Notes under the pieces: model-generated
What the model was told of the DNA's origin: nothing
What the model saw: only the letters and a program-made list of their open reading frames with translations
Databases searched by the model: none
Shown: in pieces, positions 1-27,325 of the stretch
Position numbering within the stretch: the stretch's first letter is position 1
Layout of the letters: the number at the start of each line of letters is the position of its first letter
Origin: a virus
DNA: 27,325 bases
Direction: 5' to 3' (one strand)
IMG/VR virus record: IMGVR_UViG_3300036832_000727
Location: 1 to 27,325 of that record
Made by a program: the position numbers and the translations under genes

Positions 1-131
1 GGTAAGGACTTGGCGCTAGACTTTCGCTCCATTGCTAAGAGTCGATTAGTGTTAGCGCCGTAGTTAACGGAGTCTTGCACTTGAGCAAAGGTCCGTCAAG
101 AGGCAATCTTGGGAGAACAGGGATAAGAGAG
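1..131 (+). promoter_or_regulatory. repressor upstream region with inverted repeats and shared TGCTAAGA element
   Basis: This non-coding leader of the rightward repressor is more AT-rich than most of the window. It contains an inverted repeat GGCGCTA (12-18) / TAGCGCC (53-59). TGCTAAGAGTCG at 33-44 differs by one base from TGCTAAGACTCG on the minus strand upstream of the early operon (about 7544-7555). A small hairpin, CAAGA (97-101) / TCTTG (107-111), abuts the recurrent motif at 113-123. No convincing -35/-10 pair was found. The promoter and operator role is inferred from position and shared elements. Confidence 0.45.
113..123 (+). promoter_or_regulatory. GAGAACAGGGA motif, copy 1 (upstream of repressor)
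   Basis: Exact 11-base motif ending 8 bases before the ATG of the repressor gene, on the same strand. Four more exact copies lie at 2864, 4252, 4341 and 7489. It overlaps the place where a ribosome binding site would sit, so it may work in translation or transcription, or as a repressor operator. The 5-bp hairpin 97-111 lies directly upstream. Confidence 0.7.
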
Positions 132-527
132 ATGACGGAGTTAGGGACCCTTTTAGTCAATCTCAGGAAGCGCGCCGGTCTTTCGCAGACAGAGATAGCA
201 TCTCGCGCTCAGATATCGGGAGGGTATCTCTCCCAACTAGAAACGGGAGCGCGCGGGGACCGTATACCGCGAATAACCATACAAAGGCTCGCGGAGGCTC
301 TCGGAGCGGACCCAAAGAGACTCTTGCAAGCCGCGGGCATGAGGATAAATGCGGAGGACGTAAGCCTCGATGAGCGTCCTATGCTTGAGGACTTTATCCA
401 AACGGAGCCGACGTTGACGGCATCGGAAAAGAGCGTATTGCTCTCGATGCTTACTCATTTAAGAGCTAATCCGGCTCCGTCCAACAACCATCCGCAAGGG
501 TCCCGACCAGGGATAACGCGCGTATGA
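132..527 (+). CDS. XRE-family helix-turn-helix repressor (likely immunity repressor)
   Basis: The 131-residue protein has an N-terminal helix-turn-helix at about residues 6-62, with the usual pattern LRKRAGLSQTEIA, then GGYLSQLETG, then LAEALGADP. The C-terminal 60 residues look like a short dimerisation or linker segment. The frame is open back to a TTG at 75, but ATG 132 is preferred because the protein then begins just before the HTH fold and motif copy 1 sits directly upstream. It is the only confident rightward gene and converges with 466..681, overlapping it by 62 bases. With a serine integrase nearby, a lysogeny-maintaining repressor is the best reading. A Cro-like or other phage regulator cannot be excluded. 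Confidence 0.85.
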   Translation: MTELGTLLVNLRKRAGLSQTEIASRAQISGGYLSQLETGARGDRIPRITIQRLAEALGADPKRLLQAAGMRINAEDVSLDERPMLEDFIQTEPTLTASEKSVLLSMLTHLRANPAPSNNHPQGSRPGITRV

Positions 528-681
528 CCAAGCCGGTTAGCTCGATAACCTCCGGCGCGTCCGGGAGGCTCCGGACCAAATCCTCTGCCGTCTTAAGCGT
601 AGCTTCCAAAGCTCTAACGTCCCCATTGGGCATCCCTTCCCTTAAGGATACTTTGCCGCTCTCCATCGCGTCCTTTGGCAT
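466..681 (-). CDS. hypothetical small protein, last gene of leftward lysogeny operon
   Basis: A 71-residue protein of unrecognised family. It has an amphipathic helical middle (RALEATLKTAEDLVRSLPDAPEVIELTG) and a short hydrophobic tail region. The ATG at 681 overlaps the TGA of the preceding gene (TGATG), which indicates translational coupling. Its 3' end overlaps the 3' end of the repressor gene on the other strand, so the two transcripts are antisense to each other there. Confidence 0.6.
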   Translation of the reverse strand: MPKDAMESGKVSLREGMPNGDVRALEATLKTAEDLVRSLPDAPEVIELTGLVIRALSLVGTLADGCWTEPD

Positions 682-920
682 CAACGGTCCCCATTCCGCT
701 CGGGTCCTCTGCCTCGCTTAGCGGAGCGTATCACTCCCGGATTGGGCTCCGTCCCGGACCGCGGAGCCTTGCCAAGCCGCTCATGGACCCGGATGAGTAA
801 GGCTCCGACCCGTTGACGGATGCCGACGTCCTCGACGGCTTCCGGGAGTCCCTGCCGCTCTCTGTCGCGCCGCGCGTTGGCAAGGACCCGCTCCCGGTCC
901 TCATCGCTCAGGTTGCCCAT
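681..920 (-). CDS. hypothetical small charged protein
   Basis: 79 residues. The N-terminal half resembles, from memory, short actinobacteriophage proteins of unknown function with a pattern like RVLANARRDRERQGLPEAVEDVG. The C terminus is basic (SAKRGRGPERNGDR). Start ATG 920 is chosen over upstream codons because a strong GGGAGG ribosome binding site precedes it by a few bases. The gene lies downstream of the integrase, where recombination directionality factors can be found, but nothing in the sequence proves that role. Confidence 0.7.
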   Translation of the reverse strand: MGNLSDEDRERVLANARRDRERQGLPEAVEDVGIRQRVGALLIRVHERLGKAPRSGTEPNPGVIRSAKRGRGPERNGDR

Positions 921-1139
921 TGGACCTCCCTTGAGGGAGGCATGGCCGGAGGGAGGTCCTCCGGTCCTCACGGCTTACCCATTGCCTTGAGAGGCTCTTG
1001 GTTGATGCTTGGTCGAGAGCCAAGCCGCTAAGCGCTCTGCCGGGTCTTGCTCCCGGAGCCGGTCCAAGTGTCCGGACAGAGCCGCCTATGGGCTCAGAGG
1101 ACCCGCTAGGGACCGCTCTGAGCCCGCTAGGACCCTACC
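921..1139. other. non-coding interval between integrase and next gene, rich in perfect hairpins
   Basis: No convincing gene. Perfect inverted repeats: GGGCTCAGAG (1090-1099) / CTCTGAGCCC (1116-1125), CCGGAGG (946-952) / CCTCCGG (958-964), and CCTCCCT (925-931) / AGGGAGG (934-940). The last one includes the ribosome binding site of the 681..920 gene and could mask it. The interval is also a possible place for attP, but no att core was identified. Confidence 0.6.
1090..1125 (-). terminator. strong hairpin just downstream of the integrase stop
   Basis: A perfect 10-bp stem (1090-1099 / 1116-1125) with a 16-base loop begins 15 bases past the integrase stop codon. It has no U-tract, so intrinsic termination is uncertain. 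A processing or protective hairpin, or a recombination-site arm, are alternatives. Confidence 0.45.
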
Positions 1140-2675
1140 TCATGCCCGGAATCGGAAGCTCAAGCGGTCCGGGTCCCAAAGCCTCGACCCGGCTCGACCC
1201 GGCTTGACCTCGACCCGCTCCAAGACGTAGGCCAGGACCTCCCTCCGCTCATCAAAGGTCATAACCGGATTACCGTCCTCATCCGTTGCCGTCCAAGCCT
1301 GCCGGAGCGCTCCGGGCCTACCAAGCCAACGGTAAACGTTGGGCGGAGGTCCGACCGGAGTTGACTCAACCAACGCGGCTTGAGCGTCCTTGAGAGCCTG
1401 CCGACATTCCGCCATTAGCTCGACGTAATCCTCAAGGTCGAGCTTGCCGGACTTACGTTGAGCCTTGAGGTAATCAACGTTGGCTTGAGCTTGCTCGACG
1501 TCGGAGGTATCGGGCTCGACCCGCTTGCCGCGCGGCTTGAGAAAAGCCGTCCTATCCGTAGCGTCAAGGATGGCAAGCTCGACGGCTTCCTCCGTCTTGG
1601 CGGCATCAATCGAGCCTCCCGGCTTGACCTCATAAATCCTCCGATATCCGTCCGGAGCCGTCGAGCCAATCCGCTTGCCGTCCGGACCCTTGGGTCCAAC
1701 GGCTCTGCCGCCATGCATCTTGGGAAGCTCGATGACGTTGCCGTCCTCATCGAGCCGTTGGGCATAGAGGAAGCCGGACAACAGATACCGGACCGGAGTC
1801 CGATGCTTTCGGCTCGGATCCGTCAAGATGGCTCGGACCCGCTCCCAAGCGGCAGGCTCAATGACCGGCAACCAAGCGGCTTTGCCAATGACGTTGCCTT
1901 GATGTTGCCGGAGTCCGGCAATCCTCGGGCTTACCAAGAGTTGATGGATAGTGGCAAACGTCCAAGCCTTGCCGCTCGGAGTCTTGGTATCGACCGAGAG
2001 CCGCTCCAAGTCTCGCAATGAGGACCCATTGAGGATGGCATCCGCCCAAGCCCGGATGACGGCTTGCTCTGCCTCGATTGGGTCAATGCCGTTGGCGGCA
2101 AAGCCAAAGGGACGCTTGCCTCCGGCAAACTTGCCGTCCTCGGCAAGCTCAAGCATCTTGGATTGCAAGCGCTCGGACTTAATCTCGGACTCAAGCGCGT
2201 TCACAACTCCAAACATACGGGTCTTTGCTCTGTCTCCCGCGTTGGATACGTCGAGCCTGCCTCCGTAAAGAGTGTCTACGTTGACTCCGCTTGTCTCGAT
2301 CCAATCGCAAACGGGAACTAGGTCCGCCCAATGCCGCCAAAGCCTCGATGGCTCTCGGGACATGATGTTGCGGACCAAGCCGGAGTTAACGTCCTCTTGC
2401 AATGCCTCCCATTCCGGACGCGGGCTCGGGACGCGGGTAAAGGTCCCATCCGCTCTCTTAACTCGCTTCCAAGCGGACGTATTGTTGTCGATGCGGATGG
2501 CATGGACTCGACCTCCGCGAGCCTCAATCCGCGCCGTTGCCTCCCGGACTTGCCGCTTGACTCCAAGCTCATCGTTGCCGGGATCATCCGAGATGCGCGC
2601 GTAAATGTCCCAAAGCTCGATGCCGTCGAGGTCGAGGTCCTCGGGAAGCTCGATGACGTAAGAGAGGGAGGTCAT
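1140..2675 (-). CDS. int: large serine recombinase (phage integrase) with Cys-less zinc-ribbon region
   Basis: The 511-residue protein would integrate and excise the phage DNA by double-strand cleavage through a serine nucleophile. The catalytic Ser is Ser29 in YARISDD. SRLWRHWADL (about 110-119) matches the conserved arginine motif of the catalytic domain. The region around 160-200 (ALESEIKSERLQSKM, then GGKRPFGF) is the linker to the recombinase domain. Residues 297-300 (YLLS) start the segment that normally holds the zinc ribbon, but no Cys lies between 297 and 352; the only cysteines are 123 and 424. Residues about 390-436 form a predicted coiled coil. Its ATG overlaps the stop of the upstream gene (ATGA). 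Confidence 0.93.
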   Translation of the reverse strand: MTSLSYVIELPEDLDLDGIELWDIYARISDDPGNDELGVKRQVREATARIEARGGRVHAIRIDNNTSAWKRVKRADGTFTRVPSPRPEWEALQEDVNSGLVRNIMSREPSRLWRHWADLVPVCDWIETSGVNVDTLYGGRLDVSNAGDRAKTRMFGVVNALESEIKSERLQSKMLELAEDGKFAGGKRPFGFAANGIDPIEAEQAVIRAWADAILNGSSLRDLERLSVDTKTPSGKAWTFATIHQLLVSPRIAGLRQHQGNVIGKAAWLPVIEPAAWERVRAILTDPSRKHRTPVRYLLSGFLYAQRLDEDGNVIELPKMHGGRAVGPKGPDGKRIGSTAPDGYRRIYEVKPGGSIDAAKTEEAVELAILDATDRTAFLKPRGKRVEPDTSDVEQAQANVDYLKAQRKSGKLDLEDYVELMAECRQALKDAQAALVESTPVGPPPNVYRWLGRPGALRQAWTATDEDGNPVMTFDERREVLAYVLERVEVKPGRAGSRLWDPDRLSFRFRA

Positions 2676-2857
2676 CGAGCCTGCCTCTCCGCCTTAGCGC
2701 TCATGTACGCGACATGAGCGATGCCGTAACCGGAGGCAATGCCCTTGAGGCTTGCCGCCATTGTGTATCCGCAAGTGCAAACGGCTTCCCAACCGTCAAG
2801 CGCTCCCGGCTCGGTCGCGGGATGCTCCCGGACCTCGATGATTCGATGCTCTGCCAT
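2672..2857 (-). CDS. small protein with CTCGY motif
   Basis: 61 residues from ATG 2857. The core WEAVCTCGYTMAASLKGIASG resembles, from memory, short phage proteins with a Cys-x-Cys-Gly-Trp/Tyr core and a His-containing C-terminal helix; function unknown. The frame stays open upstream to a GTG at 2959, but that start has no ribosome binding site. The conserved motif copy 2 lies 6 bases before ATG 2857, which decides the start. The stop overlaps the integrase ATG, so integrase is probably translated from the same message. Confidence 0.65.
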   Translation of the reverse strand: MAEHRIIEVREHPATEPGALDGWEAVCTCGYTMAASLKGIASGYGIAHVAYMSAKAERQAR

Positions 2858-3147
2858 CTCGGCTCCCTGTTCTCTAGCTCCGTCCGGCTCGGGTTGAGCG
2901 GCGGAGCCGCTAAGCCTAGCATCATCGGGAGTCGGAGTCTTGTCGGGCGGGCCGGACACTACACAGACTCCCGATGAGCCAGAGCGGGAGCCCGCGGTAC
3001 GGATGGCCGGTAGTCGGTAGAGCCCTAAGGCTCAACGGGCTTGGCGGGCATAGCTGACACGCGGGCTCCCTGTCCGCCAAGCGGGTCCGGAGTGAAGCCG
3101 CGAGCATGGCTCCGGCATCCTCTCGGGCTCGACGGCATGGCCGGAGG
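2858..3147. other. GC-rich mostly non-coding interval upstream of gene 2672..2857
   Basis: No convincing gene is seen. A short leftward ORF of 37 codons could start at about 3138 but has no strong ribosome binding site. Motif copy 2 (2864-2874) and a hairpin AGCGGC (2897-2902) / GCCGCT (2906-2911) sit at its left end, where the next gene starts. Confidence 0.4.
2864..2874 (-). promoter_or_regulatory. GAGAACAGGGA motif, copy 2
   Basis: Exact copy on the minus strand, 6 bases before the ATG of gene 2672..2857. The six bases upstream (GAGCTA) are identical to those at copy 3. A 6-bp hairpin (2897-2911) lies about 22 bases upstream. Confidence 0.7.
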
Positions 3148-3309
3148 CTAGGCGGGAGGCTCGATGCCGTCAAACGGCTCGGAGCGGGCTCCCTGAGCCT
3201 CCCTGAGCGGCTCTAGGGCTCCCGGAGGACACTCGGGAGCTTCCGGGCTCTCTGAGCGGCTCAGAGCCTCCCCGGACGCGGCGGGAGGGAGGGACGCGGG
3301 CAACGTCAA
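3148..3309 (-). CDS. possible 53-aa acidic, Pro-rich small protein
   Basis: A leftward frame with a TTG start at 3309 (or 3303) directly behind a GGGAGGGAGG purine run that could be a ribosome binding site. The product is rich in Pro, Glu, Ala and Ser, ends FDGIEPPA, and matches no family I know. The underlying DNA is repetitive (CTCTGAGC G GCTCAGAG palindrome 3250-3266; several CCCTGAGC-like units), so the frame may be open by chance. Low confidence. Confidence 0.3.
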   Translation of the reverse strand: MTLPASLPPAASGEALSRSESPEAPECPPGALEPLREAQGARSEPFDGIEPPA

Positions 3310-3356
3310 CCTCCCTCCCTAGCGGGCTCCGGATGGCGGGATGCCGGAGCCGCGTC

Positions 3357-3662
3357 CTACCAAGCTCCCGGAGGTCCGACCTCGGGCTCATCCGCCCAAG
3401 ACTCTCCGGCATCGAGCGGGTCAAACCAAGCCGGAGGGACGTCCGACCTCCAATCTCCAAGCCGCTCCCGTTGCCGCTCATCCTCATCGAGCCGCTCGGA
3501 CCAATGGCTCCCGCATCGAGGGAAGCTCCGACCGCTCGGGCTCAGAGCCATCCGATACTCGACGGCTCCCTTGCATCCCTCCGGACCATCGAGACACTCA
3601 AGCCGCTCGGTCTTGATATCTCTTATCGGCAACGGTTCAAAGTGTCCGGGAGCGGGGGTCAT
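3357..3662 (-). CDS. small conserved actinophage-type protein with Cys/His residues
   Basis: 101 residues. The order of conserved features is CLDGPEGCKGAVEYRMALSPSG, FPRCGSHW, RLGDWRSDVPPAWFDPLDAG, then W.DE. I recall this layout from small proteins found across actinobacteriophages, with the Cys and His residues perhaps binding zinc; the function is unknown. Its ATG overlaps the stop of the upstream gene. This is one of the stronger hints that the host is an actinobacterium. Confidence 0.75.
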   Translation of the reverse strand: MTPAPGHFEPLPIRDIKTERLECLDGPEGCKGAVEYRMALSPSGRSFPRCGSHWSERLDEDERQRERLGDWRSDVPPAWFDPLDAGESWADEPEVGPPGAW

Positions 3663-3862
3663 TGAGAGTCCCTCCACTCGATGCCTCTTTGGTCGAGGTA
3701 AGTCCGTAGCTCATTGATGAGATGCCAAGGGATATTTGCCGAGTAAGCATAGGTATTGGCTTTGGCCGGAGCGGACCTCGCGATAGCTACGGCAATGCCG
3801 CTCAAGCTCCGGCCATCATGCTTTGGCTCTTGATGGGTCGAGTCTTTGGCTCTCGGGCTCAT
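3659..3862 (-). CDS. hypothetical small protein
   Basis: 67 residues, unrecognised. The middle is Ala/Ser-rich, and the C-terminal part (WHLINELRTYLDQRGIEWRDSQ) looks like a helix with charged ends. The ATG at 3862 overlaps the TGA of the upstream gene and its own stop overlaps the next start, so it lies in a tightly coupled run of three genes sharing one leader at 4240-4396. Confidence 0.6.
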   Translation of the reverse strand: MSPRAKDSTHQEPKHDGRSLSGIAVAIARSAPAKANTYAYSANIPWHLINELRTYLDQRGIEWRDSQ

Positions 3863-4239
3863 ATCAGTACCCATCCCATCGACGCGCATCCGTACCGGCC
3901 ATCCTCCGGGCTTGCTTGGCTTGGAGCCTCAAAGCCATCGGCAATCCGGATGAGGCAGATATCTCCGACCGAGAGGCTCCGATTGCCTGCCGCTCGATAG
4001 TCCTTCACTTGGTCTTGATAGACCCGCTCACAATGCAACTCCCCAACGGAGCTATTGCATACGGCAAAAGCAACCTCCGCCGCGGCTTGATGCGAGTCCG
4101 CTCGGACCCGGAGGTTAAAGCCGTCCTCTCCGTTGCCGTAGCAACCGTCCTTGATGGCGGCTCGGAAATCCTCCGCGGACCTCAAGCCAATCAACGTCCG
4201 TCTTGGGTCCTTGGACAACAGGACCGAGATACAAAACAT
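3859..4239 (-). CDS. hypothetical protein, first gene behind motif copy 3
   Basis: 126 residues from ATG 4239 (MFCISVLLSKDPR). The fold looks alpha/beta: strand FNLRVRADS, helix HQAAAEVAFAVCN, then HCERVYQDQVKDY. No family was recognised. The frame continues upstream to 4407, but that extension would read through the hairpin at 4265-4288 and the conserved motif at 4252-4262, so the short form is preferred. No strong ribosome binding site is present apart from the AGGGA of the motif. Confidence 0.6.
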   Translation of the reverse strand: MFCISVLLSKDPRRTLIGLRSAEDFRAAIKDGCYGNGEDGFNLRVRADSHQAAAEVAFAVCNSSVGELHCERVYQDQVKDYRAAGNRSLSVGDICLIRIADGFEAPSQASPEDGRYGCASMGWVLI

Positions 4240-4251
4240 CTTCACTTGCTT

Positions 4252-4262
4252 TCCCTGTTCTC
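4252..4262 (-). promoter_or_regulatory. GAGAACAGGGA motif, copy 3
   Basis: Exact copy on the minus strand, ending 12 bases before ATG 4239. The upstream flank GAGCTA matches copy 2 and overlaps the end of the hairpin 4265-4288, so hairpin, motif and start codon form one compact block. Confidence 0.7.
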
Positions 4263-4264
4263 TA

Positions 4265-4288
4265 GCTCGATGCCTTGACGCATCGAGC
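4265..4288 (-). terminator. perfect 9-bp hairpin upstream of motif copy 3
   Basis: Stem 4265-4273 / 4280-4288 with a six-base loop. It sits downstream of gene 4397..4717 and upstream of gene 3859..4239. No U-tract follows; the recurrent motif follows instead. It may terminate the upstream message, or act together with the motif. Confidence 0.45.
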
Positions 4289-4340
4289 GCGGAGGGTAAC
4301 ACAAAGACCGTTGCCGTTGGGACCGGCCCGGATTGACGGG

Positions 4341-4351
4341 GAGAACAGGGA
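4341..4351 (+). promoter_or_regulatory. GAGAACAGGGA motif, copy 4 (rightward)
   Basis: Exact copy on the plus strand. An ATG follows at 4352 with no gap and opens a 42-codon rightward frame ending at 4480, antisense to the end of gene 4397..4717. That frame matches no family I know. Without it, this copy would be the only one not facing a gene. Confidence 0.6.
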
Positions 4352-4480
4352 ATGTTGACAACCCGACAACCGGACCGGACCCAAGGGCAATGGTACTCAT
4401 TTGTCATCCGGGTCCGGGTCGATACGTTGCCGCTCCGTCCTCATGTCCCCGATAAACCTTCCCGCCGCGTTGGCCGGTAG
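4352..4480 (+). CDS. possible 42-aa rightward ORF behind motif copy 4
   Basis: The frame begins MLTTRQPDRTQGQWYSF, is basic, and ends RRVGR. It is supported only by its position immediately after motif copy 4. The last 84 bases lie antisense to the 3' end of gene 4397..4717, where open frames arise easily in this GC-rich DNA. The spacing is too short for the motif to be the ribosome binding site of this ATG. Confidence 0.2.
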   Translation: MLTTRQPDRTQGQWYSFVIRVRVDTLPLRPHVPDKPSRRVGR

Positions 4481-4717
4481 TCCAATCTTCCCGGTCAACA
4501 TATTCATAACAACCGCGTCAGAGGTAGCCGCGTCCGCGGCTTGGAGGAAGTTGAGCGCCATTTTGCGGACCTCGCTCGGGTCGAGTTGACCAGACATAAA
4601 GCTCCCGTCCTCTGCCGTGGCTCTAATAGTGAGGAAGCCTCGATACTCGCTCTCCCTCTCCGCCAATCCGGACACAACCTCGATATCAACCAATCCTGTC
4701 CATTGCCGCTTGCTCAT
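4397..4717 (-). CDS. hypothetical protein
   Basis: 106 residues from ATG 4717, behind a GGAGG ribosome binding site. The middle reads YRGFLTIRATAEDGSFMSGQLDPSEVRKMALNFLQAADAATSD. Beta strands followed by a helix suggest a small alpha/beta protein, but no family is recognised. It ends in the acidic tail DPDPDDK. It directly follows the two ribbon-helix-helix genes with a 10-base gap, so the three may act together. Confidence 0.65.
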   Translation of the reverse strand: MSKRQWTGLVDIEVVSGLAERESEYRGFLTIRATAEDGSFMSGQLDPSEVRKMALNFLQAADAATSDAVVMNMLTGKIGLPANAAGRFIGDMRTERQRIDPDPDDK

Positions 4718-4727
4718 ACGTCCTCCA

Positions 4728-4940
4728 TCATGCAAGAAAGTCTTGGAGTTGCTCGATGAGCTTTCGTCCTCGGTCGAGCCATTGCCAAACCTCATCCATT
4801 ACCTCCGCTCCCTCGGGCTCGGTATCGGCAACGGACAGAGCCGCCATGATGGCTCGACGGCATACGGGACTGAGCTTGAGCCCGCTTGCCTTGGCGCGTC
4901 GATGGACCTCATCGGGCAAATAAATCGTTACTCGCGCCAT
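4728..4940 (-). CDS. ribbon-helix-helix DNA-binding protein, copy B
   Basis: 70 residues. It starts with the beta strand MARVTIYLPDEVHRRAK followed by helix ASGLKLSPVCRRAIMAAL, the arrangement of ribbon-helix-helix (Arc/CopG, CcdA-antitoxin-like) proteins. The C-terminal half (EVWQWLDRGRKLIEQLQDFLA) is an amphipathic helix that could bind a partner. It overlaps the end of a paralogue (4909..5151) by 32 bases. No toxin-like partner gene was recognised next to it, so a transcriptional regulator is as likely as an antitoxin. Confidence 0.75.
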   Translation of the reverse strand: MARVTIYLPDEVHRRAKASGLKLSPVCRRAIMAALSVADTEPEGAEVMDEVWQWLDRGRKLIEQLQDFLA

Positions 4941-5151
4941 TGGTTAGGACGTCCTCCAACCGATTGAGCCGCTCCCGCGACGTACCGATAAAGACCAGTA
5001 GCTCCGAGATTGTCCCCTGAGCGTCCGTTGGAGCCTCCCGGACCGCTACCGCGTCGATTAGGGCTCTCTGGCAAGTGAGGGATACCGGGATGCCCAATGC
5101 CTTGACTTTCTTAAAGACCTCATCGGAAACTTGGACAGTCAACCTCGGCAC
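4909..5151 (-). CDS. ribbon-helix-helix DNA-binding protein, copy A
   Basis: 80 residues from a GTG at 5151, with a GGGGA-type site about 9 bases upstream. MPRLTVQVSDEVFKKVKALGIPVSLTCQRALIDAV aligns position by position with copy B (MARVTIYLPDEVHRRAK...), so the two are tandem paralogues. The C-terminal helix (ELLVFIGTSRERLNRLEDVL) differs. A 20-bp imperfect palindrome lies inside its 3' end (4942-4961), just before the copy B start. Confidence 0.72.
   Translation of the reverse strand: MPRLTVQVSDEVFKKVKALGIPVSLTCQRALIDAVAVREAPTDAQGTISELLVFIGTSRERLNRLEDVLTNGASNDLFAR
4942..4961. promoter_or_regulatory. palindrome between the two RHH starts (operator candidate)
   Basis: GGTT-AGGACGTCCT-CC-AACC: a perfect 10-bp core palindrome flanked by GGTT/AACC with a two-base offset. 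It lies directly upstream of the copy B ATG and overlaps its GGAGG ribosome binding site. RHH proteins commonly bind short palindromes near their own genes, so autoregulation is plausible but unproven. Confidence 0.4.
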
Positions 5152-5171
5152 CGGATGGATTCCCCTTATGG

Positions 5172-5378
5172 TTAGACCTCATCGGGCTCATACGCTCCCG
5201 GCAAGATACGGATTGGCTCCAAGCCATTCTTGACCCGCTCCGGATTGGCAAGCCGGACGCAACTCTCACAGACAGGCTCCCGCTCTCCGTTAAACACAAT
5301 CGACGGGACCCGCTCCGCCGAGAAATAAAAGGGACGATGGCAGGCAAAGCAATCGCCCAAGACATACATATATCCCAT
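5172..5378 (-). CDS. small zinc-finger-like actinophage protein
   Basis: 68 residues from ATG 5378 with a GGGAGG site 7 bases upstream. Two Cys-x-x-Cys pairs (CFACHRPF and CESCVRLANP) bracket VPSIVFNGEREP, and the protein ends GLEPIRILPGAYEPDEV. From memory this closely matches a small protein common in actinobacteriophages that is likely to bind zinc, with no established function. Longer in-frame starts lack spacing to the ribosome binding site. Confidence 0.8.
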   Translation of the reverse strand: MGYMYVLGDCFACHRPFYFSAERVPSIVFNGEREPVCESCVRLANPERVKNGLEPIRILPGAYEPDEV

Positions 5379-5382
5379 CCGC

Positions 5383-5682
5383 CTACCTCCCAACCTCGAT
5401 TGCCTCGACGGTATAAGCCGTCAACGGTCGATTTGGCTTGCCGTCCGGGCGGAGCGGTCGAGTCCGGCTTTGCATCTTCCAAGCCGTCATTGCCGCCATG
5501 CCATCGACAAACCTCATTGCCTCGGATATGTCCGGACTAAACAGAGCCTCCCCGCGTCCGCCGCGAGCCTCCGGGTCAAAGGCAACCAAATAGTCTCCCG
5601 GCTCCGCGGGAGTGAAGCTCCCCAAATGCATACCGGCAAGCCCAACAACCCGGAGGACAACGGGATTAGTTAATCGAGCCAT
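5383..5682 (-). CDS. hypothetical protein
   Basis: 99 residues from ATG 5682, overlapping the end of the upstream gene by 17 bases. The segment PGDYLVAFDPEARGGRGEALFSPDISEAMRF followed by DGMAAMTAWKMQSRTRPLRPDGKPNRPLTAYTVEAIEV suggests a compact alpha/beta domain with a regular strand-helix order. This resembles small phage proteins of unknown function. No catalytic motif is visible. Confidence 0.65.
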   Translation of the reverse strand: MARLTNPVVLRVVGLAGMHLGSFTPAEPGDYLVAFDPEARGGRGEALFSPDISEAMRFVDGMAAMTAWKMQSRTRPLRPDGKPNRPLTAYTVEAIEVGR

Positions 5683-5854
5683 GCCAACATTCCGGGCAAA
5701 GCATCCGGACCTCGACCAAGGCTCCGACCGGACCAACCTTGCAAAGCTCCATCAAGAGCCCGCACATAGTTATTAGGTGGGCATGGCTTGGCTTATGGAG
5801 TGTCCGGTCCTTGAGGTCGAGCATCCCAACGTCGGACTCGGATATATCGAGCAT
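5666..5854 (-). CDS. hypothetical small protein with C-terminal CPEC
   Basis: 62 residues from ATG 5854, chosen because GGAGG lies 7 bases upstream; the ATG at 5875 lacks one. The N terminus is acidic (MLDISESDVGMLDLKD), a His-rich turn follows (HKPSHAHL), then a hydrophobic helix with two Cys, and it ends in VRMLCPECWHGSIN. The CPEC pair may bind metal with an earlier Cys or His. No family recognised. Confidence 0.6.
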   Translation of the reverse strand: MLDISESDVGMLDLKDRTLHKPSHAHLITMCGLLMELCKVGPVGALVEVRMLCPECWHGSIN

Positions 5855-5871
5855 GGCTTTACCTCCGCCAT

Positions 5872-6060
5872 TCATTTTGCCTCATAGAGCCAGATGACTC
5901 GATGCAAGTCGGATACCTCGATCCGCTCGACCCTCCGCCATCCGGAGTCCGCATTGACAAAGACAAGCTCAAATGAGAGCCGCTCGACTCCAATCTCCCT
6001 CTCCCGGCTCAAGCCGCGTTGCACCATTGCCTTTACAAAGTCCCCAACCGTTTGATTCAC
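5872..6060 (-). CDS. hypothetical small protein
   Basis: 62 residues from GTG 6060, which overlaps the stop of the upstream gene (GTGA). The N terminus (VGDFVKAMVQRGLSREREIGV) looks helical, followed by strands (LSFELVFVNADSGWRRVERIEV). No family recognised. Coupled at both ends to its neighbours. Confidence 0.6.
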   Translation of the reverse strand: MNQTVGDFVKAMVQRGLSREREIGVERLSFELVFVNADSGWRRVERIEVSDLHRVIWLYEAK

Positions 6061-6227
6061 TCGACAACCTCGACCGGGACCTCATACTCATTGCCGTCCT
6101 CATCGGTCCAATAAACCATCTCCGGGATGACCTCCGTTAGTTGCTCCCGGATAATCTCTTGCCAATCTCCGCCCGATGCCTTGCGCGGGAGGTCGAGGCT
6201 TACCTTTATGGTCATCCGTCGATTCAT
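6057..6227 (-). CDS. hypothetical small acidic protein
   Basis: 56 residues from ATG 6227, which overlaps the stop of the ParB-like gene (ATGA). The sequence is strand-helix-strand: MTIKVSLDLPRK, then DWQEIIREQLTEVIPEMV, then TDEDGNEYEVPVEVVE. It is acidic at the C terminus. No family recognised. Confidence 0.6.
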   Translation of the reverse strand: MNRRMTIKVSLDLPRKASGGDWQEIIREQLTEVIPEMVYWTDEDGNEYEVPVEVVE

Positions 6228-7105
6228 ACCGGCTCCGGCCAGGACTCGCGGGTTGTCGGAGTGTAGGAATAGCTCAGGACCTTTACGGAGCGACCCTCTC
6301 TCCACGCGTTCCAAGCCTTAAAGCAAATGGCAACCCAACGAAAGTCCGGGTTGCGTTGCCGTCCTCGACCTCGATTGATTTCCTCTTGCGAGTATCGACG
6401 GAGAGCCAGTATCGGGCTCCCTTCCGAGAGGTCCGCGCCGCTCCGGAGCTTGTCATAGAACAAATCCGCTTCCGCGGCATGGACAATCGAGAGCCGATAC
6501 CAAACGGACAGAGCCGGACCCGGACGGAGCTTGAGCGCTCTCATGGCCGGAGCCGTCTTGGTCAAGCCGTCCCGGAGTCCTTGGTTCTCATCAAAGACTT
6601 GCAAGAGTTGAGGAATCGAGGGACGTCGAGCGTTGTCGGCATAATGCGGAGTCCCGGTCATCTCGGCATAAATGATCCGGGCATACCAACCGATGCCCGC
6701 GGCAAGCCGGAATACGTCAACCTCTCCCCGGAGCTTGAGAGCATCTCCCAACCCGCGCCGGAGAGTGTCATCCATAATGTCTTGGCTCTTGCGCGGCAGG
6801 TTGCGAAAGATGCCAACCTCAATGGGCATCCCGGAGGCAACGCAAGCGGCAAGCCGATGTTGCCCATTGAGCAAGACTCCATCGAGGTCGAATCCCAAGC
6901 AATCGGTCGAGAGGGTCCATTCCTCCCGCTTTATATTCTCGGCAAGATGGACAACCCTCGACTCCCGGATATCCCGGTTACGGACGTTTGCCTCTAGCAA
7001 CATTTTCTCCGCCCGCTCCGGAGTCACTGTCTCGATGCGGACGTTTGGCTTCACTACTTGACCATTTGCCCTTACGGCAGAGGGTCGCTTGAGCCTTGTA
7101 ACCAT
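6224..7105 (-). CDS. ParB-like nuclease-fold protein
   Basis: 293 residues. Residues about 21-110 resemble the ParB/sulfiredoxin fold: VRIETVTPERAEKMLLEAN, ESRVVHLAENIKREEWTLSTDCLGFDLDGVLLNGQHRLAAC, with the signature GQHR at 81-84. A mainly helical C-terminal domain follows. Phage proteins of this type are usually annotated as ParB-like nuclease domain proteins of unknown role; DNA partitioning, regulation or a nuclease function are all possible, and there is no ParA partner here. It starts at an ATG overlapping the stop of the first early gene. Confidence 0.8.
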   Translation of the reverse strand: MVTRLKRPSAVRANGQVVKPNVRIETVTPERAEKMLLEANVRNRDIRESRVVHLAENIKREEWTLSTDCLGFDLDGVLLNGQHRLAACVASGMPIEVGIFRNLPRKSQDIMDDTLRRGLGDALKLRGEVDVFRLAAGIGWYARIIYAEMTGTPHYADNARRPSIPQLLQVFDENQGLRDGLTKTAPAMRALKLRPGPALSVWYRLSIVHAAEADLFYDKLRSGADLSEGSPILALRRYSQEEINRGRGRQRNPDFRWVAICFKAWNAWREGRSVKVLSYSYTPTTRESWPEPV

Positions 7106-7470
7106 TAAGACGCTTCCTCCATTGCTCCGATTGCGTCCGCCTTATCTAAGCGGACCTTCACTCGGTCGAATAGGGAAAGCATCATTGTCTCCCGGTCCGG
7201 AGTCTCATCCCGCTTCATTTGATAACCCTCGGGATAGATATATCTCCGGCTCCCCGGAATCAACCGACCGGCATAGTCGATGAGGTCATGCCGCTCCGCG
7301 GTGCAACGGTCACAACGCAAAGAGAGCCTCCATCCATACAACGGAGTCCCCATATTGCCGGGATAAAACTCATCCCACCGATGGCGGATCAATCGGCATT
7401 TGAGCATGGCGGTATCGAGCCCTACCGAGTCTCCGCCCGGTATTGCCGTCGATGCTCTCCGTCGCGCCAT
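7105..7470 (-). CDS. first early gene: actinophage-type protein with CxxC
   Basis: 121 residues from ATG 7470 behind a strong GGAGG site. The core reads LKCRLIRHRWDEF, GWRLSLRCDRCTAERHDLIDYAGRLIPGSRRYIYPEGYQMKRDETP. From memory this is like a small actinophage protein with a Cys-pair (RCDRC) and a YxYPEGY segment, perhaps zinc-binding, function unknown. As the first gene after the 7471-7815 control region it is probably transcribed early. Motif copy 5 lies 18 bases upstream of the start. Confidence 0.78.
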   Translation of the reverse strand: MARRRASTAIPGGDSVGLDTAMLKCRLIRHRWDEFYPGNMGTPLYGWRLSLRCDRCTAERHDLIDYAGRLIPGSRRYIYPEGYQMKRDETPDRETMMLSLFDRVKVRLDKADAIGAMEEAS

Positions 7471-7488
7471 CCGCTCGACCTCCTAGTT

Positions 7489-7499
7489 TCCCTGTTCTC
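7489..7499 (-). promoter_or_regulatory. GAGAACAGGGA motif, copy 5
   Basis: Exact copy on the minus strand, 18 bases before ATG 7470. A separate GGAGG ribosome binding site lies between motif and start here, so the motif is not itself the ribosome binding site at this copy. A 5-bp inverted repeat (7508-7512 / 7526-7530) lies just upstream. Confidence 0.7.
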
Positions 7500-7545
7500 C
7501 CATTAGTAACCGTCCGGTCATTGTCCGGTTGGTTGTCCCTCGCGA

Positions 7546-7574
7546 GTCTTAGCACTATCGTAAGATGCCGTCAA
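7546..7574 (-). promoter_or_regulatory. possible leftward early promoter (TTGACG-17-TAAGAC)
   Basis: On the minus strand, TTGACG (7569-7574) and TAAGAC (7546-7551) are 17 bases apart, with an extended TGC before the second hexamer. The -10 matches the consensus only partly. The same TGCTAAGA sequence occurs on the plus strand upstream of the repressor (33-40). It would drive the early operon that starts at 7470. If the repressor binds here, it would silence the early genes in a lysogen. Confidence 0.4.
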
Positions 7575-7760
7575 GCGGAGGCAAAGTCCCTGTTGGGACG
7601 GCATTTCTACCGGCAGGGACCCTCAAGCGGGCTTGAGCCGATGAGGACTCATCCCAACCAACCTCACGCGCTCCGATGCCAGGATTTAACAGTTAGCTTA
7701 CGCGCCAAAGCCGCATTGCTAGCAAGGCAAACCGTTTACCCTGGCCTAACCTCGGGATGA

Positions 7761-7812
7761 CCGGCAGGGAGGGAGGCAAGGTGGCGGATGGGACCTATTC
7801 CCTCCCTGCCGG
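7761..7812 (-). terminator. 14-bp perfect hairpin after the late operon
   Basis: Perfect inverted repeat 7761-7774 / 7799-7812 with a 24-base loop, starting 3 bases past the stop of the last late gene. No U-tract follows. Position fits a terminator or 3' stabiliser for the late message. Confidence 0.55.
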
Positions 7813-7815
7813 GAC

Positions 7816-7995
7816 TTATGGTTGCCGGTCGCGGGTAACGGCAACAATGAACATTGCCAAGCCTCCGACAATGGCAACGGAAGCCAAGAGGTCAAATCGA
7901 GCGCTCGATTGCGGGAGGACCAAAGCCAGGATGCCCGCGACAACGCAAACCGCGCCCAAGAGCATCAAGTAAATACGTCCCCGCCAAAGCTCCAT
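7816..7995 (-). CDS. two-helix small membrane protein, holin candidate
   Basis: 59 residues from ATG 7995, immediately after the endolysin stop (TAAATG). Two hydrophobic segments, IYLMLLGAVCVVAGILALVL (about 8-27) and FDLLASVAIVGGLAMFIVAV (about 34-53), are joined by a short polar turn, and a charged tail (TRDRQP) follows. Size, two membrane helices and position next to the endolysin fit a class II holin, which would let the endolysin cross the membrane. A similar two-helix protein is encoded at 24114..24287, so which one is the holin is open. Confidence 0.72.
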   Translation of the reverse strand: MELWRGRIYLMLLGAVCVVAGILALVLPQSSARFDLLASVAIVGGLAMFIVAVTRDRQP

Positions 7996-8790
7996 TTAGG
8001 TTACCGGAGCCGTCCAACTCGCGGACCAAGTATCGGGACCGACCAAGCCATCCGCGGCAAGCCCTTTCTCGGATTGAAAGCTCCGCGCAACGTCCTCGGA
8101 TTGCGGACCAAAGATACTATCGACGCCAATCGACCAACCTCTAGCGCTCATCTGAGCTTGCCAAACTCCAACGTCGGAATGGGTCGAGTTATGGTCAATG
8201 CCAAAGTAATCGACATGCAACGTAGGAGCCGGACCCGCGGGAGCGCTCGGGCTCGGAGGTTGCGGGCTCGGAGTCGAGGGAGCTTGACCTCCGGCCATTG
8301 CCAGGACCTCCGACATTGGAAAGCCCGGACCCGCGTCCCAATGTCCTCCGCCCGCGGAGCCCAAATCGACATGCTGACAAACTCCGGAGGCTCCGCCTTG
8401 AGCTTGACCGGCATTGAGCCCGATAATCGGGATGCCAAATGCCGCGGCTTCCTCCGCTACCCATTGAGCTACGTTGCTCAAAATATTTGGATGACCATGC
8501 CATTCTGCCGTTGACCATTCCGCCCAAGCACAAAGCTCCGTACTCACACAATATGGATTTGCGTTGGCTTGGGTCCAACTTTTTTGGGCTCTCTCGACAT
8601 AGGTAGCAATGACGCCAAGCTCATCATCAATGCCGGTATGGCTCGATGCCTCAACGTTGCCTTGGAAATAGGCTCCAAGGTCCTCTTTGGTTGAGGCTCC
8701 CTGAGCCGTATGAATGACGATAAGCCTAACGGCAGAGCCTCCGCGGCTTGAATAGTTCGGACTCGGGATGGCAACTCTTTGGAGTGTCAT
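7996..8790 (-). CDS. endolysin: N-acetylmuramoyl-L-alanine amidase with peptidoglycan-binding domain
   Basis: 264 residues. An N-terminal Amidase_2/PGRP-type zinc amidase spans about 1-165: His27 in VIHTAQGAST, His140 in GVCQHVDLG, and HWDAGPGF with Asp152 at the position of the third metal ligand. A Pro-rich linker (about 170-190) leads to a C-terminal peptidoglycan-binding domain (about 205-260: VGVWQAQMSARGW, FGPQSEDVARSFQ, GLVGPDTWSA). It would cut the bond between muramic acid and the stem peptide at lysis. No signal peptide is visible, so it needs a holin. The ATG overlaps the stop of the upstream gene. Confidence 0.9.
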   Translation of the reverse strand: MTLQRVAIPSPNYSSRGGSAVRLIVIHTAQGASTKEDLGAYFQGNVEASSHTGIDDELGVIATYVERAQKSWTQANANPYCVSTELCAWAEWSTAEWHGHPNILSNVAQWVAEEAAAFGIPIIGLNAGQAQGGASGVCQHVDLGSAGGGHWDAGPGFPMSEVLAMAGGQAPSTPSPQPPSPSAPAGPAPTLHVDYFGIDHNSTHSDVGVWQAQMSARGWSIGVDSIFGPQSEDVARSFQSEKGLAADGLVGPDTWSASWTAPVT

Positions 8791-9002
8791 TATCGCTCTC
8801 CCTCATATCCAATCTCATCCTCGGAGTCCTCGGGCTCGGAGTCGGGCCGGTCCTCAAATAGAGCCCAACCCTCGGACGGCTCCATCTTGGGCTCTTTGCG
8901 GGCTCGCGGCCATTTGACCTCAAGCTCTCGACCCTCCCTGTCCCGGAAGCGCTCTCTCGGTATCTCTCTTTGTTGCCCTTGGGCAACATTATCCTCGGTC
9001 AT
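8790..9002 (-). CDS. hypothetical small charged protein upstream of endolysin
   Basis: 70 residues from ATG 9002. Very rich in Arg and Glu, with a C-terminal acidic run (RPDSEPEDSEDEIGYEGER) and no hydrophobic segment. Probably disordered. It starts MTEDNVAQGQQ; the NVAQGQQ part is encoded by an 18-bp palindrome found again near the end of gene 20129..20422. No family recognised. It is coupled to the endolysin start. Confidence 0.65.
   Translation of the reverse strand: MTEDNVAQGQQREIPRERFRDREGRELEVKWPRARKEPKMEPSEGWALFEDRPDSEPEDSEDEIGYEGER
8971..8988. repeat. palindrome TGTTGCCCTTGGGCAACA, copy 1
   Basis: Near-perfect 18-bp palindrome (8 + 2 + 8) inside the first codons of gene 8790..9002. 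An exact second copy lies at 20163-20180. Identity extends to 22 bases (8969-8990 and 20161-20182), and CCTCGG follows shortly after in both. Confidence 0.7.
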
Positions 9003-9006
9003 TGAC

Positions 9007-9393
9007 TCAACCTCCAACCGGCGCGTTAGTGAGCAAGACTCCGGGCGGAGAGGGATACATGAGCTTGCCGGAGCCATCCGAGTTGAAATAGGCCGCGGCG
9101 GCAGTAGGCCAAACGGCTTGGACGGCAGACAGGATGGCTTGATCCACTACTAGGGATGAGTCGATGGTCCCATCTCCGACGTCGGCAGAGTCCGCCAATC
9201 CGGGAGCCGCGGCAACCATATTGAACAGGGTTATTTGCGGAGCGGACTCAAACCGGAGGATGGAGTCCGAAAATGCTTTCATATCCTCCCGAGTGTCATT
9301 GATGTAGATATTTGCCTGTTGAACGGAGCAAGCGGACACTCTCGACACAAATGCCGGGTCCGTTGCCAAGGACGCTTGAGATTGATAACTCAT
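9007..9393 (-). CDS. small structural or tail-associated protein
   Basis: 128 residues with GGGAGG before the ATG. It begins MSYQSQASLATDPAFVSRVSACSVQQANIYIND and ends PSPPGVLLTNAPVGG. It resembles, from memory, a small conserved protein next to tail fibre genes in actinobacteriophages. The likely place is the tail tip or the tail-lysis junction, but the role is not known. It lies directly after the collar-domain fibre gene. Confidence 0.65.
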   Translation of the reverse strand: MSYQSQASLATDPAFVSRVSACSVQQANIYINDTREDMKAFSDSILRFESAPQITLFNMVAAAPGLADSADVGDGTIDSSLVVDQAILSAVQAVWPTAAAAYFNSDGSGKLMYPSPPGVLLTNAPVGG

Positions 9394-9404
9394 TTGACCT
9401 CCCT

Positions 9405-10403
9405 TTACAGTTTGATGATATGCGCTAGCTCGACGTATGGCGGTAAATGGCTCGGAGCATCGGTAGCGGCTCCGCCATTCTCGGTCCGTCCGGCCAAGCC
9501 TAAGCCAAGGCTATTAGCTGCCGTTGCTACCCATGAGCCACTAACTCCGGCTCCCCCCCAAGGGTTAAAAGCCGACGTACTAACTCGACTGAGATGGAGA
9601 TTAGGCGGAGCGGTAGCAGCCCCAAATCCCTTTGCCGCTCCGGCATCGCTCAATGGATGAGTATGCAAAGCCGCGGCGTGACTATGGGTTGCGGCTCCGC
9701 CCGCGGCTCCGGGAGCGGCTTTACCTCGGGCAAATCGGTCGATGAGGTTAGGGACATTAAAGCTCGACACTCCATCTCCCGGACCATAGGTTGTCCCGAT
9801 GGCGGCAAATAGACCTCCATAGACCATCCGGTCGAGCGCGCTTCCGTCGCAAATATGCCAACCAATCGGGATGATAGGAGCCGCGTTTAGCTTGATGATT
9901 CCGGGCGGGTCACCGGCTCCGACTACTAATGATTGCGGGCGGAGGTCGGCAATCTTGGTTGGGTCAACCGCCGCGCTCCCGCCAACCGTTAAATGAGAGG
10001 CAAGCGGGATGGTCCCGCCCGGAGCCGGAGGGACAACGGCTTGCCCGGTCGCGGCCACAACTCCGTACTCGATATCCCAAATCCAATCATTGTCTACGGC
10101 TCCATCAATGTCGGTAGCTCTCGGACGGACAATGATGAGGTCATATCTGTCTTGACCGGATGGCGGAGCCGGTTGAGCCCAAGAGAGGGACTCTTGCGCG
10201 TCGGCAACGCAAAGGGTCGAGCCGGTCCCGTTTGAGGTCGGGACCGCGGCCATGCCCGGATCAACGGTTACCGCCATGCCCGCTCCGGCAAGGACAGTCA
10301 TGCCGTCACAACGCGGCTCCGGCCATAAGGCTCCGATTAGCCTCCGGTCAACGGATGCGGCATAGTTGCCGCCTTGCAACCATAGGGGAGTGAAGCGAGT
10401 CAT
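9405..10403 (-). CDS. tail fibre with collar domain
   Basis: 332 residues. The N-terminal 165 residues look like a base-attachment region (DRYDLIIVRPRATDIDG, KIADLRPQSLV). Residues about 170-228 form a phage tail collar domain: IPIGWHICDGSALDRMVYGGLFAAIG...GDGVSSFNVPNLIDRFARG. Next comes a His-x-His stretch (THSHAAALHTHP, 239-250), which in trimeric phage fibres often binds metal. The end PPYVELAHIIKL is typical for this family. It is the likely receptor-binding protein. The stretch 9480-9640 differs in base use from the rest of the gene. Confidence 0.87.
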   Translation of the reverse strand: MTRFTPLWLQGGNYAASVDRRLIGALWPEPRCDGMTVLAGAGMAVTVDPGMAAVPTSNGTGSTLCVADAQESLSWAQPAPPSGQDRYDLIIVRPRATDIDGAVDNDWIWDIEYGVVAATGQAVVPPAPGGTIPLASHLTVGGSAAVDPTKIADLRPQSLVVGAGDPPGIIKLNAAPIIPIGWHICDGSALDRMVYGGLFAAIGTTYGPGDGVSSFNVPNLIDRFARGKAAPGAAGGAATHSHAAALHTHPLSDAGAAKGFGAATAPPNLHLSRVSTSAFNPWGGAGVSGSWVATAANSLGLGLAGRTENGGAATDAPSHLPPYVELAHIIKL

Positions 10404-10409
10404 TGAGCA

Positions 10410-11678
10410 TTACCTCCGGGCTAAAGCGTTAACGTCCCTTGATGCACTAGTTAGCAAATCGCCAAACGTGACAACGGGACGTCCTAAGTCGAGCTTTACC
10501 GTTTCCCCGCCATCATCTCCTACGTCATAACTAATACCAACTACTTGGACGGCTTCATCGACGTTGAGCCGTCCCTTACGGATGATGAGCCTTGCCGTAT
10601 CTCCCATATTCGGGCTCCCCCATAAATACCAACCCGGTCGGAGGTCAACGGAATAACTCGGAATCAAGAGCCCGGTAGTGGCAAGATTGCCCGCGGACTT
10701 TTCATCAAGCGTCCCTTGGTCCTTTACGTCGGAGGCATTGTCTCCGGTCATCCAAAGCCCTACCGGAGCCCGCGTTATGTCATTACTGTCGGGATTCCAA
10801 ACCTCGCTTACCAATGGCGGAGACTCACTATCATCCGGGTTAGATCGGTCCCCAATGAGCCGGACAAAGTTACCGTAGTTTGCCGAGTTGACGCTCCGGC
10901 TCAAAGCGCTAACGCTCGACCCGTACTCAAGGACAACATCATCGCGAGGCATCCCTTGAGTTGGAAAGAATATCCGGAGTTGGTCATCCGGCCATGCCTC
11001 CGTATATTGCGTCCCCGGTACTACGTCATAACAAAAGCCGTCGAGGACATTTGCCAGATTATCGAGCATCTCCGAGACAAGCTCTTGCCCAACGTAGCTC
11101 CGGTCCCGGAGCTTGCCAGACTTGACAAAGCGTTGCCGTCCGTCCGGGTCAACCAAGAGGACGGCAAGAGGCAGGTAGCTCCCCGGTTGGAAGCTAACCG
11201 TTTGGTCCGTTGTCGAGACATTCTTAGCTCCGTACTCAACCAAGGCTCCGGCAATGTCATCTTGGTCCGCTTGGGCAAATGACCTCGGATATGTGATAAC
11301 CCTACGCTCCAACATTGCCAAATAGGAATGACAGTTAAACGTAACCGTGTCGGCTTGCTCCGAAAGCGTATCCTGGCTCTGAGCCACTATCCCGCGCATG
11401 ACCGGCCAATCTCGCGCCGTTAGCTCATCCCATCTCCAAGCAACTACGTCCGTCATAAACTCCCGGATGAGTGGCGCGGCGGCATCGAGCCCACTAAGGC
11501 TAAAGCCCAAGGTCGAGGGAGCGTTGAGCGTTTGTTGGACTTGTATGCTCCGGGCATGAGTTATCTCGGCAATAAAGAGGTCATCGAGCCTCCGATTGAC
11601 CGAGAAAGCCCGCTCATGCAAGGTCAAGCGCCAACGGGCTCGACCTTCCGGGACAGGGACAAAGGCGCGCGTAGTCAT
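10410..11678 (-). CDS. tail-tip protein (Gp37/Tal-like)
   Basis: 422 residues from ATG 11678, overlapping the stop of the distal tail gene (ATGA). The N terminus has the pattern IQVQQTLNAPSTLGFSLSG, as in baseplate hub proteins, and the C terminus (GRLNVDEAVQVVGISYDVGDDGGETVKLDLG) matches tail proteins of the siphovirus Gp37-like type found in actinophages. It probably caps the tail tip between the distal tail protein and the fibre. Confidence 0.8.
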   Translation of the reverse strand: MTTRAFVPVPEGRARWRLTLHERAFSVNRRLDDLFIAEITHARSIQVQQTLNAPSTLGFSLSGLDAAAPLIREFMTDVVAWRWDELTARDWPVMRGIVAQSQDTLSEQADTVTFNCHSYLAMLERRVITYPRSFAQADQDDIAGALVEYGAKNVSTTDQTVSFQPGSYLPLAVLLVDPDGRQRFVKSGKLRDRSYVGQELVSEMLDNLANVLDGFCYDVVPGTQYTEAWPDDQLRIFFPTQGMPRDDVVLEYGSSVSALSRSVNSANYGNFVRLIGDRSNPDDSESPPLVSEVWNPDSNDITRAPVGLWMTGDNASDVKDQGTLDEKSAGNLATTGLLIPSYSVDLRPGWYLWGSPNMGDTARLIIRKGRLNVDEAVQVVGISYDVGDDGGETVKLDLGRPVVTFGDLLTSASRDVNALARR

Positions 11679-12568
11679 TGGATAAAGGCATCCTGCCAAA
11701 TGGTTTGGACTTGAGAGACTCCGGAGGCATCCGACCCGTAAGCGCTTATCGCGTTGTCATAGGGCTCCGGATAGAGCAACGGCCATTGTGTTACCGAAAA
11801 CTGTAGCTCCGAGATGACGGATTGCCCTTGGTCCGAGTCCATCAAAGCCGTATGGGCTTGGCAATCAATATCAACCCAATGTCCCGTATCAACCCGAAAG
11901 TCGAGGTCAAAAGCAACTTGCCCGCTATGGGATTGGCTCCTAGTGGCGGAGGAAATGACTTGGATACGGGGACCCACTACCGGACCGTAGAAGCGGAATA
12001 GGGGAGCGATGGCAACGTCCCCCTTTGATCGAGCATGAGCCGTACTTGGCGCGCCGCCACTTAATCCGTAGCTCCGATCAAAGAATAGGTTGTAACTCCG
12101 TCCGCCCGGAGTCGATGAGCCGACGTAGGCCGCGGCCATTTGGATAATGGCATCCCTGATAAGCGGGTCCGGAGCGACCCAAGCAAGCTCCATGTCTCGA
12201 CGTCCGGGACTCGGCATCGGAGAGGCAAAGTTAGAGGCTCGGAGCGTTATGACCCGCTCCAACGGAGTCGAGCTTTCGGTTGTGTAGTGGAGGATTGGAC
12301 GCGCCGCGGGTCGGAGATAAGGCATAAATAGCTCGACAATATCGTCAAGCGCTACTGTCCCTCCCGGCCATGCCGCTATCTTTGCCGTAACAGGACGTCC
12401 CCCAAAGAAAGCCGTTTGGTCATCTATCCCATGCTGATTAGGAGCGTTATTGACAACATCTCGGATATCGGGAAAGCCCAAATCCAACTCAATCATGGCA
12501 TATCCCGCGGTATGGTTGTCGAGGTAGAGGATAATCCCGTCCAAGTCAAGCCAAGCCTGCCTCATCAT
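11675..12568 (-). CDS. distal tail protein (Dit-like)
   Basis: 297 residues starting at the ATG that overlaps the tape-measure stop. The N-terminal strand pattern WLDLDGIILYLDNHTAGYAMIELDLGFPDIRDV and the C-terminal TQWPLLYPEP are typical of siphoviral distal tail proteins that join tail tube and tip. Position right after the tape measure supports this. Confidence 0.83.
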   Translation of the reverse strand: MMRQAWLDLDGIILYLDNHTAGYAMIELDLGFPDIRDVVNNAPNQHGIDDQTAFFGGRPVTAKIAAWPGGTVALDDIVELFMPYLRPAARPILHYTTESSTPLERVITLRASNFASPMPSPGRRDMELAWVAPDPLIRDAIIQMAAAYVGSSTPGGRSYNLFFDRSYGLSGGAPSTAHARSKGDVAIAPLFRFYGPVVGPRIQVISSATRSQSHSGQVAFDLDFRVDTGHWVDIDCQAHTALMDSDQGQSVISELQFSVTQWPLLYPEPYDNAISAYGSDASGVSQVQTIWQDAFIQ

Positions 12569-15501
12569 CAAATCCTTTGAGTTTGTAGCGTCCAAGCGGC
12601 TTGCTTCATAAAGAGGTCAATGTCGAGCTTTTCGGCAAAGTTAGCTTGCTCGACGTTTACTAGCGGACCAATCCGACCGGCTCCGGCTCCGGCTCCGAGT
12701 CCCGGCCAAGAGCCCAAATCACTCGGGACCGGGATGACGCTCCGGAGAGCGGCATTGACGTAATGACCCGCGTCCTCGATGCCCTTGGCAATGCCGAGAG
12801 AGATGGGCTCTCCGACCTCCGTTGCCATGAGCTTTGAGGGAGAGCCGATATGGAGAAACTTTTTGATGGGTCCGGGAATCATCGAGGTAACGGCAGAAAT
12901 GAGGGACCCGGCCATTGATTGCACTCCGCTTATCATGCCGCTAATCATCTGCCTCCCGACGTCAACCAACCATCCTCCGGCATTGCCGATGGCTCCGATT
13001 ACTCGACCTCCCATCCCTCCAAGCCATCCGGATACGGCTCCCCAAGCCGTTGCAAAGCCGTCCCTGAGCGCGCCCATAGCTCGACTCCCTATGCCGGATA
13101 GACCTCCGGCAATGTTGCCGATTGCTCCGGATATCCTCCCCCAAAGACCGGCAAACCATCCGATTATCCCGGCAATGCCTCCGGCAACGGCAGAGATGAT
13201 GCCGCCCATAGTCCGAGAAAAGAATCCGGTAATGGCTCCAAAGAGTCCGGCAATGGCTCCCATAATCTTACCGGGCATCCCGACAAACCAAGAGACTACG
13301 TTGGCAACTAAGCGGGCAACGGTAGCAAGGACATTGGCGGCAAGGCTCACAAACCAAGCGATGACTTGACCAACTAGCTTGATAATGGGTTGCAAGGCTT
13401 TGACCGCGAGTTGGACAAACCAAGCCACTACCTGAGCCACTAAGGCAATGAGCTTGGAGAGAGGGACCAAGATTACCGTTAGGAGTTGGACTAATGGCGG
13501 CAGTATGGCGGAGATGAGTTGGATTATCGGAGGCAAGAGCGGGAGGATTGCCTCGATAAGCGTTAGGAAAAGGTCGATGAGTGGCGGCAATATCGGCATG
13601 AGCGCTTGGATGAGCGTTGCCGCGAGGTCGAGGATCATGCCAATAACGGGCATCAAGGCATCGAGTATCTGTCCAAAGACGTCCGCTAGTTGCATGATTA
13701 TCGGGATAAGCATTGGGATTACTTTGGCGAGGACCTTGCCGATGAGGTCCGCGAGCATGGCAATAAGCGGCATAACCGCCACCATTGCCTTACCGAGAAT
13801 CATCCCGATAACGGAGCCGAGTTTGCTTATCAACGGGACCAAGACCGGGAGGACCTTGGCAAGCGTCGAGGCTAGGAGCTTGGCAATGGTCGAGATGAGC
13901 GGCATAACCGCGTTGAGCGCGTCGGCAAAGATGTTGGCAAAGACCTCCGCTAGTTGGGTCACTACCGGCATAATCGCGACGATGACGCTTGAGACAACGG
14001 AGAGGATTTGCTTGAGCGGTCCGGCCAGGACTCCGATGATTTGATTAAAGGCATCCATCAAGACCAAGACAATCGGGACTAGAGCCTTAATGGCTTGCCC
14101 AAGGATCGGACCGAGTATCCGGATAACCGGCATGATGGCAGGCAATAGGGCATTGACGGCAAGGATGAGTCCGCCAAAGACCTCTTGGATAATCGGGACT
14201 AGAGCCTCGATGACCGGACCAAGGCTTTGCCCTATCGCGTTGACAATGCCCATTATCGGAGTCACTAGTTGCATGAGCATCTTGGCAAGGTCCATGAGCA
14301 TCCCCCGGAAAGCCGGAGAGGTTGCCACTAGAGCCAAGAGGATCGAGACAAAGGGATTGAGCGCGCCGGTAACGGCTTTGATGATTCCGCCTAGAGGACC
14401 AAAGGCTCCGGCAAGGTTGCCTCCGCCCACCTTGAGCAATAACCCAACCAAGGGAGCGATGAGCGGAGCTATGCCGCCCAAGCTTTTTAGCAAGCCGTCG
14501 ATACCCTGTCCGCCCTTAGCGCCAAAGTTTGCAATCATGTCGGCAATCTTCCCGATGGCCGGACTTATCTTGTCAAAAGCCGGACCTAGCTTGGTCATTA
14601 CTTGGTCAACTAGCTTTTGGACAAAGGGAGTTATGGCGGAGATGAGCTTGCCCAAATCCTGAGCCCATTTGACGGCATAGCCTCCGCCAGTAGGGGAGAT
14701 AAACGGAGCAACCAAGACGGAGCCAAGGTCCCGGACTCGACCCTTGAAATAGCTAACGGCTCCGTCCCAAGTTTGCACCATATTCTTAGCGGCTCCGGGA
14801 AACTTTTGCTCTATCCCTGCCGCTAGGGCATCAAGGGCTTTCCCGGCATCGAGGGAGCCCGCGGTAATATCGTCCTTGATTTGGGCTCCGCTCTTGCCCA
14901 TTTGAGAGCCGATGAGGTCGGCGGCATTGATGCCTCTTTGGGCAAACTGCATGAGGTCTTGCCCGGTAATCTTTCCTGCCGCGGAGATTTGGGACATTAT
15001 CAAGGTCATGTCCGAGATGCCTTGAGTCCCGGTCCCGGTTGCCGCGGCGGCATCCGCCAATGCCGCCATATACGTTTGAGCCTTATCCGTCGAGATGCCA
15101 AAGCTAACCATTGTCTTAGCGGCTTCTATCCATACCTGCCGCGGGAATGGAGTTGTCTTGGCAAACTGCGAGATAGTCCCCATCATCTTTGATGCGGCTT
15201 CCTGGCTCCCCAAGACGCTCTTAAAGGCAACGTTGGCATTTTGCGCCAAGATGTTATAAGAGGTCCCGGAGGCTATGGTTGCCGCGGCAAAGGCGGACGC
15301 GGCTCCGGCGGCAACGGTAAAGCCGGTCGAGAGAGCCTTACCGATGCCGCTTGCCGCTTTGCTCAAGCCGGACGTGAGCTTGCTCCCGATGGTTTGAGAG
15401 GCTTTGTCTCCGGCTTGGGTCGATGCCTTTGCTATCTCTTGCGCGAGCCGTTGGGTATTTGCCGTTACAAGGACTTGGAGAGCGCTATATTCACCGGCCA
15501 T
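12568..15501 (-). CDS. tape measure protein
   Basis: 977 residues, the longest gene. The N terminus (about 80-230) has the typical tape-measure domain: FKSVLGSQEAASKMM, FAKTTPFPRQVW, SFGISTDKAQTYMAALADAAAATG, FAQRGINAADLIG. Residues about 300-750 are long repeats of hydrophobic helices (PLIxxIAxLIxxVLxKVxPxLxPLI). The C terminus has Gly-rich segments and GSPSKLMATEVGEPISLGIAKGIE. It sets tail length; at the usual ~1.5 angstrom per residue the tail would be about 145 nm. Confidence 0.95.
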   Translation of the reverse strand: MAGEYSALQVLVTANTQRLAQEIAKASTQAGDKASQTIGSKLTSGLSKAASGIGKALSTGFTVAAGAASAFAAATIASGTSYNILAQNANVAFKSVLGSQEAASKMMGTISQFAKTTPFPRQVWIEAAKTMVSFGISTDKAQTYMAALADAAAATGTGTQGISDMTLIMSQISAAGKITGQDLMQFAQRGINAADLIGSQMGKSGAQIKDDITAGSLDAGKALDALAAGIEQKFPGAAKNMVQTWDGAVSYFKGRVRDLGSVLVAPFISPTGGGYAVKWAQDLGKLISAITPFVQKLVDQVMTKLGPAFDKISPAIGKIADMIANFGAKGGQGIDGLLKSLGGIAPLIAPLVGLLLKVGGGNLAGAFGPLGGIIKAVTGALNPFVSILLALVATSPAFRGMLMDLAKMLMQLVTPIMGIVNAIGQSLGPVIEALVPIIQEVFGGLILAVNALLPAIMPVIRILGPILGQAIKALVPIVLVLMDAFNQIIGVLAGPLKQILSVVSSVIVAIMPVVTQLAEVFANIFADALNAVMPLISTIAKLLASTLAKVLPVLVPLISKLGSVIGMILGKAMVAVMPLIAMLADLIGKVLAKVIPMLIPIIMQLADVFGQILDALMPVIGMILDLAATLIQALMPILPPLIDLFLTLIEAILPLLPPIIQLISAILPPLVQLLTVILVPLSKLIALVAQVVAWFVQLAVKALQPIIKLVGQVIAWFVSLAANVLATVARLVANVVSWFVGMPGKIMGAIAGLFGAITGFFSRTMGGIISAVAGGIAGIIGWFAGLWGRISGAIGNIAGGLSGIGSRAMGALRDGFATAWGAVSGWLGGMGGRVIGAIGNAGGWLVDVGRQMISGMISGVQSMAGSLISAVTSMIPGPIKKFLHIGSPSKLMATEVGEPISLGIAKGIEDAGHYVNAALRSVIPVPSDLGSWPGLGAGAGAGRIGPLVNVEQANFAEKLDIDLFMKQAAWTLQTQRI

Positions 15502-15811
15502 TTGTTGACGCTCCCTCTGCCTTTAGGAAGCCGCCTAGTTGTCCCCAACTCATTTGTTGACCTCGCGGCTTTGGTTGACCGGGACGCTCAAGCGGCTTTG
15601 GTTGCTTGGCTTTGGAGCCCGCAACCCGCATGACAATCCAAGTCAATAAATCGACGGCATCATTGAGCCGCGCTAGCAAATGAGCCTCATGGGTCCAACT
15701 AGCGGGCTCATGTCTAGGTAATGACCCAAGCGGCAAGCGCTCCGATAAGACCTTGATCCGCCTAAGTGATACGGCAGGATCGAGGGTATCAATCCCATAT
15801 ACCGCCAACAT
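15491..15811 (-). CDS. tail assembly chaperone, downstream part (frameshift product candidate)
   Basis: The 106 codons start nominally at ATG 15811, but the same frame is open upstream and reads FIRAARARFDPDIEAAMLAVYGIDTLD, overlapping the end of 15820..16173 in the -1 frame. In siphoviruses the second chaperone (GT) is made by a -1 frameshift near the end of the first (G). A weak slippery candidate GGATTTA lies at 15856-15862. The C terminus (PRGQQMSWGQLGGFLKAEG) resembles known tail chaperones. It would help assemble the tail tube around the tape measure. Confidence 0.75.
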   Translation of the reverse strand: MLAVYGIDTLDPAVSLRRIKVLSERLPLGSLPRHEPASWTHEAHLLARLNDAVDLLTWIVMRVAGSKAKQPKPLERPGQPKPRGQQMSWGQLGGFLKAEGASTNGR

Positions 15812-15819
15812 GGCGGCTT

Positions 15820-16173
15820 CTATGTCGGGATCGAAACGGGCTCTTGCCGCTCGGATAAATCCGGCATCGAGCCTCCGAGTTGTTCCTTGCTCATTTCCTC
15901 AATGAGTATCGGCATGGCATCGAGCGGGATGGTCGAGGAAAAGCGGACCCATTCATCCTCTCCAACAATCTGCCGGAGACAGAGGACAACCTCATTCGGG
16001 TTAATGTCCTCGGGCTTTAGCTCGGAATAGGCCGCGAACGTTGCCGAGATGCTCAACGGCCATAAGCCCATTGGCGGGAGGGAGAAATGCTCTCCCCCCC
16101 AATCAAACTCAAAGGGCTCTCTGCCTGCCTCGGATTGGGCGGCTTGAGTTGCCGCCTTGAGGTCAAAGCTCAT
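15820..16173 (-). CDS. tail assembly chaperone, upstream part (G-like)
   Basis: 117 residues, directly between tail tube and tape measure, the usual place for this gene. Pattern FEFDWGGEHFSLPPMGLWPLSISATFAAY...NPNEVVLCLRQIVGEDEWVRFSS is typical of actinophage tail chaperones. A -1 frameshift near its end would fuse it to the frame at 15491..15811. Confidence 0.85.
   Translation of the reverse strand: MSFDLKAATQAAQSEAGREPFEFDWGGEHFSLPPMGLWPLSISATFAAYSELKPEDINPNEVVLCLRQIVGEDEWVRFSSTIPLDAMPILIEEMSKEQLGGSMPDLSERQEPVSIPT
15856..15862 (-). promoter_or_regulatory. candidate -1 frameshift site GGATTTA
   Basis: In the zero frame the codons are GAT TTA; slipping back one base gives GGA TTT and enters the frame that reads FIRAARARFDPDIEAAM. 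The A-site pairing after slippage is good, the P-site pairing is poor, so this is only the best-looking position in the overlap. Confidence 0.35.
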
Positions 16174-16781
16174 GCCGCGGACGGACTCGATGCGGACCGC
16201 GCGCCGCTAGCGAGAGGGAGAGTGACCTCGGGACCGCTCATCAAATGAGCCAAGACTCCTGCCTCATCCATTGCCGAGAGGGTTACCTCCCAACCAATAG
16301 CCGCGCCGCGTTGGAAGGAAACGTCCCCGGTATCCGAGACTTGAGCGCGACCAAAGACAATCCGAGTAATGACTCCGGCATCCTTGATATCGAGCCCGAT
16401 GGCATAAAGCTCCCCGCCTACGTCGGAGCGGATATCAAAGGCAACCATCCCGCCCGCGTCCGGAGCGGCGGGAGGCATGTCGAAATACATTGCCAGAGTG
16501 TCCGGGTTGGTTTGCCACATAATGAAATGAGCCGTCAACTCTTTCCCGGTAATCATGGTCTTTACCGGAGAGGTCGATTGCCAGGGAGTCAGAGTGTCGG
16601 AGGTTGTCGTTGATGATACGGTCACTCCGTCATCGGAGATATAACCAATGGGCTCCCAAGGCGTATCCCAAGCCGTTGTAAGGTCCGCGGGTGGCGGAGT
16701 CCCTACGGGAGCCCGATACACTCCGGGACCGTTATTAATGCCAAGTAGGATTTCGCTTGGGTCAAGGTCAACATTGCTCAT
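16170..16781 (-). CDS. major tail (tube) protein
   Basis: 203 residues. Pattern: GVYRAPVGTPPPADL...WEPIGYISDDGVTVSSTTTSDTLTPWQSTSPVKTMITGKELTAHFIMWQTNPDTLAMYF, then GWEVTLSAMDEAGVL. This is typical of siphoviral tail tube proteins of actinophages. Position between tail terminator and chaperones agrees. It polymerises into the tail tube. Confidence 0.92.
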   Translation of the reverse strand: MSNVDLDPSEILLGINNGPGVYRAPVGTPPPADLTTAWDTPWEPIGYISDDGVTVSSTTTSDTLTPWQSTSPVKTMITGKELTAHFIMWQTNPDTLAMYFDMPPAAPDAGGMVAFDIRSDVGGELYAIGLDIKDAGVITRIVFGRAQVSDTGDVSFQRGAAIGWEVTLSAMDEAGVLAHLMSGPEVTLPLASGARSASSPSAA

Positions 16782-16786
16782 CCGGG

Positions 16787-17173
16787 TTATTCCTTTCTAG
16801 TGTTCACAGTGTTAGAGAGGTATTGAGTCCGGGACGGATGGACCCGGTAATCAATGCGGATTGTGTACCGCGGCGCGCCATCATTAACGTCGGGATTCCA
16901 CATAGGACCCTCTGTGATTTGCGCGTATGTGATAAAGCCGTCCGGCCAATAAACGTCCGGCAGGCTCAAGAGGTCTTGTCTGACAAGCTCCGCGAGGTCG
17001 GCGGTAGCTTTCTTTCTCGGTCCTCTTACGTCGATTTGGAGGGACCATTGCCATTGCCAACCCGCTACGTCTTGGAGCGAGTGATATGCAAAGGACGTAA
17101 CTCCCTTACGGCTCTTGAGGTTCTCCCATACCCAAGCCTCAAGGTCCGGTTGGGCAATGACCGGCGCGCTCAT
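16787..17173 (-). CDS. tail terminator protein
   Basis: 128 residues, start overlapping the stop of the upstream gene. The reading AWVWENLKSRKGVTSFAYHSLQDVAGWQWQWSLQIDVRGPRKKATADLAELVRQDLLSLP and the C-terminal YTIRIDYRVHP match tail terminator proteins, which cap the tube and join it to the head. Confidence 0.8.
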   Translation of the reverse strand: MSAPVIAQPDLEAWVWENLKSRKGVTSFAYHSLQDVAGWQWQWSLQIDVRGPRKKATADLAELVRQDLLSLPDVYWPDGFITYAQITEGPMWNPDVNDGAPRYTIRIDYRVHPSRTQYLSNTVNTRKE

Positions 17174-17469
17174 CGGCTTACCCTGGCTCGATAGGTCGAG
17201 ACAACCCGACCAAAGACCGGGCGGGCATGGACGTATCGAGTCCCGTACTCGATATATCTGCCGTAGGGAGTGTCATTGAGGACCCGGTAAATACCGGGCT
17301 TGATCCGCTCGACCCGCCAAGCTCCGGCATACCTGCCGGTCCGACCTCTCGGGCTCTGAGCCGCTACGGCTCCGCGGATTTGCTCCGCGATGCCTCGGAC
17401 AATCCCATCCGCGGCTTGCTTTGGAGCCTTACGGTTGAGGACTTGGTACGTCGATGCCGCTCCGGACAC
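17170..17469 (-). CDS. HK97 gp10-like tail completion protein
   Basis: 99 residues from GTG 17469, overlapping the upstream stop by one base. SPRGRTGRYAGAWRVERIKPGIYRVLNDTPYGRYIEYGTR is the standard signature of the HK97 gp10-like family. It helps join head and tail. Confidence 0.83.
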   Translation of the reverse strand: MSGAASTYQVLNRKAPKQAADGIVRGIAEQIRGAVAAQSPRGRTGRYAGAWRVERIKPGIYRVLNDTPYGRYIEYGTRYVHARPVFGRVVSTYRARVSR

Positions 17470-17915
17470 TAGAGAGCCTCCCTGAGCCCTAGAGCGGGCT
17501 CTCCCGGCTCTCCGTAGGGTCGAGGGACCTCAACTCCCGGCCAAGTATCAAATGACGTTGCCGTTGCCGTCCAAATGTCGAGCGGAGAGCTTCCGTCCCC
17601 GGTCCCGGTCGGGTCCCCAACAAAGCGGCATTGCGTTAGGTAGTAATACCGACCTCGACACTCGGCAACGCTTCCCTCGATGAGTTGGAGGTCCTCGACC
17701 GGCAGGAACATCGAGCCGGTCCGGTCCCTTGCCGGACCAAACGGACCTCGACCTCCGCCATCGGACGCGCGGACGTCGGAAATGCCCGGATACTGTTGGA
17801 GGTTGCCTTTTCCCTGCCAATATGCCTCCGTTGCCGGGAGCCGCCATCCATGCTCATCGAGGTCCTCGGATGGCGGATAAAGGGTTATGAGGTCCGGCGC
17901 GACCAAGGGAGCCAT
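17469..17915 (-). CDS. head closure (stopper) protein
   Basis: 148 residues from ATG 17915, overlapping the stop of the upstream gene. Strand-rich sequence: DLITLYPPSEDLDEHGWRLP, YWQGKGNLQQYPG, LPVEDLQLIEGSVAECRGRYYYLTQCRFVGDPTG. Position and length fit a head-tail stopper. Assignment rests on gene order and overall pattern. Confidence 0.65.
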   Translation of the reverse strand: MAPLVAPDLITLYPPSEDLDEHGWRLPATEAYWQGKGNLQQYPGISDVRASDGGGRGPFGPARDRTGSMFLPVEDLQLIEGSVAECRGRYYYLTQCRFVGDPTGTGDGSSPLDIWTATATSFDTWPGVEVPRPYGEPGEPALGLREAL

Positions 17916-18301
17916 TACTCGACAACCCTCTCCGCTATGTCGGACCAAGACGGATACCAACTCGGCTTTGGTACAGAGCTAACCAACGGGACAGTCTCCA
18001 AGTAACCGGAGAGGAAGCTCCGATGCCATTGAGCCCTTGACATTGCCTTGCCATATTCTCCGCTCGGAGTGGCAGGGTTATAAGCGATTGATTGGACTCC
18101 GGTTGAGACTTGAGAAACGCTCGGGCTCGGGTCTTGCATGGATGCGTAGTATTCCCATTGCAGAGCCGCGCACAAATGAGGCTCAGAGTCCCAATAGGTT
18201 GCCGCTATTGCCTCGGCGGTAGCGTAAGGGACCGCTCCCGCGGTAGGCGGGTCCAAAGGCGGAGCCCAATCCTCCCAACTCGGAGCGGTCCCGTTACTCA
18301 T
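17915..18301 (-). CDS. head-tail adaptor protein
   Basis: 128 residues from ATG 18301 with GGAGG upstream. Helical N-terminal half (YATAEAIAATYWDSEPHLCAALQWEYYASMQD) and a Ser-rich middle. In siphoviruses the gene after the capsid block is usually the adaptor that binds the portal. No single diagnostic motif was recognised, so the call rests on order. Confidence 0.6.
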   Translation of the reverse strand: MSNGTAPSWEDWAPPLDPPTAGAVPYATAEAIAATYWDSEPHLCAALQWEYYASMQDPSPSVSQVSTGVQSIAYNPATPSGEYGKAMSRAQWHRSFLSGYLETVPLVSSVPKPSWYPSWSDIAERVVE

Positions 18302-18317
18302 CCTCTGCCTCCGTTGC

Positions 18318-18662
18318 TCATGCGTAGGTATAAACGGGAGCGTCACTCCCGTAGTTAAACTCGGGATTGGAGATGGTCAAATAAACGGCTCCCGCGGCAT
18401 GAGCCGGAGATTGGCAAGTAATGAGAGTGTCATCGACAACAACAAAGTCCTTGCCAGTAGGTCCGCATGGAGAGCCGCCAAAGTCAACATAGCTGGCTCC
18501 CGTAAAGCCGGTCCCATGAATCTGTACCGGAGTCCCTCCGGCAATCGGACCTCCGGGCGGAGTGCAACTAGTGGCAATCGGATTGGTCAATGGCGGAGCG
18601 GGCGGAGCTAATACCGTCCCTCCCTTCCAAGTCTTTCCTCCAACCTTTGTCCAAGCGGGCAT
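18318..18662 (-). CDS. Ig-like (IPT/TIG) protein B, putative capsid decoration
   Basis: 114 residues. It begins MPAWTKVGGKTWKGGTVL, identical to the start of the preceding gene product. After a Pro-rich linker comes a single IPT/TIG-like domain (about 30-113): CTPPGGPIAGGTPVQIHGTGFTGASYVDFGGSPC, then ITCQSPAHAAGAVYLTIS. Such Ig-like beta-sandwich domains are common on phage surfaces. Its place one gene after the major capsid protein suggests a decoration or binding protein on the head. Confidence 0.78.
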   Translation of the reverse strand: MPAWTKVGGKTWKGGTVLAPPAPPLTNPIATSCTPPGGPIAGGTPVQIHGTGFTGASYVDFGGSPCGPTGKDFVVVDDTLITCQSPAHAAGAVYLTISNPEFNYGSDAPVYTYA

Positions 18663-18664
18663 TA
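18608..18664. repeat. 57-bp direct repeat, copy 1
   Basis: Matches 18970-19026 at 55 of 57 positions. It covers the start codon and the first 18 codons of Ig-like protein B; the differences fall in third codon positions, so the peptide is unchanged. Confidence 0.9.
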
Positions 18665-19024
18665 ACGCTTCCTCCCTCGGGCTCCCGATGCCGTAACGTC
18701 AAAGCCTCCCGTTAGGACGCAATAGTTACCGGGAAGCATTGCGTCAATCTCGACGTCCCCAACTCCGGGAGTCGCGCCGGTCCGAATGTCGCAAGTAATG
18801 CTCAAGCCGTCCGGAGCGTTCACGATATTGTCGGGAGCCCAACCGCAAATCATAACGTAGTTGGCTTGCTGCATATTCGTTCCATGCAACGTTACTTGAG
18901 TACCAACCGGACCGCTAACGGGAGAAATGCTTGTCAAGGTTTGGGGCGGCGGAGGTCCGGGCGGAGGTCCTAATACCGTCCCGCCCTTCCAAGTCTTTCC
19001 GCCAACCTTTGTCCAAGCGGGCAT
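18662..19024 (-). CDS. Ig-like (IPT/TIG) protein A, putative capsid decoration
   Basis: 120 residues from ATG 19024, 4 bases after the major capsid stop. It shares its first 18 residues with protein B. A Pro/Gly linker (LGPPPGPPPPQ) leads to an IPT/TIG-like domain: LTSISPVSGPVGTQVTLHGTNMQQANYVMICGW, then LSITCDIRTGATPGVGDVEID. The shared N-terminal tag may be what docks both proteins on the capsid. It ends in a basic tail (GARGRKR). Role inferred from position and fold. Confidence 0.78.
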   Translation of the reverse strand: MPAWTKVGGKTWKGGTVLGPPPGPPPPQTLTSISPVSGPVGTQVTLHGTNMQQANYVMICGWAPDNIVNAPDGLSITCDIRTGATPGVGDVEIDAMLPGNYCVLTGGFDVTASGARGRKR

Positions 19025-19026
19025 TA
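18970..19026. repeat. 57-bp direct repeat, copy 2
   Basis: Partner of 18608-18664 with two substitutions. It spans the start and first 18 codons of Ig-like protein A. A recent duplication or gene conversion of only the N-terminal segment would explain why the Ig domains have diverged much more. Confidence 0.9.
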
Positions 19027-19028
19027 GG

Positions 19029-19973
19029 TTACTTTCGGCTTGAGCCAGAGCTAGCGCTTGCCGTCGTCGCGCCGCCACTAACGGCAACGTCGGTATAAGC
19101 AAAGGGCTTTGCTCCGGTAGGAGCCCGCGGCGTAACGGGTTGAGCCACTACGCAACCAAAGCGGGCATGGACCCTCATTAGCACTTGGTCATCTTGGAAA
19201 GCCGAGACAACAACGGCTCCGGCTCCATCGACAATGACTCCATCGGTCGAGAGGTCATAGGTGATATCCTGCCGGACTCCCATCAAGAGAGCGTCCCAAT
19301 CTCCGGTCACAAAGTCCTTGGTTGGGTCCGGAGAGGTCAAGTTAAACATGACCGGGACTCCGTAAATGCTCGACATGGCCGGATTATCAACCTGAGCCGG
19401 ACCAAGCAACAAAGCTCCCGCCGCGTCCCTAATCCCTCGGAGAGCGGCTTTGGTTACCAAGTCCGCGGCATGGCCGGTTACCGGGACTCCCTGAGCCTCG
19501 ACCGCGGCCATTGCGTCATTGACGGAGGCAAGCGGGTCCGCTCCGGCAGGGACGGCAGTAGCAAATGCCGGGTCCGTAATGCCTCCGGGCGGATAAGAGG
19601 CAGGGTTGTTGTCTCCCCAAAGGACGGCATCATCGAGCGCTACCGCGATAGCTTGAGCCAAGAGAGGACGGGCATATCCCCATAAATCGACGGATGAGTC
19701 ATCGAGGTACGCTTGAGGGATGGCAATGACCGCGGCTATTTCCTCCGCTTTCATTGTCTTAGAGGTCAAGGCAAAGTCCGTAAACGGCTTGCGTCCTCCC
19801 GCGGAGATAAAGTTCGCGGTCGGAAAGGCTCCGGCAACGGGAAACTCCGCAATGCCGGAGCCCATCGGGACTCTCCGACCTAGAGCCAGAGCGGCGGAGG
19901 CTTGGACAACTCCCTGGATGATTTGATTTGAGTATGTAGTCGGGATGAGCCCGGAGGCATCAATGGACGGCAT
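19029..19973 (-). CDS. major capsid protein (HK97 fold)
   Basis: 314 residues from ATG 19973, chosen because AGGAG lies 4 bases upstream; the frame is also open to a TTG at 20012 that has no ribosome binding site. Pattern: LIPTTYSNQIIQGVVQASAALALGRRVPMGSGIAEFPVAG, FALTSKTMKAEEIAAVIAIPQAYLDDSSVDLWGYARPLLAQAIAVALDDAVLWG, MSSIYGVPVMFN, FVTGDWDALLMGVRQDITYDLSTDG. This is typical of HK97-type major capsid proteins of actinophages without a built-in N-terminal scaffold; a separate scaffold gene lies upstream. Confidence 0.92.
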   Translation of the reverse strand: MPSIDASGLIPTTYSNQIIQGVVQASAALALGRRVPMGSGIAEFPVAGAFPTANFISAGGRKPFTDFALTSKTMKAEEIAAVIAIPQAYLDDSSVDLWGYARPLLAQAIAVALDDAVLWGDNNPASYPPGGITDPAFATAVPAGADPLASVNDAMAAVEAQGVPVTGHAADLVTKAALRGIRDAAGALLLGPAQVDNPAMSSIYGVPVMFNLTSPDPTKDFVTGDWDALLMGVRQDITYDLSTDGVIVDGAGAVVVSAFQDDQVLMRVHARFGCVVAQPVTPRAPTGAKPFAYTDVAVSGGATTASASSGSSRK

Positions 19974-20128
19974 AACGCTCCTAGTTGCTAGAGATTTATC
20001 TGTCTCTGGCAACCCGGTCGAGCCGTATCGCTCCGCACTATTCCGGGCTCGGGACTCGCTCCCTTTGCCTCAATCTCAAGGATTGTCTCTCGGAGCCGCA
20101 TCGCGCCGCGCTCCGATCAAGCCGGATA
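19974..20128 (-). promoter_or_regulatory. major capsid gene leader with hairpin
   Basis: A 155-base non-coding leader, the largest break inside the late operon. On the minus strand a hairpin spans 19985-20012 (TTGC/GCAA and AGAGA/TCTCT arms around an 8-base loop, one mismatch) and ends just before the AGGAG site of the capsid gene. It could be an mRNA-stabilising or processing element that boosts capsid translation, or carry a promoter; no clear promoter was seen. Confidence 0.5.
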
Positions 20129-20422
20129 TTACGTCCTCTTGCCTCGGGATGCAAGCCTCTTTTGTTGCCCTTGGGCAACATTCCTCGGAGTGACCTTTCC
20201 TCCGGAGCGCTTGGCAACAACTCCGGAGACATGGCGGTAACTGCCGGACGTCTTAGTTTGAGCGCTCCGGCTCAAAGCCGCTCGATGGATGCCGACTCTT
20301 TGCCTCTCCGTAATCCCGGCTCTCTGAGCTTGAGCCTTGGTTGGGACCGGATATTTCCTCTGGCTCGGATACGCAAATGCGGAGGACGGGAGAGCCGCTC
20401 TCTGTTTTGTTGTCAATGCCAT
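20129..20422 (-). CDS. small basic actinophage-type protein between scaffold and capsid
   Basis: 97 residues, strongly basic. It starts MALTTKQRAALPSSAFAYPSQRKYPVPTKAQAQRA and continues AALSRSAQTKTSGSYRHVSGVVAKRSGG. From memory the same beginning is found in a widespread actinophage family encoded in the head region, of unknown function. Its C terminus carries NVAQGQQ, encoded by palindrome copy 2. Confidence 0.75.
   Translation of the reverse strand: MALTTKQRAALPSSAFAYPSQRKYPVPTKAQAQRAGITERQRVGIHRAALSRSAQTKTSGSYRHVSGVVAKRSGGKVTPRNVAQGQQKRLASRGKRT
20163..20180. repeat. palindrome TGTTGCCCTTGGGCAACA, copy 2
   Basis: Exact second copy of 8971-8988, near the 3' end of gene 20129..20422 and about 190 bases upstream of the capsid start. 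Confidence 0.7.
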
Positions 20423-20425
20423 TGC

Positions 20426-20953
20426 TCATCTCCGTTGCATGGCTTGGCGGATAAAGTCTCCGCCATCCTCATTATCGGACCTCGGACCGGCAGGGACCCG
20501 CCCGGTTGCCGGAGCCGGAGGCATGGCCGCGGCCAAGCGGTCAACAACCCTTGTAATAGCGGCTTTATCCGGCTCTCCATCCTCTCCGACAAACTTGGAG
20601 AGGTCGAGGACCTCAAGAGCCGCGTCCGGGTCCCCAATCCGACCCGCCGCGCTTGCCTTAAACTCTGCCGCGGCCAATCGACGTCCGGCAGAGATGAGAG
20701 CCTCTTGATGACCCTCTGCCTTGGCCGCGGCAACTAGTTTCTCTGTCTCGGTCATCCGCTCTTTCTCAAGCGTTGAGAGCTTGCTCTCTGCCGCTCTCTT
20801 GAGCTTCCTTTCCTCCGCCAGAGCCGACTCCAAATCTCGGATTTGGTCCGCGGGCTTTTTATTCTTGGGCTCTCCCTCGGGCTCGGGCTCTCCCGGCTTG
20901 GGAGGCTCGGGAGGCTTAGGGTCGGGAGCGGGAGGGTTGCCGGTATCACTCAT
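20426..20953 (-). CDS. head scaffolding protein
   Basis: 175 residues, start overlapping the upstream stop (ATGA). Pro/Glu-rich disordered N terminus, then a long coiled coil (DQIRDLESALAEERKLKRAAESKLSTLEKERMTETEKLVAAAKAEG), and a C-terminal region LDLSKFVGEDGEPDKAAITRVVDRLAAAMP that is typical of actinophage scaffolds. It would guide procapsid assembly. Confidence 0.85.
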   Translation of the reverse strand: MSDTGNPPAPDPKPPEPPKPGEPEPEGEPKNKKPADQIRDLESALAEERKLKRAAESKLSTLEKERMTETEKLVAAAKAEGHQEALISAGRRLAAAEFKASAAGRIGDPDAALEVLDLSKFVGEDGEPDKAAITRVVDRLAAAMPPAPATGRVPAGPRSDNEDGGDFIRQAMQRR

Positions 20954-21174
20954 TGCTTGCCACCTTTCGCGTATGGACTAAATGAAAGCCACTCATCAAA
21001 TAGCTCTTGCTTGCTCGGGTCTAGGTCAAAGGGAGCCTCCAAGCCGATTGATTTACGATGGTCCGCGCCGTAGCGGGCAATCTCATCCGGTATCCCGCTC
21101 GGGAAGCTAAGGCAGGTAACGGCATCAAGTCTCCGGATGCACGCGCGGCAGAGGGTCGGATATTGGGTTGTCAT
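20950..21174 (-). CDS. small Cys-containing actinophage protein
   Basis: 74 residues. CRACIRRLDAVTCLSFPSGIPDEIARYGADHRKSIG resembles, from memory, a small conserved protein found next to head genes of actinophages, with CxxC and DHR residues. Function unknown. The ATG overlaps the stop of the MuF-peptidase gene. Confidence 0.7.
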   Translation of the reverse strand: MTTQYPTLCRACIRRLDAVTCLSFPSGIPDEIARYGADHRKSIGLEAPFDLDPSKQELFDEWLSFSPYAKGGKQ

Positions 21175-22541
21175 TTAATCCAACCCATAGCTCGATATTT
21201 CCAATCCTTGACGTCCGCAATCGGTAAGTCCGGAGTCGGGTTGGGTCCAAGTTTGTCCTCGATATATCGACCGGCATACTGAGCCGGAGGTCGAGGATTG
21301 GGAGAGGTCTTATATTCCGCCCATAGCTCCGCCATCATCTCTTTATCGTTTTTGCCGCCATACTCGGAGATGAGTTGCTTTGCATCCGTTATTGTCTCGA
21401 TGCCGTAATCGACCGCTAAATGAGAGGTCAACTCATACCGTTGGGTTGAGTTGAGTTGGTAGTCGAGGAAATGCCCTAGCTCATGCGAGAGGGTCCGCTC
21501 CGCGCCGGTTGTCTTGCCGTCCGGAGTCCACCAATGATGGTCGATTGTGTCTTGCATTGTCTTGGTCGAGCCCGGTCGATACTCGCTCGGTCGGATGCTG
21601 ATATGCCGGTCGGAGTCTTGGTAATAAGCCAAGGCATCGCTCTTTTGAAAGTACGGGTCCGCGGCAACGTTGATAAACCCAAGTCGGTCGATAATGTCCG
21701 GGTTGATTCCCTCAAGATTCATCCGGAGCGCGTTGAGCGTTTGCTCTCGACCGTTAAAGACCTCCATAGCGTAATCATCAAATCCGTTAAGCGGTATGCC
21801 GTCGATGCCTCCGCGGTTTGCGTACCGCGGCGCGAACATCTCGCGCTTCCATGCCTCCCTTGCCGCTATATCTGCCGCTTGCCGTCCTCGGGCAATCGAG
21901 GACCTCGACGTTGCCCAACTCGATATCTCGGGCTCGGGAGTGCAACGGCAATGAGCATGAGCGGCAAATCCGGCATGGCTCGGGATATAACCTCTGTCGG
22001 CAATGAGCGCGCAAAACTCACAACAACCCGCTCGGGTTATCCTCCGGCATCGACCGCTATAGCGGTCATCTTTGTTGGCATTGTCCGTTGTCGTTTGATT
22101 GGCAACCCGATAGGGCTCGGAGCTTGCCGTCCGGTTGAGCCAAGAGAGCGTTGAGTCTGCCGCCATGCCATCGGAATACCCTTGACCTATCCGGTTGAAA
22201 TAGACCGCGGGAGCTTGCCGGAGGTAGCTCATTACCGTCGAGCCCGATGCCGTCGAGCCAACCAATCCGGCAGGGACGCTAAAGGGCCGGACGGCTTGGA
22301 GCGGTATGCCAGAGCCGCGCGAGAACAGAGCCGAGAGGTAACGGGTTGACTCTGCCGCGGCTCCGGCTTGGGCTCGGGTTATCCAACCTCCGGCAACGGT
22401 CCCGATTATCGGCAGGCTTGATGCCGGGTCGAGCGGATTAAACTGAGCCGCCCAAAGGGCTCGGACGCGCGCCAGTAGGGAAGCGCTCCCGGACGCCAAT
22501 CGACCTCGATAGAGGTCCGTAATGGCGGAGCTATCCGGCAT
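21171..22541 (-). CDS. MuF-like minor head protein fused to a zincin-type metallopeptidase domain
   Basis: 456 residues. Residues about 1-205 form the MuF-like head protein; the diagnostic segment is AGCCEFCALIADRGY...AHAHCRCTPEPE (171-205). After a linker, residues about 250-440 form a second domain with HELGH at 353-357 (HExxH zinc motif) in ERTLSHELGHFLDYQ, and EMMAELWAEY (401-410) about 45 residues later, which likely supplies the third ligand. MuF proteins with C-terminal effector domains are known as phage-encoded polymorphic toxins; the peptidase might be injected with the DNA, or act in head maturation. It overlaps the portal gene by 11 bases. Confidence 0.85.
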   Translation of the reverse strand: MPDSSAITDLYRGRLASGSASLLARVRALWAAQFNPLDPASSLPIIGTVAGGWITRAQAGAAAESTRYLSALFSRGSGIPLQAVRPFSVPAGLVGSTASGSTVMSYLRQAPAVYFNRIGQGYSDGMAADSTLSWLNRTASSEPYRVANQTTTDNANKDDRYSGRCRRITRAGCCEFCALIADRGYIPSHAGFAAHAHCRCTPEPEISSWATSRSSIARGRQAADIAAREAWKREMFAPRYANRGGIDGIPLNGFDDYAMEVFNGREQTLNALRMNLEGINPDIIDRLGFINVAADPYFQKSDALAYYQDSDRHISIRPSEYRPGSTKTMQDTIDHHWWTPDGKTTGAERTLSHELGHFLDYQLNSTQRYELTSHLAVDYGIETITDAKQLISEYGGKNDKEMMAELWAEYKTSPNPRPPAQYAGRYIEDKLGPNPTPDLPIADVKDWKYRAMGWIK

Positions 22542-23901
22542 TGCCTCCGCCCGCTAGGAGTTGAGCGTAAGGGTCCGTTGCTCCGAGAGCCACGGCTTGA
22601 TTGAGAGCCGCTTGAGTACCCTCATTTGCCTTTAGTTGCTTCCATTGCTCTATCTCTTGCGGAGTGGCTCCCCAACGTTGCCAGAGGACCTCTTGAGGGA
22701 CTCCGAGAGTTGCCATCTTGGTAAGGGCATCGACTAGCTGAGCCTCGGAGCGCGTCTCAAAGTCCCTCCATATGACCTCCGCCGATTGGTCATTTGCGTA
22801 TGGGTCCTCGGTCAATGCCAGAGCAAGCCTCATTACGGATTCCCAAGCCTCCCCAATATGGATGGCTCGACGGCTTATCTTGGAGACTAAGCCTGCCTCC
22901 GCGGCTTTGATGGCATCCGCGCTCAGGTTGACCATTGAGCCCAAGAGGTAATGCGGCGGAGTTTGAGTTATTGCCGCTAGTTGCTCGACGTCCTGGCTTA
23001 CGGAGTCGAGGTAGCCTCGGAGGCTTGACTCTTGAAAGACTCCAAATCTGCCGTCCGGATTCTCATTGGTCAAGAGCCGATTGGCTCCGATATCAAAGGG
23101 CTTTTTGACAACGGTTGTCTCCGTCCCGTCCTCACTGGTCAATACCTGCCGCGCTAGCTTGACTCCGGTTGCCCATATCTGCCGGAAAGCTCCGTAATCC
23201 GTAGCAACCAAGCGGTTGAATATGGTTGTGTTAATCCGGTCTTGGAAATGTATTGCCGAGTGAAGCTCCGACCTCGGAGGACGGCTCGATCTTGGTTGAG
23301 GGATAATCTCGATGAGGTTGACAACTCCGGTCGGGTTACCCTCGACCTCGGGCTCTTTGCCGTTGGGCTCCCAAGTAACGATTGCCTCCGGCAAGATGAG
23401 GATTTGAGTTACTTGGTCCCCAAGCCGGTAACGCTTGTATCCGGCAAGCCTCTCCCTCCGGTTACCGGGCTCATAAATAACCGTTGCCTCAAATGGGCTC
23501 TCTCCGGTTATCTCAACTCCGGTCGGGTTGTCATCATCCGGTTGGACTAAGGCAAAGGCAGAGCCGCAAACCAAAGCGTCCGTTTGCACTAGCTCTCCAT
23601 CCGCATCCATCGAGGACGCTTGCCATATCTGCCAAGCATGGTCCGATGATGCTCCCGCGGGACCAAAGCGAAAGCCGACTACTTGGAGCCTCTCGGCAAC
23701 GGCATTGACGATAAGCTCCGACCAGTTAGCGCGGGATTCCTTGAGAAAGGTCCTAAAGTTTTGCCTTTCCTCGGCATCCATGAGAGCGGTAACCGCGTTC
23801 TCTCCGTCATAGTAGTTTTGGTAAAAGAGCGCTCGACTCGATTGGGCATCGAGCTTGGACGCTCCGATTTGCCGCCATTGCTCAAAGGTTAGGTCCGGCA
23901 T
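22531..23901 (-). CDS. portal protein (SPP1 gp6-like)
   Basis: 456 residues with a GGAGG site upstream. Recognisable parts are YQNYYDGENAV near the N terminus, WSELIVNAVAERLQVVGFRF, SELHSAIHFQDRINTTIFNRLVATDYGAFRQIWATG, and SVSQDVEQLAAITQTPPHYLLG in the stem region. It forms the ring through which DNA enters and leaves the head, and binds the terminase. Located next to MuF as usual. Confidence 0.93.
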   Translation of the reverse strand: MPDLTFEQWRQIGASKLDAQSSRALFYQNYYDGENAVTALMDAEERQNFRTFLKESRANWSELIVNAVAERLQVVGFRFGPAGASSDHAWQIWQASSMDADGELVQTDALVCGSAFALVQPDDDNPTGVEITGESPFEATVIYEPGNRRERLAGYKRYRLGDQVTQILILPEAIVTWEPNGKEPEVEGNPTGVVNLIEIIPQPRSSRPPRSELHSAIHFQDRINTTIFNRLVATDYGAFRQIWATGVKLARQVLTSEDGTETTVVKKPFDIGANRLLTNENPDGRFGVFQESSLRGYLDSVSQDVEQLAAITQTPPHYLLGSMVNLSADAIKAAEAGLVSKISRRAIHIGEAWESVMRLALALTEDPYANDQSAEVIWRDFETRSEAQLVDALTKMATLGVPQEVLWQRWGATPQEIEQWKQLKANEGTQAALNQAVALGATDPYAQLLAGGGNAG

Positions 23902-24117
23902 TTAGTCCTTCCTCCATCGGGTCCTCATTTCGGTAGTGGCTTTAGGCTCGGGCGGAGCTTGCTTGGGCTTCCTCCGGTCCGCGGGCAAGGTCCCTTGGTA
24001 GAGCCGGACGGAGCAATCCGCGCAATAAACGCAACGGCTTACTTGCTTCCATGTATGGGCGGCATGGAGGTCGAGGGTCGATACAAGTTGCTCCCATATT
24101 TGTTGCTCAACGGTCAT
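23902..24117 (-). CDS. small Cys-rich protein upstream of portal
   Basis: 71 residues from ATG 24117, which overlaps the stop of the two-helix protein gene. TLDLHAAHTWKQVSRCVYCADCSVRLYQ has two Cys close together plus His residues, so a small zinc site is plausible. A basic Pro-rich tail follows. No family recognised. Confidence 0.6.
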   Translation of the reverse strand: MTVEQQIWEQLVSTLDLHAAHTWKQVSRCVYCADCSVRLYQGTLPADRRKPKQAPPEPKATTEMRTRWRKD

Positions 24118-24287
24118 AGCGTCCGCTCCGGCAAAAGGATGATGAGGAAGCCGAAAGCCGTACACAACGCGGCTCCGGCCAAGAGGTCGAGCGGATGGTC
24201 CGGCTTGCCAAAGAGGACAACCAATCCCAAGGCAAAGGCAGACAGAGCCGCCACTAGTAGCAAGTAACTCTTAATCGCGGGCTTCAA
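24114..24287 (-). CDS. two-helix small membrane protein (second holin-like gene)
   Basis: 57 residues from TTG 24287, with GGGAG five bases upstream, overlapping the stop of the upstream gene. Two hydrophobic helices (SYLLLVAALSAFALGLVVLF and LLAGAALCTAFGFLIILL) are joined by GKPDHPLD. The layout resembles the holin candidate at 7816..7995, including a shared DLLA near the start of helix 2. Its place between terminase and portal is unusual for a holin. Confidence 0.6.
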   Translation of the reverse strand: MKPAIKSYLLLVAALSAFALGLVVLFGKPDHPLDLLAGAALCTAFGFLIILLPERTL

Positions 24288-24421
24288 TCTGTCTCCCTAG
24301 CTTTCCGTATCCGCTCATTTAAACACTCCATGCACCAAAAAAAGTCGATACCGTCCGGGACTCCCTCGGGAAATCTCTTGCCGCATCCGGGACAGATAGG
24401 GGGACGTCCGTTGATGCCCAT
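24284..24421 (-). CDS. small zinc-finger-like protein
   Basis: 45 residues from ATG 24421, which overlaps the TAA of the upstream gene. CPGC...CMEC form two Cys pairs, 20-odd residues apart (ICPGCGKRFPEG, FFWCMECLNERIRK), as in a zinc ribbon. A DNA- or RNA-binding or adaptor role is possible. Not recognised as a named family. Confidence 0.6.
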   Translation of the reverse strand: MGINGRPPICPGCGKRFPEGVPDGIDFFWCMECLNERIRKARETD

Positions 24422-24555
24422 TAGATTGACAGGACGAAAGCAACGCTCATGGCAATGAGCAAAGCCAAGAGGACGGCAACGGTAAACCAAAGAGCGGTAA
24501 CGGGAAAGGTCCGGAGGAAGCGGTCAAAGCTATCCTCATTAGAATCCCGCGGCAA
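24421..24555 (-). CDS. single-helix small membrane protein
   Basis: 44 residues from a TTG at 24555, with GGAGG about 9 bases upstream, overlapping the end of the large terminase gene by 17 bases. A charged N terminus (PRDSNEDSFDRFLRTFP) leads to one long hydrophobic helix VTALWFTVAVLLALLIAMSVAFVLSI. No ATG is available in this frame. Function unknown; accessory lysis or membrane role is a guess. Confidence 0.5.
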   Translation of the reverse strand: MPRDSNEDSFDRFLRTFPVTALWFTVAVLLALLIAMSVAFVLSI

Positions 24556-26173
24556 CGTAATCGTCCTCCGGCTCGGTCCGCTCTCGACGGATGGCTCTGT
24601 CCAAGCCCATAATGGCGGCAACTATGCCGTCAATCTTGTCCATGCTCTTTGCCTTATCGGGCTTGAGATTCCCTGCCGGGTCCGTCCGAGTAATGAGGTT
24701 GGCGGCTTCCCATCGAGCAACGGGATTACCGCCATGATGGAAACGTCCCGCGGCAACCAAACGGAGAAACTCCGCGGTAGGAGCGGCAAGAGAGGCAAAG
24801 CCTTGACGGAAGCTCACTAACGGCCATCCTCGATCAATCAATGTTTGGCTTAGTTGGGAAGCTCCCCAAGGGTCAAAGGCAACCTCGACAATCTCGACGC
24901 GCTCCCGGTCGCGCTCCAAGCTCTCGATTATCTCTCCGTAGTCGATGACGTCCCCATCCGTAAGGCTCAAGGCTCCCTGAGCCGCCCATACGGTCCCCAT
25001 CCCTCCGGTCCTCCGGTCGAGAGCCGCTAACAGAGCCTCGGGAGCAAAATGCCGCCAAAGGGCTCTCATCGAGCCATCCTCGACGGCATAGACCAAGCAA
25101 TAAGAGGCAAGGTCGGAGGTCGAGGCAAGGTCAAGCCCGCAAAAGACCTCAAGCCCGGTCAAGGCATCGAGCATCGAGGACCAATCGACCTCTCCGCGGC
25201 TCCGGTCCCATTGCGGGAGCTTTATGGCTCGACCCGTTTGTTGGCTTGGTTGATTGAGCCGGTATTGCCGAAAGGCTCTCTCTGCCGCGGGATTCTCGAT
25301 GGCTTTGAGACACTCATCCTCAAGGACCTTGATATCGAGAAAGTCTCCGAGAGCGGGATTGGCTTTCCGCCATACCTCCGGGTCCGTCCAATCTTCCTCC
25401 GAGTCCGTCCGATACATGACAACCAACCGGCGCGGGTCGATGCTCGGGCTCTCAATAACTCGCTCGGACCAAACCCGCTCCGATGCGGCAAAGCCGTTAG
25501 GGTCATTCTCTGCCGTTGTTGCCATGAGCAATAACGGTTGGGCTCGGGCTCCCCATCCCGTCTTGAGGACGTCATAAAGGTCCCGGCTTGGTTGGGTTAG
25601 TAGCTCATCAATGTACGCGCCATGAGGGTTGCCGCCTAGAGAGCCCAAGGCATCTCCGGCAGTAACGGCATAGAAGGATGCCGTCTTAGGGTCAACAATC
25701 CGGCGCGCATACTTAACCTGTTGGAGTCGAGCCGAGAGGGTTGGGTTTAGCTCGACCATCCTCGATGCCACTCGATAAACCTGAGAGGCTTGGTCCCGGT
25801 CGAGCGCGAGCCCATATATCTCGGCGGATTCCTCTCCGTCCCCAACTAAGAGGTAAAGGACTATCCCGGCCAATAGCTCCGTCTTGCCATTCTTGCGGGC
25901 AATAAAGAGGTAAAGCTCTCGATATTTGCGGACGTAGCGCTTACGCTCCGGGTCCCAAACAACCATGCCAAAGAGCGGGCGGAGGACCTTATCCTCTTGC
26001 CATCGAGTCGGGATAAACGGACGTCGAGCCCAATCCCCCTTGGTATGGACTAGAAGCTCGACAAAGAAAGCCTTGACATGACCGGCGCGGGACTCGCAAA
26101 GATGCTCTCCGCGCTTCCGGCAGAGCTTCCCGTCAAAGGGTCGATTGCATATCGGGAGGCTCCGCCTATCCAT
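24539..26173 (-). CDS. terL: terminase large subunit
   Basis: 544 residues from ATG 26173, overlapping the stop of the MazG-like gene. The ATPase domain has a Walker A-like ARKNGKTE (about 92-99), Walker B GAYIDE (about 185-190) and coupling motif TTAEND (about 219-224). The nuclease domain has acidic motifs GLDLASTSDLAS, FDPWGAS and a C-terminal MDKIDG. It belongs to the Terminase_1 / HK97-like group, which mostly packages DNA with cohesive ends. It translocates DNA into the head and cuts it. Confidence 0.94.
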   Translation of the reverse strand: MDRRSLPICNRPFDGKLCRKRGEHLCESRAGHVKAFFVELLVHTKGDWARRPFIPTRWQEDKVLRPLFGMVVWDPERKRYVRKYRELYLFIARKNGKTELLAGIVLYLLVGDGEESAEIYGLALDRDQASQVYRVASRMVELNPTLSARLQQVKYARRIVDPKTASFYAVTAGDALGSLGGNPHGAYIDELLTQPSRDLYDVLKTGWGARAQPLLLMATTAENDPNGFAASERVWSERVIESPSIDPRRLVVMYRTDSEEDWTDPEVWRKANPALGDFLDIKVLEDECLKAIENPAAERAFRQYRLNQPSQQTGRAIKLPQWDRSRGEVDWSSMLDALTGLEVFCGLDLASTSDLASYCLVYAVEDGSMRALWRHFAPEALLAALDRRTGGMGTVWAAQGALSLTDGDVIDYGEIIESLERDRERVEIVEVAFDPWGASQLSQTLIDRGWPLVSFRQGFASLAAPTAEFLRLVAAGRFHHGGNPVARWEAANLITRTDPAGNLKPDKAKSMDKIDGIVAAIMGLDRAIRRERTEPEDDYVAAGF

Positions 26174-26532
26174 CAAAGCCGCTCCGGGAAGCCTTGACGC
26201 TCGGAGACTTTATTAAACTTGGCAACGATGGCGGCAGGGAGGTCGATGTTTGCCTTGGTTGCCAAGAGGTCGAGGTAAAGGAAAACGTCCGCTAGTTCCT
26301 CGGCAAGTTTATGGTTGAGCTTGTCGAGCGGCGGGTCAAGCTCTCCCTTGAGTCCGCATTGCCAACGTCTTATTTTCTTGACGATATTGCAAGCCTCTCC
26401 TGCCTCTCCGGCCATTGCGTTTGACCAATCGGCAATAGACCAACCCTCATCCGCGGGATAACCCGGATGCCATCTCTCGGCTCGCTCTCGATTGGTCAAG
26501 CTCACTTGCTCAAAGGTCAATAGGTCCGTCAT
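26173..26532 (-). CDS. MazG-like nucleotide pyrophosphohydrolase
   Basis: 119 residues from ATG 26532, overlapping the stop of the small terminase gene (ATGA). The metal-binding pattern of the MazG/all-alpha NTP-pyrophosphatase group is complete: E43-x-x-E46 in AGEAGEACN and E79-x-x-D82 in EELADVFLYLDLL. These enzymes hydrolyse nucleoside triphosphates or related nucleotides, for example to lower (p)ppGpp-linked signals or to clean the nucleotide pool. Its place between the two terminase genes is odd for a metabolic enzyme and makes it a late gene. Confidence 0.85.
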   Translation of the reverse strand: MTDLLTFEQVSLTNRERAERWHPGYPADEGWSIADWSNAMAGEAGEACNIVKKIRRWQCGLKGELDPPLDKLNHKLAEELADVFLYLDLLATKANIDLPAAIVAKFNKVSERQGFPERL

Positions 26533-26984
26533 GCCAATAGCCTCTCTGGCTCTTGCTTGCTCTTTAGTGGCTCATTCTTGGTCCCCATTTGCGTCCTCGA
26601 TGCCGGAGTCAATCCAAAGCGCTCGGAGAGCCGGAGGATGGTTGTTGCCGTTTGGTTGGTTATGACCGCGGCAGGGTTGCGGATGGGTTGACCCTCTCGA
26701 CCAAAGAGGATGAGCCCTTGCTTATGCACCAAGAGGGAAGCGCGTTGATGCTCATAAACGGCTTGGCAAAAGGCAATGAGGCTCGGAGTGTCGGCTCTCG
26801 ATGCCAAGCCCATATGGTCGAGGTCCCGGACCGTATCGAGGAAGATGACCCGGAGCGAGTCCGGGAGCCAGGACGGAGGGACCGGCAGAGCCTCGGGAGG
26901 CTCGGGCTCGACGGCATTGAGCCGGTCGCGGCGGACTCCCTTGGCTCTCTTGAGCCGAGTCGGCTCCGGGATAGGGCTTGCCAT
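26529..26984 (-). CDS. terS: terminase small subunit (P27 family)
   Basis: 151 residues. Basic N terminus (RLKRAKGVRRDRLN), then PSWLPDSLRVIFLDTVRDLDHMGLASRADTPSLIAFCQAVYEHQRASLLVHKQGL, NPAAVITNQTATTILRLSERFGLTPASRTQM. This is typical of the P27 family. It recognises the packaging site and recruits the large subunit. First confident gene of the late operon. Confidence 0.9.
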   Translation of the reverse strand: MASPIPEPTRLKRAKGVRRDRLNAVEPEPPEALPVPPSWLPDSLRVIFLDTVRDLDHMGLASRADTPSLIAFCQAVYEHQRASLLVHKQGLILFGREGQPIRNPAAVITNQTATTILRLSERFGLTPASRTQMGTKNEPLKSKQEPERLLA

Positions 26985-26989
26985 CCGTC

Positions 26990-27211
26990 CTACCTCGCGC
27001 CAACGGCTCTGAGCGGCTCTGAGCGGGTCCTAACCGGCTTCCTGAGCCGTTGTCGAGCGTCCGGGAGGCATCTTGGTCCCCGGTCGGCAGGGAGTTGTCC
27101 CGGCTCATGCCCGTAGCCCGATCCGCTCGGAGCCAAGGCGGGAGGTAGGGGGTCCCTCCCCGGTCCTTCCGCTCGACGTCGAGCCCATATGAGCAATGCC
27201 CTTACCCTCAT
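26990..27211 (-). CDS. possible 73-aa Arg/Pro-rich protein upstream of small terminase
   Basis: ATG 27211 overlaps the stop of the tiny upstream frame and the TAG lies 5 bases before the terminase ATG, which is how real genes are spaced here. Against it, the product is unusually rich in Arg, Pro and Gly and looks like GC-driven translation. Another overlapping frame (start 27108) is equally open. Confidence 0.3.
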   Translation of the reverse strand: MRVRALLIWARRRAEGPGRDPLPPALAPSGSGYGHEPGQLPADRGPRCLPDARQRLRKPVRTRSEPLRAVGAR

Positions 27212-27309
27212 TGACCCTCTCCCTCCGCCCGGTCCCCGGTCCCCGTCCCCGGTCCCGGAGCCGTGAGCCCAAGGACCTCGACCTCAAGGCTCTTGATCCA
27301 TCCGCCCAT
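27208..27309 (-). CDS. possible 33-aa small protein at the right end
   Basis: Starts MGGWIKSLEVEVLGLTAPGP and runs into the GGTCCCC-like repeats, giving GTGTGDRAEGEGQ. The first 18 residues look like a plausible strand-helix peptide, but no family is known and the frame is short. The region upstream of its start reaches the window edge. Confidence 0.25.
   Translation of the reverse strand: MGGWIKSLEVEVLGLTAPGPGTGTGDRAEGEGQ
27229..27258. repeat. GC-rich tandem GGTCCCC-like units
   Basis: About four imperfect units with a period of 6-7 bases. Could belong to a packaging site or simply be replication slippage. Confidence 0.6.
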
Positions 27310-27325
27310 AGTTGTCCGGGCTTTA

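Follow-up and report, generated by a model that had tools for sequence, protein, structure and literature searches.

Five exact copies of the 11-mer GAGAACAGGGA are present in the window (the whole 27,325-nt stretch of viral DNA analysed), and they fall into two classes: four of them (copies 1, 2, 3 and 5) are found at ribosome-binding sites or close by, and copy 4 lies in the loop of a hairpin. A motif shared by four leaders, together with a reversed copy in a hairpin loop, suggests one small RNA that switches genes by base pairing. Judged on sequence, the chances are about even that the DNA at copy 4 specifies a hairpin RNA, antisense to the four leaders and pairing with them in the manner of c4 or RNAIII.

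Conservation of the motif

The copies at 113–123 (+), 2864–2874 (−), 4252–4262 (−), 4341–4351 (+) and 7489–7499 (−) were all found again where the initial annotation had placed them, and its statement that none lies in the late operon is correct. The window has no copy with one mismatch, and matches with up to two mismatches number 10 against a shuffle mean of 8.97. About 0.013 exact copies are expected from base composition, in agreement with the 0.01 given earlier; however, the count by itself proves little because other 11-mers reach five to seven copies (six with 6–7 and eleven with 5), which presumably arise through codon and dinucleotide bias. Scanning of related genomes, as had been proposed, revealed all five sites at orthologous places in two divergent relatives (G002 and G003), and the repeat is therefore not a product of chance. 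Across 15 comparisons among the window (G000), G002 and G003, the motif is 97.6% identical, compared with 30.0% for the upstream flank (30 nt) and 44.3% for the downstream flank (20 nt). GAGAACAGGGA is the motif sequence in these genomes and in G001, and it alone among 11-mers has at least four copies in each of three genomes. Only two single changes to the motif occur among G000, G002 and G003, both within GAGAAC, and AGGGA is unchanged.

Matches to the motif followed by ATG in viral_contigs were single copies among the matches listed and were set aside as chance. The divergent pair formed by copies 4 and 3 matched three viral records, all relatives; one match in a Halomonas contig was discarded at about chance level as estimated. 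There were 46 TerL-related loci, and the 15 records scanned held no exact copy of the motif, six having one or two copies with one mismatch. Even GAGAACAGG is absent from the nearest, G005 (TerL 57%), a 17-kb fragment.

The four leaders

The leader copies s1, s2, s3 and s5 and their surroundings are as follows.

97–111, plus strand: 5-bp stem CAAGA/TCTTG 5' of s1, folding energy not exceptional
113–123, plus strand: leader motif s1, 8 nt 5' of the repressor start
132–527, plus strand: putative target gene encoding the HTH_31 repressor; identity 54% to the G002 and 52% to the G003 version
1140–2675, minus strand: serine integrase, encoded second in the s2 operon
2864–2874, minus strand: leader motif s2, 6 nt 5' of gene 2672–2857, the first in the integrase operon
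2876–2908, minus strand: hairpin immediately 5' of s2, in the lowest 0.5–0.9% of random 45-mers in 3/3 genomes
2913–2918, minus strand: TAGGCT, candidate −10 hexamer, 38 nt 5' of s2
4252–4262, minus strand: leader motif s3, 6 nt 5' of GTG 4245, gene 3859–4245
4265–4288, minus strand: hairpin with a 9-bp stem, immediately 5' of s3
4293–4298, minus strand: TACCCT, candidate −10 hexamer, 30 nt 5' of s3
7105–7470, minus strand: small CxxC protein, first gene of the s5 operon
7489–7499, minus strand: leader motif s5, 18 nt 5' of gene 7105–7470, with a separate AGGAGG in between
7548–7556, minus strand: AGTGCTAAG element 5' of s5, candidate operator or −10 region (G001 counterpart at 20091–20099)

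The initial annotation had each copy facing a start codon 0 to 18 bases away; the gene of copy 3 starts at GTG 4245 rather than ATG 4239, as judged from alignment with its relatives. G002 and G003 carry s1 without change at the corresponding site, and its distance to the start is 8 nt in each of the three genomes; s3 lies at 6 nt in 3/3, and s2 at 6, 6 and 2 nt. The distance at s5 is 18–21 nt (12 nt in a further genome, G020), with a Shine-Dalgarno-like sequence in between. Hairpins or inverted repeats had also been described beside copies 1, 2, 3 and 5. Those directly 5' of copies 2 and 3 are stable in 3/3 genomes (lowest 0.2–3.4% of random 45-mers) and alike in shape, not in sequence. At copy 5 only the upstream hairpin of G002 is that low (3.4%), and directly 5' of copies 1 and 4 none of the three genomes reaches that level among random 45-mers.

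The hairpin at copy 4

4304–4398, minus strand: long hairpin presenting the anti-motif, the proposed antisense RNA; −54.2 kcal/mol over 111 nt, z −6.78
4341–4351, minus strand: anti-motif TCCCTGTTCTC, copy 4 read on this strand, in the apical loop of the hairpin
4390–4395, minus strand: TACCAT (TATCAT in G001), candidate −10 hexamer, 38 nt 5' of the anti-motif, overlapping the base of the extended stem

Treatment of the copies as one kind is sound for 1, 2, 3 and 5, but not for copy 4. The possible 42-codon ORF at 4352 that had been offered as its gene corresponds to unrelated ORFs of 13, 19 and 83 codons in G001, G002 and G003, and copy 4 is therefore without a supported gene. In 4/4 divergent genomes (G000, G002, G003 and G020) it occupies the apical loop of a hairpin with a long stem. 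The hairpin has the same place and shape in G002 and G003, G020 has it next to another operon, and the stems are unrelated in sequence. On the antisense strand 17–24 pairs enclose the copy, and the 75-nt folds have energies between −38.8 and −45.1 kcal/mol and z-scores between −2.9 and −5.1. With the weakest observed copy 4 case as the stability cut, 79 of 39,064 windows (0.2%), at 43 places, are equally stable with their centre so enclosed; hairpins of this stability are thus no rarity in these genomes. On the sense strand the hairpin is likewise highly stable (−33.2 to −41.9 kcal/mol). Neither folding energy nor G-U pairs single out one strand: the antisense fold is the better one in 4/4 genomes at 75 nt, 3/4 at 101 nt and 2/4 at 121 nt.

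A single TANNNT is present in 110 nt of the antisense strand, with a gap of 38, 34 and 36 nt in G000, G002 and G003 and 62 nt in G020. The sense strand has no TANNNT within 70 nt in 4/4 genomes (gaps of at least 5 nt), and the background frequency of the pattern is 4–7%. The hexamers of the s2 and s3 leaders have a spacing of 30–38 nt in 6/6 cases, as on the antisense strand of copy 4. These candidates are bare TANNNT patterns, and a sigma-70 promoter scan of positions 1–8000 gave none at their sites; in the window, the case for a dedicated hairpin promoter is weakened by the overlap of TACCAT with the stem base. The terminator scan listed none after the hairpin, and a search of Rfam at E up to 1 gave nothing relevant in the window or in loci L193 and L189. 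By eye, a U-rich stretch is present at the stem end of the hairpin in the window. Copies 4 and 3 form a divergent pair, spaced by 78 nt in G000, 71 nt in G002 and 79 nt in G003; G020 has the pair at a spacing of 92 nt, next to s5 instead of s3.

A proposed antisense circuit

In the proposed circuit, the leader motif would serve as the target and copy 4 would supply the effector. A short RNA would start on the minus strand near 4390 and fold into the hairpin at 4304–4398; alternatively, it may be the 3' end of a read-through mRNA of the s5 operon. Its loop, UUCCCUGUUCUC, would pair with GAGAACAGGGA in four leaders, namely those of the repressor, the integrase operon, gene 3859–4245 and the 7105–7470 operon, and thereby block or alter ribosome entry. 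The motif would be frozen because one loop with four targets needs matching changes at five places.

Predicted loop–leader pairing at the 12 leader sites is −21.3 to −31.3 kcal/mol, and 10 of the 12 surpass every control gene start, although these energies are not independent of the shared motif. As with c4, the loop is complementary to a target near the ribosome-binding site, with one mismatch in G003, whose loop GACAACAGGGA differs so from all four leaders. In G020 the s5 leader has the same variant as the loop, GAGAACAGGCG, in favour of the pairing; against it, the match of the other leader, GAGAACAGGAC, to the loop is limited to 9 nt, and a fourth 9-mer falls inside an ORF.

Alternative explanations

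Instead of an RNA, a phage or host RNA-binding protein may recognize GAGAACAGGGA in single-stranded leaders, with copy 4 as a sense-strand hairpin that titrates it as a decoy or sensor. The position of the motif at ribosome-binding sites, the stability of the sense-strand hairpin and the persistence of the cluster K repeats described below without a reverse copy are all compatible with this, and ACAGGGA resembles the CsrA core. CsrA binding needs GGA, which is lost in the G020 variant, and CsrA was rejected as the binder. The sense strand lacks a nearby TANNNT in all four genomes, and no candidate binder emerged, the CxxC protein of the s5 operon having a predicted fold of low confidence (pLDDT 60). 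Recognition by a protein seems unlikely.

Two mechanisms had been put forward in the initial annotation, and the RNA-level start-site element fits the results best. The other, in which the HTH repressor encoded at 132–527 would bind the asymmetric 11-mer downstream of promoters, block transcription and regulate itself, is improbable. L5-like stoperators are short, asymmetric, oriented, repeated and repressor-bound, and the motif shares this form, although its sequence is different from theirs. All copies lie in the lysogeny or accessory part, one of them in the repressor leader. However, that is the sole copy in the repressor/early-operon intergenic region of G001, G002 and G003, and with up to one mismatch none lies at the early lytic promoter in these genomes or in the early lytic operon itself (RusA, exonuclease and primase; outside the window, seen in G001). 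The leader of this operon in G001 has AACAGGGA at 27332, with three mismatches to the motif, which is not found in G002 or G003. Moreover, the position of s1–s3 is tied to start codons, and DNA binding does not need the conserved hairpin loop at copy 4. AGTGCTAAG, present both in this intergenic region and 5' of copy 5, is a better operator candidate.

The hairpin might also act only in cis, ending the upstream operon while its loop pairs with s3 some 80 nt downstream in read-through mRNA, so that gene 3859 would be silent unless transcribed from its own promoter. The divergent pair, 71–79 nt apart in three genomes and kept at 92 nt beside s5 in G020, and the U-rich stem end seen by eye would suit this, but the same 11 nt at s1, s2 and s5 are left unexplained, and we consider it a poor prospect. 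That the motif is merely a favoured ribosome-binding site is very improbable and was rejected: AGGGA lies 2–8 nt from the start at s1–s3, but predicted pairing with the 16S tail is weaker at the 12 sites (−5.7 to −8.0 kcal/mol) than the called-gene median of each genome (−8.2 to −8.7), GAGAAC is almost as frozen as CAGGGA, s5 has a separate Shine-Dalgarno-like sequence and copy 4 has no supported gene.

Comparison with known systems

RNAIII of S. aureus acts on several mRNAs. The C-rich loops of RNAIII and the icaR 3'UTR pair with Shine-Dalgarno regions through a UCCC-type sequence, as the antisense RNA proposed here would; both are bacterial rather than phage RNAs and differ in sequence context. 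In the icaR 3'UTR of S. aureus the sequence is UCCCCUG, a precedent for anti-Shine-Dalgarno pairing (PMC3868564). Another is c4, an antisense RNA made by phages P1 and P7. Like the proposed RNA it is of phage origin, probably has its complementary sequences in loops, pairs close to a ribosome-binding site and controls immunity; c4 is described as acting on ant mRNA, whereas four leaders, the repressor's own included, would be targeted here (PMC12197685). In the parts of the literature covered, no link of the 11-mer to phages appeared among the text matches listed, nor was one found between antisense RNA and the start-associated sequences (SAS) of cluster K phages.

The likeness to SAS noted initially is supported in anatomy but not in sequence. 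In Pope et al. 2011, SAS is a short asymmetric repeat a few nt before the starts of non-structural genes, and four K1 phages have one lone reverse copy away from gene starts (PMC3203893); the phage motif resembles it in this general layout. The function of SAS was described as unknown in 2011 (PMC3203893) and as still ill-defined in 2024 (PMC11373665). SAS lie 3–9 nt before start codons of non-structural genes, a range that covers s1, s3 and two of the three s2 distances but not s5, and copy 4 has no supported gene. The differences are in consensus (GGGATAGGAGCCC versus GAGAACAGGGA) and in copy number (11–19 versus 4+1). About half of SAS genes also have ESAS, inverted repeats of 17 bp that share a consensus, whereas the s2 and s3 hairpins share shape and not sequence.

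At 6 of 17 cluster K loci the reverse SAS forms the loop of a covarying hairpin (Anaya, CrimD, Efra2, Niklas, Validus and Amelie, the last with a second mismatch). Four have a hairpin with another C-rich loop (Ekdilam, Fefferhead, Ximenita and Unicorn), and at seven the anti-SAS anchor search gave no hairpin (Yuna, Shandong1, Keshu, KiSi, Nibb, Pixie and MarkPhew). All six phages examined without a matching loop (Pixie, KiSi, Yuna, Shandong1, Unicorn and Fefferhead) retain 11–15 exact SAS; five have no reverse copy and Yuna has one with two mismatches. Cluster K SAS are therefore not dependent on such an RNA, which limits the parallel. The antisense idea was rejected for cluster K as a whole, and for the present phage its chances were lowered from slightly better than even to even.

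It is rather unlikely, though conceivable, that one hairpin RNA is a hub controlling the repressor, the integrase operon and further prophage operons by pairing at their ribosome-binding sites, with the same design in those cluster K phages that have a lone reverse SAS in a covarying hairpin loop; SAS would then be, in part at least, targets of trans-acting antisense RNAs. Phage lysogeny is usually accounted for by protein repressors acting at promoters. A single small RNA setting repressor and integrase translation together would, if true, be a different kind of lysogeny switch, and the antisense proposal gives a concrete test of one possible role of SAS.

Conservation of the motif among related viruses

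The motif GAGAACAGGGA (11 nt) is real and conserved, and is more structured than the initial annotation perceived. All five exact copies claimed there were recovered:

113-123, + strand, s1, leader of the repressor gene (132..527)
2864-2874, - strand, s2, leader of the integrase operon
4252-4262, - strand, s3, leader of gene 3859..4245
4341-4351, + strand, copy 4, a lone reversed copy within hairpin 4304-4398
7489-7499, - strand, s5, leader of the operon headed by 7105..7470

The window is the entire IMG/VR virus record (27,325 bases, linear class), perhaps a fragment; early genes missing from it are present in the near-identical relative G001. At the left end lies an HTH repressor; a serine integrase operon, several small operons and a ParB-like gene (named from the annotation of distant matches) were also identified. 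The - strand carries a late region whose genes include those for lysis, tail, portal and terminase. A megablast search of the window gave no match among 50,697 phage records, and the phages behind the listed protein matches (27-44% identical) are those of mycobacteria, propionibacteria, Oscillospirales and other groups. Four proteins (integrase, terminase, repressor and ParB-like) served as queries for finding relatives. The integrase is 99% identical in G001 and 67% in G002 and G003, and G020, a 17.6-kb fragment, encodes a ParB-like protein of 60% identity.

As the initial annotation had proposed to check, the motif and its placement were followed in relatives, and G001, G002 and G003 keep copies at the same five places (five exact in G001; four exact plus one with a single mismatch in each of G002 and G003). 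Across 15 ungapped pairwise comparisons of the window, G002 and G003, the motif is 97.6% identical, versus 30.0% for the 30 nt upstream and 44.3% for the 20 nt downstream, and GAGAACAGGGA is the sole 11-mer with at least four copies in each of these three genomes. The 9-nt core GAGAACAGG has four copies in G020:

before the s5 gene
in reverse orientation, 92 nt upstream of that gene
after the ParB-like gene
inside the ParB-like gene start, which may be coincidence

In locus L193, a long stem-loop (6856-6945) lies immediately before the final GAGAACAGG copy, at the contig end.

Position of the leader copies

The distance from the motif end to the start codon at s1, s2 and s3 is 8, 6 and 6 nt in both the window and G002, and 8, 2 and 6 nt in G003. 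The small first gene of the integrase operon is absent from G003 and s2 directly precedes the integrase, which ties the motif to the head of the operon and not to one particular gene. For s5 the start codon is 18, 18 and 21 nt away in the window, G002 and G003 and 12 nt in G020, with a Shine-Dalgarno-like sequence intervening. The small protein encoded at 7105-7470, kept in these four genomes, carries CR...H.W and CxxC motifs and is perhaps a zinc-ribbon regulator.

A single TANNNT hexamer, a candidate -10 element, occurs in the 70 nt upstream of s2 and s3, 30-38 nt from the motif, in six of six cases (background approximately 4%). Between hexamer and motif there is a hairpin in all six, within the lowest 0.2-3.4% of random 45-mers. 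This order, hexamer, then hairpin, then motif, argues that the motif probably sits in leader RNA rather than in the promoter. No TANNNT was found at 30-38 nt from s1, and at s5 one is present at that distance in G003 and G020 only.

A second element, AGTGCTAAG, is found with at most one mismatch both between the repressor and the early operon and upstream of s5, and is a candidate repressor operator:

window, 7548-7556
G001, 27275
G002, 25554
G003, 6652, 6690 and 6713

The early lytic operon leader of G001 also contains AACAGGGA (27332-27339), the last eight letters of the motif; this site has three mismatches over 11 nt and is without a counterpart in G002 and G003.

The reversed copy lies in a hairpin loop

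Copy 4 had been linked to the start of a possible ORF, but no conserved ORF is present there. Instead, it occupies the apical loop of a long hairpin in the window, G002, G003 and G020 (75 nt folded around the copy), with stems that have no sequence relation among the four genomes. The window hairpin reaches -54.2 kcal/mol over 111 nt (z -6.78). Comparably stable hairpins occur elsewhere in these genomes, with 79 of 39,064 windows at or below -38.8 kcal/mol and centred inside at least 17 pairs, at 43 places; among the motif copies, copy 4 alone attains this energy. ORF 4397-4717 of the window is without a blastn match in G001, G002 or G003, and the difference from G001 there stops right beside the hairpin.

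On the strand showing the complement (anti-motif), the gap between the anti-motif and a lone TANNNT is 38, 34 and 36 nt in the window, G002 and G003 and 62 nt in G020; the G001 hexamer is TATCAT. The adjoining 70 nt on the opposite strand contain no TANNNT in all four genomes. By folding energy the antisense strand is the better one in four of four genomes at 75 nt, three at 101 nt and two at 121 nt, and as this preference fades with longer windows it does not settle the strand. A scan found no terminator after the hairpin.

A possible antisense RNA with several targets

The loop of the hairpin RNA, UUCCCUGUUCUC, is the complement of all four leaders and would pair with them, covering or adjoining the ribosome-binding sites of four mRNAs (repressor, integrase operon, gene 3859 and s5 operon). 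The hairpin RNA could be transcribed separately or belong to the s5-operon mRNA as its 3' end; its pairing could either repress or activate. Loop-leader pairing is predicted at -21.3 to -31.3 kcal/mol over 12 leader sites, and at 10 of these beats every control gene start (30, 33 and 26 controls); s3 of the window ties with the best control and s5 of G003 falls slightly behind it. A shared antisense partner would explain why GAGAAC is nearly as frozen as AGGGA despite little Shine-Dalgarno use. It would also explain why the loop and s5 leader of G020 both carry the variant GAGAACAGGCG, although a recent duplication would also account for it. Counting against the antisense reading, the G003 loop has a mismatch to its leaders, the second G020 leader matches the loop over 9 nt only, and the scan gave no terminator. 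Taken together, the case for a multi-target antisense RNA system, most like the c4 or RNAIII type, is evenly balanced.

The c4 RNA of P1/P7 is described as stopping ant translation near the ribosome-binding site, with complementary sequences likely in loops (PMC12197685). The likeness is the antisense loop near a ribosome-binding site, whereas the system of the window would have several targets. In S. aureus, the icaR 3'UTR is described as directing UCCCCUG at its own Shine-Dalgarno sequence (PMC3868564). An Rfam search of the window matched no relevant family.

A partial parallel in cluster K mycobacteriophages

Start-associated sequences (SAS) are described in cluster K phages and suggested to act in translation initiation; a single reverse SAS, not obviously placed at a gene start, is noted for Anaya, Adephagia, Angelica and CrimD (Pope et al. 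2011, PMC3203893). The motif is unlike SAS in sequence, as the initial annotation held, and does not belong to that family by sequence. The reverse SAS of Anaya (12 of 13 letters) forms the loop of a hairpin, with z -2.78 for 66 nt but -0.21 for 101 nt. Among 17 loci (Anaya and 16 chosen from 177 matching records), 10 have the hairpin and were all aligned; the seven in which the anti-SAS anchor found no hairpin were omitted from the alignment:

L189 (Anaya), 31846-31908, and L198-L204, L207 and L208, covarying RNA hairpin near the right genome end of some cluster K phages

In this alignment 94.0% of cells pair, falling to 28-47% when the partner is slid, and 7 of 20 pairs have changed on both sides. 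Six of the ten loops are anti-SAS and four are other C-rich sequences. A promoter-like TAGACTGCC occurs in seven of the 17 loci, three of which have the hairpin.

A scan for SAS in the right arms of eight phages gave 11-15 exact forward copies in every one. The reverse copy is present as well in Anaya and Niklas; none was found in the right arms of Unicorn and Fefferhead, which have another C-rich loop, or of KiSi, Shandong1 and Pixie, where no hairpin was found. In Yuna (L218, near 6722) a reverse SAS with two mismatches adjoins the start of the leftward repressor gene and is perhaps its ordinary SAS. SAS is therefore kept without a matching hairpin and is independent of it in cluster K, so the parallel backs the antisense reading in part only, and confidence in that reading was lowered to the even balance at which it stands. 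No antisense role of SAS appears in the accessible portions of a 2025 survey of 188 phages and a 2024 Adephagia study. On a bolder reading, which the same result made less likely and which is considered improbable, one hub hairpin RNA would serve the repressor, integrase and other operons, and the same design would operate in the hairpin-bearing cluster K phages.
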